Source: Streptomyces roseoverticillatus (GTDB lineage Bacteria; Actinomycetota; Actinomycetes; Streptomycetales; Streptomycetaceae). Taken from it: a stretch of DNA of 64,000 bases. The stretch spans positions 220,723 to 284,722 of the forward strand of contig NZ_JOFL01000019.1 in assembly GCF_000719265.1 (NCBI RefSeq). Direction: 5' to 3'. Under the pieces are notes generated by a model. The model was given only the letters and a program-made list of their open reading frames with translations. It was not told where the DNA came from and searched no databases. Made by a program: the position numbers and the translations under genes. Positions 1-64,000 of this stretch are shown here, piece after piece (position 1 is the stretch's first letter; each line of letters opens with the position of its first letter).

Positions 1-1
1 A

Positions 2-217
2 CTGACCCCCGCCGAGGTCAGCTCTCTCAACGACGTCACGCTGCCCGACGACGTGAAGTCCTGCGCGTTCGTAGACCCGACGTACTTTCATCCGGGCATT
101 GCCCGCTACCACCGGAGATGTCTCGAGGCTGCCGTCTCCAGCCTCAACTGCGGCACCGGCACGCCCTACCTCCGTAACGGACTCCGGATCAACGCGCAGC
201 TTCCCGTACTGACCTGA
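2..217 (+). CDS. C-terminal 71 residues of an unidentified protein (cut by window edge)
   Basis: An open frame runs from the window edge to a TGA at 215-217, with codon use typical of the surrounding genes (G/C at third positions). The visible tail has two cysteines and the ending INAQLPVLT. I do not recognise a family. It lies 101 bases upstream of the radical SAM gene on the same strand, so it may belong to the same accessory cluster. The start is outside the window, so neither its length nor its role can be judged. Confidence 0.45.
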   Translation: MTPAEVSSLNDVTLPDDVKSCAFVDPTYFHPGIARYHRRCLEAAVSSLNCGTGTPYLRNGLRINAQLPVLT

Positions 218-318
218 TCTTCTCCGCACCGGGCGGTCGCGGGGGACCGCCTGGAGGCACGTCCCACCACACCCAGCCGAGCCATCAGGGCGGGCCATCA
301 GCCGCAGGAGGCACATCA

Positions 319-1212
319 ATGCCCTCCGTCATGCAGGCACCATCTCCCACCGTCTCCGTTGTCCAGTCGGTCGAGTGCGAGCTCACCGAGGTCTGCAACT
401 TGCGTTGCGGTCACTACTGCACCCTCTCCGGCCCCACCATGTCGCACGGCTCGATGACCCTCGCCGACTGGCAGCGCGTCGTCGACGACATCGACGCCCT
501 CGGCATCCCGACCGTGCAGTTCATCGGCGGTGAGCCGACGCGATCCCCCCACCTGCCCACCCTGATCAAGTACGCCCTCGACCGCCGCCTCGCCGTCGAG
601 GTGTACTCGAACCTCACCCACATCCGACCCGGCCTTTGGAAGCTGTTCACCCGCAAGGGCGTCCACCTGGCCACGTCGTACTACAGCGACAATCCGGCCG
701 AGCACGACAAGATCACAGAGTCCCCCGGAAGCCACGCGCGCACCCGCGCCAACATCGTCAAGGCACTCGAACTCGGCATCCCGCTACGGGCCGGCCTGGT
801 CGAAATCCTCGACGGCCAACGTGTCCAGCAGGCCGAGGCCGAACTGCGCGCCCTCGGCGTGAAGCACACCCGCATCGACCACGTCCGCAAAGTCGGCCGC
901 GCCGCGACCCCGGACACGCCCACACCGGCCATGAGCGAGCTGTGCGGCCGGTGCTTCCGCCAACGCGCCGCGATCTCGCCCGACGGGTACGTGTACGGCT
1001 GCATCCTGTCGCGCCACCTTGTCGCCGGCAACGTGAAGTCCGGCGGACTCGCGAAGGTGCTCACCGGCCCTGAGTGGGCAGAGATCACTGAAAGTGTGCC
1101 CATCCGGCGCAACGCCTGCACCCCGGACGACAGCGGCGATTGCGACCCCGCCAACACCGAGGCATGCCTGCCGGGTTTCCCCGGTGGCGACGACGACGGC
1201 GACGGCTCATAG
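319..1212 (+). CDS. Radical SAM/SPASM-type peptide-modifying enzyme with altered cluster motif
   Basis: A 297-residue radical SAM protein with a SPASM-like C-terminus, the architecture of enzymes that modify ribosomal peptides. The [4Fe-4S] region reads CNLRCGHYC: C26, C30 and C34 are Cys, while the usual third-ligand position (33) is Tyr. The spacing is therefore CX3CX3C instead of CX3CX2C. The SAM-binding GGEP motif is at 70-73. Six further cysteines (209, 212, 228, 267, 275, 283) fit auxiliary cluster ligands, and the tail is acidic. AGGAGG lies seven bases before the ATG. Twelve bases separate the stop from the PIMT-like methyltransferase, so the two are probably one operon. No precursor peptide was recognised. 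The radical SAM fold is confident; activity is uncertain because of the altered motif. Confidence 0.85.
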   Translation: MPSVMQAPSPTVSVVQSVECELTEVCNLRCGHYCTLSGPTMSHGSMTLADWQRVVDDIDALGIPTVQFIGGEPTRSPHLPTLIKYALDRRLAVEVYSNLTHIRPGLWKLFTRKGVHLATSYYSDNPAEHDKITESPGSHARTRANIVKALELGIPLRAGLVEILDGQRVQQAEAELRALGVKHTRIDHVRKVGRAATPDTPTPAMSELCGRCFRQRAAISPDGYVYGCILSRHLVAGNVKSGGLAKVLTGPEWAEITESVPIRRNACTPDDSGDCDPANTEACLPGFPGGDDDGDGS

Positions 1213-1224
1213 GAGACGGACCGA

Positions 1225-2352
1225 ATGAACTGGGAACCACGCGCCGCGGCACTCGCCGAGCGCGTCACCCACCGCTCATCACGGTGGCGCGCTCCTGTGG
1301 CGCGGACGCCCCGGCATCAGCTCGCACCACGGTGGTGGGAGCGCAGCCCCGACGGCTGGACGCTTCGAGACGGGCCCTCGGATGAGGCGCGATGGCTCGA
1401 CGCCGCATACAGCGACAAGACCATCGTGACCCGGGTGAGCGGGCTGCACGCCGACCGCGCCGCCACTGACGACCGCCCGGCCGGCCTGCCGACGTCGTCC
1501 TCGACCCTGCCGAGCCTGAACGTCAGCATGCTTCAGCACGCCAGGCTCGGCGACGGCGACACCCTCGGGCACATCGGCACCGGCCCCGGCTACGCCGACG
1601 CCCTCGCCTGTCACCGCCTCGGGGACAGACAGGTCACCACCGTGGACGTCGACCCGTACCTCGCCGAAGCCGCGCGCGCACGCCTCGATGAGATGGGGCT
1701 GCACCCCACCGTCGTGAGCATGGACGCAACCGGCTGTCTGCCCGACATGTTCGACCGGATCGTCGCTACGGTCGCCGTCCGGCCGATCCCCGCGAGCTGG
1801 CTCGCCGCGCTGAACCCCGGCGGCCGGCTGGTGACCACGATCGCCGGAACATCACTCCTGATCACCGCTGAAAAAAACGACGAGGGCGGGGCGACAGGGC
1901 GCGTCGAGTGGGACCGGGCCGGCTTCATGCACACCCGCCACGGCGCCGACTATCCGCCACGCCTCGCCGCCCTGCTCGCCACTGCCCGCGAGCATGACGG
2001 CGACGCGATCGGCACCGGTCGTTACCCGGTCGTTCATGTGACCGAAGCATGGGATCTGGCGTCGATGCTGGACATCATGGTCCCCGGCATCGAGCACGAA
2101 TACAGTGAGGACGACGAACAGCGCGTCGCCGTCATGGCGCATGCCGACGGGTCATGGGCACGAGCGACCGCTCGCACCGACGAGCCCCCCAGGGTCCATC
2201 AGGGCGGCCCGCGCCGTCTGTGGGACGCCCTCGACGACATCCGTACGTACTGGCTCACCAACGGCGAACTGCCCGTGCGCGGAGCCAGGGTCTACGTCAA
2301 GCCCGACGGCTCGACGTACCTCGCCCGGGGGAAGTGGCGCGCCAAGCTGTAG
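1225..2352 (+). CDS. PIMT-like SAM-dependent methyltransferase of RiPP-maturation type
   Basis: A 375-residue Rossmann methyltransferase related to protein-L-isoaspartate O-methyltransferase. Motif I is HIGTGPGY at residues 116-123, followed by an acidic VDVD segment that would hold the SAM ribose. The long C-terminal part with a QGGPRRLWD motif and a basic end resembles, from memory, the methyltransferases paired with ATP-grasp peptide maturases (graspetide systems), where the PIMT homologue forms aspartimide in the peptide. Here the partner is a radical SAM enzyme instead of an ATP-grasp. A GGAG lies nine bases before the ATG. Odd point: the acidic or neutral residue usually preceding IGTG is His116. 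A repair PIMT is less likely because of the length and the neighbour. Confidence 0.8.
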   Translation: MNWEPRAAALAERVTHRSSRWRAPVARTPRHQLAPRWWERSPDGWTLRDGPSDEARWLDAAYSDKTIVTRVSGLHADRAATDDRPAGLPTSSSTLPSLNVSMLQHARLGDGDTLGHIGTGPGYADALACHRLGDRQVTTVDVDPYLAEAARARLDEMGLHPTVVSMDATGCLPDMFDRIVATVAVRPIPASWLAALNPGGRLVTTIAGTSLLITAEKNDEGGATGRVEWDRAGFMHTRHGADYPPRLAALLATAREHDGDAIGTGRYPVVHVTEAWDLASMLDIMVPGIEHEYSEDDEQRVAVMAHADGSWARATARTDEPPRVHQGGPRRLWDALDDIRTYWLTNGELPVRGARVYVKPDGSTYLARGKWRAKL

Positions 2353-2422
2353 TGCGCCGGGCCCCGAGGCCCCGGGCACCCGCTGCGGAGCGGACGACCG
2401 GGGCCTACTGTCGCTTCAATCG

Positions 2423-3700
2423 TCACGCCTTCGGCGCGACCCGGCTCAGCCCGTTGATGATGCGGTCCATCGCGTCGCCGCCCGTGGGGTCCGTGAGGTT
2501 CGCCAGCATCTTCAGGGTGAACTTCATCAGCAGCGGGTGCGTCAGGCCGTGCTGGGCGCCGATCTTCATGACCTTCGGGTTGCCGATGAGCTTCACGAAC
2601 GCCCTGCCGAGCGTGTAGTAGCCGCCGTAGGTGTCCTTGAGGACCTTCGGGTAGCGCTGCAGGGCCAGCTCGCGCTGCGCGTACGAGGCGCGCGCGTGCG
2701 CCTGCACGATGACGTCCGCGGCGATCTGCCCGGACTCCATGGCGTACGCGATGCCCTCGCCGTTGAACGGGTTCACGAGCCCGCCCGCGTCGCCGACCAG
2801 CAGCAGGCCGCGCGTGTAGTGCGGCTGGCGGTTGAAGGCCATGGGGAGGGCGGCGCCGCGGATCGGGCCGGTCATGTTCTCCGGGGTGTAGCCCCAGTCC
2901 TCGGGCATCGAGGCGCACCAGGCCTTGAGGACCTCGCGCCAGTCCAGCTCCTTGAAGGACTCGGAGGTGTTGAGGACGCCGAGGCCGACGTTGCTCGTGC
3001 CGTCGCCCATGCCGAAGATCCAGCCGTAGCCGGGCAGCAGCCGGTCCTTCGGGCCGCGCCGGTCCCACAGCTCCAGCCAGGACTCCAGGTAGTCGTCCTC
3101 GTGGCGCGGGGAGGTGAAGTACGTCCGCACGGCGACGCCCATCGGGCGGTCCTCGCGGCGGTGCAGGCCCATGCCCAGCGACAGCCGGGAGGAGTTGCCG
3201 TCCGCGGCGACGACGAGCGGGGCGCGGAAGGTGACCGGGGTCTTCTCCTCGCCGAGCTTCGCCTCGACGCCCACGATGCGGCCCGTGCGGTCGTCGATGA
3301 CGGGGGCGCCCACGTTGCAGCGCTCGTACATCCGGGCGCCGGCCTTCACCGCGTTGCGGGCCAGCTGCTCGTCGAAGTCGTCGCGCTTGCGGACCAGTCC
3401 GTAGTCCGGGAAGGACGCGAGGTCCGGCCAGTCGAGCTGCAGCCGGACGCCGCCGCCGATGATGCGCAGGCCCTTGTTGCGCAGCCAGCCCGCCTCCTCG
3501 GAGATGTCGATGCCCATCGACACGAGCTGCTTGGTGGCGCGCGGGGTCAGGCCGTCGCCGCACACCTTCTCGCGCGGGAACGCCGTCTTCTCCAGCAGGA
3601 GGACGTCCAGTCCGGCCTTGGCGAGGTAGTACGCGGTGGTCGACCCGGCCGGGCCGGCCCCGACGACGATCACATCCGCGGAGTGTTCGGTATCGGTCAC
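2423..3700 (-). CDS. Geranylgeranyl reductase family FAD-dependent oxidoreductase
   Basis: A 425-residue FAD-dependent oxidoreductase of the geranylgeranyl reductase family. The dinucleotide-binding GAGPAG is at residues 14-19, the family CGDG motif follows near residue 47, and the second FAD motif GDAGGLVNPFNGEGI is near residue 300. Such enzymes reduce double bonds of polyprenyl chains on the membrane side of the cytosol. Next to menG, the likely substrate is the menaquinone side chain (actinobacterial menaquinones are often partly saturated), but this is inference from context and other isoprenoids are possible. It is convergent with the methyltransferase at its left (70 bases apart), so it marks where the accessory pair meets the core block. 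Confidence 0.85.
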   Translation of the reverse strand: MTDTEHSADVIVVGAGPAGSTTAYYLAKAGLDVLLLEKTAFPREKVCGDGLTPRATKQLVSMGIDISEEAGWLRNKGLRIIGGGVRLQLDWPDLASFPDYGLVRKRDDFDEQLARNAVKAGARMYERCNVGAPVIDDRTGRIVGVEAKLGEEKTPVTFRAPLVVAADGNSSRLSLGMGLHRREDRPMGVAVRTYFTSPRHEDDYLESWLELWDRRGPKDRLLPGYGWIFGMGDGTSNVGLGVLNTSESFKELDWREVLKAWCASMPEDWGYTPENMTGPIRGAALPMAFNRQPHYTRGLLLVGDAGGLVNPFNGEGIAYAMESGQIAADVIVQAHARASYAQRELALQRYPKVLKDTYGGYYTLGRAFVKLIGNPKVMKIGAQHGLTHPLLMKFTLKMLANLTDPTGGDAMDRIINGLSRVAPKA

Positions 3701-3803
3701 GGTCGGCTCTCCCGGTTCGGCTGAGGACTGGTCACCCGAGTCTATGAGCCGCCCGCCCGGCCCCGGGCAGGGGCTGCTCCTCCTCGCCGGCCCCGGCGGA
3801 GCG

Positions 3804-4706
3804 TCAGCCGGATGCCCGCGGACCGGCCTGCCAGGAGCCGAGCGCGGTGTCGAAGGGCTTGCGCGTGGCGTCCCCTTCGTCCCGGCCGGCGAACATGACG
3901 GCGTACTCGGTGCCCGAGCCGTCCACGTACGCCTGGTTGTAGGCGTGCATGGTGCGGCCGGTGGACTTCTCGGTCCAGGTCCACTCCCACAGGGCGCCCG
4001 GCCGGCCCTGGAAGGTGTTCCGCGTCATCGACACCCGCCGGTAGCCGTTCTGCCCCTCCCCGCCCTTCTCCAGCTCCTGGAAGTGGTCGTACGGCGACTG
4101 CTTCGCGTCGCGCACGATGCCGATCCGCAGGTGCTCGGGGCCCGTGCTGCCCGTGTAGTCGACCTGGCCGCTCCCCTTGTCCTCCCGGCGCCATCCCTTG
4201 GGCACCGCGAGCGCGAACCCCTCCGGGGCGGTCACCTTCTCGTAGCCGCCGGGAACGGGCTCACCGGACTCCGGGCCGGACGCCGACGGGGAGGCGGATA
4301 TGGACTCGGACGGCGACGGGGAGGCGGAGGCCGACGCGGACGCGGACGGAGACCCGGACGGAGACGCGGACGCGGAGGGCGACGGGCTGACCGGGCCGCT
4401 CGGCGCCACCGGGGGCGCGGCCTGTGCGGCGGGCGTCTCGTCGTCGATGCCGAGCGTGTGCTGCTTGTCGTCCTTCTTGCCCTGCGTCAGCAGCACGCCG
4501 CCCACCACGGCCCCGCCGAGCACGCAGACCGCCAGCCCGACCCCGACCCACTTGAGCACGCCGGGGCGGCGGGGGGCGGCGGGGAAGCCGTAGGCCGCGA
4601 ACTGCCCGGGGGCGGCCCCCGTATACGTCCGCGGCCGCCCGCACTTCATGCAGAAGTGCGCATCCTCCCGGACGAACGGGGTACCGCAGTGAGAACAGAC
4701 GGTCAT
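3804..4706 (-). CDS. Zinc-ribbon membrane protein with extracellular domain
   Basis: A 300-residue protein of unknown function. It starts with a zinc ribbon (C4, C7, C19, C22), followed by one membrane helix at about residues 51-74. A low-complexity Ser/Pro/Ala linker of about 60 residues comes next, then an extracytoplasmic domain of roughly 150 residues beginning YEKVTAPEGFALAVPKGW. The layout resembles the membrane-anchored sensors and kinase-associated proteins common in Streptomyces, with a cytosolic metal ribbon and an outer globular part. It lies between menG and the reductase gene on the same strand, about 100 bases from each, so cotranscription is possible but not shown. No catalytic motif was found. 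Confidence 0.75.
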   Translation of the reverse strand: MTVCSHCGTPFVREDAHFCMKCGRPRTYTGAAPGQFAAYGFPAAPRRPGVLKWVGVGLAVCVLGGAVVGGVLLTQGKKDDKQHTLGIDDETPAAQAAPPVAPSGPVSPSPSASASPSGSPSASASASASPSPSESISASPSASGPESGEPVPGGYEKVTAPEGFALAVPKGWRREDKGSGQVDYTGSTGPEHLRIGIVRDAKQSPYDHFQELEKGGEGQNGYRRVSMTRNTFQGRPGALWEWTWTEKSTGRTMHAYNQAYVDGSGTEYAVMFAGRDEGDATRKPFDTALGSWQAGPRASG

Positions 4707-4806
4707 GAGGCGCTCCGGGTCTCGGGACGGTCGTACGGAGGGCGGGGGACCTTGATCGTATCGACCGTTGACGCCCTGCCCATGACAAACCGTCCGACGC
4801 CGGGGC

Positions 4807-5505
4807 TCACGCCCCCGGCTTGGTCCCCCGGTGCAGGGCCACGACGCCGCCGGTCAGGTTGCGCCACGCAACCTTCGACCAGCCCGCCTCCTGCAGCAGC
4901 CCGGCGAGCGCCGGCTGGTCCGGCCAGGCGCGGATCGACTCGGCGAGGTACACGTACGCGTCGGGGCTGCTGCTGACGGCCCGCGCGACGGGCGGCAGGG
5001 CGCGCATCAGGTACTCGGTGTAGACCGTGCGGAACGGCGCCCAGGTGGGCGTCGAGAACTCGCAGATCACCACGCGGCCGCCGGGGCGGGTGACCCGCAG
5101 CATCTCGCGCAGCGCCGCGCCGGTGTCCTGCACGTTGCGCAGTCCGAAGGAGATCGTGACGGCGTCGAACACGCCGTCCGCGAAGGGCAGGCGCGTCGCG
5201 TCGCCGGCGGTCAGCGGCATCCAGGGGTTGCGCTTCTTGCCCTCGCGCAGCATGCCGACGGAGAAGTCGCAGGGGACGACGTACGCCCCGTCGACGACGA
5301 ACGGCAGCGACGAGGTGCCCGTGCCGGCCGCGAGGTCCAGCACCTTCTCCCCCGGGCGGGCGTCGACGGCCCGGGCGACGGCCTTGCGCCACTGACGGGC
5401 CTGGCCGACCGACAGCACGTCGTTGGTGAGGTCGTATTTGGCCGCCACGTCGTCGAACATCGCGGCGACTTCGTGCGGCTGCTTGTCCAGGGATGCTCGG
5501 GTCAC
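4807..5505 (-). CDS. menG: Demethylmenaquinone C-methyltransferase
   Basis: MenG/UbiE-type methyltransferase, 232 residues, which methylates demethylmenaquinone to menaquinone using SAM at the last step of the pathway. SAM motif I is [12 protein letters not shown], followed by CDFSVGML, and the N-terminus [16 protein letters not shown] is typical of UbiE/MenG. The open frame continues upstream for 95 codons into a repeat-rich stretch. The GTG at 5503-5505 is chosen because the family begins at this point ([19 protein letters not shown]) and the upstream codons look non-coding. Genes for other menaquinone steps follow within 20 kb, which supports the assignment over ubiquinone or a general methyltransferase. 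Confidence 0.92.
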
Positions 5506-5919
5506 GCCCCCATTGTTCACCCCCGGGGCGGGAGGGGACGCAGAGGGTTGGGACGCGGAGGGTTTGGACGCGAGGGTTGGGACGCGCAGGGTTTGGACGG
5601 GGACGGCGCGCCCGGGAAGGACCGGCCGTCCCGCGGTGCCGACTGCGCTCGTCCCGGGAGCCCCCGCTCCCCGGGACCGCCGGACCCCCCGCCCGGCGTC
5701 GCGCGCCCTTGCGGCCCGGCGTACGGAACCGTTGCCCGGGCCCTCCACAGTGACACCGCGGGACGCCCGTAGCGGCCGTCCCCGCGTCACTCATCCTGCC
5801 CCGCGGAACGGACCGGGGCCCTCCGCATTGACGGCCCTCTGACGTGCGGGAACGCCCTCCATACGGCTCGTTGACGCCCGTGCGCGGGCCCGGCCGGCGA
5901 CATGCCCGCGGGCATCCGC
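5506..5919. other. Intergenic region upstream of menG
   Basis: About 414 bases without a convincing gene. Both strands have open frames, but they are low-complexity GC-rich shadows without a ribosome binding site or family. It holds the tandem repeat at 5535-5606 just upstream of menG, and further right several short G/C-rich inverted segments. It should carry the menG promoter, though no clear -10/-35 pair could be picked. Confidence 0.6.
5535..5606. repeat. Short tandem repeat upstream of menG
   Basis: Four to five imperfect copies of a 13-16 base unit, GGGACGC(R)GAGGGTT(T), start at 5535, 5550, 5566 and 5579, with a decayed last copy at about 5595. On the menG strand the unit reads AACCCTCNGCGTCC. 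It lies 30-100 bases upstream of the menG start codon, so it is either replication slippage or a set of protein-binding sites in the promoter. Confidence 0.8.
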
Positions 5920-6576
5920 TCAGCGGCGCCGGTACACCAGCCGGCCGCCGAGCACCGTCGCGACGCACGTTCCTGCGCCCGCCTTCAGCAGGGCGGCCTC
6001 GTCCGGTACGTCGAAGACGGCGAAGTCGGCGCGCCCGCCGGCCGTCAGCGGCTCCGCGAAGGCAACCGCCGGATCGGAGACGCCCCGCAAGGGGTCAAGG
6101 CCGGGCTCGTCCACCGGAACCCCCGGCATCCACGCCACCGAGACGAACCTCAGCCCCGAGCGGGCGAGGGCGGTGGCCGTCACGGGGTCGTCGAAGCAGC
6201 TGCCCGCCACGGCCGTGGTGCCGTGCCGGAGCATCTGCTGGATCCCCCGGCGCACGCTGCCCGCCCGCCGGGCCTCGCTCATCTCCAGGGCCGCCAGGCG
6301 CTCGCCCGTCAGCGGCTGCTCGCCCAGCTCCTCGTACTCCCGGGGATCGGGGTGGTAGCACCGCTCCAGCAGCCATTTCGCGTACCACTGCCGCAGCCCC
6401 GGCGTCAGCACCCCCGGCCAGCGCCGCACGCGCGCCTGCGGGAAGGCCGCGGCCACGTCCTCGTACGGGCCGGTCGCCGCGACCGTGTCACCGTCCACGA
6501 CCACGGCGCCGCCGGGCACGGGAGCCGCGCCCGGGGCGGCGGTCAGCAGCAGGCCGGCCGCGTGCAGCGTCAGCAC
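5920..6576 (-). CDS. Imidazolonepropionase/aminodeoxyfutalosine-deaminase-like domain protein, degenerate
   Basis: A 218-residue protein with the N-terminal beta-sandwich of amidohydrolases (LTLHAAGLLLTAAPGAAP, then VLTPGL near residue 56) and the C-terminal FAVFDVPDEAAL...VLGGRLVYRRR segment of that composite domain. A complete amidohydrolase has 400 or more residues and an HxH metal motif directly after TPG. Here TPG is followed by LRQWYAK and no HxH is present, so the metal-binding barrel is largely missing. It starts seven bases after mqnC and must be cotranscribed with it. Deamination of aminodeoxyfutalosine is a step of this pathway, so the gene may be a remnant, a scaffold or an unusual enzyme. 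Its function cannot be decided from sequence. Confidence 0.7.
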   Translation of the reverse strand: MLTLHAAGLLLTAAPGAAPVPGGAVVVDGDTVAATGPYEDVAAAFPQARVRRWPGVLTPGLRQWYAKWLLERCYHPDPREYEELGEQPLTGERLAALEMSEARRAGSVRRGIQQMLRHGTTAVAGSCFDDPVTATALARSGLRFVSVAWMPGVPVDEPGLDPLRGVSDPAVAFAEPLTAGGRADFAVFDVPDEAALLKAGAGTCVATVLGGRLVYRRR

Positions 6577-6583
6577 GGCGGCG

Positions 6584-7795
6584 TCAGCCCGCGTCGATGA
6601 GCTTCAGCTCGGGATGCGCCGTGCCGCCCTCGATCGCCGTCGACGACAGGTGCGAGACGACGCGGTCGTCGACCGGGTCGTTCGCCGGATCGTCGTGCAC
6701 GACCAGGTGCTCGTACGTCGTGGCGCGCTGCGCCGGGACCCGGCCCGCCTTGCGGATCAGGTCGATGAGCTCCATGCGGTTGGAGCGGTGCTTGGCGCCG
6801 GCGGAGGAGACGACGTTCTCCTCCAGCATCACCGAGCCCAGGTCGTCCGCGCCGTAGTGCAGCGACAGCTGGCCCGCCTCCTTGCCGACGGTCAGCCAGG
6901 AGCCCTGGATGTGGGCGACGTTGTCGAGGAAGAGCCGGGCGACGGCGATCATCCGCAGGTACTCGAAGACGGTCGCCTGCGTACGGCCCTTCAGCACGTT
7001 GTTCTGCGGCTGGTAGGTGTACGGGATGAAGGCGCGGAAGCCGCCCGTACGGTCCTGCACGTCACGGATCATGCGCAGGTGCTCGATGCGCTCGGCGTTC
7101 GTCTCGCCGGTGCCCATGAGCATGGTGGAGGTCGACTCGACCCCCAGGGTGTGCGCCAGCTCCATGATCTCCAGCCAGCGCTCGCCCGACTCCTTCAGCG
7201 GCGCGATGGCCTTGCGCGGCCGGGCCGGCAGGAGTTCGGCGCCGGCGCCCGCGAAGGAGTCCAGGCCGGCGGCGTGGATGCGGCGGATCGCCTCCTCGGC
7301 GCTCACGCCGGAGATCCGCGACATGTGCTCCACCTCGGACGCGCCGAGGGAGTGGATCACCAGCTGCGGGAACTCCTTCTTGATGGCCGAGAAGTGCTCC
7401 TCGTAGTACTCCACGCCGTAGTCCGGGTGGTGGCCGCCCTGGAACATGATCTGCGTGCCGCCGAGCTCCACGGTCTCCGCGCAGCGGCGCAGGATGTCGT
7501 CGAGGGGGCGCGTCCAGACCTTGTCGCTCTTCGGCGGGGCGTAGAAGGCGCAGAACTTGCACGCCGTGACGCACGAGTTCGTGTAGTTGATGTTGCGCTC
7601 GATGATGTACGTCGCGATGTGCTCGATGCCCGCGTAGCGGCGACGCCGGGCGGCGTCCGCGGCGGCGCCCAGGGCGTGGAGCGGAGCGTGCCGGTAGAGG
7701 TCGAGCGCCTCCTCCGGAGTGATGCGGCCACCGGCGGCGGCACGGTCGAGGACCGCGGTCACATCCATGGGCGTGAGTTCGGCCTTCTCGCTCAC
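6584..7795 (-). CDS. mqnC: Cyclic dehypoxanthine futalosine synthase (radical SAM)
   Basis: MqnC, about 403 residues, is the radical SAM enzyme that converts dehypoxanthine futalosine into the cyclic spiro intermediate of the futalosine menaquinone pathway. The cluster motif CVTACKFC (CX3CX2C) is at C75, C79 and C82, and FQGGHHPDYG and the conserved C-terminal NVVSSAG segment follow. The GTG at 7793-7795 has AAGGGA about eight bases upstream. Another in-frame GTG ten codons earlier has no ribosome binding site. The amidohydrolase-like gene follows seven bases downstream. The paralogue MqnE lies at 19141-20304; MqnC is distinguished by its closer match to the MqnC N-terminus. Confidence 0.93.
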   Translation of the reverse strand: MSEKAELTPMDVTAVLDRAAAGGRITPEEALDLYRHAPLHALGAAADAARRRRYAGIEHIATYIIERNINYTNSCVTACKFCAFYAPPKSDKVWTRPLDDILRRCAETVELGGTQIMFQGGHHPDYGVEYYEEHFSAIKKEFPQLVIHSLGASEVEHMSRISGVSAEEAIRRIHAAGLDSFAGAGAELLPARPRKAIAPLKESGERWLEIMELAHTLGVESTSTMLMGTGETNAERIEHLRMIRDVQDRTGGFRAFIPYTYQPQNNVLKGRTQATVFEYLRMIAVARLFLDNVAHIQGSWLTVGKEAGQLSLHYGADDLGSVMLEENVVSSAGAKHRSNRMELIDLIRKAGRVPAQRATTYEHLVVHDDPANDPVDDRVVSHLSSTAIEGGTAHPELKLIDAG

Positions 7796-7847
7796 CGGGG
7801 CGTCCCTTCGGAGGGGGTTTGACACGACCGTCAGCCTACGCCAGCCC

Positions 7848-9596
7848 TCAGTCTCCCCGGCGGGTGAGGGTCGCGTGCGGCTTGCCGCCCTTGGTGTCCT
7901 CGGAGGCGTACGCGAGCTTGCCGTCCGGGGCCGGGGAGAACGTGATCCGCGCGGTCTCGCCGGTGCAGCCGAGCGACGGCTCCCCGTCGGTGGCCTCCTC
8001 CAGGGTGAGCCGGGTGGGGTTGGCGGTGAGGAGCTTGCCCTTGCTGTGGCACTCCAGGACGTTGAGGGCGGAGTAGGTGGTGCGGACGACGTACGTGCCG
8101 GGGGCGCCGTCCTTGATGACCGCGGTCATGGTGCCGTTGGGGGTGCCGTCGTTCTGGACGATCTGTCCTGTCCACGTGCCGAGGAATTTTCCGGGGACCG
8201 TCCCCGTCTCCGTCTTCGAGGCGCCCTCGCCGCCCTTGCCGCCCTTGCCGCCCTCGCCGGGCAGGAGGGTCAGCACGACAGTGGTGACGGCGACTGCGGC
8301 CAGGAGGGCGGTGGCGGCCAGGACTTTCGCCCTCAAACGCCGGGCGGGCTGGGACGTTGCCTGGACGGGCTGAGAGGTTGCCTGGACGGGCTGAGATGTG
8401 GCCCCAGCGGGCCGGGATGTTGCCCGAGCGGGCCGGGTTTCCGCCTGGGCAGGCCCGGAATCCGCCCGGGCAGGCCCGGATTCCGCCGGAGGGCACCCGT
8501 CCTTCGCGAGGCTCACGTCCGCGCGGTCCGCGGCACCGGGCACCCCGGCACCCGTCGTCACGGCGTCCTGCGGGCCCGGCCCGCGGTCCGGAGCGAGGCC
8601 CTGGGCAAGGCCCTGCCCAGGGCCCGGAGCGGCGGCCGCCGCGGGCTCCACGGGCCCCGCCGGAGGCGGCCCCGCCCGGTCCGCGACCGTCGGCGCGCCC
8701 GTCTCCAGGTCCAGCAGCTCCACCGCGCGTCTGCTCACGCGCTCCACCAGCACGCGCGGCAGCCAGCCCGCCCCGACGAGGGCGTCCGCGCCGTCCGGGG
8801 CCAGGGCGGCGGCGATCTCCCGCGGGGCGGGCCGCGCCGCCGGGTCCTTGGCCAGGCAGGACTCCACCAGGGAGCGCGGGTCGCCCGCCAGGGCGGGCCC
8901 GAGGGCGGGCGCCTCGTGGACGACCTTGTAGAGCAGGACCGCCGCGCTGTCGCCGGGGAACGGCGGCTCGCCCGTCGCCGCGTAGGCGAGCACCGCCCCG
9001 AGGGAGAAGACGTCCGCGGCGCCCGTCACCGCATGCCCGAGGATCTGTTCCGGGGCCATGTAACCGGGCGAGCCGACGGAGACGCCGGTCGCGGTCAGTG
9101 ACGCCGTGCCCTCCGTGGCCCGGGCGATGCCGAAGTCGATCAGCCGGGGCCCGTCGAGGGCGAGCAGCACGTTGGACGGCTTGACGTCGCGGTGGACGAG
9201 GCCGAGCGCGTGGACGGCCGCGAGGGCCTGCGCGAGCCCCGCTCCGAGGGCCCGTACGGTCCGCTCCGGCTGGGGGCCGGTGGCGAGGACGGCCTCGGTG
9301 AGGGACGGGCCGGCCACGTAGCCCGTGGCGACCCAGGGCACGGGGGCGTCCGGGTCGGCGTCCAGGACCGGCGCGGTCCACGCCCCGCCCACGCGGCGGG
9401 CCGCCGCCACCTCGCGTCGAAAACGCGCGCGAAATTGGTCATCCAGGGCAAAATGGGGATGCACCACCTTGACGGCCACCGTACGACCGCCGGCGCTGCG
9501 CCCCAGGTACACCCTTCCCATACCGCCCGCGCCCAGCCGCCCGAGCAGCCGGTACACGCCGATGACCTGCGGATCTTCCGCCTGCAAGGGCTCCAT
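7848..9596 (-). CDS. Membrane Ser/Thr protein kinase with extracytoplasmic domain
   Basis: A 582-residue Hanks-type kinase. The glycine loop LGAGGMGRVY is at residues 21-30, the catalytic Lys is K43, HRDVKPSN begins at H135 with D137 as catalytic base, and DFG is at 154-156, so all active-site residues are intact. A Pro/Ala/Thr linker with a tandem ATSQPVQ-type repeat (about 390-418) leads to one membrane helix at 425-446. The outer domain of about 135 residues contains WTGQIVQNDGTPNGTM and two cysteines and may sense a ligand. The start ATG has AAAGG five bases upstream. It lies 52 bases upstream of mqnC on the same strand and diverges from a membrane-anchored hydrolase. Confidence 0.9.
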   Translation of the reverse strand: MEPLQAEDPQVIGVYRLLGRLGAGGMGRVYLGRSAGGRTVAVKVVHPHFALDDQFRARFRREVAAARRVGGAWTAPVLDADPDAPVPWVATGYVAGPSLTEAVLATGPQPERTVRALGAGLAQALAAVHALGLVHRDVKPSNVLLALDGPRLIDFGIARATEGTASLTATGVSVGSPGYMAPEQILGHAVTGAADVFSLGAVLAYAATGEPPFPGDSAAVLLYKVVHEAPALGPALAGDPRSLVESCLAKDPAARPAPREIAAALAPDGADALVGAGWLPRVLVERVSRRAVELLDLETGAPTVADRAGPPPAGPVEPAAAAAPGPGQGLAQGLAPDRGPGPQDAVTTGAGVPGAADRADVSLAKDGCPPAESGPARADSGPAQAETRPARATSRPAGATSQPVQATSQPVQATSQPARRLRAKVLAATALLAAVAVTTVVLTLLPGEGGKGGKGGEGASKTETGTVPGKFLGTWTGQIVQNDGTPNGTMTAVIKDGAPGTYVVRTTYSALNVLECHSKGKLLTANPTRLTLEEATDGEPSLGCTGETARITFSPAPDGKLAYASEDTKGGKPHATLTRRGD

Positions 9597-9758
9597 CGGG
9601 CCTTTCGCCTCCCCCGGCGGGGGCCTGCGGACCCCGATATCGGCCTATGACTCATTTCACGGGGTGCCTCAGGAACCCCCCAGGGCGGTTTCCCCATCCA
9701 CCTGGACGGAACAAACCGTCATGTCCTTCGGGGCAGCAGCAACGTCCGGAGCGGCGCG

Positions 9759-10889
9759 ATGACGTACCAGCAACCAGGGACCTGCCAGTCCTGCGGCCAC
9801 CCCTGCGGCCACGGCCGCGGATCCCGTGGCAAAAAATGGACGATCATCGTGGCGTCCATAGCCGTGGTGGGCCTCATAGCCGCCGGCGTCCTGAACTACT
9901 TCAAGATCGGCCCGTTCTCGGACAAGGGCAAGCCGGTCAGCTTCGGCCAGGAGCAGCCGGGCAACGGCGGCGGCCAGGCCGGCGGCTCGTCCGGCGCGCA
10001 GAAGGCGGACTCCAAGGTCCTGATGCCGACCGGCCCGGCGGCCGAGTTCAAGAACACCAGCACCCTCTCCGACGGCACCCAGGTGGCCGTGACCACCCTG
10101 GACGGCAAGAAGTCCGGCTTCAAGGGCAAGGTGTGGGTCTGGGCGCCCAAGGCGTACAAGGACCCGAAGTTCAAGGACCACGGCTTCCCGGTCCTGATCG
10201 CGCTCCCGGGCGGCCCCGGATTCCCGAACAACTACTGGATGGACGACGGGGGCCTGCACCTCGAGTCGTCCGTCACCAAGTGGTACAACGAGGGCAAGGG
10301 CAAGCCGTTCATCCTGGCGATGCCGGTCCTCAACCCGCAGCCGGACACCGGCGGCCTCTACTGGGACGGCAGTGACATCCCGGGCCAGCCGAAGATGGGC
10401 ACCTGGCTGACCGAGGACGTCCCGGACCTGATCAAGGCCAACTTCCGCACGGTGAAGTCGCGCGACGGCTGGGCGTTCATGGGCTCCTCCTCCGGCGCCT
10501 TCGCGGGCCTGAAGGCCGTCCTGAAGCACCCGGACAAGTTCAAGGCCGTGATCGCGTCCGGCCCGGACATCGTCCCGGACTCGCGGCTGTGGAACGGCCA
10601 CGAGAAGGAGAAGGCCGAGAACAACCCCGAGGTGCTGGCCAAGCAGCTGATCGCCGCGAACAAGCCCGGGACCGACGTCTACCTCGCGTTCCAGTACGGG
10701 ACGAAGGAGTCCAGCGTCATCCCGCACGTGGACAAGTTCATCGCCACCTACGGCAACAAGGGCCCCGTCCACACCCGCCTGCAGAAGATCGAGGGCGGCA
10801 AGCACAACGCCGTGACCTACATCCAGGGCATGGACATGGGCAGCATGCAGTGGATCAGCGAGCAGATGGTCGGCCCCGTCGCCCCGTAA
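9759..10889 (+). CDS. Membrane-anchored alpha/beta hydrolase (esterase-like)
   Basis: A 376-residue protein. The short cytosolic head has CQSCGHPC, a possible metal knuckle. A membrane helix at about residues 27-45 follows, then a Gly-rich linker and an esterase-D-like alpha/beta hydrolase domain. The nucleophile elbow is GSSSG at 242-246, with S244 the likely nucleophile. The acidic residue and His (in the GGKHNAVTY segment near the C-terminus) follow in the usual order. The substrate is unknown; enterochelin esterase and mycolyltransferase relatives share this fold. GGAG lies seven bases before the ATG. It diverges from the kinase gene, sharing a 162-base promoter region, and ends at a strong hairpin. 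Confidence 0.82.
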   Translation: MTYQQPGTCQSCGHPCGHGRGSRGKKWTIIVASIAVVGLIAAGVLNYFKIGPFSDKGKPVSFGQEQPGNGGGQAGGSSGAQKADSKVLMPTGPAAEFKNTSTLSDGTQVAVTTLDGKKSGFKGKVWVWAPKAYKDPKFKDHGFPVLIALPGGPGFPNNYWMDDGGLHLESSVTKWYNEGKGKPFILAMPVLNPQPDTGGLYWDGSDIPGQPKMGTWLTEDVPDLIKANFRTVKSRDGWAFMGSSSGAFAGLKAVLKHPDKFKAVIASGPDIVPDSRLWNGHEKEKAENNPEVLAKQLIAANKPGTDVYLAFQYGTKESSVIPHVDKFIATYGNKGPVHTRLQKIEGGKHNAVTYIQGMDMGSMQWISEQMVGPVAP

Positions 10890-10913
10890 GCCCGCTGCGG
10901 TTCGTTCCAGCCC

Positions 10914-11850
<937 letters not shown>

Positions 11851-12033
11851 CTAGTCCCGGGCCGCCGGGCCGGTGGGGCCGGGGTGTGCTCCGGCCGGGT
11901 GCCCGACCGGGGATCTTTTCCGTCAGGAACACCGGGAAAACCATCCGACAGCGTGATCTTCAACTCCTTCCGCGGGAGAACCTCGCGTGCTAGGCTCGCC
12001 GCAAGTTGCAGTTTGGTTTCCCTTGCAGTACAG

Positions 12034-12072
12034 AGCCTGCGGAGCATGTGACCCGCAGGCTTTTGTAGTTTT
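12034..12072 (+). promoter_or_regulatory. Terminator-like hairpin in the 5' leader of the cold-shock gene
   Basis: A 9-bp perfect stem (12034-12042 AGCCTGCGG with 12053-12061) is followed by TTTGTAGTTTT. It lies about 67 bases upstream of the cold-shock start codon in the sense direction. It looks like an intrinsic terminator or attenuator inside a long untranslated leader. A function in temperature response is inference. Confidence 0.55.
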
Positions 12073-12127
12073 CAGACTTCTCGCAGGTTCTGGAGCAGGG
12101 CAACCCTTTGGGCCCAAGGAGGGCTTT

Positions 12128-12331
12128 ATGGCTACCGGAACCGTGAAGTGGTTCAACGCTGAAAAGGGCTTTGGCTTCATCGCCCAGGACGGCGGGGGCC
12201 CCGACGTCTTCGTTCACTACTCCGCGATCAACGCCTCTGGCTTCCGCTCCCTCGAGGAGAACCAGCAGGTCAACTTCGACGTCACGCAGGGCCCGAAGGG
12301 CCCGCAGGCGGAGAACGTCACCCCGGTCTGA
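12128..12331 (+). CDS. Cold-shock protein (CspA family)
   Basis: A 67-residue single cold-shock domain protein, an RNA chaperone that binds single-stranded nucleic acids. RNP1 is KGFGFIAQD and RNP2 is DVFVHYSAI. The length equals the family standard. The open frame extends further upstream, but the ATG at 12128 is preceded by AAGGAGG at ideal spacing and begins MATGTVKWF, so the longer reading is rejected. It has a 5' leader with a terminator-like hairpin and a strong terminator after the stop, so it is probably monocistronic. Confidence 0.97.
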
Positions 12332-12389
12332 TCTTCGGATCCCTCCGGTGTGACGCCTTGACCGATCGCGGTCGACGCGCTGTACCCAA

Positions 12390-12436
12390 GGAGCCCGGCC
12401 TTCCGCTTCGGCGGAGGAGCCGGGCTCCTGCCTTTT
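12390..12436 (+). terminator. Terminator of the cold-shock gene
   Basis: The outer stem GGAGCCCGGC (12390-12399) pairs with 12419-12428. The inner stem closes on a TTCG tetraloop (12407-12410). TGCCTTTT follows, so this is a classical intrinsic terminator 58 bases after the stop. Confidence 0.9.
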
Positions 12437-12620
12437 CCCGATCGTTCATGAACTCTTAGCGACTTCTTATCGATCAGTTTCTTTCGTTTTCTTTCGCTCG
12501 GGCGGGGATTCCGATCGCCGCGCGGGCGATCACGGAGGTACGGGCGTTTCGGAGTTTCGTCCGAGGGTTTCGCGACGAGACATGAGTGACCGGACACAAC
12601 TGAACAGTCAGGAGAGCCGC

Positions 12621-13808
12621 ATGCACTTGCGCACGCACCTGCGTTGGCAGCTCCGTACGAAGCAGCTCCGTACAAAAACGTGGGCCGCCGTCGGCACGCT
12701 CGCCGTCTCCCTCGGCCTCGCGGGCACCGCGGGCGCCACCGGGCCCGCACCCGCCCCGGGCGAGATCGTCACCTCCGCCCCCACCTCCTTCCACCCCCTG
12801 CCGGGCCAGCCCACCCGCACCAAGGCGTGGCACATCACCTACCGCTCCACCACCGCCCGGGGCGCCCCGGACGTCGTCTCCGGCACCGTGATCGTCCCCC
12901 AGGACGGCAGAACCGGGCCGCGCCCGCTCGTCACCTACGCCGTCGGCACCGTGGGCCTGGCCGACCAGTGCGCCCCCTCGGCCGGCTTCCCGCGCGGGAC
13001 GACCGTGGAGGGCAACCTCATCCAGCTGCTCACCCTGCGCGGCTGGGCCGTGGCCGTCACCGACTACGAGGGCCTCGGGACGCCCGGCACCCACACGTAC
13101 ACCGTCGGCCGGTCCGAGGGCCACGCCGTCCTCGACGCCGCCCGCGCCGCGCAACGGCTGCCCGGCACGGGACTGTCCGTGGACGGCCCCGTCGGCATCA
13201 TGGGCTACTCGCAGGGCGGCCAGGCCGCCGGCTGGGCGGCCGAGCTGCACGACACGTACGCGCCCGAGCTGAACGTCAAGGGGACGGCGGCCGGCGGCGT
13301 CCCCGCCGACCTCATCAAGGCCGCCGAGTTCAACGACGGCCGCATCGGCGCGGGCCTGGTCCTCATGGCCGCGATCGGGCAGGACGCCGCCTTCCCCGAG
13401 CTGGACCTCGCCTCGTACCTCAACGGCAAGGGCCGGGCCAGGACCGCCTACTTCACCCAGCACTGCGTGGCGGCCGACACCGCCGCGGGCCTGTTCAACC
13501 GGATCTCCGACGTGACCGTCCGCAACCCGCTGCAGCAGCCGGACTGGCAGCGCGTCCTGCGCTCCTCCGACCTCGGCACGCACGTCCCCGACCGTCCCGT
13601 GCACCTCTACCACGGGACGCAGGACGAGCTCGTCCCCTACGACAGCGCCGCGCTGCTGCGCGCCGGCTGGTGCGCGAAGGGCGCCGTGGTGGACTGGAAA
13701 CCCCTGCCGCAGGGCGGGCACGGCTCCAGCCTGCTGGCCGAATCGGTGCCGGCGGCGAACTGGCTGGCGGACCGGTTCGCCGGCAAACCGGCGGCGGGCA
13801 ACTGCTGA
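12621..13808 (+). CDS. Secreted lipase-like alpha/beta hydrolase
   Basis: A 395-residue exported hydrolase of the secretory lipase family. The basic N-terminus with LRT repeats and the hydrophobic stretch TWAAVGTLAVSLGLAGTAGA form a signal peptide, probably cut near residue 40. The nucleophile elbow is GYSQGG with S197, followed by D335 (GTQDEL) and H367 (GGHGSS), a complete triad. The open frame begins 13 codons earlier, but the ATG at 12621 has AGGAG five to six bases upstream and gives the signal peptide directly. It is alone on its strand, convergent with the acyl-CoA ligase gene. The substrate is probably acylglycerols or other esters outside the cell. Confidence 0.87.
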   Translation: MHLRTHLRWQLRTKQLRTKTWAAVGTLAVSLGLAGTAGATGPAPAPGEIVTSAPTSFHPLPGQPTRTKAWHITYRSTTARGAPDVVSGTVIVPQDGRTGPRPLVTYAVGTVGLADQCAPSAGFPRGTTVEGNLIQLLTLRGWAVAVTDYEGLGTPGTHTYTVGRSEGHAVLDAARAAQRLPGTGLSVDGPVGIMGYSQGGQAAGWAAELHDTYAPELNVKGTAAGGVPADLIKAAEFNDGRIGAGLVLMAAIGQDAAFPELDLASYLNGKGRARTAYFTQHCVAADTAAGLFNRISDVTVRNPLQQPDWQRVLRSSDLGTHVPDRPVHLYHGTQDELVPYDSAALLRAGWCAKGAVVDWKPLPQGGHGSSLLAESVPAANWLADRFAGKPAAGNC

Positions 13809-13964
13809 TGCCCCTCCCGTGATGCCCCTCCGGCGGATCGAGGCGTCCGGGCCCGTACCGGCGGCCTCGGATTCCACCGGCCCCCGCCGGCGTGGTGATC
13901 CGCCGTTGCGGCGGCAGGTGTTCCCAAGGCGGAGCCCTCCGTGCGAGCGCTGAGCCGCCCTCGG

Positions 13965-15848
13965 TCAGCGCTCGTACAGCCGCTCCACCTCGTCCGCGAA
14001 GTCCCGGGCGATCACCGCCCGTTTGAGCTTCAGGGACGGCGTGAGGTGGCCGGCGTCCTCCGTGAAGTCGGCGGTCAGGACGGCGAAGCGGCGTATCGAC
14101 TCCGCCCGCGAGACCGACGCGTTCGCGTCGTCCACCGCCGTCTGCAGCTCCGCGAGCAACTCCCCGTCCCGCACCAGCTCCTCCGGCGCCAGCCCCTCCT
14201 TGCGGTGCATGCGCGCCCAGTGGGCGATCCCGTCGGGCTCCAGGGTCAGCAAGGCCGTGATGTACGGGCGGTCGTCGCCGACGACCATGCACTGGCCGAC
14301 GAGCGGGTGCGCGCGCAGCCGGTCCTCCAGGGGCGCGGGGGCGACGTTCTTGCCGGCGGAGGTGACGAGCAGCTCCTTCTTGCGGCCGGTGATGGTGAGG
14401 TAGCCGTCCTCGTCGAGCGCGCCCAGGTCGCCGGTGGGGAACCACTCCCCCGGCGCCGCGGGCACCGCCTCCCCGCGCTCGCCGTCCCAGTAGCCGGCGA
14501 AGACGTGCCCGCCGCGCAGCAGCACCTCGCCGTCCTCCGCGATCCGCACGGCGCCGCCCGGCAGCGGCCAGCCGACGGTGCCGAGGCGGGGGCGGTGCGG
14601 CGGGGTGAGGGTCGCGGCGGCCGTGGTCTCGGTGAGGCCGTAGCCCTCGAAGACGTCGATGCCCGCGCCCACGCAGAAGGCCGCGAGGCGCTCGCCGAGC
14701 GGGGAGCCGCCGCTGATCACGTAGCGGACCCCGCCGCCGAGGGCGGCCCGGATCCGGCGGTAGACCAGCGGGTCGTACAGCGCCCGGGCGATCCGCAGGC
14801 CGGGCCCGGGCCCGGGGCCGCTGCCGTGCCGGCGGGCAAGCTCCGCCTCGCCGTAGCGGCGGGCGGTCCGGGCGGCGCGGTCGAAGGAGTCGGCGCGGCC
14901 CAGCTTCTCGGCGCTCGCGCGGCCGGTGTTGTAGACCTTCTCCAGCACGTAGGGGATAACCAGCAGGAACGTGGGCCGGAAGCCGGCGAGGTCCGCCAGC
15001 AGGTCCTCGGTGCGCAGGGACGGGGCGTGGCCCATGCGGACGCGGGCGCGCATGCAGCCGACGGCGACGGTCCGGCCGAAGACGTGCGAGAGCGGCAGGA
15101 AGAGGAGAGTGGCGGCGGGCTCCTTGCTGACCGCCTTGAAGACGGGGTGCAGCAGCTCGGTGGAGTTGTCGGCCTCGGCGAAGAAGTTGGCGTGGGTGAG
15201 GACGCAGCCCTTGGGGCGGCCGGTGGTGCCCGAGGTGTAGATGAGGGTGGCGACATCGCCGGGGCCACGGGCGGCGCGGGCCTCGGTGACGGCGTCGTCG
15301 GGCAGGCCGCGCCCTGCCGCGACCAGGCGGGGGACGGCGCCGGCGTCGAACTCCCACAGGTGGGCGAGGCCCGGGAGCGCGGCGCGCTCCCCCTCGACCA
15401 GGCGCGTCTGGTCCGGGTCCTCGACGGCGCAGGCGGCGGCGCCGGAGTCCTGCAGGATCCAGCGGACCTGGGAGGCGGAGGAGGTGGGGTAGACGGGGAC
15501 GGTGACCAGCCCGGCGGCCCAGGCGGCGAAGTCCAGCAGCGTCCACTCGTAGCGGGTGCGGGCCATGATGGCGAGCCGGTCGCCGGGCCGCAGCCCGTGG
15601 GCGATCAGGCCCTTGGCGGTGGCGAGCACCTCGGCCGCGAAGGTGGCGGCGCTGACGTCGCGCCAGGTGCCGTCGGGCTGCTTGCGGCTGAGGACGGGGT
15701 CGGCGGGGGCCTCGGCGGCGTTGTCGAAGGGCAGGTCGCCGAGCGAGCCCCGCGCCACGGGCGGGACGAGCGGGGGGAGGGACGCTTCGCGGACGACGCC
15801 GTCGACGAAGGTGACGCGGGGTGGGGCTGCGGTGCGCGGAATGGACAC
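13965..15848 (-). CDS. Long-chain fatty acid-CoA ligase
   Basis: A 627-residue AMP-forming ligase that activates fatty acids with ATP and CoA. Adenylation motifs are IYTSGTTGRPKGC near residue 205, then ISGGSPLG, GYGLTET, WFPTGDLG and GRKKELLVTSAGKNVAP, in the usual order. The GTG start at 15846-15848 has GGGAG about seven bases upstream. A palindrome TACC-AGTC-GGTA lies 21 bases upstream of the start and matches the site in front of the neighbouring TetR gene, so the regulator encoded at 16283-16942 probably represses this gene. The two genes are in the same direction, separated by 434 bases of repeats. Confidence 0.92.
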   Translation of the reverse strand: MSIPRTAAPPRVTFVDGVVREASLPPLVPPVARGSLGDLPFDNAAEAPADPVLSRKQPDGTWRDVSAATFAAEVLATAKGLIAHGLRPGDRLAIMARTRYEWTLLDFAAWAAGLVTVPVYPTSSASQVRWILQDSGAAACAVEDPDQTRLVEGERAALPGLAHLWEFDAGAVPRLVAAGRGLPDDAVTEARAARGPGDVATLIYTSGTTGRPKGCVLTHANFFAEADNSTELLHPVFKAVSKEPAATLLFLPLSHVFGRTVAVGCMRARVRMGHAPSLRTEDLLADLAGFRPTFLLVIPYVLEKVYNTGRASAEKLGRADSFDRAARTARRYGEAELARRHGSGPGPGPGLRIARALYDPLVYRRIRAALGGGVRYVISGGSPLGERLAAFCVGAGIDVFEGYGLTETTAAATLTPPHRPRLGTVGWPLPGGAVRIAEDGEVLLRGGHVFAGYWDGERGEAVPAAPGEWFPTGDLGALDEDGYLTITGRKKELLVTSAGKNVAPAPLEDRLRAHPLVGQCMVVGDDRPYITALLTLEPDGIAHWARMHRKEGLAPEELVRDGELLAELQTAVDDANASVSRAESIRRFAVLTADFTEDAGHLTPSLKLKRAVIARDFADEVERLYER

Positions 15849-15867
15849 GTGCGGCTCCCTACGGGGG

Positions 15868-15882
15868 CTACCAGTCGGTAAG
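15868..15882. promoter_or_regulatory. Putative TetR operator of the acyl-CoA ligase gene
   Basis: CTACCAGTCGGTAAG: TACC and GGTA arms flank four bases, just upstream of the start codon. It has the same TACCNNNNGGTA form as the site upstream of the adjacent TetR gene and resembles actinobacterial fatty-acid regulator sites. Confidence 0.55.
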
Positions 15883-15990
15883 TGGCGGCAATCTACGCCT
15901 CGGGAGCCACACGCTCCAGACCGCCGCCGGTCCGGCCCGGCCGGTATCGGCCGTGCCGGGCGTGGTCCGGCACGGCCGGGCCACTGCGCC

Positions 15991-16136
15991 GTGGCGTTCC
16001 GCCGCCGCGGCGGAAAGGAACTGCCGCGGCAGCGAGGGGTCCCCCTGCGCCGGGCTCGCGGCCCGGCTCGGCACCGCCGGACGGCTGCGTCGTGGCATCC
16101 CGCCGCCGCGGCGGAAAGGGCGGCCCGCGGCAGCGG
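15991..16136. repeat. Two direct copies of a palindromic GC element
   Basis: Copies at about 15991-16034 and 16092-16136 share GTGGC..., then CCGCCGCCGCGGCGGAAAGG, then CCGCGGCAGCG with a small variable centre. Each contains the palindrome CCGCCGCGGCGG. They lie about 100 bases apart and look like a REP-type or small mobile element remnant. Confidence 0.65.
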
Positions 16137-16282
16137 CTTACCCGCGAGGCTCGCAGCACGGCCGAGGCTCGCCCGTTGCCGCGAATGAACTCCCGCCGCA
16201 GCGGCGATGTACCGCGACGGCGGGAGTCCGGCGGCATTGCCGCATGCCTCCAGGCGCCGCCCCCGCTACGGCGCCCGCGGCG

Positions 16283-16942
16283 TCACGCGCCCACGGGGGC
16301 CCAGCGCCGCCCGTGCGTCAGGTTCTCCAGCCCGGTCCACGCGAAGTTCATCAGCGTCGCCGCCGTCTCCCGCTCACAAGCGGCGGCGCCGTCGCGTTCG
16401 TTGGACCAGCCGGCGAGCGACTCGGCCGCGCCCACCAGGGCGTGGGCGAGGCCGGCGACCTCGGTCTCGGGCAGCGGCGCGGTGCAGCCGCTGTCCGCGG
16501 CCGTCTCGGTGATCAGCTGGGTGACCACGTCGACGAGCTGCTGCCGCAGGGCGGCCACTTCCAGGGCGAACGGTTCGCCGTGGGTGCGCGCCTGGCAGTG
16601 CAGGACGGCCCAGCCGTCGGGGTGCGCGGCCGTGTGGGCGAAGAACCCGCGCAGCCCGTTCCACAGCCGCCGGTCGGCGGGCGCCCCCGGGTCCACGGCG
16701 GCCCGCACGGCCGCGATGAGCGCCGCGGCCTCGCGCCGGATGCAGGCGCTGAAGAGGTCTTCCTTCGAGTTCAGGTAGAGATAGACCAAGGGCTTCGACG
16801 CCCCGGCGAGCTCGGCTATCTCGTCCATCGACGCGGCCCGGTACCCGCGCCGGGCGAAGACGGCCACGGCGGCGTCGAGCATCTGGCGCTCGCGCACCTC
16901 CCGCGGCATGCGCTTGGGCCTGGTCTGTGCAGCAGCAGTCAC
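16283..16942 (-). CDS. TetR family transcriptional regulator (fatty-acid type)
   Basis: A 219-residue TetR repressor. The N-terminal helix-turn-helix spans about residues 15-60 (AAVAVFARRGYRAASMDEIA, then LVYLYLNSKEDLF), followed by a ligand domain that contains C-terminal HALVGAAESLAGW. The reading frame has an ATG three codons earlier, but that ATG is fused to the GGAGGG ribosome binding site, so the GTG at 16940-16942 is chosen. A TTACC-GGCA-GGTAA palindrome lies about 30 bases upstream and the same core lies before the acyl-CoA ligase gene. It probably controls itself and the ligase in response to acyl-CoA. The ligand is inference. Confidence 0.88.
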   Translation of the reverse strand: MTAAAQTRPKRMPREVRERQMLDAAVAVFARRGYRAASMDEIAELAGASKPLVYLYLNSKEDLFSACIRREAAALIAAVRAAVDPGAPADRRLWNGLRGFFAHTAAHPDGWAVLHCQARTHGEPFALEVAALRQQLVDVVTQLITETAADSGCTAPLPETEVAGLAHALVGAAESLAGWSNERDGAAACERETAATLMNFAWTGLENLTHGRRWAPVGA

Positions 16943-16972
16943 GACAAACATCCCTCCGCCCCCGTCGTCACG

Positions 16973-16986
16973 TTACCGGCAGGTAA
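16973..16986. promoter_or_regulatory. Putative autoregulatory operator of the TetR gene
   Basis: TTACC-GGCA-GGTAA, with five-base arms, is followed by an overlapping GTAATGTTAC palindrome. It lies 31 bases upstream of the TetR start codon. It shares its core with the site at 15868-15882. Confidence 0.55.
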
Positions 16987-17084
16987 TGTTACGGGGCGGA
17001 GGGATGCGGGGTAGGGCCGTTCGGGCCTTCCCTACGGACGGGTCAGTCAAGATCCCGTCAGCAGCGACCCTCGCACGCCGTCCG

Positions 17085-18413
17085 TCAGGCCGCCACGGGC
17101 TGCGGCGCGGCCTCCACGCGGGGCTCGTCCTCCAGGCGGGAGCCGTCGGCCGTCGCGTACGCCTCGCGGTCCAGGATCCCCTCGCGGGAGGCCACCAGGA
17201 TCGGGACGACCGACTGGCCGGCGACATTGGTCGCCGTACGCATCATGTCGACGATCGGGTCTATCGCCAGGAGCAGACCCACACCCGCCATCGGCAGGCC
17301 CAGCGTCGACAGCGTCAGGGTCAGCATCACCGTCGCGCCGGTCAGGCCGGCGGTCGCGGCCGAGCCGATCACCGAGACGAAGGCGATCAGGATGTAGTCC
17401 TTGACCTCCAGCGGCACGTCGAAGACCTGCGCGACGAAGATCGCGGCGATGGCCGGGTAGATCGAGGCGCAGCCGTCCATCTTGGTCGTCGAGCCGAACG
17501 GCACGGCGAAGGACGCGTACTCCCTGGGCACGCCCAGGCGCTCGGTGACCTTCTGCGTCAGCGGCATCGTGCCCACGGAGGAGCGGGAGACGAAGGCCAG
17601 CTGGATGGCGGGCCAGGCGCCCCGGAAGAACTGCAGCGGGTTGACCTTGCCGACGCCGGCCAGCAGCAGCGGGTAGACCACGAAGAGGACGAGGGCGCAG
17701 CCGACGTAGATGTCCGCGGTGAACGTCGCGTACTTGCTGAGCAGGTTCCAGCCGTACGTGGAGATGGCCGTGCCGACGAGGCCCAGCGTGCCCAGCGGGG
17801 CGAGCTTGATGACCCACCACAGGGCCTTCTGCAGCAGCTCCAGCACGGAGTGGCTGAGGGTGAGGACCGGCTTCGCCTTCTCGCCGGTCTTCAGGATCGC
17901 GATGCCCACGACCACGGCCATGAAGACGATCTGCAAGACCTTGAGCTGGGTGAAGGGCGTGACGATGTCGGTCGGGATGATGCCGGTGAGGAAGTCCAGC
18001 CAGGAGCCGTGCTTCTTGGGCTCGGCGCCGTCGGCGGCGGTCAGGCCGGTGCCCGCGCCCGGGTCGGTGAGCAGGCCGATGCCCAGGCCGATCACGACCG
18101 CGATCAGCGACGTGATCATGAACCACATCAGGGTGCGGGTGGCCAGCCGGGCGGCGTTGGAGACGTTCCGCAGATTGGTGATCGAGACGAGGATCGCGAA
18201 GAACACCAGCGGCGCGATGACCAGCATCAGCAGCTGGACGAAGAGGTCGCCGATCTTGCCCAGCGTGGTGGACAGCCAGGAGATGTCACCGCTCTTGGCG
18301 GCCCAGCCGAGCAGGGCGCCGACGACGAGACCGAGCAGGATCTGGGCCCAGAACGGGACCTTGGGTATGCGCCCGCGGATGGACGCCGTGGGGGACGGGG
18401 GTGTCGATGACAA
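17085..18413 (-). CDS. DAACS-family symporter, probable L-cystine transporter (TcyP-like)
   Basis: A 442-residue dicarboxylate/amino acid:cation symporter with eight membrane helices and two re-entrant loops. The serine loop is SRSSVGTMPL, the second loop segment is MDGCASIYPAIAAIF, and the ion and substrate helix is DMMRTATNVAG. The serine loop and the CASIYPA segment look closer to cystine carriers (B. subtilis TcyP has SRSSAGALPL and NGCAGIYPA, from memory) than to C4-dicarboxylate DctA. The start is TTG (18411-18413) with GGAG seven bases upstream. A cysteine-rich leader peptide is encoded 90 bases upstream on the same strand, which also points to a sulfur amino acid substrate. Common annotation would be DctA; I prefer cystine, with moderate confidence. 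Confidence 0.8.
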   Translation of the reverse strand: MSSTPPSPTASIRGRIPKVPFWAQILLGLVVGALLGWAAKSGDISWLSTTLGKIGDLFVQLLMLVIAPLVFFAILVSITNLRNVSNAARLATRTLMWFMITSLIAVVIGLGIGLLTDPGAGTGLTAADGAEPKKHGSWLDFLTGIIPTDIVTPFTQLKVLQIVFMAVVVGIAILKTGEKAKPVLTLSHSVLELLQKALWWVIKLAPLGTLGLVGTAISTYGWNLLSKYATFTADIYVGCALVLFVVYPLLLAGVGKVNPLQFFRGAWPAIQLAFVSRSSVGTMPLTQKVTERLGVPREYASFAVPFGSTTKMDGCASIYPAIAAIFVAQVFDVPLEVKDYILIAFVSVIGSAATAGLTGATVMLTLTLSTLGLPMAGVGLLLAIDPIVDMMRTATNVAGQSVVPILVASREGILDREAYATADGSRLEDEPRVEAAPQPVAA

Positions 18414-18502
18414 CGGAAACTCCGGTTACAGACGGAAGAAAAAGGGCGTGAGGCGCCGGGGAAATCCGTTTGCGCAGGATCTCCGGCCGCGGTGGACATG
18501 CG

Positions 18503-18607
18503 TCAGCGGCGACAACAGGCCGCGGAGACACAGCGGCAAAGATCGACGTGCAGGCGCGCCACGAGCGCGGGGCCCGTGGGGAACTGGTGCGCTGCTGCTG
18601 TCTTCAT
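18503..18607 (-). CDS. Cysteine-rich putative leader peptide upstream of the symporter
   Basis: A 34-residue ORF, MKTAAAHQ...LVARLHVDLCRC...AACCRR. Its second half has four Cys, with two Cys codons adjacent. The LHVDLCR core recalls the putative sulfur-responsive leader peptides annotated ahead of cysteine-related genes in Streptomyces (from memory). A promoter-like pair places transcription start at or next to the ATG, so it would be leaderless. The stop is 90 bases before the symporter TTG. In between, a short GGCG-CGCC hairpin precedes a U/C-rich stretch (minus strand of 18436-18457), a weak attenuator candidate. The model is ribosome stalling at Cys codons when Cys-tRNA is scarce. This is inference. 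Confidence 0.6.
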   Translation of the reverse strand: MKTAAAHQFPTGPALVARLHVDLCRCVSAACCRR

Positions 18608-18614
18608 GTCCAAT

Positions 18615-18644
18615 ACGTTAACACTCGGACTTTGAGGAGCCCAA
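18615..18644 (-). promoter_or_regulatory. Putative promoter of the leader peptide and symporter
   Basis: On the minus strand, TTGGGC (639-644) and TAACGT (615-620) are separated by 18 bases. The -10 ends seven bases before the leader ATG, which fits a leaderless transcript. Confidence 0.5.
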
Positions 18645-18698
18645 AGGTCTGCTTTGGGTTCGCCGGACGCCGCGACCTCGCCGGAACCCCGCCGAAAA

Positions 18699-18747
18699 CG
18701 CCGGTGCCCCGGCGTGGAGCGGGTGGCTCCACGCCGGGGCACCGGCG
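18699..18747 (-). terminator. Perfect 22-bp hairpin terminator
   Basis: Arms 18699-18720 and 18726-18747 are exact complements with a GGGTG loop. On the minus strand the stem is followed by TTTTCGG, so it terminates the DUF4229 gene 25 bases after its stop. It also separates that gene from the symporter promoter. Confidence 0.9.
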
Positions 18748-18772
18748 AAAAATCGGGCAAACGTGACGAGGC

Positions 18773-19060
18773 TTACACCCCGTCCTCCTGACCGGCGTTG
18801 GCGTTGATCGCCGCCTTGGCCCGGTCCACGCGCTCCACGATCTGCACGGACATCGCGTCGCGCGACTTGCGCAGCAGCACCCAGCTCAGCGGCGCGGACA
18901 GGACGAGCGAGAGCAGCACCATCCACATGAGGTTCGAGCTGCCCACGCCCAGCGGGATGACGTGCGCGTAAGCGAGCACGTAGACGACGGCGAAGCAGCC
19001 GATGAGCAGGCCGAATCGCAGGGCGGTGTAGCGGAGCGACGCGTACTTCTGGCTACTCAC
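18773..19060 (-). CDS. DUF4229 small membrane protein
   Basis: A 95-residue protein with two membrane helices (about residues 12-35 and 41-62 in this reading) and a charged C-terminal tail. KYASLRYTALRFG at the start and LLRKSRDAM after the second helix match the DUF4229 family, of unknown function. The GTG at 19058-19060 is chosen because the family begins with SxKYASLRY. An upstream in-frame GTG at 19097-19099 would add 13 residues and has a weak ribosome binding site. It lies 80 bases downstream of mqnE and is probably cotranscribed with it. Confidence 0.78.
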   Translation of the reverse strand: MSSQKYASLRYTALRFGLLIGCFAVVYVLAYAHVIPLGVGSSNLMWMVLLSLVLSAPLSWVLLRKSRDAMSVQIVERVDRAKAAINANAGQEDGV

Positions 19061-19140
19061 GGACGGGACCTTCTTCTCGACGACGACCGAAAGGGGCACG
19101 TTCTTCAGTCAAACCAGTACAGCACGGCCCGAAGTGGATC

Positions 19141-20304
19141 TCAGAGGCGCATCGCCTGCGGCGACTCGCGCAGCGCGGCGTCCGGACCCGGGTACTCGCG
19201 GATGACCTCGTAGCGGGTGTTGCGCTCGACCGGGCGGAAGCCGGCCTCGCGGATCAGCTCCAGCAGGTCGTCACGGGTGAGCTTGTTCGGCGTGCCGTAG
19301 TTGTCCGCGTCGTGCGTGATCTTGTACTCGACGACCGAGCCGTCCATGTCGTCCGCGCCGTGCTGCAGCGCGAGCTGCGCGGTCTGCACGCCGTGCATCA
19401 CCCAGAACACCTTGACGTGCGGGACGTTGTCGAACAGCAGCCGCGAGACCGCGAAGGTCTTCAGCGCCTCGGCGCCCGACGCCATCGTCGTCCGCGCCTG
19501 GAGGCGGTTGCGGATCTTGCCGTCCTTCATGTCCACGAAGTCGTGCTGGTAGCGCAGCGGGATGAAGACGTGGAAGCCGCCGGTCTCGTCCTGCAGCTCG
19601 CGCAGCCGCAGGACGTGGTCGACGCGGTGGCGCGGCTCCTCGATGTGGCCGTAGAGCATCGTCGCCGGGCCCTTGAGGCCCTTGGAGTGCGCCAGGCGGT
19701 GGATGCGCGACCAGTCCTCCCAGTGGGTGTCGTGGTCGACGATGTGCTGGCGGACCTCCCAGTCGAAGATCTCCGCGCCGCCGCCGGTCAGCGACTCCAG
19801 GCCGGCGTCGATCAGCTCGTCGAGGATCTCGTCGGCCGGCAGGCCGGAGATCTTCTCGAAGTGCTGGATCTCGGTGGCGGTGAAGGCCTTCAGCGAGACG
19901 TTCGGCAGCGCCTCCTTGAGGGCCTTCAGCGAGCGCGGGTAGTAGCGCCAGGGCAGCGTCGGGTGGAGGCCGTTGACGATGTGCAGCTCGGTGAGCTTGT
20001 CGCTCTCCATCGCCTTGGCGAGGCGGACGGCCTCCTCGATGCGCATCGTGTACGCGTCCTTCTCGCCCGGCTTGCGCTGGAACGAGCAGTACGCGCACGA
20101 CGCCGTGCACACGTTCGTCATGTTCAGGTGACGGTTGACGTTGAAGTGGACGACGTCGCCGTTCTTCTGCGTACGCACGTGGTGGGCGAGCCCGCCCAGC
20201 CAGGCCAGGTCGTCGGACTCGTAGAGGGCGATGCCGTCCTCACGGGTCAGCCGCTCCCCGGCGAGGACCTTCTCCTCCAGCTCGCGCTTGAGCCCCGCGT
20301 CCAT
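19141..20304 (-). CDS. mqnE: Aminodeoxyfutalosine synthase (radical SAM)
   Basis: MqnE, 387 residues, joins 3-enolpyruvylbenzoate (the MqnA product) with SAM to form aminodeoxyfutalosine. The cluster motif CTASCAYC has C66, C70 and C73 (CX3CX2C). HIVNGLHP and the conserved GGAEIFDWEVR and FVFIPLRYQH-like segments follow. It is a paralogue of MqnC (6584-7795). The ATG at 20302-20304 gives the family N-terminus. An AsnC-type regulator gene follows upstream on the same strand, 52 bases away. Confidence 0.94.
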   Translation of the reverse strand: MDAGLKRELEEKVLAGERLTREDGIALYESDDLAWLGGLAHHVRTQKNGDVVHFNVNRHLNMTNVCTASCAYCSFQRKPGEKDAYTMRIEEAVRLAKAMESDKLTELHIVNGLHPTLPWRYYPRSLKALKEALPNVSLKAFTATEIQHFEKISGLPADEILDELIDAGLESLTGGGAEIFDWEVRQHIVDHDTHWEDWSRIHRLAHSKGLKGPATMLYGHIEEPRHRVDHVLRLRELQDETGGFHVFIPLRYQHDFVDMKDGKIRNRLQARTTMASGAEALKTFAVSRLLFDNVPHVKVFWVMHGVQTAQLALQHGADDMDGSVVEYKITHDADNYGTPNKLTRDDLLELIREAGFRPVERNTRYEVIREYPGPDAALRESPQAMRL

Positions 20305-20355
20305 GACGTCCGCCTCTCCGATACTTCCGCTTTACGAACCCTCCCGAGCGTATCC

Positions 20356-20811
20356 CTACGCCTCGTCGGGCAGTTCGCCGACCCGGTTCTCCCACTTCGT
20401 GGACAGCACGATCGTGGTACGGGTGCGGGCCACGCCCTTGGTGCCGGAGAGCCGGCGGATGGTGCGCTCCAGGCCGTCCACGTCGCCGACGCGGACCTTG
20501 AGCATGTACGAGTCGTCGCCGGCGATGAACCAGCAGTCCTCGATCTCCTCCAGGTCGCGCAGCCGGCGGGCGACGTCCTCGTGGTCGGCGGAGTCCGAGA
20601 GCTGAAGGCCGATCAGGGCGGTGACGCCCAGCCCGAGCGACGCGGCGTTCACGGTCGCGCGGTAGCCCGTGATGACGCCGGCCGCCTCCAGGCGGTTGAT
20701 CCGGTCGGTGACGCTCGGCCCGGAGAGGCCGACCAGCCGGCCCAGCTCCGCGTACGAGGCCCGGCCGTTCTCCCGGAGGGCCTGGATGAGCTGCCTGTCC
20801 ACCGCGTCCAT
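20356..20811 (-). CDS. Lrp/AsnC family regulator
   Basis: A 151-residue regulator. The N-terminal winged helix-turn-helix (DRQLIQALRENGRASYAELGRLVGLSG..., residues 5-50) is followed by an AsnC ligand-binding domain with the typical GDDSYMLKVRV strand. The ATG has GAAAGG and AGGT upstream. Members sense amino acids and form octamers. The gene lies directly upstream of mqnE in the same direction and diverges from a small basic ORF. A perfect palindrome at 20833-20846 lies in the shared upstream region and may be its operator. The effector is unknown. Confidence 0.9.
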   Translation of the reverse strand: MDAVDRQLIQALRENGRASYAELGRLVGLSGPSVTDRINRLEAAGVITGYRATVNAASLGLGVTALIGLQLSDSADHEDVARRLRDLEEIEDCWFIAGDDSYMLKVRVGDVDGLERTIRRLSGTKGVARTRTTIVLSTKWENRVGELPDEA

Positions 20812-20832
20812 AACCTGGCACCTTTCAATAAT

Positions 20833-20846
20833 CGGCGAACTCGCCG
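20833..20846. promoter_or_regulatory. Palindrome between AsnC regulator and small ORF
   Basis: CGGCGA-AC-TCGCCG, a perfect 6-bp inverted repeat, lies 22 bases from the regulator start codon. It is followed on the plus strand by a TAGAAT -10-like element at about 20856-20861. Autoregulation by the AsnC protein is inference. Confidence 0.4.
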
Positions 20847-20943
20847 CTTTTCATGTAGAATCTAAGGCATGCAGGGCTTCAGGCCCAGCAAATCTTCGCT
20901 CAACTCGCTAGATCAACGACGATCCTTCAGGAGTGACGTAACC

Positions 20944-21090
20944 GTGTACACGATCGAGATGGCCTACGCCCGCATGCGTGAGATGCAGGACCTGGCCAAC
21001 CGCTCGCGTGCCCACCAGACCGCCGAGCGCCGCGCCGAGGCCAAGGCCGAGCGCGCCACCAGCCGGGCCGCGCGCGCGAAGAAGCGCTAG
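20944..21090 (+). CDS. Small basic helical protein, 48 residues
   Basis: A short ORF with start GTG at 20944, AGGAG about ten bases upstream, and a -10-like TAGAAT further up. The product is nearly all helix-forming Ala, Arg, Glu and Lys, with MAYARMREMQDLANRSRAHQ at the start and a strongly basic tail ending RAARAKKR. I recall similar short proteins from other Streptomyces but no function. Its TAG stop overlaps the stop of the convergent ubiX-like gene by three bases, which argues that both ends are real. It could bind nucleic acid, judging by charge only. Confidence 0.65.
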   Translation: MYTIEMAYARMREMQDLANRSRAHQTAERRAEAKAERATSRAARAKKR

Positions 21091-21782
21091 TCCCCCTCCC
21101 GGGAGCGCGCTTCACCCAGCTCTCCCTTCCACCGGCGGTACAGCCGGTGCGGCACACCCGCCGCATCCAGCACCCGCCCCGCGACGAAGTCCACCAGATC
21201 CTGGATGTGCGTCGCACCCGCGTAGAACGCCGGAGAGGCGGGCAGCACCACTGCGCCCGCCTCGTCCAGCGCCACCAGCTGCTTCAGCGACTGCCCGCTC
21301 AGCGGCGTCTCCCGCACGGCGACCACCAGCGGCCGCCGCTCCTTGAGCGTCACGCTCGCCACCCGCTGCAGCAGGTCCTTCGACAGCCCCAGCGCCACCC
21401 CGGCCACACAGGCCGTGCTCGCCGGGACGATCAGCATCCCCTTCGCCGGATACGAGCCGGACGACGGCCCCGCGGCGAGATCGCCCGCGGGCCAGTACCG
21501 GACGTCCTCCAGAGGGGCGGCCGGGAAGTGCGGCTTCCCGTCGGCACCCAGCGCCAGCCACTCGCGCAGGTCCTCCTGCCAGTGGGCGTCACGGAACTTG
21601 ATCCCGGTCTCGTCCAGCAGCGTCAGCCGCGACGCGCGGCTCACCACCAGGTCGACTGCCTCACCGGCCGCCAGCAGCCCCCGCACCACGGCGGCGGCAT
21701 ACGGCGTACCCGACGCCCCGGACACGCCGACCACCCACGGCCGGCGCTCCTGGCGCTGCGCTCCACGTTCGTACGGCTCCAC
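21087..21782 (-). CDS. UbiX-type flavin prenyltransferase
   Basis: A 231-residue UbiX family protein. It prenylates FMN to prFMN, the cofactor of UbiD-type decarboxylases, and so serves MqnL encoded at 22751-24202. Motifs are VVGVSGASGTPYAA at residues 17-30, SSGSYPAKGMLIVPAS with the S..T segment, and the C-terminal VVLPASPAFY, where the family has PxPxFY. The GTG start is at 21780-21782. It ends head-to-head with a small ORF and lies 51 bases downstream of the mqnP gene, in an operon with mqnL and mqnP. Confidence 0.9.
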   Translation of the reverse strand: MEPYERGAQRQERRPWVVGVSGASGTPYAAAVVRGLLAAGEAVDLVVSRASRLTLLDETGIKFRDAHWQEDLREWLALGADGKPHFPAAPLEDVRYWPAGDLAAGPSSGSYPAKGMLIVPASTACVAGVALGLSKDLLQRVASVTLKERRPLVVAVRETPLSGQSLKQLVALDEAGAVVLPASPAFYAGATHIQDLVDFVAGRVLDAAGVPHRLYRRWKGELGEARSREGD

Positions 21783-21833
21783 GCCCTTGAGCCTAGCCGC
21801 AGGCCCGCGACCGCCCGCGCGAGGCGGTACCGG

Positions 21834-22754
21834 CTAGACGCCGAGCCCGCGCGCCACCAGATCGAGCAGCGCACACACGAAAAGCGCAATGCCGATGAAT
21901 CCGTTGACGGTGAAGAATGCCCTGTTCAGGCGGGACAGGTCGTGCGGCTTGACGATCGTGTGCTCGTAGAGGAAGGCACCGGCCACCACGGCCAGACCCA
22001 CCCAGAAGAACGCCCCCGCGTCCGTGGCCGCCCCGTACCAGACCAGCAGGCCCGTCGTGATCACGTGGCAGACGCGGGCGCCGTGCAGCGCCGCCGGGAC
22101 GCCGAAGCGCGCCGGGGTCGACTTCACGCCGTGCGCCCGGTCCGCCATCACGTCCTGGCAGGCGAAGATCAGGTCGAAGCCGCCGATCCACACGCCCACC
22201 GCGAGGCCCAGGATCACCGCCTCCCACGACCACTCCCCTGTCACCGCGAGCCACGCGCCCACCGGGCCCATCGCCTGGGCCAGGCCCAGGATCGCGTGCG
22301 GGAAGTCGGTGAATCGTTTCCCGTACGGATAGACCACCATCGGGACGACCGCGATCGGGGCCAGCGCCAGACACAGCGGGTTCAGCAGCGCCGCCGCGCC
22401 CAGGAAGAAGAAGACGGCGATGCCGGCGCCGGTCCACGCCGAGCGCACGGACACCGCGCCGGTGACGATCTCGCGGTTCGCGGTGCGCGGGTTCCGGGCG
22501 TCGATCTCGCGGTCGATGATGCGGTTGCAGGCCATCGCGAACGTGCGCAGCCCGACCATCGCGACGGTGACCAGCAGCAGCCGCGTCCAGTGGACGTTGC
22601 CGTAGGTCCTGAACATCGCGGTGAGGGTGGCGATGTAGGCGAAGGGCAGCGCGAAGACGGAGTGCTCGATCATCACGAGCCGCAGGAAGGCCTTCACCTT
22701 GCCGCTCGACGGCGCCGGGCCCGGGTTGAGGACCCCCTCGGCAGCGGACGTCAC
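21834..22754 (-). CDS. mqnP: UbiA-type menaquinone prenyltransferase
   Basis: A 306-residue UbiA-family membrane prenyltransferase, expected to attach the polyprenyl chain to 1,4-dihydroxy-6-naphthoate. The two Asp-rich motifs are NRIIDREIDARNPRTANRE near residue 75 and DVMADRAHGVKS near residue 200, and about eight membrane helices are visible. The reading frame stays open upstream through mqnL, but GTG at 22752-22754 is the start. It overlaps the mqnL stop as GTGA, so translation is coupled. The partner genes mqnL and the UbiX homologue lie immediately up- and downstream. Confidence 0.9.
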   Translation of the reverse strand: MTSAAEGVLNPGPAPSSGKVKAFLRLVMIEHSVFALPFAYIATLTAMFRTYGNVHWTRLLLVTVAMVGLRTFAMACNRIIDREIDARNPRTANREIVTGAVSVRSAWTGAGIAVFFFLGAAALLNPLCLALAPIAVVPMVVYPYGKRFTDFPHAILGLAQAMGPVGAWLAVTGEWSWEAVILGLAVGVWIGGFDLIFACQDVMADRAHGVKSTPARFGVPAALHGARVCHVITTGLLVWYGAATDAGAFFWVGLAVVAGAFLYEHTIVKPHDLSRLNRAFFTVNGFIGIALFVCALLDLVARGLGV

Positions 22755-24202
22755 AGCCCGTACTCCTTCCACCGGCGGTCGACCTTCGCCGCCGTCTCCG
22801 GATCGGACTCGACCATCTGCGGCCAGCCCCCGTCGCGCGTGTAGCCCTCCTCGGGCCACTTCGCCGTCGCGTCGATGCCCGCCTTGCCGCCCCAGAACTG
22901 CTGGTACGACGCGTGGTCGAGGTGGTCGACCGGGCCCTCGACGACCGTCAGGTCGCGCGCGTAGTCGGTGTTGCCCAGCGCCCGCCAGGACACCTCGTGC
23001 AGGTCGTGCACGTCGCAGTCCGCGTCCACCACGATGATCAGCTTGGTCAGCGACATCATGTGCGCGCCCCAGACGGCGTGCATGACCTTCTGCGCGTGCT
23101 TGGGGTACTTCTTGTCGATCGAGACGATCGCGCAGTTGTGGAAGCCGCCGGACTCCGGCAGGTGGTAGTCCACGATGTCCGGAATGATGATCTTCAGCAG
23201 GGGCAGGAAGAACCGCTCCGTGGCCCGGCCCAGCGGGCCGTCCTCCGTCGGGGGGCGGCCGACGACGATGGACTGCAGCAGCGGCCGCTTCCGCATGGTC
23301 ACGCAGTCGATTGTCAGCGCCGGGAACGGCTCCTGCGGCGTGTAGAAGCCGGTGTGGTCGCCGAAGGGGCCCTCGGGGAGCATCTCGCCCGGCTCCAGCC
23401 AGCCCTCGATGACGACCTCGGCGTTGGCCGGGACCTGCAGCGGGACGGTCTTGCAGTCGACCATCTCCACGCGCTTGCCGGAGACGAAGCCCGCGAACAG
23501 GTACTCGTCGATGTCGCCGGGCAGCGGCGCCGTGGAGGCGTAGGTCACGGCCGGCGGGCAGCCGAAGGCGATGGCCACCGGCAGCCGCTCGCCGCGCTTG
23601 GCGGCGACCTGGTAGTGGTTGCGGCTGTCCTTGTGAATCTGCCAGTGCATGCCGATGGTGCGCTTGTCGTGGCGCTGCAGGCGGTAGAGGCCCAGGTTCC
23701 GTACGCCCGTCTCCGGGTGCTTGGTGTGGGTGAGGCCCAGGTTGAAGAAGGAGCCGCCGTCCTCGGGCCAGGTGAAGAGCGCCGGCAGCTGGTCGAGGTC
23801 GACGTCGTCGCCGGTGAGGACGACCTCCTGGACCGGAGCGTCCTTGATCTTGCGCGGCGGCACGTGCGCCATCGCGCCGAGCTTGCCGAACGCCTCGCGC
23901 ATTCCGGTGAAGCCCTGCGGCAGCTCGGGTTTGAGCAGGCCGCCGATCTTCTCGCTGATCTCGTCGTAGGACGCGAGGCCGAGCGCCTTGAGCAGCCGCC
24001 GGTCGGTGCCGAAGACGTTCATGGCCAGCGGCATGGCCGAGCCCTTGACGTTCTCGAAGAGGAGGGCGGGGCCGCCCGCCTTGTTCACCCGGTCCGTGAT
24101 CTCGCCGATTTCCAGGTACGGATCGACTTCCGCCGTAATGCGCTTGAGGTCGCCGTCGCGCTCCAGCGCCCGGAGGAACGAGCGAAGGTCGTCGTAAGCC
24201 AT
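22751..24202 (-). CDS. mqnL: UbiD-type 1,4-dihydroxy-6-naphthoate carboxy-lyase
   Basis: A 483-residue UbiD-family decarboxylase that uses prFMN and is expected to remove the carboxyl group in the late futalosine pathway. The N-terminus is MAYDDLRSFLRALERDGDL. Family blocks include PALLFENVKG, the cofactor region NLGLYRLQ and HWQIHKDSRNHY, and GPFGDHTGFY. The ATG at 24200-24202 is used although the frame is open further upstream. It diverges from a small membrane protein gene and is followed by mqnP with a four-base overlap. Confidence 0.92.
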   Translation of the reverse strand: MAYDDLRSFLRALERDGDLKRITAEVDPYLEIGEITDRVNKAGGPALLFENVKGSAMPLAMNVFGTDRRLLKALGLASYDEISEKIGGLLKPELPQGFTGMREAFGKLGAMAHVPPRKIKDAPVQEVVLTGDDVDLDQLPALFTWPEDGGSFFNLGLTHTKHPETGVRNLGLYRLQRHDKRTIGMHWQIHKDSRNHYQVAAKRGERLPVAIAFGCPPAVTYASTAPLPGDIDEYLFAGFVSGKRVEMVDCKTVPLQVPANAEVVIEGWLEPGEMLPEGPFGDHTGFYTPQEPFPALTIDCVTMRKRPLLQSIVVGRPPTEDGPLGRATERFFLPLLKIIIPDIVDYHLPESGGFHNCAIVSIDKKYPKHAQKVMHAVWGAHMMSLTKLIIVVDADCDVHDLHEVSWRALGNTDYARDLTVVEGPVDHLDHASYQQFWGGKAGIDATAKWPEEGYTRDGGWPQMVESDPETAAKVDRRWKEYGL

Positions 24203-24289
24203 GCGTTCCAGTATCAAGCACGCACTACGCTGGCTATGTATCGGGGCCGCCGCGCGGCCCGTACCGTCGTCTCCGGGGAGCCGTCCGAC

Positions 24290-24583
24290 ATGCTCAGGTA
24301 TCTGCCGTTCCTGCTGATCCTGGCGCTGTGGATCTACGCCTTCGTCGACTGCCTGAACACCCCGGAGAACGAGGTCCGCGGCCTGCCGAAGCTCGCCTGG
24401 GTGATCGTCATCCTGCTCTTCGGCGAGGTGCTGATCGGGCCGGTCGCCTGGCTGATCGCGGGGCGCCCGCGGGCCGCGGCCGCGGCGCGCGGCGGCGAGC
24501 GGCAGTGGGTCGCGCCCGACGACAACCCCGAGTTCCTGAAGTCGCTCCGGCGCGACCAGGGCGATCCGCCGCCCGCGAGCTGA
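24290..24583 (+). CDS. PLDc N-terminal domain membrane protein
   Basis: A 97-residue protein with two membrane helices: LRYLPFLLILALWIYAFVDC at the start and WVIVILLFGEVLIGPVAWL after it. This is the PLDc_N membrane module with its RGLPK-like turn, without a phospholipase catalytic domain. A short hydrophilic tail ends the protein. The ATG at 24290 has GGGGAG nine bases upstream. It diverges from mqnL across an 87-base region. The function is unknown; the module anchors other proteins and also occurs alone, as here. Confidence 0.8.
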   Translation: MLRYLPFLLILALWIYAFVDCLNTPENEVRGLPKLAWVIVILLFGEVLIGPVAWLIAGRPRAAAAARGGERQWVAPDDNPEFLKSLRRDQGDPPPAS

Positions 24584-24881
24584 GCCCGCCCCGGCCGGGC
24601 CGGCAGTCCGCTGACGCCTCGTCAGACGATTCGCCCGACCGGCCGTCACCCGGCCTCCCGCACGTCACCCGCCGTACGGCGTAGCAGGTCATCCCCCGAT
24701 CGGGTCATAAGAAAAGCAGATTCCGACCCCCGCACACCGCCCTCCGGACCAACTCGCTCCTCTTCACCGCCATTTGGCACCCCGTTCACACACCCTCTCC
24801 TGCCCTTGACGCACCCGTGCCGGGAGAGTCCGAGAGGCCACACTGAGGCCTCACGCGACTCCAGGGAGAGGGGCACACGCC
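24584..24881. other. Intergenic region before the phospholipase C-like gene
   Basis: 298 bases with no gene. It holds a small hairpin CTGACG-CCT-CGTCAG near 24612-24626, which may terminate the PLDc_N gene, and the Pho-box-like repeats at 24761-24790. Confidence 0.55.
24761..24790 (+). promoter_or_regulatory. Possible PHO box upstream of the phospholipase C-like gene
   Basis: TCTTCACC (24761-24768) and CGTTCACA (24783-24790) resemble the GTTCACC direct-repeat unit of PhoP sites and are spaced exactly 22 bases, twice the 11-base repeat. The middle unit is degenerate. A phosphate-scavenging enzyme follows. Confidence 0.35.
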
Positions 24882-26309
24882 ATGCCCGACATGACCCGAC
24901 GCAGACTCCTCGGCTCCGCCGCGAGTGCCGTCGGCGGCGCCGCCGCACTGTCGCTGCTGCCGCCGAGCGTGCAGCGGGCCGTCGCCACCGGCCCGGCCCG
25001 GCGCGGCTCGCTGCGCGACATCGAGCACGTGGTCCTGCTCATGCAGGAGAACCGGTCGTTCGACCACTACTTCGGCACCCTCAAGGGCGTGCGGGGCTTC
25101 GGCGACCCGGACGCCATCAAGCTGCCGGACGGCAAGGACGTCTTCCACCAGCCCGACGAGAAGAACCCCGCGGGCCACCTGCTGCCCTTCCGGCTCGACA
25201 CGCACAAGTCGAGCGCCCAGGTCATCCCGTCCACCAGCCACGCCTGGTCCGTCCAGCACGAGGCGTGGAACGGCGGGAAGATGGACCGCTGGATGCCGGC
25301 GCACCGCAAGGCGGACGGCGCGAACGGCCCGTACGTGATGGGCTACCACACGCGCGAGGACATCCCCTTCCAGTTCGCCCTGGCCGAGGCGTTCACCCTC
25401 TGCGACAACTACTTCTGCTCCGTCATGGGGCCCACCTGGCCCAACCGGCTGTACTGGATGACGGGCACCATCGACCCGGCCGGCACCCGCGGCGGCCCCG
25501 TCATCGACAACACCGCCCCCGAGCCGTACCGCTGGACGACATACGCGGAGCGGCTGCAGGCGGCGGGGGTCAGCTGGCGCGTGTACCAGGAGGAGGACAA
25601 CTACGGCTGCAACCTGCTGGAGCAGTTCCAGCAGTTCAAGGACGCGAAGCCGGGCGATCCGCTGTACGAGCGGGGCATGCGCAAGCTGCCCGCGGACGCC
25701 TTCGAGAGGGACGCCCGCGACGGGAAGCTGCCGGCCGTCTCCTGGATCATCCCGACCGCGGCGCAGTCGGAGCACCCGCGCTACCTGCCGGCCGCGGGCG
25801 CGGACTACGTGGCGCGGAAGATCGAGGCCATCGCGGACAATCCCGAGGTGTGGGCGAAGACGGTCTTCATCCTGAACTACGACGAGAACGACGGCCTCTT
25901 CGACCACGTGCCGCCGCCGGTGCCGCCGGCGGGCACGGCGGACGAGTTCGTGGGGAAGCTGCCGATCGGCGGCGGCTTCCGGGTGCCGTGCCTGATCGTG
26001 TCGCCGTGGACGGTGGGCGGCTGGGCCGCGGGCGACGCCTTCGACCACACCTCGGTACTGCGCTTCCTGGAGGTGTGGACGGGGGTGCGGGAGCCGAACA
26101 TCAGCGCCTGGCGGCGCCGCGCCTTCGGCGACCTGACCTCGGCGTTCGGCTTCACGGACCGGGCCAAGCGCCCGCCGCGGCTGCCCGCGGACACCGCGCA
26201 GCAGCTGGAGCAGGCGAAGTGGGACGTGACCCACCTGCCCAAGCCCACGCTGCCGGGCGCCCGCCAGACCCCGCCGGAGCAGGAGAAGGGCAAGCGGCCG
26301 CGGCGCTGA
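24882..26309 (+). CDS. Tat-exported phosphoesterase (phospholipase C family)
   Basis: A 475-residue secreted phosphoesterase of the non-hemolytic phospholipase C family. The Tat signal is TRRRLLGSAAS at residues 5-15 with a hydrophobic run to about 30. Active-site blocks are QENRSFDHYFGTLKG near residue 52, the SVMGPTWPNR segment, and NYDENDGLFDHVPPP near 332. The start ATG has a GGGAGAGG upstream. The gene ends six bases before the convergent SRPBCC gene. A likely role is releasing phosphate from phospholipids or phosphodiesters outside the cell; the possible PHO box fits. Acid phosphatase activity is an alternative in this family. Confidence 0.9.
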   Translation: MPDMTRRRLLGSAASAVGGAAALSLLPPSVQRAVATGPARRGSLRDIEHVVLLMQENRSFDHYFGTLKGVRGFGDPDAIKLPDGKDVFHQPDEKNPAGHLLPFRLDTHKSSAQVIPSTSHAWSVQHEAWNGGKMDRWMPAHRKADGANGPYVMGYHTREDIPFQFALAEAFTLCDNYFCSVMGPTWPNRLYWMTGTIDPAGTRGGPVIDNTAPEPYRWTTYAERLQAAGVSWRVYQEEDNYGCNLLEQFQQFKDAKPGDPLYERGMRKLPADAFERDARDGKLPAVSWIIPTAAQSEHPRYLPAAGADYVARKIEAIADNPEVWAKTVFILNYDENDGLFDHVPPPVPPAGTADEFVGKLPIGGGFRVPCLIVSPWTVGGWAAGDAFDHTSVLRFLEVWTGVREPNISAWRRRAFGDLTSAFGFTDRAKRPPRLPADTAQQLEQAKWDVTHLPKPTLPGARQTPPEQEKGKRPRR

Positions 26310-26315
26310 CGAACG

Positions 26316-26867
26316 TCAGCCCTCCGGTGGTTCGCCGGGGTCGCCGCTGCCGCGCAGCTCGTACTCCGCGCGGAGTTTCCGCCACCGTTCGAGGGTCCAC
26401 CCCGTCCAGTCCGCCGGGCGGCCCGCCAGCGCCTCCAGCAGGTACTCGAAGTGGTGGTGCCAGCCCGCCAGGCAGTCCAGGCGGACGGTGTCGGGGCCGG
26501 TGAACTCGTTGGTGAAGTGCAGCAGCGTGCCGCCGACGCCGGCCGGGGCCTCCTCCAGCTCGAAGCGGATCCGGCCGTGGATCTCAACGGTGTACTCGGC
26601 CAGCCGCTGCGGCTGCCAGGCGGTGACGCGGCCGGGCGCGACGGTGGCGTGCCCGGCGGCGTCAGTGTTCTGCCAGCGCAGGGTGATGGCCCCGCCCTCC
26701 CGCTGGTCGAACGGCTCGGCCGCGGCCAGCCACGTCGGCAGGCCCTCGGGGGTGGCGACGGCCATCCACACCTCGGGCACGGGGTAGGGCAGCGACAGCT
26801 CGTAGCGCAGGAGGTGGCTGTCCTCACCCCGCGGCTCGGACTTCCCGTAGAGGGAGGGGATCTCCAT
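26316..26867 (-). CDS. SRPBCC (AHSA1-like) domain protein
   Basis: A 183-residue START-like SRPBCC domain protein. The blocks RYELSLPYPVPEVWMAV, WLAAAEPFD, GRVTAWQPQRLAEY, then TLLHFTNEF and CLAGWHHHFEYLLEAL, match the AHSA1 subfamily. Such proteins bind hydrophobic ligands or act as Hsp90-type co-chaperones. No catalytic residues can be named. It is convergent with the phosphoesterase gene, six bases between stops, and lies upstream of nothing obvious: the next gene to the right (ccsB) points the same way, 82 bases away. Confidence 0.82.
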   Translation of the reverse strand: MEIPSLYGKSEPRGEDSHLLRYELSLPYPVPEVWMAVATPEGLPTWLAAAEPFDQREGGAITLRWQNTDAAGHATVAPGRVTAWQPQRLAEYTVEIHGRIRFELEEAPAGVGGTLLHFTNEFTGPDTVRLDCLAGWHHHFEYLLEALAGRPADWTGWTLERWRKLRAEYELRGSGDPGEPPEG

Positions 26868-26949
26868 ACCCCCAGCTCTACCACCGCGGCCCGCCTCCCG
26901 CGCTCCGGGAAGCGCGGGAAACGGGCCGTACGAGGGGATGCGCGCCGGG

Positions 26950-28113
26950 TCAGACTCCGGCGTACGAGTGCTTGCCGGTGACGAAGATGTTCACGCCGTA
27001 GTAGTTGAAGATGTAGCAGCCGAAGGCGGCCAGGGCGATGTAGGCGGCCTTGCGGCCCTTCCAGCCGGCGGTGGCGCGGGCGTGCAGGAAGCAGGCGTAG
27101 GCGACCCAGGTGATGAAGGACCAGACCTCCTTGGGGTCCCAGCCCCAGTAGCGGCCCCAGGCGGCCTCGGCCCAGATGGCGCCGGCGATGATCGTGAAGG
27201 TCCACAGCGGGAAGACCGTCGCGTTGATGCGGTAGCCCAGCTTGTCGAGGGTGGCGGCGGCGGGCAGGCGCGACATGGGGTTGTCGGTGCGCAGCGCGAG
27301 CTTGGCCTTGAAGCGGGCGTAACGGCGGTCCTGCGGCAGCTCGTCCAGGTAGCGGCGCAGGCCGGCGCCGGTGCGGCCCTCGACGAGGCGCGCCTCGTAG
27401 CCGTCGCGGAAGAGGTAGAGCAGGGTGGAGCAGGCGCCGACCCAGAACGCGGCACCGCACAGGATCGCGGTGGAGACGTGGATCCACAGCCAGTACGAGT
27501 GGAGGGCCGGGACGAGCTGGTCGCTCTCGGTGTAGAGCACGGAGACGGCGAGGCCGAGGTCGAGGAGGATCGTGGTGGTCAGCGGCAGGCCGAGCCAGCG
27601 CACGTTCTTCTTGAAGACCAGCAGGCCGAGGTAGACGCCGACGACCGTCATGCCGAAGGTCGTGGAGAACTCGTACATGTTGCCCCAGGGGGCCCGCTGC
27701 ACGGACAGCGCCCGGGTGAGCACCGAGCCCGCGTGCAGCAGGAAGGACAGCACGGTCAGCGAGACGGCGATGCGGCCGTAGACGTCGCCCTTCTCGCTGG
27801 TGCCGGCGGCGCCGGGGCCGTCGGGGACGTCGCGGCTGCCGGTGGCGGCGCGGGTGACGACCTTGGGGCGCTCCAGGACGGCCGTGCCGCTGCCCCCTTG
27901 AGAGCCCCGGGCGCTCGCGCCCGCGGCGGCGCGGGCGGCCCCGGCCTCGGTGGTGATCGCGGCGGCGGTGCGGCCGACGGCGCTCCGGCTGCCGAACACC
28001 CACTCGGCGATGTGGGCGAGGAAGGCCAGGGTGTAGACGGCCATGGCCGAATAGATCAGTACGTTACTGATGTGGGCCAGGTTCTCGTTGGCTGCGGCAG
28101 CGAGGGGGATCAC
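26950..28113 (-). CDS. ccsB: Cytochrome c biogenesis protein CcsB (ResC)
   Basis: A 387-residue membrane protein of the system II cytochrome c maturation pathway, which with ResB exports heme and attaches it to apocytochrome c. The tryptophan-rich heme-handling motif WGRYWGWDPKEVWSF is near residue 325, flanked by several helices and conserved His residues. The GTG start at 28111-28113 overlaps the resB stop as GTGA, so translation is coupled. It is the last gene of the operon resA-ccdA-resB-ccsB. An Ala/Gly-rich cytosolic insert of about 50 residues follows the second helix. Confidence 0.93.
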   Translation of the reverse strand: MIPLAAAANENLAHISNVLIYSAMAVYTLAFLAHIAEWVFGSRSAVGRTAAAITTEAGAARAAAGASARGSQGGSGTAVLERPKVVTRAATGSRDVPDGPGAAGTSEKGDVYGRIAVSLTVLSFLLHAGSVLTRALSVQRAPWGNMYEFSTTFGMTVVGVYLGLLVFKKNVRWLGLPLTTTILLDLGLAVSVLYTESDQLVPALHSYWLWIHVSTAILCGAAFWVGACSTLLYLFRDGYEARLVEGRTGAGLRRYLDELPQDRRYARFKAKLALRTDNPMSRLPAAATLDKLGYRINATVFPLWTFTIIAGAIWAEAAWGRYWGWDPKEVWSFITWVAYACFLHARATAGWKGRKAAYIALAAFGCYIFNYYGVNIFVTGKHSYAGV

Positions 28114-29885
28114 GCGCGCGCTCCTTCGGATGCTGCGGAGGAATCCGCGGACTCGGCGGACTCCGCGGGGTCGGGGGCGTCCGTGGCGGTCACGGGCGGG
28201 GCGTCGGCCTGCAGGGCGCCGGCGAGGTCGGCGAGCTCCTCGGGGAGCTTCGCGGACTCGCTGCGGCCGAGGCCGGCCAGCTCGACGACGGTGTGCCCGT
28301 CCTTGCCGCGGACGGCCCGCACCCAGACGCGGCGGCGCTGGATGAACAGGGAGCCGGCGACGCCGAGGAGGGCCGCGACCGCGCCGGCGAGGGCGGTGGC
28401 GTTGCCGGGCTGCTGGGAGATCTGGAAGGTGGCCCAGGGCTTGATGCCCTCGAACTTCAGGGTGCCGCCGTCGGGCAGCTTCATCGTGTCGCCGACCTTG
28501 AGGGCCTGCGCGAAGGGCTTGCCGTCCTTGTCCTTGAACTGCTCCATCTTGGACACGTCGAGCTGGTAGACGTTCTGCGGCGTGCCGCTGTCAGTGCCGA
28601 GGCTGCCGTGGTAGGCGGTGAGGACGAGGCGCGGATTGTCCAGGCCGGGGAACTGGGACAGCATGGTGCCGGTCTTCAGGTCCATGGTGGGCACGAAGTT
28701 GCCCTTGAAGCCGATCTGGTCCTTCCCGCCGTCCTTCGTGCGGTAGTCGCCGACCTTGAGGACGGTCGACTCGGTGATGTTGTTGTCGATCGGCAGGGAC
28801 GGGATGCCGCCGCGGAAGGAGACATCGCCCTGGCCGTCGCGGACGGTGACGACGGGCGCGTAGCCGTGGCCGATCAGGTAGACCTTCGAGCCGGAGGTCT
28901 CCAGCGGCTCGTTGACCTTGACCGTGGCCTTGCGGCCGGGCCCGTCGGCGCCCTCGTGGTAGGTGACGTGGGCCTCGTAGGTGCGCGGGGTGCCGCGCTG
29001 CGGGCCGGTGCGCTCGTACGTCGCCTCGAAGTCGTCGAGGTAGAAGCTGAAGGGCCTGAGGTCGTCGGCCGTGAACAGCGAGCCGGACTTGAAGTCGTCG
29101 TACTGGACGAGCGTGTTGGCGAATCCGTCGCCCTCGACGATCAGCTTCTGGCCCTCGGACTTCCACAGCTGCCCGGAGGCGAAGGCGATGAGCAGCACGA
29201 TGAGCGCGATGTGGAAGACAAGGTTGCCGGCCTCGCGCAGGTAGCCCTTCTCGGAGGCCACGGAGTCACTGCCCGGCTGGGTGCGGAAGCGGCGCTTCTT
29301 CAGGAGCGTGCGGGCCGCGGCCAGGACCTGCTCGGGCTCGGCGTCCGTGCGCCACGTGGTGTGGGCCGGCAGCCGCTTGAGGTTGCGGGGGGCGGCCGGC
29401 GGGCGGCCGCGGAGCTGGCCGACGAACTGCCAGGTGCGCGGGATGATGCAGCCGACGAGGGACGTGAACAGCAGGATGTAGATCGCGGAGAACCACACCG
29501 AGCTGTAGACGTGGAAGAGGCCGAGCTTGTCGTAGAGCGGCCCGAGCGTCTCGTGGGCCTTGCGCCACCCCTCGGCCTTGACCGCGTCCACGCTGGTCTG
29601 CGGGACGAGCGAGCCGGGGATGGTCGCCAGCGAGAGCAGGAACAGCAGGATCAGGGCGACCCGCATGGAGGTCAGCTGCCGCCAGAACCAGCGGGCCCAG
29701 CCGATCGTCTCGCGCGCGGTCCAGGCCGCGTACCCGAGCGCTCCAGGCTTGCGGACGCCGCCGAAGGAACCGGGCACGGCCTGGCCGCGCTCCTCCTCGG
29801 GGGCCGTGGACAGCTGCGAGCCGGCAGCGACGTCGCTCTCGTCGGCCGCGCCGTCGGCGGCGGGGGGTGTCTCTGTCGTGCCCAT
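28110..29885 (-). CDS. resB: Cytochrome c biogenesis protein ResB
   Basis: A 591-residue ResB family protein, partner of CcsB in heme delivery to cytochrome c. Blocks are FWRQLTSMRVALILLFLLSL (first helix), then SSVWFSAIYILLFTSLVGCI, a large outer domain, and a last helix AVAALLGVAGSLFIQRRRVWV. The acidic N- and C-terminal tails are cytosolic. The ATG is at 29883-29885 and starts five bases after the ccdA stop, so it is cotranscribed. Confidence 0.93.
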   Translation of the reverse strand: MGTTETPPAADGAADESDVAAGSQLSTAPEEERGQAVPGSFGGVRKPGALGYAAWTARETIGWARWFWRQLTSMRVALILLFLLSLATIPGSLVPQTSVDAVKAEGWRKAHETLGPLYDKLGLFHVYSSVWFSAIYILLFTSLVGCIIPRTWQFVGQLRGRPPAAPRNLKRLPAHTTWRTDAEPEQVLAAARTLLKKRRFRTQPGSDSVASEKGYLREAGNLVFHIALIVLLIAFASGQLWKSEGQKLIVEGDGFANTLVQYDDFKSGSLFTADDLRPFSFYLDDFEATYERTGPQRGTPRTYEAHVTYHEGADGPGRKATVKVNEPLETSGSKVYLIGHGYAPVVTVRDGQGDVSFRGGIPSLPIDNNITESTVLKVGDYRTKDGGKDQIGFKGNFVPTMDLKTGTMLSQFPGLDNPRLVLTAYHGSLGTDSGTPQNVYQLDVSKMEQFKDKDGKPFAQALKVGDTMKLPDGGTLKFEGIKPWATFQISQQPGNATALAGAVAALLGVAGSLFIQRRRVWVRAVRGKDGHTVVELAGLGRSESAKLPEELADLAGALQADAPPVTATDAPDPAESAESADSSAASEGARA

Positions 29886-29890
29886 TTACA

Positions 29891-30670
29891 TCAGACCTCG
29901 GGGGAGAAAGAGCTGGACCACGTCTGCAGTTCGCGGATCATGCTGTCCCACACCCCCGTGACGAGGAGCACGCCGACCGCGACCAGCATCAGCCCGCCGG
30001 CGCGCATGACCCATGCATAGTGCCGCTTGACCCAGCCGAACGCGCCCAGCGCGCGCCGGAAGGCCACCGCGCTGAGGATGAACGGCAGGCCCAGGCCGAG
30101 GCAGTAGGCGACGGTCAGCAGCGCGCCGCGCCCGGCGCTGGCCTGGGTGGAGGAGAGGGAGAGGACGGAGGCGAGCGTCGGGCCGATGCACGGCGCCCAG
30201 CCGAGCCCGAAGAGCGCGCCCAGCAGCGGCGCCCCCACCAGGCCCATGGTGGGCCGGGTGTGGAAGCGGAACTCGCGCTGCCCGAATCTGTTCAGCAGAC
30301 CCATGAAGGCGAGGCCCATCGCGATGGTGAGGACCCCCATCACCTTCGTGATCGTCTCCTGGTGGACCAGCAGCGCCCGGCCGACCCAGCCGAAGAGCGT
30401 GCCCATGGAGACGAAGACGAAGGTGAAGCCGAGAACGAAGAGGGTGGACCCGGCGAGCATCCGGCCCTTGCGGGACTCGGCCAGATCCGCTCCGCCGACT
30501 CCCGTCACGTAGGAGAGGTAGCCGGGGACGAGCGGCAGCACGCACGGCGAGAAGAACGAGACCAGCCCGCCGAACAGGGCGACGGGCAGGGCCAGCAGCA
30601 GCGCCCCGGAGAGCACCGTCTGGTTCATCTCGCCGACAGCGACCGTGACGGCGGCGGTGGCGGGGGTCAC
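29891..30670 (-). CDS. ccdA: Cytochrome c biogenesis protein CcdA
   Basis: A 259-residue thiol-disulfide transporter with six membrane helices. It carries reducing equivalents across the membrane to keep the cytochrome c CXXC pair reduced. The redox pair is C43 (SPCVLP) and C161 (APCIGP), both followed by family residues. The GTG start at 30668-30670 is four bases after the resA stop. It supplies electrons to the thioredoxin-like ResA encoded just upstream. Confidence 0.94.
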   Translation of the reverse strand: MTPATAAVTVAVGEMNQTVLSGALLLALPVALFGGLVSFFSPCVLPLVPGYLSYVTGVGGADLAESRKGRMLAGSTLFVLGFTFVFVSMGTLFGWVGRALLVHQETITKVMGVLTIAMGLAFMGLLNRFGQREFRFHTRPTMGLVGAPLLGALFGLGWAPCIGPTLASVLSLSSTQASAGRGALLTVAYCLGLGLPFILSAVAFRRALGAFGWVKRHYAWVMRAGGLMLVAVGVLLVTGVWDSMIRELQTWSSSFSPEV

Positions 30671-30674
30671 CGGG

Positions 30675-31298
30675 TCACTTCTCCGCGACCAGCGGGTCGA
30701 GCGTCTTGCGCAGCTCTTCCTCGGTCAGCGCCTTGATCGCCCGCGCGGCGATCTTCCCGTCGCGGTCGATGAAGACGGTGGAGGGGATGGACTGCGGGTT
30801 GAGGCTGCCCGCGGGGAAGCGCAGCAGGAGCTTGCCGGCCGAGTCGTAGAGGCTCGGGTACGGGACCTCGAACTCCTTCTCGAACTTGATCGCCGGGGCG
30901 GGGTCGGAGTCGCGGGTGTTGAGCCCGACGAACTGGACGCCCTTGTCCTTGTAGTCGCCCGCGACGTTGACGAGGTTCTTGGCCTCGGCGCGGCACGGGG
31001 AGCACCACGAGCCCCACACGTTAAGGACGACGATCTTGCCCTTGTAGTCCTTCGCGATGTCGAGTTCCTTGCCCTCCAGCGTCTTGCCGGAGAGGTCGGG
31101 CGCGTCCTGCCGCCCGCCCTTGTCGCTGACGACGCTCACGCCGCCCGTGCCCTGCACGAACTGGGTCTGGCCGCCGCTCTTGGGGTTGTCGCCCGAGCCG
31201 CAGGCGGTCAGGGACAGGGCCGCGGCGGCGGCGAGGATGGCCGGCATGGTGATACGCCGGCGTGGTCCGGGGCGTCGAAAGGCGCGGCAGGCACTCAT
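30675..31298 (-). CDS. resA: Thioredoxin-like lipoprotein ResA/TlpA
   Basis: A 207-residue thiol reductase that reduces apocytochrome c thiols outside the membrane, powered by CcdA. The signal sequence ends with the lipobox LTAC (C33), so it is lipid-anchored. The active site WCSPC has C99 and C102 in a thioredoxin fold with STVFIDRDG containing the cis-Pro loop. It is the first gene of the cytochrome c maturation operon, and 97 bases separate it from the deacetylase gene upstream. Confidence 0.93.
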   Translation of the reverse strand: MSACRAFRRPGPRRRITMPAILAAAAALSLTACGSGDNPKSGGQTQFVQGTGGVSVVSDKGGRQDAPDLSGKTLEGKELDIAKDYKGKIVVLNVWGSWCSPCRAEAKNLVNVAGDYKDKGVQFVGLNTRDSDPAPAIKFEKEFEVPYPSLYDSAGKLLLRFPAGSLNPQSIPSTVFIDRDGKIAARAIKALTEEELRKTLDPLVAEK

Positions 31299-31395
31299 GT
31301 GAAAAGTTTCGCATGGTCCGTTTAGGGATCTTCCGCGCCCCCCTGTGACGCGGGCCGGCGCCCGGCAGTGCCCCGGGACACGGCCGCGCGGGCGG

Positions 31396-32607
31396 TCAGG
31401 CGGCCACCCTGGCGTGCCACTTCTCGCCGACCTCCAGCCGGCGCAGGGCGCTCAGCACGGCCGGGTCCTGGACGTCCAGCCAGTCCACGAACTGGCGGAA
31501 GGAGACCAGCCGCACGTCCTTGTACTGATCGTCGGCGATGCGTTTCAGAGCTTCCTCCACCGCATCCATATAAATGCCGCCGTTCCACTCCTCGAAGTGG
31601 TTCCCGATGAAGAACGGCGCGCGATTCGTCTCGTACGCCCGCTCGAATCCGGCGAGATAGGAGTCCGTGGCCTGCTGCCGCCATTCCGGATAGTGCACCG
31701 AAGGGCCGCGCGTGGTGTTCTTCGACTGGTTGGCGAGGATGTTGTAGTCCATCGACAGGACTTCGAACGAATGCCCGGGAAAGGGAATCTGCTGCAGCGG
31801 GAGATCCCACAGGCCGTGCTTCTTCGACGGCCACACCTGCGTCCCGCCCGGAGAACTCGCGTCGTAGCGCCAGCCGAGCTTCGCCGCCGTCGGCAGCAGA
31901 TTGTCCTGCCCCAGCAGACACGGCGTCCGGGCGCCCACGAGCTCCTTGCGGTAATCGAACGGCAGCGGCTCCAGATCGCCGAACCCGGTGTTCGTCCGCC
32001 ACTCCGTGACGAAGGAGACCGCCTGCTCGATCTCCGACTCCCAGTCCTCCCCCTCCCACTTGCCGACCGACCCCTCGCCGGAACAGAAGTGGCCGTTGAA
32101 GTGGGTGCCGATCTCGTGCCCCTCCAGCCACGCCTCCCGCACGTTTTCCAGGGTCGCCCGGACGTGGTCGTCGGTGAGGTAGCCGATATCGGAGGCGCCG
32201 ACCGGGTTGTTCGGCGGCTTGTAGTGGTGCCGCTTCGACTCGGGCAGCAGGTACAGCCCGGACAGGAAGAACGTCATCCGCGCGTTGTGATCCTGCGCCA
32301 GCTTCCTGAAGCGCGGGAAGAGCCCGTTGCCGACCTCGCCCGCCCCGTCCCACGAGAAGATCACGAACTGCGGCGGCTTCTGCCCCGGCTCCAGCCGCTC
32401 GGGCTCCGGCGGCTGGTTGGGCTGCGGCCCCGCGTCGGCGGTCGAACCGTCACCGATCAGCTTGGCCTTGGCCCGCTCCACGGCCTTCGCCGCCGGACCG
32501 CTGCGTCGTTCCGGGACCGCCGTGGAGGAGCAGCCGGCCACGCCGCCCAGCGCCGCGGCCGCTCCCGCACCCCACCCGAGGAGACCCCGTCGGCTGATGT
32601 CGCGCAT
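31396..32607 (-). CDS. Tat-exported lipoprotein, polysaccharide deacetylase-like
   Basis: A 403-residue protein. The N-terminus RDISRRGLLGW is a twin-arginine motif and GVAGC (C26) a lipobox, so it is likely a Tat-exported lipoprotein. The mature part has the NodB-like deacetylase elements FSWDG, where the family has a TFDDG-type Asp motif, and GTHFNGH, where it has HxxxH. It then has RTPCLL and YDASSPGG. It probably acts on cell-wall or extracellular polymers. The open frame extends 42 codons upstream, but the ATG at 32605-32607 has GGAG five bases away and gives the signal directly. Three spaced repeats lie upstream (32709-32760). Confidence 0.82.
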   Translation of the reverse strand: MRDISRRGLLGWGAGAAAALGGVAGCSSTAVPERRSGPAAKAVERAKAKLIGDGSTADAGPQPNQPPEPERLEPGQKPPQFVIFSWDGAGEVGNGLFPRFRKLAQDHNARMTFFLSGLYLLPESKRHHYKPPNNPVGASDIGYLTDDHVRATLENVREAWLEGHEIGTHFNGHFCSGEGSVGKWEGEDWESEIEQAVSFVTEWRTNTGFGDLEPLPFDYRKELVGARTPCLLGQDNLLPTAAKLGWRYDASSPGGTQVWPSKKHGLWDLPLQQIPFPGHSFEVLSMDYNILANQSKNTTRGPSVHYPEWRQQATDSYLAGFERAYETNRAPFFIGNHFEEWNGGIYMDAVEEALKRIADDQYKDVRLVSFRQFVDWLDVQDPAVLSALRRLEVGEKWHARVAA

Positions 32608-32708
32608 GTCGACTCCGTCCGTACTCGCCGTGCCCCACGCCGTTGTCGTCCATATAAAACGACATTGCGTGAGAGGGCGCGTCGAGTACGGCGGTTGCGC
32701 AGTTTCCC

Positions 32709-32760
32709 CCGTCTTTACGGAGTTGCCCCGCATTTACGCAGCCGGAGCCGTCTTACGGAG
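32709..32760. repeat. Three helically phased direct repeats upstream of the deacetylase gene
   Basis: CCGTCTTTACGGAG (32709), CCGCATTTACGCAG (32728) and CCGTCTTACGGAG (32748) repeat every 19-20 bases, about two DNA turns. The first and third are also short inverted repeats (CCGT/ACGG). They lie 100-150 bases upstream of the deacetylase start, and an AT-rich TATATG box sits between (minus strand of 32651-32656). They look like a regulator binding array. Confidence 0.6.
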
Positions 32761-32785
32761 CAACCCGTACTCCGCCGAAAGGGTT

Positions 32786-33490
32786 TCAGGCGCCGAACGC
32801 CTTGGACCCGCCCTTCACCGGCTTGGCCCCCGCGAGGAGATGCGCCGGCACCAGATCCCGGGCCGGTTCGCTGTACCCCACCGAGACGATCCTGTCCCCC
32901 CTATAGGTGAACGTCGTCAGGCTCGCCAGGGTGCACTCCCGCTTCCGCGGGTCGTGCCACAGCCGCCGCCGCTCCACGAAGCTCCGCACGATCCAGATCG
33001 GCAGCTGGTGGCTCACGCACACCGCCTCGTGACCGCGCGCCGCGTCCTTCGCCGCGTCCAGCGCGCTCATCATCCGCACGACCTGCTCGACGTACGGCTC
33101 GCCCCACGACGGGCGGAAAGGATTCGTCAGGTACTTCCAGTTCGCCGGCTTCTTCAGCGCGCCGTCACCGACCCCGAACGTCTTGCCCTCGAAGACGTTC
33201 GCCGCCTCGATCAGCCGCTCGTCCGTCGCCAGGTCCAGCCCGTGCGTCTTGGCGATCGGCGAGGCCGTCTCCTGCGCCCGCTCCAGCGGCGAGGCCACCA
33301 CATGGGTGACGTCCCGCCCCGCCAGGTGCTCCGCCACCCGGTCCGCCATCCGGCGGCCCAGGTCCGACAGGTGATAGCCGGCCCGCCGCCCGTAGAGCAC
33401 GCCCTCCGGGTTATGCACCTCACCGTGGCGCATCAGGTGCACGACGGTGATGTCGTCCCGCCCCCGCGCCGCGCCCTTCGCCGGGCTCAC
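32786..33490 (-). CDS. Histidine phosphatase family protein
   Basis: A 234-residue phosphoglycerate-mutase-like phosphatase. The catalytic motif [12 protein letters not shown] has R21, H22 (phosphohistidine) and E24. The second Arg lies in [10 protein letters not shown], and the second His in the CVSHQLPIW segment. The GTG start (33488-33490) overlaps the hemL stop as GTGA, so it is coupled to hemL. The association with hemL is common in actinomycetes, but the substrate is unknown. The longer open frame upstream is an antisense-like extension and is rejected. Confidence 0.88.
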
Positions 33491-34821
33491 TTGGCCCCCT
33501 CCTCGGTCGCCTCGGCCGCCGCGCGCGCCGCCGCCGGCAGCGCCGCCGCGATCCGCTCCACCGCCGCCTCGTCGTGCGCCGTCGAGACGAACCACGATTC
33601 GAACGCCGACGGCGGCAGGTACACGCCCTGCGACAGCATCGAGTGGAAGAAGGCGTTGAAGCGGAACGACTCCTGCGCCCGGGCGTCGTCGTAGTCCCGC
33701 ACCTCGCGCCCGGTGAAGAACACCGAGAACATGTTGCTCGCCGTCTGCAGGCGGTGCACCACGCCCTGCTTGGTCAGCGCCTCGCTCACCAGGCCGCTGA
33801 TCTCCGCGGACACCGCGTCGACCTTCTCGTACGCCGCGTCGTCCAGCAGCCGCAGCTGCGCGAGACCCGCCGCCGTCGCCACCGGGTTACCCGACAGCGT
33901 GCCCGCCTGGTAGACCGGGCCCGCCGGAGCCAGGTGCGCCATCACGTCGGCCCGGCCGCCGAACGCCGCCGCCGGGAAGCCGCCGCCCATCACCTTGCCG
34001 AACGTCATCAGATCCGGCTTCACGCCGTCGACGCCGTACCAGCCCGCCTTCGACGTGCGGAAGCCCGTCATCACCTCATCGGAGATGAACAGCGCGCCGT
34101 TCTTGGCGCACGCGTCCTTCAGCCCCTGGTTGAAGCCCGGCAGCGGCGGCACCACGCCCATGTTGCCCGGCGACGCCTCCGTGATCACACAGGCGATCTC
34201 ACCCGGGTAGGCGTGGAAGGCCTCGTGCACGGCCTCCAGGTCGTTGTACGGCAGCACGATCGTGTCGGCGGCCGACGCACCGGTCACGCCGGGCGTGTCC
34301 GGCAGCCCGAACGTCGCCACGCCCGAGCCCGCCGCGGCCAGCAGCGCGTCCACGTGGCCGTGGTAGCAGCCCGCGAACTTGATCACCTTGGCGCGGCCGG
34401 TGAACCCGCGCGCCAGCCGGATCGCCGACATCGTCGCCTCGGTGCCCGACGACACCAGGCGCACCTGCTCCACGGGCTCGACGCGCGCGACGATCTCCTC
34501 GGCGAGCGCGACCTCTCCCTCACCCGGCGTACCGAAGGACGTCCCCCGGGCCACCGCCTCCTGGACGGCCGCGATCACCTCGGGATGCGCGTGCCCGAGG
34601 ATCATCGGCCCCCACGAGCACACGAGGTCGACGTACTCCCGGCCGTCGGCGTCGGTGAGGTACGGACCGGTGCCGGACACCATGAACCGGGGCGTACCAC
34701 CCACGGCCCGGAAGGCCCGGACCGGGGAGTTCACGCCGCCGGGCGTCACGACAGCGGCGCGGTCGAAGAGTGTCTGCGAGACTGGCGCATGCATGGGGTA
34801 TGGGTAGCTCACGCTAGCCAT
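33487..34821 (-). CDS. hemL: Glutamate-1-semialdehyde 2,1-aminomutase
   Basis: A 444-residue PLP enzyme that converts glutamate-1-semialdehyde to 5-aminolevulinate, the second step of the C5 heme pathway. Blocks are [25 protein letters not shown], and the PLP-Lys segment [13 protein letters not shown] near residue 270. The C-terminal [15 protein letters not shown] is also typical. HemA, which supplies the substrate, is encoded at 51607-53076. The ATG at 34819-34821 is used; a GTG three codons later is possible. GTCTC-type repeats lie just upstream (34822 and 34881). Confidence 0.95.
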
Positions 34822-34891
34822 GGTCTCAGAGCCTCGCGACGAGTCCGCTCCGGGCGTTTCGCACGCTCTTCACGGGGGAGGTCTCTGAGAC
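34822..34891. promoter_or_regulatory. GTCTC repeats upstream of hemL
   Basis: GGTCTCAGAG (34822-34831) and GTCTCTGAGAC (34881-34891, an exact palindrome apart from the centre base) share GTCTCNGAG. They lie in the divergent region between hemL and the next gene. They may be a pair of operator sites; no known regulator was matched. Confidence 0.35.
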
Positions 34892-34917
34892 GATGATCGG
34901 GTTGCGCGGCGGGGGCA

Positions 34918-35586
34918 GTGCTGCGTAGGAAAAAGCGGTCAGGTGGAGATATGCAGCGCGGTGGCGGACTGGGTGAGGGCACCGGTGACCTGGGCCCCGA
35001 GCGCGCCCGGCAGTCCCGCAGGGGGCGCCACAGGGGCCGGCGCGACCGGCGCGAGGAGCAGCTCCCGGGGAGCACGGGCGGCGCGGACAACACGAGCAGT
35101 ACAGGCAGCACGAGCAACACGAACAGCACGGGAAACAGGAGCGGCCGCGTGGGGGTGACCTACAAGTACTTCGGGGCACCCAACAGCGCGGCCGCGGCGA
35201 ACGTCCCCATCTCCATGCGCCCCGAGGAGCTCGGCGGCGACGAGCTCGGCATGGGCGGCATGTTCACCCGCATCAAGCCGGAGACCGTGGCCGCCATGGT
35301 GCTCACCGGCATCGAGGGCATACCCCTGCACAAGGTCCCCCCGCTCGAACTGGTCGTCCTCCACCCCGACTACGCCGTCGTCAAACTGCCCATGACCGTC
35401 GTCGACCCGCTGCGCGGCATCGGCGAGGAGTCTGTCGGCGCCGCCGCCTTCATCTGGTCCACCGTCCCCGACCGCGGCGGCCCCCGCGACGCCTTCGGCG
35501 TCTACCAGCTCCTGCGCGAGTGGCAGGACTTCTCCCACCGCCTCCACGAGAACGGCCACCAGCCGTACTGCCTCGTCTGGCCGTGA
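34918..35586 (+). CDS. Hypothetical protein with low-complexity N-terminus
   Basis: A 222-residue protein in the best frame, of unrecognised family. The first 75 residues are Arg/Gly rich, then a Ser/Thr/Asn/Gly repeat region. The rest is a compact domain beginning VGVTYKYFGAPNSAAAANVP, with conserved-looking blocks ELGMGGMFTRI and EGIPLHKVPPLELVVLHPDY. It ends with HQPYCLVWP. The start is uncertain: the GTG at 34918 and a later ATG at 34951 are both possible and neither has a clear ribosome binding site. It is divergent from hemL. The domain resembles the small regulatory proteins found next to Streptomyces signalling genes, but no function can be given. Confidence 0.6.
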   Translation: MLRRKKRSGGDMQRGGGLGEGTGDLGPERARQSRRGRHRGRRDRREEQLPGSTGGADNTSSTGSTSNTNSTGNRSGRVGVTYKYFGAPNSAAAANVPISMRPEELGGDELGMGGMFTRIKPETVAAMVLTGIEGIPLHKVPPLELVVLHPDYAVVKLPMTVVDPLRGIGEESVGAAAFIWSTVPDRGGPRDAFGVYQLLREWQDFSHRLHENGHQPYCLVWP

Positions 35587-35606
35587 GCGGCCCGCGGGCC
35601 CGCGCG

Positions 35607-36344
35607 TCAGCTCTGCTGGAGCTCGGCGGTGTCCACGGTGCCCTGCACCACCTGGCGGGCCAGGTCCGCCAGCCGCATCTGCCGCGGGCGGGCGTAGTTC
35701 CGCAGGCTCTCGAACGCCTCGTCCAGGCTGACCTGCCACCGCTCCGCCAGCACACCCTTGGCCTGCTCGATGACCACCCGGCTGTGCAAAGCGGCCTGGA
35801 GCTGGGCCTTGTCGATGTTGCCCTGCTCGATGGTGCGCTGCTGGAGGATCGCGATCGTGGCCACGTCCGCCAGCGCCTGCGCCAGCCGGATGTCGGACTC
35901 GGACATCCTGCCGGGCCCGGAGTGGAAGAGGTTCACCGCGCCGATGACCTGGTGGCGCAGCCGCATGGGAATCGCGTGCGTCGTACGGAAACCGGCCCTC
36001 CGGGCACGGGTCGCGAAGGCCCCGAACGCCCGCGTGGCCTCCGCCGATGCCAGGTCGATGTCCAGCTGCGGGCGCCCGGTCCGGTAGCACTCCACACAGG
36101 GGCCCTGCGCGTGCTGGAGCGCGAACAGCTCCAGCAGCCGGGTGTGCTCGTCCGAGGCGGCGATGACCTGCAACTCGCCGCACGGGTCGATGATCATCAC
36201 GCCGGCGGCGTCGATGTCGAGCAGTTCCACGCAACGAGCGGTGAGCCGGTGCAGGAAGTCGATCAGATCGAAGTCGTCAATCAGTGAATCCACGGCCTCG
36301 ACCAGGATCTCCAGCGTGCGTTGCTGGCTAGCCATGGCCATCAT
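35607..36344 (-). CDS. GAF and ANTAR domain protein (second of pair)
   Basis: A 245-residue protein. An N-terminal GAF domain (roughly residues 20-165, with DAAGVMIIDPCGELQVIAAS and DIRLAQALADVATIAIL) is followed by an ANTAR domain (about 180-235, SRVVIEQAKGVLAER, then AFESLRNYAR). ANTAR domains bind RNA hairpins and act as antiterminators; the GAF part senses a ligand or redox state. The ATG at 36342-36344 overlaps the stop of the upstream GAF-ANTAR gene as ATGA; an alternative ATG three codons in is also possible. A gene for a STAS protein lies further up. Confidence 0.87.
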   Translation of the reverse strand: MMAMASQQRTLEILVEAVDSLIDDFDLIDFLHRLTARCVELLDIDAAGVMIIDPCGELQVIAASDEHTRLLELFALQHAQGPCVECYRTGRPQLDIDLASAEATRAFGAFATRARRAGFRTTHAIPMRLRHQVIGAVNLFHSGPGRMSESDIRLAQALADVATIAILQQRTIEQGNIDKAQLQAALHSRVVIEQAKGVLAERWQVSLDEAFESLRNYARPRQMRLADLARQVVQGTVDTAELQQS

Positions 36345-37081
36345 CCCCTTCTTTCGAACGACGGGCCCAGCCCGTCACCAATGTGGTCGAAGCGCAGGCG
36401 CCGGGTAACGACATCCTCCGCGACCTGCAGCAACGCAAGCTCGTACCGGTAGGCATGGGCGCGCAGCAGCACCAGCGCCTGGGCCACCGTCACCCCCGCC
36501 TGAACACTGATCATCCCGCCGGCCTGGTGGACCACCGCCCGGTGCAGATGGGCGGTGCCCTCGCCCGCGGCGAACTGCTCCGCCCCCTGCCCGCCGTCCA
36601 GCACCACCGCGGTCACCGCCGCCGCCAGGATCAAGGCGTCGTCCATCGCGGCGGGCGCCAGCGGGCCGGCGAGCGCCCGCTGTGCGGTCAGCACGCCCAG
36701 GCAGACTCCGCCGATCCGCAGCGGGAAACAGAAGAGGGCGCCCACGCCCATTCCGGCCAGCGTCGGCATCAGCACCGGCCACCGGCCCGGCCGGATCAGC
36801 TTCAGATCCGGCTCGACGATCACCTCGCAGGAGACGGTGGACTCCACCCCCGGGCCCTCGCCGAGCATGAACTGCTCGTCCTCAAGGCGCTCGCTGACGC
36901 CTGGGGAGGACCACACGACCTCGCCCAAGGCCCCGTCCGTGCTGAGGGAGACCGCCACCCCGTCCACGCCCAGGATCCGCGCGCACTCCAGGGGATCCCC
37001 GGTGATCAGGCCGGGACCCGACCGCGACGAGAGATCGCGCAGCAGCCGGGCCATGCCCGAGCTGGTCGCCACCGCTGACAC
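36341..37081 (-). CDS. GAF and ANTAR domain protein (first of pair)
   Basis: A 246-residue GAF-ANTAR protein, a divergent paralogue of the next gene. The GAF domain covers about residues 30-165 ([34 protein letters not shown], then [17 protein letters not shown]). The ANTAR domain at about 185-240 has [16 protein letters not shown] in place of the usual AKG core and ends [14 protein letters not shown]. The open frame is longer, but the GTG at 37079-37081 follows GGGAAG and gives a compact protein. It forms an operon with the STAS gene upstream (61 bases) and the second GAF-ANTAR gene downstream (ATGA overlap). Confidence 0.83.
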
Positions 37082-37142
37082 CCGCTTCCCGGGGCCGATC
37101 CTCCGACGCCCCTCATGAGGCGAACGGCCCGTCGGCTTCACC

Positions 37143-37526
37143 CTACGCCCGGGCACCCCTCCGGCGACCATTATCGAGGGAGTCGAGGTCGGCCAGATCC
37201 ACCAGCGTCGCCACCGGCCGGAAGACGTCCAGCAGCTCCGCCATGTGCATGATTTTCAGCGCCCACGGCCGGACGCACAGCACCGCGAAACACCCCCCGG
37301 ACGCGAGCACCCCGGCCCGGGCCCGGTACATCGCCCCCAGAACGGAGCAGTCGAAGAACGTCACGTCGCGCAGGTCGATCACGACGACGGGGGTACCCAG
37401 CGCCACCAGCTGCAACAGCAGCTCCTCCACCGCCGGCACGGCCGCGATATCGAGCTCACCGGCGAGCTCCAGCATGCCCCACCGGCCCTCGACCCGGATC
37501 CGGGTCTCGTACTCCGACTCCGCCAC
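37143..37526 (-). CDS. STAS domain anti-sigma factor antagonist
   Basis: A 127-residue STAS domain protein like SpoIIAA/RsbV. The strand and helix pattern [22 protein letters not shown] is followed by [20 protein letters not shown], where the phosphorylatable Ser lies in DCS (the family often has DSS or DST). The GTG at 37524-37526 has AGGGGG eight bases upstream; the longer frame is rejected. The gene opens an operon with two GAF-ANTAR proteins. The cognate kinase is not in this operon; an ATP-binding protein of the right type is encoded at 47366-47830, but a link is only a guess. Confidence 0.86.
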
Positions 37527-38001
37527 GGCTGATCCCCCTGCTCGGCTGGTGTGGACGGTGCGGAGGGCTCGCGTCCCCGTACCGTCGCCACCGAGGTCCA
37601 GGGCAGCAATCCTGAACCTACGTCTACCGCGGGCATCACCACCGGCAGGCAGGCATCTCCCCACTGAAATGCTGGAAATCAGCCGGAACCGGCCCGGGAA
37701 GGTCCTGGCCAGTGCTTCAATTCCGAGGGTCTATAGCCACCCCGCCGCCCCTGGCCGAGAACCCACGCCTCCCCGGAAGATGTGCCTCCACCACCTTCCG
37801 GAGAGCCCGCAGGCGCCCTATGGTGCAGCCGTGGCCCCGGCCCCCGGCCGCTGTCTCCCTCGGACGCGCCGGACGCCTCCCGCCCCGCCGGTCGCCCCGT
37901 GGTCGCAGACAGACCGGCCGGTGCTCCCGCCAGGGGAGGGTGGGACACCGGCCGGATCGGCCCCTCCCGGGCCCGCCCCCTCACGGCCGTACGCTGCGAT
38001 C
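37527..38001. other. Intergenic region, no gene seen
   Basis: 475 bases between the STAS gene and a small membrane protein gene. No ORF has a ribosome binding site or recognisable product. It holds CCGGAAG and CTTCCGG arms at 37773-37779 and 37795-37801, a loose inverted repeat. It should contain the divergent promoters. Confidence 0.55.
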
Positions 38002-38343
38002 ATGCTGATCGCCCGCTCCGTCGCCCTCTTCCTCCTCGCCGCGCTCCTGGAGATCGGCGGCGCCTGGCTCGTCTGGCAGGGCGTGCGCGAGCACCGGTCA
38101 CCCGGCTGGGTCTGGATCGGCGCCGGCATCGCCGCCCTCGGGGCCTACGGCTTCGTCGCCACCCTCCAGCCCGACGCCCACTTCGGCCGCATCCTCGCCG
38201 CCTACGGCGGGATCTTCGTCGCCGGCTCCCTCGCCTGGGGCATGGTCGCCGACGGCTACCGGCCCGACCGCTACGACGTCCTCGGCGCGCTGATCTGCCT
38301 CATCGGCGTGGCGATCATCATGTACGTGCCACGCGGCCGCTGA
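38002..38343 (+). CDS. YnfA/UPF0060 family membrane protein
   Basis: A 113-residue protein with four membrane helices, of the YnfA (UPF0060) family, related to small multidrug resistance transporters. Blocks are [43 protein letters not shown] and [20 protein letters not shown]. The ATG at 38002 lacks a ribosome binding site, so the transcript may be leaderless. It is followed by the SDR gene 60 bases downstream. Substrate and role are unknown. Confidence 0.85.
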
Positions 38344-38403
38344 ATATCCTGCCCCGGGACGACCACGAGGTCGCTCGCGCCGAGCCCAGGAGGCACCACC
38401 ACC

Positions 38404-39147
38404 ATGAGCACCCGCACCGCCGTCATCACCGGCGCGAGCAGCGGCATCGGCGCCGCCACCGCCCGCCGGCTCGCCGCCGAGGGCTACCGCGTCGTCCTCA
38501 CCGCCCGCCGCGCCGACCTCATCGAGGCCCTCGCCAAGGAGCTCCCCGGCGCCCGGGCCCATGCCCTCGACGTCACCGACCGCGCCGCCGTCGACGCCTT
38601 CGCCGCGACCCTCGACCGCGTGGACGTCCTGATCAACAACGCCGGCGGCGCCCACGGCGCCGACCCCGTCGCCACCGCCGACCCCGCCGACTGGCGCACC
38701 ATGTACGAGGTCAACGTCCTCGGCGTGCTCCACATGACCCAGGCCCTGCTCCCCGCCCTCACCGCGAGCGGCGACGGCACCGTCCTGATCCTCTCCTCCA
38801 CCGCGGCCCTCGGCACCTACGAAGGCGGCAGCGGTTACGCCGCCGCCAAGCACGGCGCCCACGCCGTCGCCGAAACCCTCCGCCTGGAGCTGTGCGGACA
38901 GCCCGTCCGCGTCATCGAGATCGCCCCCGGCATGGTGCGCACCGACGAGTTCGCCCTCACCCGCTTCCGCGGCGACCGGGCCAAGGCCGACGCCGTCTAC
39001 GCGGGCGTCGCCGAGCCCCTCACCGCCGAGGACGTCGCCGACACCATCGGCTGGGCCGTCACCCGGCCCCCGCACGTGAACATCGACCTGCTCGTCGTAC
39101 GTCCCCGCGCGCAGGCCAGCAACTACAAGGTCCACCGAGAGAACTAA
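38404..39147 (+). CDS. SDR family oxidoreductase
   Basis: A 247-residue short-chain dehydrogenase. The cofactor motif TGASSGIGAATARRLA is at residues 10-25, NNAGG near 80 and the YAAAKHG catalytic segment (Tyr and Lys) near 147, so it is complete. NADP is likely from the basic RR pair after the second strand. It has GGAGG upstream of the ATG and is followed by a VOC protein gene. The substrate is unknown. The gene ends in a 19-base tandem duplication that spans its stop codon. Confidence 0.9.
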   Translation: MSTRTAVITGASSGIGAATARRLAAEGYRVVLTARRADLIEALAKELPGARAHALDVTDRAAVDAFAATLDRVDVLINNAGGAHGADPVATADPADWRTMYEVNVLGVLHMTQALLPALTASGDGTVLILSSTAALGTYEGGSGYAAAKHGAHAVAETLRLELCGQPVRVIEIAPGMVRTDEFALTRFRGDRAKADAVYAGVAEPLTAEDVADTIGWAVTRPPHVNIDLLVVRPRAQASNYKVHREN

Positions 39148-39177
39148 GATCCACCGAGAGAACTGAGGAACACGTCC

Positions 39178-39573
39178 ATGCGCGTCATCGCCTTCGACCA
39201 CCTCGTCATCAACGTCTCCGACGTCGAGCGGTCCCTCGCCTTCTACACCGGCCCGCTGGGCCTCGACCCCGTCCGCGTCGACGAGTGGCGCGCGGGCCGG
39301 GCGCCCTTCCCGTCCGTGCGCGTCTCCCCCACCACGATCATCGACCTGGTGGAGCGCGACCGCGGCGACGCGGCCGGCTCCAACGTCGACCACATCTGCC
39401 TCGTGGTCGAGCCCCTCGACTGGCAGACCGTGATCGACTCCGGCGTCTTCACCGTCGTCGACGGCCCCGGCCAACGCTTCGGCGCCCGCGGCAGCGCCGA
39501 GTCGCTCTACGTCCTCGACCCGGACGGCAACACGGTGGAGCTGCGCTGGTACCCGCAGGACGTGCGCGCCTAG
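39178..39573 (+). CDS. VOC family (glyoxalase-like) protein
   Basis: A 131-residue vicinal oxygen chelate protein. It starts FDHLVINVSDVERSLAFYTGPLGL, with His14-like metal ligand, and ends SLYVLDPDGNTVELRWYP, where the Glu is the expected metal ligand; NVDHICLVV supplies the middle His. It is a one-domain protein that would dimerise. It may act as a glyoxalase, dioxygenase or drug-binding protein; the family does not tell which. It follows the SDR gene 30 bases downstream, so the two are probably cotranscribed. Confidence 0.88.
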   Translation: MRVIAFDHLVINVSDVERSLAFYTGPLGLDPVRVDEWRAGRAPFPSVRVSPTTIIDLVERDRGDAAGSNVDHICLVVEPLDWQTVIDSGVFTVVDGPGQRFGARGSAESLYVLDPDGNTVELRWYPQDVRA

Positions 39574-39680
39574 GGGGCCTGGCGACACCCCGGTCCGGGG
39601 CCTGACCCCAGCGCGCCGCCCGCCGCTGCCCGCCAGAGTGGATCCCACCGCAGTGGGACCGACGGGGAGGGCGGGCGACC

Positions 39681-40415
39681 ATGTCCACGATGACCGGACG
39701 ACAACGACGGGGCATCAGCACCGGCTGGCTGATCACGATGGCCGGGCTGAGCCTCGTCGTGACGGCCCTGGCGATACGGGTCTACCTGCCGCCCGACATG
39801 GCCACCAGCCGGGTCCCGCCGCGCAGCGACCTGCACTACGCGCTGCTGGTCTGCCACATCTTCACGGCCGCCGTGGCTGCGCTCCTCGGCCCCTTGCAGT
39901 TCTGGCCCCGCCTGCGGGCCCGCCGCCCGCGCCTGCACCGCTGGACGGGGCGCGCCTACTTCTTCGCGGGCGTCTTCCCCTCGATCCTCTTCGCGATCCC
40001 CGTCGTCTGGTTCACCCCGGTGGGCTTCTCGAACCAGGCCGCGCTCGGCACCCTGGACGTGCTCTGGGCCGTCACGGGCGTGTCCGCGTACCGGGCCGCG
40101 CTGCAGCGGCGCTACGCGGATCACCGGCTGTGGATGATCCGCAACTTCTCCATGACGTTCGTCGCGATCAGCTCACGGATCATCCAGCCGTTCATCGAGC
40201 ACGCCGTCGCGGCCCAGGCGCAGGACCCGCTCTCCTACGGCGGCGACCCCCTGGCCGCCGCCCACGACATCGCCAGCGCAAGCGCCTGGCTCGGCCTCGT
40301 GATCAACCTGATCGCCACCGAGGCCTGGATCCAGTACCGCTACGGGCGTCGGCCGGAGCGCGGCAAGGCGGTCCGGGGAAGGGCGGTCAGCCCTTCACAC
40401 ACACGATCTGCTTGA
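39681..40415 (+). CDS. DUF2306 membrane protein
   Basis: A 244-residue membrane protein of the DUF2306 family with about six helices. HYALLVCHIFTAAVAALLGPLQFWPRLRARRPRLHRWTGR is the family signature (His at the membrane edge, RxHRWxGR). The tail is basic and ends SPSHTRSA. The stop lies inside the 3' end of rtcB: the two genes converge with 29 bases of overlap (40387-40415). The function is unknown. Confidence 0.84.
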   Translation: MSTMTGRQRRGISTGWLITMAGLSLVVTALAIRVYLPPDMATSRVPPRSDLHYALLVCHIFTAAVAALLGPLQFWPRLRARRPRLHRWTGRAYFFAGVFPSILFAIPVVWFTPVGFSNQAALGTLDVLWAVTGVSAYRAALQRRYADHRLWMIRNFSMTFVAISSRIIQPFIEHAVAAQAQDPLSYGGDPLAAAHDIASASAWLGLVINLIATEAWIQYRYGRRPERGKAVRGRAVSPSHTRSA

Positions 40416-41580
40416 GCTTCGCCACGACCTCGACGAGATCCCGCTGCTGGTCCATGACCTGCTCGATCGGCTTGTACGCGGCCGGGATCTCGTCGACCAC
40501 TCCGCGGTCCTTGCGGCACTCGACGCCGCGCGTCTGATCCGCGAGGTCCCGCTCGGAGAATCGCTTCTTCGCCTGGTTGCGGCTCATCCGGCGGCCGGCG
40601 CCGTGCGAGGCGGAATTGAACGAGTCCTCGTTGCCCAGACCACGCACGATGTACGAGCCGGTGCCCATCGAGCCGGGGATGATGCCGTACTCGCCACCGC
40701 CGGCGCGGATCGCGCCCTTGCGGGTGACCAGCAGGTCCATGCCCTCGTACTGCTCCTCCGCCACGTAGTTGTGGTGGCAGGAGATCGTCTGCTCGAACAT
40801 GGGCTTGGCCTTCTTGAACTCCTTGCGGACCACGTCCTTAAAGAGCGCCATCATGATCTCGCGGTTGTGCCGTGCGTACTCCTGGGCCCAGAACAGGTCG
40901 TGCCGGTAGGCGGCCATCTGCGGGGTGTCCGCAAGGAAGACGGCGAGGTCACGGTCGACCAGGCCCTGGTTGTGCGACAGCTTCCGCGCCTCGCCGATGT
41001 GATACTCGGCGAGCTCCTTGCCGATGTTGCGGGAGCCGGAGTGGAGCATGAGCCACACCGAACCGGACATATCAATGCAAAATTCAACAAAGTGGTTGCC
41101 TTGGCCAAGGGTTCCCATTTGCTTCAGCGCCCGACCCCGACGGAACTTGACCGCCTCCGCAACCCCGTCGAACCGCCCCCAGAAGTCGTCCCACCCCGCC
41201 GTCGGCAGCCCGTGCAGCCGGCGCGGGTCGACCGGGTCGTCGTGCATCGAGAAGCCGACCGGAATGGCCTCCTCGATCTTCGACCGCAGCCGGGAGAGAT
41301 CACCGGGCAGGTCGTTGGCCGTCAGGGACGTCTTCACCGCGGACATCCCGCAGCCGATGTCGACGCCGACCGCCGCCGGGCACACCGCGCCCTGCATGGC
41401 GATCACCGAGCCGACCGTGGCGCCCTTGCCGAAGTGGACGTCCGGCATGACCGCGAGTCCCTTGATCCATGGCAGGGTGGAGACGTTGCGCAGTTGCTGC
41501 ATGGCAACGTCCTCGACCGTGGCCGGATCGGTCCACATGCGGATCGGCACCCGGGCGCCGGGCACCTCGGTGTAGGACAT
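40387..41580 (-). CDS. rtcB: RtcB family RNA ligase
   Basis: A 397-residue RtcB protein, the GTP- and Mn-dependent ligase that joins 2',3'-cyclic phosphate or 3'-phosphate ends to 5'-OH ends. Metal and guanylation residues are visible: DIGCGMSA, GQGNHFVE, LMLHSGSRNIG and the SHGAGR motif near residue 325. The ATG at 41578-41580 has AGGA upstream; an earlier ATG four codons up is overlapped by the ribosome binding site. No archease or RtcA gene lies nearby. It may repair cleaved tRNA or rRNA, but its role in Streptomyces is not established here. Confidence 0.92.
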   Translation of the reverse strand: MSYTEVPGARVPIRMWTDPATVEDVAMQQLRNVSTLPWIKGLAVMPDVHFGKGATVGSVIAMQGAVCPAAVGVDIGCGMSAVKTSLTANDLPGDLSRLRSKIEEAIPVGFSMHDDPVDPRRLHGLPTAGWDDFWGRFDGVAEAVKFRRGRALKQMGTLGQGNHFVEFCIDMSGSVWLMLHSGSRNIGKELAEYHIGEARKLSHNQGLVDRDLAVFLADTPQMAAYRHDLFWAQEYARHNREIMMALFKDVVRKEFKKAKPMFEQTISCHHNYVAEEQYEGMDLLVTRKGAIRAGGGEYGIIPGSMGTGSYIVRGLGNEDSFNSASHGAGRRMSRNQAKKRFSERDLADQTRGVECRKDRGVVDEIPAAYKPIEQVMDQQRDLVEVVAKLKQIVCVKG

Positions 41581-41767
41581 GATTTTCCTCATAACCCCGT
41601 AAAAGCAAGATAACGCAAAAGCCGGACATATCTCATGATTCGCGACAGCGAACCGGCAGACGCGGCGGCGCTTGCGGTAGACATACTGTCCAGCCGCCGC
41701 CTCCGCGGCGGCAACACGTTTTCCGGCACGGGATGCGGCCCGCAGCCGGTGGAAGGAGCCACGGACA

Positions 41768-42637
41768 GTGCAGCGAAGGGCTCACGCACCGGCCGCCGCA
41801 CTGGCCGCCACCCTCCTCGCCGCGGTGCTCACCGCCTGCAGCGGCGGGGCCGGCGCCGCCGGCGGCGACGACTCCAAGCCCGGCCACGCCGGCTCCACCG
41901 CACCGGCCGCGCAGCCGGGCAAGTACCACAGCCTCCCCGAGCCCTGCGGCTACGTGAACCGCGACACCCTGCGCCGCCTCCTGCCCGCCACGGGCGACGA
42001 CGAGGACGGCCGCGACACCGCGAAGCTCTACAAGGGCCAGGCCGCGATCACCTACGACACCGACCGCCGCGTCGGCTGCCGCTGGAAGCTGGAGACCCCG
42101 CAGGGCACCCGGCACCTGGCCGTGGACTTCGAGCGCGTCGTGTCGTACCAGCCCGGCGTCAGCGACGAGCAGCGCGCGGAGCAGCTCTACGGCCGGCAGG
42201 CGGCCGCCGCGCACATCCCGGTCTCCTCGGCCTCCCCCTCGGCGTCCGGCTCGTCTTCCGCGGCCTCCGCCGGGGCGTCGCAGGGCGCGAGCTCGGGCCC
42301 GCACCCGCAGGGCGGCGCGGCGAGCGGTTCGCCGTCGCCGTCCGCCTCCCGTACGGGCGCGCCGTCCGCCTCCGGCTCCCCGGCCGGCGGTGCCTCGCTC
42401 GCGCCGCGCGTCCTCGACGACCTCGGCGACGACGCCTTCATCGACGACAAGCTGATCAACTCGGGCTCCGGCGTGCACCGGGACATCAACATCGTCTTCC
42501 GGGCGGCGAACGTGATCGTCACCATCGCCTACGACCAGTGGTCTGTCGACAAGCTGCACGTCCCCGCCAGCGAGGACCTCCAGGGCAAGGCCCAGTCCCT
42601 GGCCCGCGAGCTCGAAGCGGGGCACTTCGGCAATTGA
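41768..42637 (+). CDS. DUF3558 lipoprotein
   Basis: A 289-residue lipoprotein. The signal ends with the lipobox LTAC (C24). The mature part starts with a Gly/Ala linker, then the DUF3558-like block PCGYVNRDTLRRLLP and the CRWKLET block, both with Cys. A Ser/Gly/Ala low-complexity insert of about 65 residues comes before the C-terminal part ending ARELEAGHFGN. The GTG start at 41768 has AAGGAG nine bases upstream. It is followed by another lipoprotein of the same size class, so the two may be paralogues. Confidence 0.8.
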   Translation: MQRRAHAPAAALAATLLAAVLTACSGGAGAAGGDDSKPGHAGSTAPAAQPGKYHSLPEPCGYVNRDTLRRLLPATGDDEDGRDTAKLYKGQAAITYDTDRRVGCRWKLETPQGTRHLAVDFERVVSYQPGVSDEQRAEQLYGRQAAAAHIPVSSASPSASGSSSAASAGASQGASSGPHPQGGAASGSPSPSASRTGAPSASGSPAGGASLAPRVLDDLGDDAFIDDKLINSGSGVHRDINIVFRAANVIVTIAYDQWSVDKLHVPASEDLQGKAQSLARELEAGHFGN

Positions 42638-42834
42638 CCACTCGTAGCTTCCCGGCGTTCCCGGTGTTCTCGGCGATCGAGCCCGACCCGGCCCGCCGGG
42701 TAACGCCCCAATACGGCCACCGGCCCGCCTCGGCCGCGTACCGTGCCGAGCAGACAGGCCGACCGACAGGCCGACCAGACCGGGCGGGCCGCCCCAGGCG
42801 CCCCGCCCCTCGACACCGAACGAGCGAAGGACCC

Positions 42835-43554
42835 ATGCACCGAACAGCCCCGCGACTCGCCCGACTCCTCGCCTGCGCCGCAGTACCGGTGATGCTCGTC
42901 GCCACCGGCTGCTCGGACGACGACGGCGGCGCCAAGAAGAAGTCGCCCTCCGCCTCCGCCCCGGCGTCGGCTCCGAGCGCCTCGCCCTCGGTCAAGGCGG
43001 CCACGTTCGCCAAGCTGCCGCCGGAGGTCTGCAAGACGATCGCCGAGAAGACGATCGACTCGCTGGTGCCGAAGGCGAAGAAGAAGGAGGGCGAGGCCCT
43101 CCCCACCAGCGACGCCAACGACTCGGCGAGCTGCTTCTGGAACGGCCTGAACGACGAGGATGTCAAGGACCTGCAGTTCCGTTCGCTGACGGTCTCGTAC
43201 AAGCGGCTGGCCTCCGACCCGACGCTCGGCTCGGGCGAGAAGCGCGCCGAGAAGTTCGCCGAGCAGCAGGTGACGAAGGCGACCACGGCGGACGGCGCGA
43301 AGGACGCGAAGACCGACAAGGCCGAGGGCATCGGCGACGGCGCGAACGTGGTGGCCACGGACACCAAGAAGGACGACGACGACTACCGCAACGCGACGGT
43401 CGTGGCCCGTACGGGCAATGTCGTCGTCACCGTGAAGTACAGCGGTGCCGGTTTCCAGGGCGCGAAGAACCCGGCCGCGGACGACATCGCCAAGGGCGCG
43501 CAGGACGCGGCCAAGGAGGCGGTGGCGGCGGTCGCCGCGGCGAACAAGGGCTGA
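42835..43554 (+). CDS. DUF3558-like lipoprotein
   Basis: A 239-residue lipoprotein with lipobox VATGC (C26). The mature domain begins LPPEVCKTIAEKTIDSLVP, has SASCFWNGLND and FRSLTVSYKRL, and ends in an Ala-rich helix AKEAVAAVAAANKG. Two Cys in the mature part could bridge, as in DUF3558 proteins. The ATG has GAAGGA upstream. It follows the other lipoprotein gene by 197 bases and ends at a strong bidirectional terminator. The function is unknown, probably cell-envelope. Confidence 0.78.
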   Translation: MHRTAPRLARLLACAAVPVMLVATGCSDDDGGAKKKSPSASAPASAPSASPSVKAATFAKLPPEVCKTIAEKTIDSLVPKAKKKEGEALPTSDANDSASCFWNGLNDEDVKDLQFRSLTVSYKRLASDPTLGSGEKRAEKFAEQQVTKATTADGAKDAKTDKAEGIGDGANVVATDTKKDDDDYRNATVVARTGNVVVTVKYSGAGFQGAKNPAADDIAKGAQDAAKEAVAAVAAANKG

Positions 43555-43612
43555 CGCCGGCGCGTACCGGTCCGGTAGCTCCGGGCCGGCCCCGGCATGG
43601 TGCCCGTACGCA

Positions 43613-43658
43613 AAGACGCCGGGCCGGCCCGATTCTCATCGGGCCGGCCCGGCGTCTT
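43613..43658. terminator. Bidirectional 21-bp hairpin terminator
   Basis: Arms 43613-43633 and 43638-43658 are exact complements around a TCTC loop. It sits between the convergent lipoprotein and lysS genes, 14 bases from the lysS stop. Confidence 0.92.
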
Positions 43659-43672
43659 CGTGCGGTCAGACG

Positions 43673-45421
43673 CTACGAGCCCAGCAGCTTGCGGACCCGG
43701 TCCGCCCCCACCGCGAGGAGCAGCGTGGGCAGGCGCGGGCCGGTGTCGCGGCTCACCAGCAGGTGGTAGAGCAGCGCGAAGAAGGACCGCTGGGCGACCT
43801 TCAGCTCCGGGGTCGGCTTGGCGTCGGGCGTGAGGCCGGCCTGGACCTTGGGCACGCCGTAGACGAGCGTGGTGAGGCCGTCGAGCGACCAGTGGTCGTC
43901 CAGGCCCTCCAGGAGCAGCCGCAGTGACTCGCGGCCCTGCTCGTCGAGCGAGCCGAGGAGCTCGGTGTCGGGCTCGGAGCGGACGATGGTGCGGGACTCG
44001 GCGGGGACCTGGGTGTTGATCCAGTGCTCGGCCCGGTCCAGCCGCGGGCGGACCTCGTCGAGGTCGGCGACGGGGTTGGCCGGGTCGAGGTCGCTGAGGA
44101 TGCGGATCGTCTGCTCGTCGTGGCCGGCGGTGATGTCGACGACGGAGGCGAGCGTGCGGTACGGCAGCGGGCGCGGCGTGCGGGGCAGCTCGCCGGCGGC
44201 CGTGCGGGCGGCGCGGCTGTGGGCTGCGGCGTCGGCGGGCAGGGCGGTGCCGTCGGCGACCTTGGCCTCCAGCTTGTCCCACTCGTCGTAGAGCCGCTGG
44301 ATCTCCTGGTCGAAGGCGATCTTGAAGGACTGGTTGGGCTTGCGGCGGGCGTACAGCCAGCGCAGCAGCGGCGCCTCCATGATCTTCAGGGCGTCGCCCG
44401 GGGTGGGCACGCCGCCCTTGGAGGAGGACATCTTGGCCATGCCGCTGATGCCGACGAAGGCGTACATCGGGCCGATCGGCTGCTCGCCGCCGAAGACCTT
44501 GCGGACGATCTGGCCGCCGACGACGAAGGAGGAGCCCGGGGAGGAGTGGTCCACGCCCGAGGGCTCGAAGATCACGCCTTCGTAGGCCCAGCGCATCGGC
44601 CAGTCGACCTTCCAGACCAGCTTGCCGCGGTTGAACTCGCTGAGCAGGACGGTCTCGGTGTGGCCGCACACGCAGGTGTAGGCGAGCTCGGTGGTCTCGT
44701 CGTCGTACGCGGTGACGGTCGTCAGGTCGCGCTCGCAGGCGCCGCAGTACGGCTTGTACGGGAAGTAGCCCGCGCCGGAGCCGCTGCCGTCGTCCTCGGC
44801 GGCGGCGCCGGAGCCCTCGGCGGCCTCCAGCTCGGCCTCGTCGACGGGCTTCTGCTGCTGCTTCTGGCCCTGCTTCTTGGGCTGGCCGGTCGCCTTGTCC
44901 TTCGTCCGGTACTGGTCGAGGATCGCGTCGATGTCGCCGCGGTGCTTCATCGCGTGCAGGATCTGCTCGCGGTAGACGCCCGAGGTGTACTGCTCGGTCT
45001 GGCTGATCGGGTCGTACTCGATGCCGAGCTCGGCGAGCGCGTCGACCATGGCGGCCTTGAAGTGCTCCGCCCAGTTCGGGTACGCCGAGCCGGCGGGGGC
45101 CGGGACGGAGGTCAGCGGCTTGCCGATGTGCTCGGCCCACGACTCGTCGATGCCGGGGACGCCGTTCGGCACCTTGCGGTAGCGGTCGTAGTCGTCCCAG
45201 GAGATCAGGTGCCGGACCTCGTGGCCGTGGCGGCGGATCTCGTCGGCGACGAGGTGCGGCGTCATGACCTCGCGGAGATTGCCGAGGTGGATCGGGCCGG
45301 AGGGCGACAGGCCCGAGGCGACGACGATCGGTTTGCCGGGGGCCCGGCGCTCCGCTTCGGCAATGACCTCGTCGGCGAAACGGGAGACCCAATCGGCCTC
45401 GGTGCTCTGAGCCTGAGCCAC
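43673..45421 (-). CDS. lysS: Lysyl-tRNA synthetase, class I
   Basis: A 582-residue class I LysRS, the archaeal-type enzyme common in actinomycetes. The HIGH signature is HLGN at 45-48 (SGPIHLGN) and the KMSKS signature MAKMSSSKG is further on. Zinc-binding CGACERDL and CVCGHTE lie in the middle, flanked by a Gln/Glu/Ala low-complexity insert. The open frame runs on upstream against argS, but the GTG at 45419-45421 follows AGGAAGGAAG and starts MAQAQSTEADW (read as Met). It diverges from argS, with about 160 bases between. Confidence 0.94.
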   Translation of the reverse strand: MAQAQSTEADWVSRFADEVIAEAERRAPGKPIVVASGLSPSGPIHLGNLREVMTPHLVADEIRRHGHEVRHLISWDDYDRYRKVPNGVPGIDESWAEHIGKPLTSVPAPAGSAYPNWAEHFKAAMVDALAELGIEYDPISQTEQYTSGVYREQILHAMKHRGDIDAILDQYRTKDKATGQPKKQGQKQQQKPVDEAELEAAEGSGAAAEDDGSGSGAGYFPYKPYCGACERDLTTVTAYDDETTELAYTCVCGHTETVLLSEFNRGKLVWKVDWPMRWAYEGVIFEPSGVDHSSPGSSFVVGGQIVRKVFGGEQPIGPMYAFVGISGMAKMSSSKGGVPTPGDALKIMEAPLLRWLYARRKPNQSFKIAFDQEIQRLYDEWDKLEAKVADGTALPADAAAHSRAARTAAGELPRTPRPLPYRTLASVVDITAGHDEQTIRILSDLDPANPVADLDEVRPRLDRAEHWINTQVPAESRTIVRSEPDTELLGSLDEQGRESLRLLLEGLDDHWSLDGLTTLVYGVPKVQAGLTPDAKPTPELKVAQRSFFALLYHLLVSRDTGPRLPTLLLAVGADRVRKLLGS

Positions 45422-45583
45422 GGCACTTCCTTCCTTACGGTCCTGGCATGACCATTGTCCCAGACGGGAGGGGTGGCTCCGGGGTTGCCCGGCTCCGGTG
45501 AAATTACCGCGGGGACCGTGGTAGGCGCATGGGATAATCGGCGGGACTCGTTCTATGCCGTCTACCGGAATGGCACCCATCCC

Positions 45584-47344
45584 ATGGCTTCGGTTCCCTC
45601 CCTCGCTTCTTCGCTCCACCAGCGCATCGCGGACGCCCTCTCGGCAGCCCTGCCGGAGGCCGGTGCCGCCGATCCGCTGCTGCGCCGAAGCGACCGGGCC
45701 GACTTCCAGGCCAACGGGATGCTGGCACTGGCCAAGAAGCTGGGGGGCAACCCGCGCGAGCTGGCGGGCAAGGTCGTCGAAGGCCTGCCGGCCGGTGATC
45801 TGATCAAGGACGTCGAGGTCTCGGGCCCCGGCTTCCTGAACATCACGATCACGGACGAGGCGATCACGAAGACCCTCGCCGCGCGCGCCGCGGACGAGCG
45901 GCTCGGCGCGCCGCTCGCGGAGCGGCCCGGCACGACCGTCATCGACTGGGCCCAGCCGAACGTGGCCAAGGAGATGCACGTCGGCCACCTGCGCAACTCG
46001 GTGATCGGCGATTCGGTCGTCCGGCTCCTGGAGTTCACGGGCGAGAAGGTGATCAGCCGCCATCACATCGGCGACTGGGGCACCCAGTTCGGCATGCTCA
46101 TCCAGTACCTGATCGAGCACCCGCACGAGCTGGACCACAAGGCCGGCGGGGAGGTCTCCGGCGAGGAGGCCATGTCGAACCTCAACCGTCTGTACAAGGC
46201 GTCCCGCACGCTCTTCGACGCGGACGAGGAGTTCAAGGCGCGCGCCCGGCGCCGGGTGGTGAACCTGCAGGCGGGCGACGAGGAGACCCTCGCGCTCTGG
46301 CAGCGGTTCGTCGACGAGTCGAAGATCTACTTCTACTCGGTGTTCGACAAGCTGGACGTCGAGATCCGCGACGAGGACATCGTCGGCGAGTCCGGCTACA
46401 ACGACATGCTGGCGGAGACGTGCCGGATGCTGGAGGAGTCCGGTGTCGCGGTGCGCTCCGAGGGTGCGCTGTGCGTGTTCTTCGACGACGTGAAGGGCCC
46501 GGACGGCAATCCGGTCCCGCTGATCGTGCAGAAGTCGGACGGCGGCTTCGGCTACGCGGCCACCGACCTCTCCGCGATCCGCGACCGCGTCTTCAACCTG
46601 AAGGCCGACACCCTGGTGTACGTGGTGGACGTCCGCCAGTCCCTGCACTTCAAGATGGTCTTCGAGACGGCCCGCCGGGCCGGCTGGCTGACGGACGACG
46701 TCAAGGCCGTGCAGCTCGGCTTCGGCACGGTCCTGGGCAAGGACGGCAAGCCGTTCAAGACGCGTGAGGGCGAGACGGTCCGGCTGGTGGACCTGCTGGA
46801 CGAGGCCGTCGACCGCGCCGCGGCGATCGTCCGCGAGAAGGCGCAGGACCTTGACGAGGAGGAGATCGCGGAGCGTGCTGCCCAGGTGGGCATCGGCGCC
46901 GTGAAGTACGCGGACCTGTCGACGTCGGCGGCCCGCGACTACAAGTTCGACCTGGACCAGATGGTGTCCCTCAACGGCGACACGTCGGTCTACCTCCAGT
47001 ACGCGTTCGCGCGCATCCAGTCGATCCTGCGCAAGGCGGGGGAGGCCGCTCCGGTCGCGCACCCGGAGCTGGCGCTGGCTCCGGCCGAGCGGGCGCTGGG
47101 TCTGCACCTGGACCAGTTCGCGGCGACGGTGGCGGAGGCCGCCGGGGAGTACGCGCCGCACAAGCTGGCCGGTTACCTCTACCAGCTGGCCTCGCTGTAC
47201 ACGACGTTCTACGACCAGTGCCCGGTGCTGAAGGCCGAGGAGGAGGCCCAGGTGGAGAACCGCCTCTTCCTGTGCGACCTGACGGCCCGCACGCTGCGGC
47301 AGGGCATGGGGCTGATGGGCATCCGGACGCCCGAGCGCCTGTAA
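45584..47344 (+). CDS. argS: Arginyl-tRNA synthetase
   Basis: A 586-residue class I ArgRS. The N-terminal Add1 domain contains [14 protein letters not shown]. The HIGH motif is HVGH at 132-135 ([12 protein letters not shown]), and [10 protein letters not shown] is the next block. The KMSKS loop is noncanonical ([10 protein letters not shown]), as in many ArgRS. The C-terminal DALR domain ends [14 protein letters not shown]. The open frame begins 43 codons earlier, but the ATG at 45584-45586 gives the family start [13 protein letters not shown]. It diverges from lysS. Confidence 0.95.
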
Positions 47345-47365
47345 CACCTGGTGTGCGGGGGCGGG

Positions 47366-47830
47366 TCAGGCGGTTTCCCCGCCCGGCCCGCCCCTGTCTT
47401 CGTTCCCGCCCAGTTCGAACCAGACGAGCTTGCCGGTGAGCCCTTGGGGCTGCCGGCGCAGCGCGAATCCTCCCCAGCTGTCGGCGCAACGCATCACGAG
47501 CGCGAGCCCGCGCCCTTCCTCGGCGTCCTCGCGGGGCAGTGCGGTGGCCCGCAGGCCGGGCAGTGCGGGGTTGGTGTCCCATACGGTCACGCGCACCGCG
47601 CTGCCCTTGCCCTCGCGCCGGACGCGTACGGAGGCGGGCCCGTCGGAGTGCCGGTAGGAGTTGGTGACCAGCTCCGAGGTGAGCAGTTCGGCGGTCTCGG
47701 CCACGCGCGCGAAGCCGTGCTCCTCGAAGATCGTGCGGAGGGTGCGGCGGGCGATGCAGGGCGCGAGCGGGTCGGAGGGGACCTGGAGGGTGTATTCCCA
47801 GCTGTCGGGGAGCCCTGGGTCGGTGCTCAT
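47366..47830 (-). CDS. Anti-sigma-type ATP-binding protein (HATPase)
   Basis: A 154-residue protein with the GHKL ATPase fold of serine-kinase anti-sigma factors (RsbW/SpoIIAB-like). N-box ELVTNSYRHSD, then VTVWDTNPALP (G1), and GRGLALVMRCADSWG (G2) are in order. The ATG at 47828-47830 has GGAG eight bases upstream; an upstream Met in a longer frame is rejected. It ends 21 bases after argS, on the opposite strand, so the two converge. Streptomyces has many such proteins, and its target antagonist is unknown. Confidence 0.87.
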   Translation of the reverse strand: MSTDPGLPDSWEYTLQVPSDPLAPCIARRTLRTIFEEHGFARVAETAELLTSELVTNSYRHSDGPASVRVRREGKGSAVRVTVWDTNPALPGLRATALPREDAEEGRGLALVMRCADSWGGFALRRQPQGLTGKLVWFELGGNEDRGGPGGETA

Positions 47831-47870
47831 GGGCGCGTCTCCGCGGAGGGGGCGGTGTGCGCCACAAGCT

Positions 47871-47930
47871 AGGGCCGGTGCCCGGGGGCTTTCCACTGTT
47901 TCCGTGGAATTCCCCCCGGGCACCGGCCCT
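47871..47930. terminator. Hairpin terminator downstream of hemB
   Basis: An 18-bp stem (47871-47888 with 47913-47930) has an inner CCAC/GTGG stem. It lies 22 bases past the hemB stop and upstream of the ATP-binding protein gene, both on the minus strand, so it separates the two units. Confidence 0.82.
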
Positions 47931-47952
47931 TTGACGGTCTCGGACGGTGCCG

Positions 47953-48945
47953 TCAGAGCCGGCGTGCGACCTCGGTCGCCCAGTAGGTGAGGATCATCTG
48001 GGCGCCGGCGCGCTTGATGCCGGTGAGGGTCTCCATGATCGCGCGGTCGCGGTCGATCCAGCCGTTGGCGGCGGCGGCCTCGACCATCGCGTACTCGCCG
48101 CTGATCTGGTACGCGGCGACCGGCACGTCGACGGCCTCCGCGACCTTGGCGAGGATGTCCAGGTACGGCAGGGCCGGCTTGACCATGACCATGTCCGCGC
48201 CCTCGGCGAGGTCGAGCGCGAGCTCGCGCAACGACTCGCGGGCGTTGGCCGCATCCTGCTGGTAGGTCTTGCGGTCGCCCTGCAACGAGGAGCCGACGGC
48301 CTCGCGGAAGGGGCCGTAGAACGCGGAGGCGTACTTGGCGGTGTAGGCCAGGATGGAGACGTCCTCGTGGCCGGTCTGGTCGAGGGCGTCGCGGATGACG
48401 CCGACCTGGCCGTCCATCATGCCGCTGGGGCCCACGACGTGGACGCCCGCGTCGGCCTGGACCTGCGCCATCTCGGCGTAGCGCTCAAGAGTGGCGTCGT
48501 TGTCGACCCGGCCGGAGGCGTCGAGGACGCCGCAGTGGCCGTGGTCGGTGAACTCGTCCAGGCACAGGTCGGACATGATGACGAGCTCGTCGCCGACCTC
48601 GGCCTTCACGTCGCGGATGGCGACCTGGAGGATGCCGTCCGGGTCGGTGCCGGCGGTGCCGGCGGCGTCCTTCTTGGCCTCCTCGGGCACGCCGAAGAGC
48701 ATGATCCCGGAGACGCCGGCCTCCAGCGCCTCGACGGCCGCCTTCCGCAGGGTGTCGCGGGTGTGCTGGACGACCCCCGGCATGGCGGAGATCGGCACCG
48801 GGGTGCTGATGCCCTCCCGCACGAAGGCGGGGAGGATCAGGTCGGCCGGCTGCAGCCGGGTCTCGGCGACCATGCGGCGCATGGCCGGGGTGGTGCGCAG
48901 TCGCCGGGGCCGGGACCCCGGGAACGTGCCGTACGTGGTGCTCAA
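47953..48945 (-). CDS. hemB: Porphobilinogen synthase (delta-aminolevulinate dehydratase)
   Basis: A 330-residue enzyme that condenses two 5-aminolevulinates. Active-site Lys lies in [16 protein letters not shown] and in [10 protein letters not shown], and metal ligands lie in [16 protein letters not shown]. The start is TTG (48943-48945) with AAGGG seven bases upstream; the TTG overlaps the hemD stop as TTGA. It is the last gene of the rex-hemA-hemC-hemD-hemB operon. Confidence 0.95.
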
Positions 48946-50591
48946 CTCCGTGCCCTTCTACGCGATCCGGGACGTCGCTCGCTCGGGCGGGTCACCGGGT
49001 CGCCGGCCTCCAGGGCGGCGTCGCGGCGGGCCGCGCCGAACTCCGCGAGCGCCTCGGCGAGCTTGAGCACCGAGGGCTCGGGCGACAGCACGTCCACCCG
49101 CAGGCCGTGCTCCTCCGCGGTCTTCGCGGTGGCCGGGCCGATGCAGGCGATGACGGTGACATTGTGGGGCTTGCCGGCGATGCCGACGAGGTTGCGGACC
49201 GTGCTCGACGAGGTGAAGAGCACGGCGTCGAAGCCGCCGCCCTTGATCGCCTCGCGGGTCTCGGCCGGCGGCGGCGAGGCCCGTACGGTGCGGTACGCGG
49301 TGACGTCGTCGACCTCCCAGCCCAGGTCGATCAGGCCGGCGACCAGGGTCTCGGTGGCGATGTCGGCGCGCGGCAGGAAGACGCGGTCGATCGGGTCGAA
49401 GACCGGGTCGTAGGGCGGCCAGTCCTCCAGCAGGCCGGCGGCGGACTGCTCGCCGGACGGCACGAGGTCGGGCTTCACGCCGAACTCGATCAGCGACTTG
49501 GCGGTCTGCTCGCCGACGGCCGCGACCTTGATGCCGGCGAAGGCGCGCGCGTCGAGCCCGTACTCCTCGAACTTCTCGCGCACCGCCTTGACGGCGTTCA
49601 CGGACGTGAAGGCGATCCACTCGTAGCGGCCGGTGACCAGGCCCTTGACCGCGCGCTCCATCTGCTGCGGGGTGCGCGGCGGCTCGACGGCGATGGTCGG
49701 GACCTCGCTCGGCACGGCGCCGTAGGACCGGAGCTGGTCGGAGAGCGAGGCGGACTGCTCCTTGGTGCGCGGCACGAGGACGTTCCAGCCGAAGAGCGGC
49801 TTGGACTCGAACCAGGAGAGCCGGTCGCGCTGCTCGGCAGCGCTGCGCTCGCCGACCACGGCTATGACGGGCTGGGCGCCGTCGGCGGAGGGCAGCACCT
49901 TGGCGGCCTTGAGCACCTGGGCGACGCTGCCGAGGGTGGCGGTCCAGGTGCGCTGGCGGGTGGTGGTGCCGGCGACCGTGACGGTCATCGGGGTGTCGGG
50001 GCCGCGGCCGGCGGAGACCAGTTCGCCGGCGGCGGAGACGACGGAGTCGAGGGTCGTGGAGACGACCGCGGTGACCGCGCTCGCGCCGACCTCGGACCAG
50101 CAGGTGGCCGAGGCGGTGCGGGCGTCGATGAAGCGCACGTCGGCGCCCTTGCCGTCGCGCAGCGGCACACCGGCGTAGGCGGGCACGCCGACGGCCGTGG
50201 CGACGCCGGGGACCACCTCGAAGGTGATGCCCTCGGCGGCGCAGGCGAGCATCTCGTCGGCGGCGTCGCCGTCGAGGCCGGGGTCGCCGAGGACGGCACG
50301 GACGACCCGCTTGCCGCTGCGCGCGGCCGTCATGACAAGATTGGCGGTGTCCCTAAGGACAGGGATGTCCGCGGTTTTTGATGCCTCGTCAGTAACCGTC
50401 TGGGCAGGCATGTCCACATGGGCGCGCGTATGCGCACGCACCACGTCGAGCACCTGCGGATCGGCGATCAGGACGTCCGCGGCCGCGAGCGCCTCCACGG
50501 CGCGGAGCGTCAGCAGTCCCGGGTCTCCGGGGCCGGCACCCAGAAAGGTGACGTGCCCGTGCACGGGGTGGTTCGGGGCGGTGGGGTTCAA
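48942..50591 (-). CDS. hemD: Fused uroporphyrinogen-III methyltransferase and synthase
   Basis: A 549-residue fusion. The N-terminal half is a uroporphyrinogen-III C-methyltransferase (CobA-like): [19 protein letters not shown] at residues 14-32, then [16 protein letters not shown] and the [13 protein letters not shown] segment. The C-terminal half is uroporphyrinogen-III synthase (HemD): [24 protein letters not shown] and [14 protein letters not shown]. So one protein closes the tetrapyrrole ring and also opens the siroheme branch. The TTG start (50589-50591) overlaps the hemC stop as TTGA, with GGGGGAG eight bases upstream. Confidence 0.93.
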
Positions 50592-51610
50592 AGTGCTCGC
50601 TCCCCCATAAGACCGGCCGCACCCTTGTCGAGCATCGCAGCGGCGAGCTCGCGGCCCATGGCCACGGCTTCTTCGCAGGACGACGGCACGGGGCCGGTGG
50701 TGGACAGCTGCACCAGCGTCTTGCCGTCGGTCGTGCCGACGACGCCCCGCAGGCGCATTTCGGTGACAACCTGCTCATCAACATTGGGGTATCCCCTGCT
50801 CGAGCGAAGTCGAGAGCTTGGGGAAAGGTCGGCCAACGCACCCACAGGTGCGGAGCAGCCGGCCTCCAGGGCGGCGAGCAGGGAACGCTCGGCGGTCACG
50901 GCGGCCCGGGTGTACGGGTCGTCGAGCTCGGCGAGCGTCGCGGCGAGGGGTGCGTTGGTCATGGCGCACTCGATCGCCAGGGCCCCCTGGCCGGGGGCGG
51001 GCAAAACTGCGTCGGTCTCCAGGAACTGCGTGACCTCATCGCTGCGGCCGATCCGCGCGAGGCCCGCGGCGGCGAGCACCACGGCATCGAGCTCGCCGTC
51101 GGTGACGTAGCCGATCCGGGTGTCGATGTTGCCGCGGATGGGCACGGTCTCGATCTCCAGGCCGAGGTCGCGGGCCCAGGCGTTGAGCTGGGCCATGCGG
51201 CGCGGGGAGCCGGTGCCGATCCTGGCAACCTTCCCGGAAGACAGCGCTGCGAGCTCCTGGAAGGTCAGGCCGTCGCGGGCGATCAGCACGTCGCGCGGGT
51301 CCTCGCGCGGCGGGATCGCCGCGAGGGCCAGGTCGTCGGGCTGCGTGGTCGGCAGGTCCTTGAGGGAGTGCACGGCGAAGTCGATCTCACCCGCGAGCAG
51401 CGCGTCGCGCAGCGCGGAGACGAAGACGCCGGTGCCGCCGATCTGCGCGAGGGACTCGCGCGAGACGTCGCCGTAGGTGGTGATCTCCACCAGTTCGACC
51501 GGGCGGCCGGTCAGCTGCCGCACGGCCTCCGCCACCTGCCCGGACTGGGCCATGGCGAGCTTGCTGCGGCGCGTGCCGAGGCGCAGCGGCCACGAAGAGT
51601 TGTCGTTCAT
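50588..51610 (-). CDS. hemC: Hydroxymethylbilane synthase (porphobilinogen deaminase)
   Basis: A 340-residue HMBS that builds hydroxymethylbilane from four porphobilinogens. The N-terminus is LRLGTRRSKLAMAQSG, with IGGTGVFV and VHSLKDLPT next. The cofactor Cys lies in LEAGCSAPVGALAD. Directly after it there is an insertion, LSPSSRLRSSRGYPNVDEQ, absent from the related sequences I recall, which corresponds to the palindromic element at 50786-50825. The protein then continues VVTEMRLRGVVG. The ATG (51608-51610) overlaps the hemA stop as ATGA, with GGGAG nearby. Confidence 0.94.
   Translation of the reverse strand: MNDNSSWPLRLGTRRSKLAMAQSGQVAEAVRQLTGRPVELVEITTYGDVSRESLAQIGGTGVFVSALRDALLAGEIDFAVHSLKDLPTTQPDDLALAAIPPREDPRDVLIARDGLTFQELAALSSGKVARIGTGSPRRMAQLNAWARDLGLEIETVPIRGNIDTRIGYVTDGELDAVVLAAAGLARIGRSDEVTQFLETDAVLPAPGQGALAIECAMTNAPLAATLAELDDPYTRAAVTAERSLLAALEAGCSAPVGALADLSPSSRLRSSRGYPNVDEQVVTEMRLRGVVGTTDGKTLVQLSTTGPVPSSCEEAVAMGRELAAAMLDKGAAGLMGERAL
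50786..50825. repeat. Palindromic element inserted in-frame in hemC
   Basis: GGGGTATCCCC is followed by a stem in which CCCC (50793-50796) pairs with GGGG (50820-50823), around GCTCGA...TCGAGAGC. It lies just after the cofactor-Cys segment of hemC and adds a Ser/Arg-rich segment without a stop or frameshift. I recall similar palindromes elsewhere in Streptomyces, but no other copy was seen in this window. Confidence 0.6.
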
Positions 51611-53076
51611 GCCGGCTCCCGTGCCGTCTTGTGCGTACCGGCCTGCGAGTCGGCCCGGCTGACGGCGGCGACCGCCTGCGGGTCGAGGTCGAAGAGCTCT
51701 CGCAGCGCGTCGGCGTAGCCGGCGCCGCCGGGGGTGGAGGCCAGCTCCTTGACGCGCACGGTCGGCGCGTGGAGGAGCTTGTCGACGACGCGGCGCACGG
51801 TCTGGGTGATCTCCGCGCGCTGCTTGTCGTCCAGGTCGGGCAGGCGGCCGTCGAGCCGGGCGATCTCGCTCGCGACGACGTCCGCGGCCATGGTGCGCAG
51901 GGCGACCACGGTGGGGGTGATGTGGGCGGCGCGCTGGGCGGCGCCGAAGGCGGCGACCTCGTCGGAGACGATGGTGCGCACCTGGTCGACGTCGGCGGCC
52001 ATGGGCGCGTCGGCGGAGGCCTCGGCGAGCGACTCGATGTCGACGAGCCGGGCGCCGTCCAGGCGGTGCACGGCGGCGTCGATGTCGCGCGGCATGGCGA
52101 GGTCGAGGAGGGCGAGGCGGACGTCCGTCCGGGCGGCGTCGCCGCAGGCGGAGTCGAGCGGACAGCCGCTGTCCGTACGGTCCTGGTCCACGCTGCCCGC
52201 GGCCGCGGGGCCGGCCGGCGCGTCCGTACGGGACGCCAGCGCAGCGCGTATGGCCTCGGCCGTCAGGACGACGCCCATGGCGCCGGTGCAGCTGACCACG
52301 ACGTCCGCGAGCGCGAGCTCTGCCGGCACGGCGGCCATCTCCACGGCCGAGGCCGTGAAGCCGGCGGCGGAGCGGCCGCCCGGCTCCTGGAGGATCTCCA
52401 CGAGGCGCTCCGCGCGGGCGAGCGTGCGGTTGGCGACGGCCACGTGGGCCACGCCCGCGCGCGCGAGCGTCGCCGCGGCGAGGGAGGACATCGAGCCGGC
52501 GCCGATGACGAGGGCCCGCTTGCCGCCGGCCCAGTCGCCGAGCGGCGCGCCGTCGGCGAGGCGCTCCAGGCCGAAGGTGACCAGGGACTGGCCCGCGCGA
52601 TCGATGCCGGTCTCGCTGTGGGCGCGCTTGCCGACCCGCAGGGCCTGCTGGAACAGGTCGTTCAGCAGCCGGCCGGCGGTGTGCAGCTCCTGGCCGAGGG
52701 CGAGGGCGTCCTTGATCTGGCCGAGGATCTGGCCCTCGCCGACGACCATCGAGTCCAGCCCGCACGCCACCGAGAAGAGGTGGTGGACGGCCCGGTCCTC
52801 GTAGTGCACGTAGAGGTACGGAGTGAGCTCGTCCAGTCCGACGCCCGTGTGCTGGGCGAGGAGCGTGGACAGCTCGGCCACACCGGCGTGGAACTTGTCC
52901 ACGTCGGCGTAGAGCTCGATGCGGTTGCACGTGGCGAGCACTGCCGCTTCGGTGGCGGGCTCGGCCGCGAGGGTGTCCTGCAGCAGCTTCGCCTGCGCCT
53001 CGCGCGCGAGGGCGGCGCGCTCCAGCACGCTCACCGGCGCGCTGCGGTGGCTCAGTCCGACGACGAGGAGGCTCAT
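51607..53076 (-). CDS. hemA: Glutamyl-tRNA reductase
   Basis: A 489-residue GluTR, the first step of the C5 heme pathway, giving glutamate-1-semialdehyde for HemL. The catalytic Cys is C50 in LATCNRIELY. GLDSMVVGEGQILGQIKDA, the NADPH motif VIGAGSMSS, and ALLDLAMPRDID follow. Between the NADPH domain and the dimerisation helix there is a Cys/Asp/Ala-rich insert (SVDQDRTDSGCPLDSACGDA) of about 35 residues. The ATG (53074-53076) overlaps the rex stop as ATGA. The open frame upstream of it is the shadow of rex. Confidence 0.95.
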   Translation of the reverse strand: MSLLVVGLSHRSAPVSVLERAALAREAQAKLLQDTLAAEPATEAAVLATCNRIELYADVDKFHAGVAELSTLLAQHTGVGLDELTPYLYVHYEDRAVHHLFSVACGLDSMVVGEGQILGQIKDALALGQELHTAGRLLNDLFQQALRVGKRAHSETGIDRAGQSLVTFGLERLADGAPLGDWAGGKRALVIGAGSMSSLAAATLARAGVAHVAVANRTLARAERLVEILQEPGGRSAAGFTASAVEMAAVPAELALADVVVSCTGAMGVVLTAEAIRAALASRTDAPAGPAAAGSVDQDRTDSGCPLDSACGDAARTDVRLALLDLAMPRDIDAAVHRLDGARLVDIESLAEASADAPMAADVDQVRTIVSDEVAAFGAAQRAAHITPTVVALRTMAADVVASEIARLDGRLPDLDDKQRAEITQTVRRVVDKLLHAPTVRVKELASTPGGAGYADALRELFDLDPQAVAAVSRADSQAGTHKTAREPA

Positions 53077-53867
53077 GCCGGCATCACGGCGGGGACGTCC
53101 CCGTCCGGTCCCTTTCCGGCCGCCCGGCCGCCCGCGGGCGTGCGCACGGCCGCGCCGGAGCGGGGCTGCGCCGCGGCGGCGGGCTCCTGCGCGGAGGTGG
53201 TCTCCTCGCCGGCCTTGCGCTGCTCGTGGAAGGCGAGGATCTGCAGCTCGATCGACAGGTCGACCTTGCGGACGTCCACGCCCTCGGGCACGGAGAGCAC
53301 GGTCGGCGCGAAGTTGAGGATCGAGGTGACACCGGCGGCCACGAGGCGGTCGCAGACCTGCTGGGCCGCGCCGGCCGGGGTGGCGATGACGCCGATGGAG
53401 ACGCCGTTGTCGGTGATGATCGATTCGAGCTCGTCGGTGTGGCGCACGGGCAGCCCGGCGACCGGCTTGCCGGCCATCGCGGGGTCCGCGTCGATCAGGG
53501 CCGCGACGCGGAAGCCGCGGGAGGCGAAGCCGCCGTAGTTGGCGAGGGCCGCGCCGAGGTTGCCGATGCCGACGATGACGACCGGCCAGTCCTGGGTCAG
53601 GCCGAGCTCGCGGGAGATCTGGTAGACGAGGTACTCGACGTCGTAGCCGACCCCGCGGGTGCCGTACGAGCCGAGGTAGCTGAAGTCCTTGCGGAGCTTG
53701 GCGGAATTGACGCCCGCCGCGGTCGCGAGCTCCTCGGAGGAGACCGTGGGCACCGAGCGCTCGGAGAGCGCGGTCAGCGCGCGCAGGTACAGCGGAAGCC
53801 GGGCGACGGTGGCCTCGGGAATCCCTCGGCTTCGGGTCGCCGGTCGGTGAGTTCGGCCAGTTGCCAC
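53073..53867 (-). CDS. rex: Redox-sensing repressor Rex
   Basis: A 264-residue Rex repressor that senses NADH/NAD+ and represses respiratory genes when NADH is low. The winged helix region is RLPLYLRALTALSER...VNSAKLRKDFSYLG. The Rossmann motif is VVIVGIGNLGAALANYGG, with DADP and the NFAPTVLSVPEGV block downstream. The C-terminal tail is low-complexity Ala/Gln/Arg. The GTG at 53865-53867 has AGGAG about five bases upstream; the open frame upstream is not coding. It heads the operon rex-hemA-hemC-hemD-hemB, each junction overlapping by four bases. A Rex operator lies 76 bases upstream. Confidence 0.96.
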   Translation of the reverse strand: MATGRTHRPATRSRGIPEATVARLPLYLRALTALSERSVPTVSSEELATAAGVNSAKLRKDFSYLGSYGTRGVGYDVEYLVYQISRELGLTQDWPVVIVGIGNLGAALANYGGFASRGFRVAALIDADPAMAGKPVAGLPVRHTDELESIITDNGVSIGVIATPAGAAQQVCDRLVAAGVTSILNFAPTVLSVPEGVDVRKVDLSIELQILAFHEQRKAGEETTSAQEPAAAAQPRSGAAVRTPAGGRAAGKGPDGDVPAVMPA

Positions 53868-54322
53868 GGTGCTCCTGCGGGTAGAGCGGGGCTGCGGGCG
53901 GCGCCTCGTCCCAGGACCGCCCCGTCGAACGCAGGCTATGCCTTTGTGAACGCGTGCACAAAGATGGTGTCCGTTTTGCCCGGTCAAAGTGACCGGTGTC
54001 ACGCGGCCTTTCGGCCCTGAGCGGGAACCATTCGGCCCCTTCCGGGGACGGCCGGCCGGACTGCCACAGCAGCCACTCCCGTCACGCGCGACCCAGGGGA
54101 GCGTCGACGCGGACACGGCGCTCACTCCTGACTCACTACTACTTCCCGGGGGTAACCCCCGGCCCGGGGCCCCCGGGCCAGAAAAAACCCCGGACGCCAA
54201 CAAATCGCCACATGATGGTAGTCGACTCAGGCACCCATCCCGCACGTTTGAGCGAGCCGGGAGCACGTCATTGCATACAGGCGCGCACAGAAGCACACAG
54301 AGGCACACGGGGTGCGGGCACA
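53868..54322. other. Divergent promoter region between rex and glutaredoxin
   Basis: 455 bases without a gene. It holds the Rex operator, a CCGGTCA-AAG-TGACCGG palindrome at 53980-53996, and dense CCCGGG-type inverted repeats at 54150-54190. Short CACACAG repeats lie before the glutaredoxin start. Confidence 0.6.
53944..53961. promoter_or_regulatory. Rex operator (ROP) upstream of rex
   Basis: TTGTGAACGCGTGCACAA matches the Rex operator form TTGTGAANNNNTTCACAA with one mismatch in the right arm. It lies upstream of rex, as in the autoregulated rex-hemACD operon known from S. coelicolor. Confidence 0.85.
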
Positions 54323-54610
54323 ATGGCGGACATGACCCCCCTGCTGCGCCGCCGCCCCCGCAAGAACCCCGCCGACAGCACGGTCACTCTGATCGGCAAG
54401 CCCGGCTGCCACCTGTGCGACGCCGCCGAGACCGTCATCGCCGACGTCTGCGGCGAACTGGGTGCCCGCTGGGAGAAGAAGGACATCACCCAGGACGAGG
54501 AGCTCCACCGCAAGTACTGGGAGCAGATCCCCGTGATCCTCGTCGACGGCGCCCAGCACGACTTCTGGCGCGTGGACCCCGACCGGCTGCGCAAGGCCCT
54601 GACGGGCTGA
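54323..54610 (+). CDS. Glutaredoxin-like protein
   Basis: A 95-residue thioredoxin-fold protein with the redox pair C29 and C32 (GKPGCHLC). QIPVILVDG carries the cis-Pro and a C-terminal helix RVDPDRLRKAL follows. It resembles small DUF836/glutaredoxin-like proteins. The start is tentative: ATG at 54323 and a second ATG three codons later both lack a clear ribosome binding site. It diverges from rex, which fits a redox-related location, although its electron donor is unknown. Confidence 0.82.
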   Translation: MADMTPLLRRRPRKNPADSTVTLIGKPGCHLCDAAETVIADVCGELGARWEKKDITQDEELHRKYWEQIPVILVDGAQHDFWRVDPDRLRKALTG

Positions 54611-54753
54611 CCGGCACCCGCCCCTCGGAGCGACCCCTCCCCCGGCCCCGCCGCACGCCGCCCCGCCGGGCGTAACCGGAGCGTCAGGGGAAGTTCACGC
54701 CCCGGAATCATCCCGACTCCGGTTACCCCGAACATACTGGCTATGCTCGGGCC

Positions 54754-55701
54754 ATGGCCGCACTGGGATGGATCACTCCGCGCAGGCGCTCTGCCACGGC
54801 ACGCAGCGTGCTGGCAGGCGAGGCCGCGGCGGAGGCAGCCCGCAAAACCGCTCAGGAGAGCGCCGCCGAGAGCGCCCTGGAAGGCGCGCAGGAGCCGGCT
54901 GAGCCGATTCAGCCGGACTTCCCGGTCGTCGGCGATGTGCAGGCCGCCGCCTTCTTCGACCTCGACAACACCGTCATGCAGGGCGCCTCCCTCTTCCACT
55001 TCGGGCGCGGCCTGTACAAGCGGCGCTTCTTCCAGAAGCGCGAGCTCGCCCGCTTCGCCTGGCAGCAGGTGTGGTTCCGGCTGGCCGGCGAGGACGCCGA
55101 GCACATGCAGGACGCCCGCGACAGCGCCCTGTCCATCGTCAAGGGCCACCGCGTCTCCGAGCTGATGACCATCGGCGAGGAGATCTACGACGAGTACATG
55201 GCCGAGCGGATCTGGCCCGGCACCCGCGCCCTCGCCCAGGCCCACCTCGACGCGGGCCAGAAGGTCTGGCTCGTCACCGCCGCGCCCGTCGAGGCCGCGA
55301 CGATCATCGCCCGGCGCCTCGGCCTGACCGGCGCGCTCGGCACCGTCGCCGAGTCGATCGGCGGCGTCTACACCGGCAAGCTCGTCGGCGAGCCCCTGCA
55401 CGGCCCGGCGAAGGCCGAGGCCGTCCGCGCCCTGGCCGCGGCCGAGGGCCTGGAGCTGGACCGCTGCGCCGCGTACAGCGACTCCGCCAACGACATCCCG
55501 ATGCTGTCCCTCGTGGGACACCCCTACGCCGTCAACCCCGACGGCCGGCTGCGCAAGCACGCCCGCGAGCACGGCTGGCGCCTGCGCGACTACCGTACGG
55601 GCCGCAAGGCGGCCAAGGTCGGCATCCCGGCGGCGGCCGGCGTGGGCGCCCTGGCGGGCGGCGCGGCCGCGGCGATCGCCCTGCACCGGCGCAGGCGCTG
55701 A
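54754..55701 (+). CDS. HAD-IB family hydrolase
   Basis: A 315-residue protein. The first 60 residues are Ala/Glu rich; then the HAD motif I FFDLDNTVM (D69, D71), motif II VTAAP and the motif III region with DRCAAYSDSANDIPML. The C-terminus GIPAAAGVGALAGGAAAAIALHRRRR is a likely membrane-anchoring helix with a basic end. It is of the SerB-like IB subfamily that acts on phosphoesters; the substrate is unknown. The upstream region has a TATGCT-like -10 near the ATG. It precedes bldN by about 490 bases. Confidence 0.87.
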   Translation: MAALGWITPRRRSATARSVLAGEAAAEAARKTAQESAAESALEGAQEPAEPIQPDFPVVGDVQAAAFFDLDNTVMQGASLFHFGRGLYKRRFFQKRELARFAWQQVWFRLAGEDAEHMQDARDSALSIVKGHRVSELMTIGEEIYDEYMAERIWPGTRALAQAHLDAGQKVWLVTAAPVEAATIIARRLGLTGALGTVAESIGGVYTGKLVGEPLHGPAKAEAVRALAAAEGLELDRCAAYSDSANDIPMLSLVGHPYAVNPDGRLRKHAREHGWRLRDYRTGRKAAKVGIPAAAGVGALAGGAAAAIALHRRRR

Positions 55702-56187
55702 GGCGCTCCCGCACCCCTCCCGCACCCGCTCCTCCGCCCCGGCTGCCGCGTCCCAGCGACACCGGGGCGGCGCTTTAGCGACTCCGGGGCGGCTCTGTCA
55801 CGGCGGCACGCCGTCCACTTCGCGCCACCACTCGCGCGGTCACCACAAGGGTTCGGCAACAGCGCGTAGCCGACCGTCACTCTCAGGCAATCCTGTCTTC
55901 ATACCCTCACATCCTTCTCCCCAGTCCTTCCGCGCCCGGATTGCCACAACACGCCGCCCATTCGGCCACACCATGACCAAATCTGTTCAACCTCCTTTCA
56001 TAGTTCGATATTTGATCGATCTCGAACCGGTAAGAGATCGAACGGAAACGATGATTTGAGCAACTCGGTGTAGTGCTGCCTGTACGAAGCGTTATTCTCC
56101 TCAGACGCAAACCGGTACCCCCTTGTCCCTACGACGAGTGAACGGTTCCGTACTGCACGTGATGGAAGCTCTGCCTCTGGGAGTCCC
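55702..56187. promoter_or_regulatory. bldN upstream region
   Basis: 486 bases without a gene and, from about 55880 on, notably AT-rich for this genome. It holds a tandem pair AGCGAC(A/T)CCGGGGCGGC around 55756-55796, and a CGATCTC...GAGATCG inverted repeat at 56017-56040 (10-base spacer). A long 5' leader for bldN is likely. No confident BldD box could be matched. Confidence 0.55.
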
Positions 56188-57024
56188 GTGTACCCACACG
56201 TCGGGGTTGACGCCTCGGGCCTGGCTACGCTTCGCGCTACGGTCCTCGACCGCCTGCGCGGCTTCGTCCCCACCGCGTATGCCGTCCCCGCCCTCGCCAC
56301 GCTCGCCCCTGCCGCAGGAGGCGGCCGCGCCGGTCACGCCGGCCCCTGCTACGCCCTCGCCGAAAGCAGCGCGGCGGTGGGCAGACGGGCCGCCCGCCGC
56401 GGCGGTGCGGCCACCGCGCCGTCCGCCGCGTCCTCCGGCTCCGCCACGTCAACGCGCCGCCCCAGTGCGGACAGCGACAGCGCCCGCATGCTCGACCTGG
56501 TCGAGCGCGCCCAGGCCGGGGAGGCCGAGGCCTTCGGCCGCCTCTACGACCAGTACGCCGATACGGTCTACCGCTATATCTACTACCGGGTCGGCGGCCG
56601 GGCCACCGCGGAGGACCTCACCAGCGAGACGTTCCTGCGCGCCCTGCGCCGCATCGGCACCTTCACCTGGCAGGGGCGCGACTTCGGCGCCTGGCTCGTG
56701 ACGATCGCCCGCAATCTGGTCGCCGACCACTTCAAGTCGTCAAGGTTCCGGCTCGAGGTGACCACCGGCGAGATGCTCGACGCCAATGAGGTCGAGCGCA
56801 GCCCGGAGGACTCCGTCCTCGAGTCCCTGTCCAACGCCGCGCTGCTGGAGGCGGTGCGCAAGCTCAATCCCCAGCAGCAGGAGTGCGTCACCCTGCGCTT
56901 CCTGCAGGGGCTCTCCGTCGCCGAGACCGCCCGCGTCATGGGCAAGAACGAGGGCGCCATCAAGACCCTCCAGTACCGGGCGGTCCGCACCCTGGCCCGC
57001 CTCCTGCCCGACGACGCGCGTTAA
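56188..57024 (+). CDS. bldN: ECF sigma factor BldN with N-terminal pro-domain
   Basis: A 278-residue ECF sigma factor. Residues 1 to about 98 form a low-complexity Ala/Ser/Gly pro-domain, then MLDLVERAQAGEAEAFGRLY starts sigma region 2 (near 101), and region 4 contains LRFLQGLSVAETARVMGKNEGAIKTLQ. The length and the pro-domain fit BldN, made as an inactive proprotein in S. coelicolor and needed for aerial hyphae formation. Region 2 keeps YADTVYRYIYYRVGG. The GTG at 56188 has GGGAG upstream. The next gene encodes its anti-sigma factor RsbN. Confidence 0.95.
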   Translation: MYPHVGVDASGLATLRATVLDRLRGFVPTAYAVPALATLAPAAGGGRAGHAGPCYALAESSAAVGRRAARRGGAATAPSAASSGSATSTRRPSADSDSARMLDLVERAQAGEAEAFGRLYDQYADTVYRYIYYRVGGRATAEDLTSETFLRALRRIGTFTWQGRDFGAWLVTIARNLVADHFKSSRFRLEVTTGEMLDANEVERSPEDSVLESLSNAALLEAVRKLNPQQQECVTLRFLQGLSVAETARVMGKNEGAIKTLQYRAVRTLARLLPDDAR

Positions 57025-57229
57025 CCATTTGCAAGCGTTCACTCACCAGCGGTCACATCGTCCGGGACGCGTAACCCGCCCGATGCGCCCGTCGTTGTGC
57101 GGGATGCAGACTCCCTGCGGTCACGCCATGCCCGCAGCCACTCACTCGATCGAGTGGATGCTCATCACGGCGTGCAACCCTCCAGGTGTTCAGAGGAGTC
57201 GACCGTCATGACGAGAGGAGGTGCCGCCT

Positions 57230-58438
57230 GTGATCGCGAACGTATCGGCGCACCGGCGGGCGAACGCCTTCGCCCAGTCCCTGGAGCATCAGGAAGTCCA
57301 GGGCACGGCGGCCACAGAGCCCGATCCGCCGGCCGAAGGCGGCGAGCAGGGCAGGCTGCTGGCCCTGACGGGCCGGCTCGGAGAACTACCCCGGCCCGGT
57401 CTCGACCCCGAGACCAGGGTCGTGCAGCGGGCGCAGCTCATCGCTGCCATGGAGACCCAGTTCGCCGGGGGTGACTCCGCGGCGATCCCCGAGCAGAAGA
57501 CCCGCCGCTCGGGCCGCGGCGCCCACCGTGCCCTGGGTCGGCTCCGGCCGCGCTCCCGCTGGTCCAAGGGGCTCGCGGCGGGCGGCCTGACCGTGGGCGT
57601 GGCGGCGGGCGCGTTCGGCGGCGTGGCAGCGGCCAGCTCCAATGCCCTGCCCGGCGATTCGCTCTACCCGCTCAAGCGCGGCATGGAGGATCTCCGTCTC
57701 GGCATGGCCGACGACGACTCCGACCGCGGCAGCCTGCTGCTCGACCGGGCCTCGACCCGCCTGCAGGAGGCCCGCCGCCTGATGGAGCGCGGCAAGCTGG
57801 GCGGCCACCTGGACCACGAGGTCCTCGGCGAGATCCGCAGGACCCTCTCCGGCATGCGCCAGGACGCCTCCGAGGGCCACCGCCTGCTCCACACCGCCTA
57901 CAAGCACGACCGCTCGATCGGGCCCATCCAGCGGCTCTCCAGCTTCGCGTCCTCGCACCGCGAGAGCTGGGACCAGCTCCGCGGGAAGCTCCCGGTCCAA
58001 CTGGCCGATGTGGGCGCCGAAGTGAGCTCGGTCCTCTCGGCCATAGACGATGAGGTCGGCTCGCTGCGGTCCCTGCTGCCCCCCGCGCACCACGGCAAGC
58101 ACGGCTCCCCCGCCCAGTCCGAGACGGACCGGGCCGGCACGTCCGGGCACACCGCGCGCCACTCCCCGCAGCCGTCCGCCTCGGCCAGCGGCGGCGGCAA
58201 GCACGCGGGCGGCAGCAAGCAGCAGCCGGCGTCCCCGGGCGCCCATGAGGAGCACGAGGGCCTCCTCGGCGGCACGGGGCTGCTCAAGCCCCCGTCGCCC
58301 CCCGGCAGCGCCACCCCGGGAGGCACGCCCCGCAGCAAGGACAGCAAGCCGGCCAAGCAGCCGAGCATCGACATCCCGCCGGTGCTGCCGCAGATCATCC
58401 CCGGGCTGGGGATCCAAGGCGGCGAGGACCCGAAGTAG
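57230..58438 (+). CDS. rsbN: Anti-sigma factor RsbN
   Basis: A 402-residue membrane protein, the cognate anti-sigma factor of BldN. The first 110 residues (IANVSAHRRANAFAQ...) are cytosolic and would bind BldN, a helix at about 113-136 (KGLAAGGLTVGVAAGAFGGV) crosses the membrane, and an outer DUF5667 domain (LPGDSLYPLKRGMEDLRL) follows with a Ser/Pro/Gly-rich tail. GTG at 57230 is preceded by GAGGAGG eight bases away. It follows bldN by about 205 bases. Confidence 0.94.
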   Translation: MIANVSAHRRANAFAQSLEHQEVQGTAATEPDPPAEGGEQGRLLALTGRLGELPRPGLDPETRVVQRAQLIAAMETQFAGGDSAAIPEQKTRRSGRGAHRALGRLRPRSRWSKGLAAGGLTVGVAAGAFGGVAAASSNALPGDSLYPLKRGMEDLRLGMADDDSDRGSLLLDRASTRLQEARRLMERGKLGGHLDHEVLGEIRRTLSGMRQDASEGHRLLHTAYKHDRSIGPIQRLSSFASSHRESWDQLRGKLPVQLADVGAEVSSVLSAIDDEVGSLRSLLPPAHHGKHGSPAQSETDRAGTSGHTARHSPQPSASASGGGKHAGGSKQQPASPGAHEEHEGLLGGTGLLKPPSPPGSATPGGTPRSKDSKPAKQPSIDIPPVLPQIIPGLGIQGGEDPK

Positions 58439-58450
58439 GACCGAGGCGGT

Positions 58451-58519
58451 CGGTGTTTCTTCTGAGACTTCCGGTGATTCCGGGATCATCCGGTGATTCC
58501 GGGATCAGAAGAAACACCG
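58451..58519. repeat. Inverted repeat and duplicated gene tail behind rsbN
   Basis: Arms CGGTGTTTCTTCTGA (58451-58465) and 58505-58519 are exact complements, 15 bp, and enclose two copies of CCGGTGATTCCGGGATCA. It can fold as a terminator for rsbN. The right arm is also the start of a copy of the acyltransferase gene end; see findings. Confidence 0.7.
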
Positions 58520-58636
58520 GCCGCCGCTGCACGAGCTGCTTGGCCCTATGCCTGCGCCGGACTCCATCCGTCGGCCGGGGGCCGGTCAGAAGAAGGCGGC
58601 CGGGGGCCGGTCAGAGGAAAGTCGGCCGTGGGCCGG

Positions 58637-59701
58637 TCAGAAGAACACGGATCGCCTCTGCACGAGCTGCTTGTAGAGCGTGTGCTGAATCGTTTCTCGT
58701 ACCTGGTCGGTCAGGTTGAACATCAGCATCGGGTCGTCCGCCGCCTCCGCCGGATACCCGTCCGTCGGGATCGGCTCTCCGAACTGGATCGTCCACTTCG
58801 TCGGCAGCGGCACCAGCCCCAGCGGCCCCAGCCAGGGCCACGACGGCGTCAGCGGAAAGTACGGGATCCCCAGCAGCCGGGCCATCGTCCGAGAGTTGCC
58901 GAGCATCGGATAGATCTCCTCGGCCCCCACGATCGAGCACGGCACGATCGGCGCCCCGGCACGCAGTGCCGTCGACACAAAGCCGCCCCGGCCGAACCGC
59001 TGCAGCTTGTACCGCTCCGAGAACGGCTTCCCGATCCCCTTGAACCCCTCCGGCATCACGCCGACCACCTCGCCCCGCTCCAGCAGCTGCTGGGCGTCCT
59101 CCGCGCAGGCGAGCGTGTGCCCGAGCTTCCGGGAGATCTCGTTGACGCCCGGCAGCATGAAGACCAGGTCCGCGGCGAGCATCCGGATGTGCCGGGCCGC
59201 CGGGTGGTGGTCGTGGACCGCGACCTGCAGCATCAGCCCGTCCACCGGCAGCGTGCCGGAGTGGTTGGCGACGACCAGGGCCGCGCCCTTGTCCGGGATG
59301 TTCTCGATGCCCTTCACCTCGACCCGGAAGTACTTCTCGTAGAAGGGCCGCAGCGCGGACATCAGGACCTGGTCCGTGAGCTCCTCGTCGTAACCGAACT
59401 CGTCGACCTCGTACTCGCCGGTGATCCGCCGCCGCAGGAAGCTCAGCCCGTGCGCCAGCTTCCGGTCCCAGCCGCCGGACCGCGCCGCCTCCGCCGCCTG
59501 CCCGTCCGTGCCCGCCACCGCGGCCGCGTGCTCCTCGGACGCGCCCTGGGCGTCCTCGGCCCGGTCCAGGTACCGCTGCGGCGGCACGGGCGCGAGGGAG
59601 GACGACATCCGGCTCGTACGGGCCCGCCCCGGCCGCTTGCCCTTGCCGCGCTTGGACCGCGGCTCCTCGCCGCCGAACGGGATGACCTTCGCGTCCGCCA
59701 T
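58637..59701 (-). CDS. Lysophospholipid acyltransferase family protein
   Basis: A 354-residue PlsC-like acyltransferase. The first 115 residues are polar and basic; the catalytic domain begins with NHSGTLPVDG (H147, an H-X6-D variant of the HX4D motif), then MPEGFKGIGKPFSERYKLQ and APIVPCSIVGAEEIYPM. It lacks a membrane helix at the N-terminus. It may acylate lysophosphatidic acid or another polar head. The ATG at 59699-59701 is 14 bases after the stop of the epimerase gene, so the two form an operon. Confidence 0.88.
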   Translation of the reverse strand: MADAKVIPFGGEEPRSKRGKGKRPGRARTSRMSSSLAPVPPQRYLDRAEDAQGASEEHAAAVAGTDGQAAEAARSGGWDRKLAHGLSFLRRRITGEYEVDEFGYDEELTDQVLMSALRPFYEKYFRVEVKGIENIPDKGAALVVANHSGTLPVDGLMLQVAVHDHHPAARHIRMLAADLVFMLPGVNEISRKLGHTLACAEDAQQLLERGEVVGVMPEGFKGIGKPFSERYKLQRFGRGGFVSTALRAGAPIVPCSIVGAEEIYPMLGNSRTMARLLGIPYFPLTPSWPWLGPLGLVPLPTKWTIQFGEPIPTDGYPAEAADDPMLMFNLTDQVRETIQHTLYKQLVQRRSVFF

Positions 59702-59715
59702 GGTGGGTGCGCTCC

Positions 59716-60762
59716 TCACTTCTGGCCGCGGCCGGCAGGCAGTGCCGCGGCGATCCGGTCGACGGTACGGGCCAAGGTCTCGGGCGGCAGCAGCCCGGGG
59801 CCCCGGCTGCGCGCGTAGTCCTCGAAGGCGCCCGCCGTGGTGTAGCGCGGGTCGAAGCCGAGGGTCTCGCGCATCTGGGTGGTCCGGACGACCCGCCCAT
59901 GGGTGAGGAGCCGGATCTGCTCGGGCGAGAAGTCCGTCACGCCGACCGAACGCAGTGCGGAGCCGACCCAGGTGACGGTCGGCAGGAAGAAGGGGAGGGT
60001 GGGGCGCCCGAGGCGGCGCGCCGCCTGGGAGAGCAGCAGCACCCCGTCGCCCGCGACGTTGAACGTGCCGCTGTTGAGCGTGCCCCTGCGCGGCTCGCCG
60101 GAGGCGATCCGCAGCACCTCGATGACGTCGTCCTCGTGGACGAACTGCAGCCGCGGGTCGAAGCCGAGGACCGTGGGCAGCACGGGCAGCGCGAAGTACT
60201 CCGCGAGCGGCGAGTCGGCGCACGGCCCGAGGATGTTCGCGAAGCGCAGCACGCACACCGCCACGTCGGGCCGGCGGCGGGCGAAGCCGCGCACGTAGCC
60301 CTCGACCTCGACCACGTCCTTGGCGAAGCCACCGCTGGGCAGCGACTTGGGCGGCGTGGTCTCGGTGAAGATCGCCGGATCGCGTGGCGCGGACCCGTAG
60401 ACATTCGTGCTGGACTTGACCACCAGCCGCTTCACCGACGGCGTCTTCTGGCAGGCACCGAGCAGCTGCATCGTGCCGATGACGTTGGTCTCCTTGACCG
60501 TGGCCCGGCTGCCGCGCTTGCCCAGCGGGGTGCCGTTCACATCCATGTGGACCACCGTGTCCACACCGTGTTCGGCCAGAACCCGCGCGATCCTGGGATG
60601 GCGGATGTCCGCCCGTATGAAATCGGCCCCGCCGAGATGGTGCCCGGGTGGCACCGCGTCCACCCCGATCACCCGGTCCACATCGGGCTCGCGCTGGACA
60701 CGGCGGACGAACCGGCCTCCCAGCTGCCGTGCGACTCCGGTGACGAGCACGACCTTGCCCAA
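59716..60762 (-). CDS. NAD-dependent epimerase/dehydratase (SDR)
   Basis: An extended SDR of about 348 residues, nucleotide-sugar epimerase type. The NAD motif VVLVTGVARQLGG is at the start and the catalytic region has SSTNVYGSAPRDPA with the later GGFAKDVVE segment. The start is uncertain: TTG at 60760-60762 has AGAGGAAGG eight bases upstream and gives the family N-terminus, whereas the GTG at 60793-60795 gives 11 extra residues. It is coupled to the acyltransferase gene downstream. The substrate is unknown, possibly a glycolipid or sugar precursor. Confidence 0.83.
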   Translation of the reverse strand: MGKVVLVTGVARQLGGRFVRRVQREPDVDRVIGVDAVPPGHHLGGADFIRADIRHPRIARVLAEHGVDTVVHMDVNGTPLGKRGSRATVKETNVIGTMQLLGACQKTPSVKRLVVKSSTNVYGSAPRDPAIFTETTPPKSLPSGGFAKDVVEVEGYVRGFARRRPDVAVCVLRFANILGPCADSPLAEYFALPVLPTVLGFDPRLQFVHEDDVIEVLRIASGEPRRGTLNSGTFNVAGDGVLLLSQAARRLGRPTLPFFLPTVTWVGSALRSVGVTDFSPEQIRLLTHGRVVRTTQMRETLGFDPRYTTAGAFEDYARSRGPGLLPPETLARTVDRIAAALPAGRGQK

Positions 60763-60949
60763 GATCAGCGCCTTCCTCTGCCCACGATTGCCCACGATCA
60801 GCCCAGGACCCGACCCATGAGTGGTGCTGCCGCGGCCACCGTAGCGGGTCGTTGTTGCGCTGTGATGACCAGCCGATGCGCGGAGCTACATTTCAAGCCG
60901 TAGCCGAAGCTTTACTCACCGCAACGCGTCCACGCGCGCCCACAATGCA

Positions 60950-60987
60950 CCGCAGCCCTCCCACCATGATCGGTGGAAGGGCTGCGG
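60950..60987 (-). terminator. Terminator of the bS22 gene
   Basis: The outer stem CCGCAGCCCT (60950-60959) pairs with 60978-60987 and the inner stem CCACC pairs with GGTGG. It lies 22 bases past the bS22 stop, on its strand. Confidence 0.87.
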
Positions 60988-61009
60988 GACGAACACAGCG
61001 GCGTGCCGC

Positions 61010-61108
61010 TTACTTCTTGTTGCGACGCTGAACGCGCGTGCGCTTGAGCAGCTTGCGGTGCTTCTTCTTGGCCATCCGCTTACGCCGCTTCTTGATAACA
61101 GAGCCCAC
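61010..61108 (-). CDS. Small ribosomal subunit protein bS22
   Basis: A 32-residue, extremely basic protein, [20 protein letters not shown] and ending RRNKK, the actinobacterial bS22 ribosomal protein (AURKAIP1/COX24-type domain). It is shorter than the usual ORF cutoff. The GTG at 61106-61108 has GAGGG six bases upstream, and the gene ends at its own terminator. Confidence 0.93.
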
Positions 61109-61218
61109 GACTACCCTCGCTTACATCGATTCACTCGGTGCGGGGCGTCCGAGCCCACACGACCTACATCGGGCCAGCCTACCCGGCACCGGGCGATCAG
61201 CGTAATCCAGGGCCCCCG

Positions 61219-61428
61219 TCAGGCTGTTTCCACCCCCACGTAGGACTCTCGGAGGTACTCGTGCACCGCTTGCTCCGGGACCCGGAACGACCTGCCCACC
61301 CTGATCGCCGGCAGATGACCGCTGTGCACCAGCCGGTACACGGTCATCTTGGACACTCGCATCACCGCGGCGACTTCCGCCACGGTCAGGAACACGACCT
61401 CGTTGAGAGGCCTCTGGTCAGCAGCCAT
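61219..61428 (-). CDS. BldC-like helix-turn-helix DNA-binding protein
   Basis: A 69-residue MerR/excisionase-type DNA-binding protein with the BldC-like fold: FLTVAEVAAVMRVSKMTVYR is the helix-turn-helix, then HLPAIRVGRSFRVPEQAVHE as the wing. It is a single domain, as in BldC and Xis. The ATG at 61426-61428 is chosen over an earlier ATG 11 codons up. It is well conserved in Streptomyces near bS22 (from memory) and likely regulates transcription; its targets are not known here. Confidence 0.88.
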   Translation of the reverse strand: MAADQRPLNEVVFLTVAEVAAVMRVSKMTVYRLVHSGHLPAIRVGRSFRVPEQAVHEYLRESYVGVETA

Positions 61429-61556
61429 GACACACCTGAACCTTCCGCACATGACGCGCACCGGCTTCCCCTCCGGTGACTCCTCGTCGCTGCGCGCTCA
61501 CTCCCCAGGTTAGGGGCGGGTGATGCGAGTGGGGAAGAGGAGCAGCCATCGGCCGC

Positions 61557-62546
61557 CTACTGTGACAGACACGCTCGATTGAGTACATAGCGAGTAAGCG
61601 GTCGGTAGTAATCAGACCGCACAGTGTCATCAAGCGGAACGGCGACGGACACCCGTCCCTCCGCCTGTCCGACGAACGGCGCGGGGTCGTCCGCGTCGGC
61701 CGGGCCGATGGCCTCAACACCCAGCTGACCTGCCCCGCAGAGCCAACCGTGGTCTCCGATGACCATCGCCGGCAGCGGTCCGTCACCGTCCATCGCCGCC
61801 CCCAGGGCCACCCGAAGCGGGAGCGGAGAATGCGTATGTACGCCCGGCTCACTTGCGCACCCACGCGCGCCGGGTTCACGCACCAGCGCGACGCCTCGAA
61901 CGTAGTCCAGGTTGTAGGTACGTACCCCGAACCGGGTCGTTATGTCGACACTTCGACCCTGCGCCGGGCTGAGGACAGGACATCCCGCCGCCGAAAGGGC
62001 GGCGGCCAAGGAGGCGTAGAAGTCCAGGAGCCGGTGCGGATGACCGGTCCCGATGAGCACCGGAGCACCGGCTTCGGCCACTGCTGACAGCCGGTCAGCA
62101 AAGGCATCCAGTGCCACGATCGTACGGTCGGGGTCGATGACATCCTGCCCCGAGGTGTGGGCGGGATCGGCCGAAACCCCGCACTTGCGGGCCATCAGCT
62201 GCAACAAGTCCCCCAGCCGCCAGCACCGTTCGGGCTCCAGACCGAGCAGCGCCCGGGGATCCCCGGCCACGAACATCCGATACCGGCTCAGACTCCGTTC
62301 CCGGGTGGTGGATACGACGCCGGCGAGACCGGAGCGGAGGAGGTGGGTGCGGAGGGAAGCGGGGGTCGGGGTGCCCGTGGGATCGGTGGAGGTGGTGGGG
62401 ACCGCGGAGGTGGTGGGGACCGCGGAGGTGGTGGGGACCGCGGAGGTGGTGGGGACGGTGGAGGTGGTGGGGACGGTGGAGGTGGTGGGGACGGTGGAGG
62501 TGGTGGGGACGGTGGAACACGAAGCACTCGGCCGGGTCGGCAGCAC
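61557..62546 (-). CDS. Putative phosphatase with N-terminal 18-bp tandem repeat
   Basis: A 329-residue protein, commonly annotated as a phosphatase of HAD type (from memory). Conserved blocks are SGQDVIDPDRTIVALDAFADRL, LIGTGHPHRLLDFY, MVIGDHGWLCGAGQLG and YYRPLTRYVLNRACLSQ. The first 60 residues are unusual: seven VPTTS(T/A) units encoded by an 18-bp tandem repeat (62388-62513), directly after the GTG start. The repeat is not needed for the conserved domain, so a start near residue 60 is possible. It lies 128 bases from the BldC-like gene. Confidence 0.68.
   Translation of the reverse strand: MLPTRPSASCSTVPTTSTVPTTSTVPTTSTVPTTSAVPTTSAVPTTSAVPTTSTDPTGTPTPASLRTHLLRSGLAGVVSTTRERSLSRYRMFVAGDPRALLGLEPERCWRLGDLLQLMARKCGVSADPAHTSGQDVIDPDRTIVALDAFADRLSAVAEAGAPVLIGTGHPHRLLDFYASLAAALSAAGCPVLSPAQGRSVDITTRFGVRTYNLDYVRGVALVREPGARGCASEPGVHTHSPLPLRVALGAAMDGDGPLPAMVIGDHGWLCGAGQLGVEAIGPADADDPAPFVGQAEGRVSVAVPLDDTVRSDYYRPLTRYVLNRACLSQ
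62388..62513. repeat. Seven-copy 18-bp tandem repeat inside the phosphatase gene
   Basis: Unit GGAGGTGGTGGGGACCGC starts at 62388, 62406 and 62424. The unit ending CGGT in place of CCGC starts at 62442, 62460, 62478 and 62496. No spacers occur, so it is a microsatellite-like array and not CRISPR. It encodes a VPTTS(T/A) repeat. Confidence 0.92.
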
Positions 62547-62706
62547 GCTTCCGATGCTGACGGAAGTCGGCGTGGGGCGGGGCGGGTTCGCTCAGGGATC
62601 CCACAGTCGGCCTAATGACGTCTCGAGGAGTACGAGGGAGCTGCCGGCGCTACGCGGGAACTGCGGGACCGGAGCCGGGGGGCTGCCCGGACACGGCTCG
62701 CGCAGG

Positions 62707-63879
62707 TCACGGCAGGAGGCCGTGGGCCGGGAAGACCGCCCGCCGGGTGGCGAGGATCGCCTGGTCCAGCCGGTCCGCCGGGTCGTAACCGGAATCCACG
62801 AAGTCCTTCCACTCGGGCCGGACTCCGTCCGTCATCCGGTGCGGCCCCAACTGCCGGGTGCGCCGGTACACTTCGGCCCGCCATTCCTCCGGCACAGCCG
62901 TCTCAGAGGCCACGGGCGCCCCAGCAGCGATCGCCACCAGGTGGGCCCAGGAGCGCGGCACGACGTCCACGACGGCGTACCCGCCGCCGCCCAGGGCGAC
63001 CCAGCGCCCGTCCGCGTGCTCGTGTGCCAGGGAGTGACAGGAGTCGGCGATCAGGCGCTGGGCGTCGAGCGAGACGGCGAGGTGGGCCAGCGGGTCCTCG
63101 AAGTGGGTGTCCGCACCGTGCTGGGTCACGAGCACCTGCGGCCGGAAGGCCGCCACCAGCTCGGGCACCACAGCGTGGAAGGCCCGCAGCCAGCCCGCAT
63201 CGCCCGTGCCCGCCGGCAGGGCCACATTGACGGCGCTGCCCTCCGCGGACGGGGCCCCGGTCTCATCGGGCCAGCCGGTCTGCGGGAAGAGGGTGCTGGG
63301 GTGCTCGTGCAGGGAGATCGTGAGGACGCGCGGGTCCTCCCAGAACGCCGCCTGGACGCCGTCGCCGTGGTGCACGTCCACGTCCACGTACACGACCCGC
63401 TCGGCGCCGAGCTCCAGGAGCCGGGCGACAGCGAGGGCGGCGTCGTTGTAGACGCAGAACCCGGAGGCCGCGCCGGACATCGCGTGGTGCAGCCCGCCGG
63501 CGAAGTTCACCGCGTGCTGGACCTCACCGCTCCATACGGCTTCGGCGGCGGCCACCGACTGTCCGGCGATGAGGGCCGATGCCTCGTGCATTGCGGGGAA
63601 GGCCGGGACGTCGGCCGTCCCGATCCCGTACGAGCCGTCGGCGGAGGCCGGGTCGGCAGAAGCGGCACGGACGGCGGCGATGTAGTCCTCGCGGTGCACC
63701 AGCCGCAGCGTGGATTCGCCGGCGGGCCGGGCGGCGGTGACGCGGAGCGCCCGGTCCAAGCCGAGGGCCTCGACCAGACGCATGGTCAGGGCGAGCCGTA
63801 CGGGATCCATGGGGTGACCGGGCCCGAAGTCGTAGCCCGTTACCGCCTCGTCCCACATCAACTGCGCACGGCCGCTCAT
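62707..63879 (-). CDS. acuC: Acetoin utilization protein AcuC (histone deacetylase family)
   Basis: A 390-residue deacetylase-fold protein. The N-terminus AQLMWDEAVTGYDFGPGHPMDP, the catalytic region NFAGGLHHAMSGAASGFCVYND and VDVDVHHGDGVQAAFWE, and QHGADTHFEDPLAHL provide the zinc ligands. In bacteria AcuC reverses protein lysine acetylation, for example of acetyl-CoA synthetase. The ATG at 63877-63879 is chosen over a frame that runs 21 codons further into the rRNA terminator. It faces the 5S gene. Confidence 0.9.
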   Translation of the reverse strand: MSGRAQLMWDEAVTGYDFGPGHPMDPVRLALTMRLVEALGLDRALRVTAARPAGESTLRLVHREDYIAAVRAASADPASADGSYGIGTADVPAFPAMHEASALIAGQSVAAAEAVWSGEVQHAVNFAGGLHHAMSGAASGFCVYNDAALAVARLLELGAERVVYVDVDVHHGDGVQAAFWEDPRVLTISLHEHPSTLFPQTGWPDETGAPSAEGSAVNVALPAGTGDAGWLRAFHAVVPELVAAFRPQVLVTQHGADTHFEDPLAHLAVSLDAQRLIADSCHSLAHEHADGRWVALGGGGYAVVDVVPRSWAHLVAIAAGAPVASETAVPEEWRAEVYRRTRQLGPHRMTDGVRPEWKDFVDSGYDPADRLDQAILATRRAVFPAHGLLP

Positions 63880-63910
63880 GGGGGCCACGCTATAGGAGTG
63901 AGTAAACGCG

Positions 63911-63955
63911 AAAAAGCCCTGGCGGGAACTCAAGGTTCCCACCAGGGCTTTCTCT
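63911..63955 (-). terminator. rRNA operon terminator
   Basis: AAAGCCCTGG-C-GGGAAC pairs with GTTCCC-A-CCAGGGCTTT around a five-base loop. The single non-pair becomes a U-G wobble only in the minus-strand RNA, and a U-run follows on that strand. So it ends the rRNA transcript that continues to the right. Confidence 0.88.
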
Positions 63956-63962
63956 AAAAATT

Positions 63963-64000
63963 GTTCGGCGGCGTCCTACTCTCCCACACGGTCCCCCATG
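63963..64000 (-). rRNA. rrf: 5S rRNA, 3' end (partial)
   Basis: GTTCGGCGGCGTCCTACTCTCCCACACGG is the reverse complement of the conserved 5S 3' end (GGGAGAGTAGGACGCCGCCGAAC). It continues past the window edge and is followed on its own strand by the terminator at 63911-63955, so it is the tail of an rRNA operon. Confidence 0.9.

Follow-up and report, generated by a model that had tools for sequence, protein, structure and literature searches.

Leaders of the Ms5788A type are said, from work by Canestrari and colleagues in 2020, to be cysteine-responsive. They are also described or cited in that way in the available parts of PMC13236596 and PMC9094748, and poly-Cys leaders occur in mycobacteria according to the available parts of PMC1262725 and PMC4633059. 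An earlier set of cysteine leaders (Seliverstov et al., 2005; PMC1262725) is, like the leader described below, actinobacterial and free of terminators, and Rho was proposed for it in a prediction that its authors call weak. In the available text of that paper, those leaders differ from ours in their targets, which are cys operons in Mycobacterium and P. acnes and cbs in B. longum, and in their runs of Cys codons; neither a leader of a transporter nor a Streptomyces Cys leader appears there. Streptomyces lividans TK24 also has leaderless leader ORFs located before amino-acid genes, several of them terminator-free, and the eight leaders listed in the part of PMC8079986 available are for Leu, Trp, Ala, Ile, Met and Thr, with none for cysteine.

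The locus studied here lies in a 64,000-nucleotide stretch of Streptomyces roseoverticillatus DNA (the window), in which an ORF rich in Cys codons towards its end precedes the gene of an SDF/DAACS-family transporter (Table 1). The reading that we favour, with a probability of roughly 0.53, is that this ORF would be a cysteine-responsive leader in which the ribosome pauses at a UGU codon nine residues after a conserved Asp (D+9), that the pause would change the output of a gene for cystine-type uptake, and that an independent factor would act at an operator. The comparisons on which this reading is based cover the ORF, its peptide motif, the Cys at D+9 and its UGU codon, the complementarity of arm A and the conservation of the operator.

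Table 1. Features of the leader and transporter region, numbered by position in the window
Feature	Position	Strand	Remark
Candidate operator CCCAAAG-N5-CTTTGGG-N3-CTCAAAG, three half-sites	18630..18658	-	overlaps -35 region
Probable -10 element TAACGT	18615..18620	-	7 nt before leader ATG; position conserved
Leader ORF, 34 codons, MKTAAAHQFPTGPALVARLHVDLCRCVSAACCRR	18503..18607	-	ATG at 18607, stop ends 18503
RNA arm A, codons D-L-C-R-C-V	18527..18544	-	extra complementarity to region past stop
Codon 31 TGT, Cys nine residues after Asp22	18515..18517	-	position conserved in leaders
RNA arm B, CCACCGCGGCCGGAGATCC	18477..18495	-	7 nt past leader stop
Possible RNA arm C, alternative partner of B	18452..18468	-	weak, not significant
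Transporter Shine-Dalgarno GGAG	18420..18423	-	6 nt upstream of TTG start
SDF/DAACS-family transporter, 442 aa	17085..18413	-	TTG start; TM7 motif KMDGCASIYPA

A match to the transporter at E values up to 1e-60 was present in 83 of 121 Streptomyces genomes. Upstream DNA was analysed for 82 of them, G120, whose match begins 117 bases from a contig end, being excluded together with a second, incomplete locus each in G085 and G041. The initial annotation had pointed to a 34-residue, Cys-ending ORF 90 bases ahead of the transporter and had proposed its alignment in other Streptomyces: the spacer from the leader stop to the TTG start measures 89 nt, and the ORF is real, being conserved far beyond chance at 79 of the 82 Streptomyces orthologue loci (78 if L019 is left aside, whose degenerate motif was added to the pattern after it had been seen) and at 35 of 46 transporter loci outside this set. 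The latter belong to other families, including one non-actinobacterium (the rhizobial Ensifer, L133), and the eleven without a leader are L132, L133, L134, L218, L219, L268, L270, L271, L272, L274, for which a stretch of only 305 bases was at hand, and L275. Within Streptomyces, the leader is missing from L015, L016 and L046 of the 82 loci and from a closer relative, L103; all four keep the operator, and the transporters of L015 and L103 themselves appear to start at the promoter. Related species are non-independent, so that Fisher values are descriptive only. A scan of positions 17000-20600 with Rfam gave three matches with E values of 0.052 to 0.35, none of which reached its gathering score. 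The identity of the ORF as a conserved cysteine leader of the transporter is, on these comparisons, well supported if indirectly.

The constant feature of the leaders is L-x-x-R-x-x-[VI]-D-L-x-R-x5-C, not poly-Cys. Each of the 113 transporter leaders having the Asp carries a Cys at D+9 (78/78 in Streptomyces, 35/35 elsewhere), a residue that the search patterns for transporter leaders did not demand. The earlier description of a leader with Cys codons at its end thus stands as regards a conserved Cys leader; the number of Cys codons, however, is not constant, and what is constant is the motif together with one Cys codon that is nearly always UGU. Taking all sets of leaders together, UGU is the codon at D+9 in 174 of 177 distinct leaders: 75 of 78 transporter leaders from Streptomyces (the exceptions are L032, L037 and L084), 35/35 from outside Streptomyces, 35/35 leaders of other genes and 30/30 leaders of cysteine dioxygenase, one locus being common to the last two sets. 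The set of other genes and part of the dioxygenase pattern demand a Cys at D+9, so that in them the residue is conditioned and the codon is not; three of 38 loci of other genes (L153, which is a dioxygenase leader, L178 and L179) were dropped by the pattern. Inside the transporter genes, only two of 146 Cys codons are UGU, with UGC:UGU ratios of 112:2 at 58 Streptomyces loci and 32:0 at 23 others, and the ratio is 19:1 in seven genes of the window. UGU is decoded via wobble by a single cysteinyl-tRNA with a GCA anticodon.

The bias towards UGU is not spread evenly over the Cys codons of the leaders. At positions other than D+9, leaders of other genes show a UGC:UGU ratio of 52:13 and cysteine dioxygenase leaders one of 55:2 (29:1 at +7 and 26:1 at +13). 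The transporter leaders of Streptomyces are dominated by UGC at +2 (71/76) and +10 (34/38) and also use UGU at +4 (39/62), +11 (9/10) and +12 (6/7), which speaks against restricting the rule to one codon. In L151, L157 and L159 the poly-Cys runs likewise have UGU at further codons besides +9. Concerning the peptide, among 32 distinct leaders from outside Streptomyces the codons of the six residues treated as invariant are 57% identical at third positions and 96% at first and second positions, and the Ser at +6 is encoded by AGC/AGT in 26/26 leaders outside Streptomyces and by TCC/TCG in 72/73 within it. Because synonymous change leaves the Arg, Asp, Leu and Arg in place, the leader peptide, and not the RNA alone, seems to be under selection.

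These data bear on the alternative that survives best, classical attenuation by codon counting, in which any run of Cys codons would stall the ribosome under a shortage of cysteinyl-tRNA and the peptide would be irrelevant and kept by descent. The two to eight Cys that follow the Asp in the Streptomyces transporter leaders, several encoded by UGU, agree with it, as do the mycobacterial poly-Cys leaders (available parts of PMC1262725 and PMC4633059). However, the Cys at D+9 is the sole Cys after the Asp in 16 of 35 transporter leaders from outside Streptomyces, the R, D, L and R persist through codon changes, and where the leader belongs to another gene or to cysteine dioxygenase, neighbouring Cys codons are mostly UGC when D+9 is always UGU, so that we regard counting as unlikely and prefer a pause set by the motif and the codon at D+9.

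The window leader resembles the NCBIfam motif "putative leader peptide" (NF042934), under which the Ms5788A type falls as well. With this model it scores 23.7 bits, below the cut-off of 27; its residues 14-31 align to positions 2-19 of the profile, and the motif ends at the D+9 Cys. An orthologous leader from another Streptomyces is also below the cut-off (24.4), and it is exceeded by two transporter leaders of non-Streptomyces origin (30.9 and 28.2). Of the mycobacterial models, both with a cut-off of 45 bits, Ms4527A gives the window leader 13.1 bits and Ms5788A does not report it at E values up to 1. L151, a mycobacterial-looking leader with a poly-Cys tail, passes both Ms5788A (47.3) and NF042934, which ties the motif to the experimentally studied mycobacterial leaders. 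In the source genome, NF042934 finds four further leaders above its cut-off, before genes for a sulfite reductase, a cysteine dioxygenase, a 2OG-Fe(II) oxygenase and a rhodanese-type sulfurtransferase. The kinship with leaders of sulfur genes, which had been put forward from general knowledge, was borne out by the presence of this same leader type before the sulfite reductase and the rhodanese. At the level of the class, a match with E up to 1e-4 is present in 79 of 118 genomes, and six ORFs located up to 450 nt downstream are identified by Pfam as a cysteine-synthase-like PLP enzyme, a DUF4395 protein, two substrate-binding proteins, a CbiX protein and a luciferase-like monooxygenase.

The most demanding case is cysteine dioxygenase. 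All 30 of the Streptomyces loci covered (those with DNA fetched, from 37 genomes with a match among 41 searched; the leader pattern permitted Met before the Asp) have a leader of this type in front of the gene. Since the enzyme consumes cysteine and has the same leader, the direction of the response cannot be read from the Cys codons, and such regular occurrence is a poor fit to simple induction by low cysteine. Either the RNA downstream of the dioxygenase leader would invert the sign of the response or its signal would be other than simple low cysteine. Another reading of the leader type is an arrest peptide that senses a ligand: the nascent chain would bind cysteine or another sulfur metabolite and halt the ribosome at the D+9 Cys or just beyond it, and the signal might be high cysteine or redox state. 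The fixed spacing from motif to Cys and the sharing of one leader type by genes for uptake, assimilation and degradation speak for this idea. Yet decoding speed explains the UGU bias more easily, and leaders of the Ms5788A type reportedly respond to limitation for cysteine, as cited in the available parts of PMC13236596 and PMC9094748, which makes ligand sensing improbable beside a ribosome that pauses for want of cysteinyl-tRNA.

For the output of such a pause, the RNA around the leader stop was analysed for pairing between arms A and B. In the window this duplex has -21.4 kcal/mol (z -3.5). Across 78 Streptomyces loci, the arm A segment has a median z of -2.64, the segment that overlaps arm A next has -1.70 and nine other segments range from -0.06 to -0.96; the z of A:B is negative in 65 of these loci, below -1.5 in 47 and not negative in 13, and the median start of the complementary stretch in Streptomyces is some 8 nt beyond the stop. 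When complementarity of this type was sought in 35 leaders from outside Streptomyces, there was no signal. The A:B helix was rejected as a general mechanism on account of this missing signal and of the 13 loci whose z is not negative. The alternative hairpin between B and C is not significant against shuffled sequences at the 78 loci (mean z -0.63, with six loci below -1.5).

Nor did unmasking of the transporter Shine-Dalgarno sequence by a stalled ribosome find support. Folding of the 78 loci with blocked footprints changed its exposure by a mean of only +0.016 with the first Cys in the A site and +0.027 with the last; exposure rose by more than 0.1 in 13 and 16 loci, respectively, and fell in 8 and 4, and in the window, placing Cys24 in the A site lowered it from 0.47 to 0.23, whereas it stayed at 0.47 with the last Cys there. 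With almost no mean change, and a fall in the window when Cys24 is in the A site, the mycobacterial type of output is unsupported here. An ungapped-stem test found a terminator hairpin in none of 79 spacers between leader and gene, and the scan of the window gave one weak match that overlaps the Shine-Dalgarno sequence, against 0.5 expected. As the spacers are rich in C (45% C, 26% G) and lack a terminator by this test, Rho-dependent termination within them is the preferred, albeit unproved, output.

As for the transporter, it belongs clearly to PF00375 (344.9 bits, gathering score 27.9), and its annotation as a dicarboxylate carrier is less clear. Both NCBIfam DctA models miss their cut-offs (216.6 of 513 and 188.9 of 570), as does GltP (157.9 of 638). 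The initial annotation had seen loop motifs resembling TcyP (YdjN), the E. coli symporter of cystine and sulfocysteine. That resemblance holds for a one-residue insertion in TM7, GCAxx(Y/F)PA, which is found in 10/10 alignment rows of the window clade, in 6/6 rows of the TcyP clade (four annotated as cystine transporters, two not) and in 0/14 other SDF rows; it does not extend to phylogeny, since the transporter forms a clade of its own. The two proteins have the SDF fold and this insertion in common; they differ in sequence (29% identity) and in clade. In a tree of 30 SDF proteins the window and TcyP clades are separate, each with support of 100/100, and when the motif columns and SstT are left out the two clades group together against the rest with 75/87, which is inconclusive. 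At the column that we take to be the sodium-binding Asp of GltPh, the transporter has Gln and the TcyP clade Ser or Ala. Because the insertion is of the TcyP type, the DctA and GltP cut-offs are missed and the other SDF gene of the source genome clusters with DctA, the best guess for the substrate is cystine or a similar sulfur amino acid, with cystine itself plausible.

The transporter might instead carry dicarboxylates or glutamate and aspartate, as annotated, with the link to a cysteine leader a coincidence. Membership of PF00375, the retained Arg of the RT motif and the closest solved structures by sequence, which are aspartate/glutamate transporters, fit this. The protein has 27% identity to DctA and 26% to GltP, and a solved aspartate transporter is 37% identical to it. 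Set against it are the scores far below the DctA and GltP cut-offs, the TM7 insertion, the second SDF gene that sorts with DctA and the persistence of the leader link in other families. We consider it improbable and continue with uptake of a sulfur amino acid as the more likely role.

Upstream of the leader, the claim of promoter elements that place the ORF at the start of the transcript is supported. A plain sigma-70 scan found no promoter there, and the claim stands because of the conserved position of the -10-like element and its spacing: at 80 of 82 loci a GTTA lies no more than 30 nt beyond the operator, and the distance from operator to ATG is 21 or 22 nt at 76 of 79 leader-bearing loci. 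With TAACGT so close to the ATG, a leaderless transcript is plausible. The operator itself was unmentioned in the initial annotation, whose span of 18413-18650 omits the first eight bases of the site. It is present within three mismatches at 80 of 82 Streptomyces loci, and in the source genome the sole further match at this stringency overlaps the first on the opposite strand. A slightly looser pattern with one mismatch allowed occurs exactly once in 73 of 121 Streptomyces genomes, and 72 of these single sites lie less than 600 nt from the transporter; the backwards control pattern gave two matches in total in the 121 genomes. At one mismatch, 11 of the 83 genomes with the transporter lack the operator. 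In 30 long loci, 56 places had up to three mismatches on both strands, a total in which genuine sites and the matches overlapping them on the opposite strand are included without being separated. In the DNA available for 35 leader loci outside Streptomyces, the operator was absent at three mismatches, the best match having six. The near restriction of the operator to this transporter suggests a further level of control.

The neighbouring TetR gene (16283-16951) was considered as the source of the operator's regulator. It occurs in 98 of 121 Streptomyces genomes and so more widely than the operator does. When its upstream region was inspected in 20 of the 38 genomes that lack a transporter match, only G030 had the site, this being the one exception to the association of operator and transporter; the gene is thus an unproved candidate. 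That the operator and its regulator do all the regulating, with the leader merely loading ribosomes or stabilising the mRNA, is the least likely alternative, suggested by the operator at the transporter of 72 of 83 genomes (one mismatch), by its retention where the leader is lost and by the want of a sigma-70 consensus, and opposed by the 35 of 35 leader loci outside Streptomyces that have no such site at three mismatches in the DNA available and by the fact that ribosome loading needs no fixed motif and codon.

The preferred reading, a leader that gauges cysteine below an independent promoter control, can be set out in steps. The ORF would lie at the 5' end of the transporter mRNA, be translated there and act as a cysteine-responsive regulator. 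With the nascent L-x-x-R-x-x-[VI]-D-L-x-R in the exit tunnel, a shortage of cysteinyl-tRNA would make the ribosome pause at the rare UGU at D+9. In Streptomyces, a ribosome paused on the Cys codons would cover arm A and block the A:B helix across the stop codon, and the fate of the transcript would then be altered, most likely through Rho-dependent termination and less likely through masking of the ribosome-binding site. Low cysteine would in this way raise the expression of the transporter, which would import, most likely, cystine or a related sulfur amino acid, and a transcription factor at the CTCAAAG operator would set the activity of the promoter independently. Pausing, the direction of the response, the mechanism of termination, the substrate and the binding of a regulator to the operator are the parts that we infer. 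A wider idea, which we hold tentatively and find somewhat less probable than the model for this locus, is that Actinomycetes as a group possess a single family of cysteine-gauging arrest peptides in which L-x-x-R-x-x-[VI]-D-L-x-R sensitises the ribosome to one slow UGU at D+9; they would be wired to uptake, assimilation and breakdown, the downstream RNA would set the sign, and poly-Cys leaders would be elaborations of them.

If the rule of motif and UGU is functional, decoding speed at one peptide-primed codon would act as a gauge of cysteine. Such a principle would differ from the counting of codon runs and would make leaders recognisable even with one cysteine. Cysteine leaders are extended from assimilation enzymes to transport and degradation, and an SDF transporter gains a probable role in the uptake of sulfur amino acids that its dicarboxylate annotation had hidden. 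New are the signature of motif and codon, its spread to the transporter and to cysteine dioxygenase, and an operator almost confined to this gene. A literature search, with most subscription papers outside its scope, turned up no description of the Cys at D+9 or its UGU codon, of the operator or of the transporter leader in the portions of the sources that it covered.

Among known systems, uORFC-8-2, the leader of cysS in Rhodobacterales (PMC8632094, available part), also has Cys codons in its leader ORF and differs in that these are in tandem and mostly UGC and in its intrinsic terminator. The families Ms5788A, Ms4527A and NF042934, together with the mycobacterial poly-Cys leaderless ORFs, are closer. 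The window leader differs from the three families in its transporter target, in not being poly-Cys, in its scores below their cut-offs and in that unmasking of the ribosome-binding site is unsupported by folding. Those families and ORFs are likewise short, probably leaderless and located before sulfur genes, and the three families share with the window leader a motif of 19 positions that ends at the D+9 Cys.

Of 121 Streptomyces genomes, 73 carry a single copy of the triple CTCAAAG half-site, a putative operator; in 72 of these 73 it adjoins the SDF-family transporter gene. The search of the 121 genomes returned one operator-like site without an adjoining transporter, locus L239 (genome G030, contig C18, 64676-64704), which lies 5′ of an orthologue of the TetR gene of the window, in a genome that has no match to the transporter. 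At four other loci (L015, L103, L016 and L046) the operator is kept and the leader is missing; at L015 and L103, a start codon for the transporter occupies the position expected for the leader ATG.

Leaders of this kind also precede other genes. Upstream of the Streptomyces cysteine dioxygenase gene, a leader of the type LWRRVHMDLVRYAGCVCRPSC was present in all 30 loci examined (L277-L306), each with UGU as the Cys codon nine residues after the motif Asp. This enzyme is degradative, yet a cysteine leader stands in front of it. Leaders matching the NCBIfam model NF042934 lie upstream of DUF4395-like membrane proteins at L162-L164 and L170-L173, a likeness established by Pfam for the L162 protein and by the look of the sequence for the others, and this arrangement suggests that DUF4395 has a part in sulfur or cysteine metabolism.

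Features of the window and of the same genome
Feature	Position	Strand	Remark
Hairpin followed by TTTT	18699-18747	(-)	long; read from sequence
Putative operator, triple CTCAAAG half-site	18630-18658	(-)	also at orthologous loci
Cysteine dioxygenase leader	G000:C21 (L002)		own genome
VitK2_biosynth	10939-11841
Radical SAM, CofH/MqnC C-terminal region	19141-20304
Lrp/AsnC regulator	20356-20811

The hairpin, which was absent from the output of the terminator scan of the window, probably serves as terminator for DUF4229 (18773-19099), the gene upstream of it. The neighbouring VitK2_biosynth and radical SAM genes look like those of the futalosine route of menaquinone synthesis.
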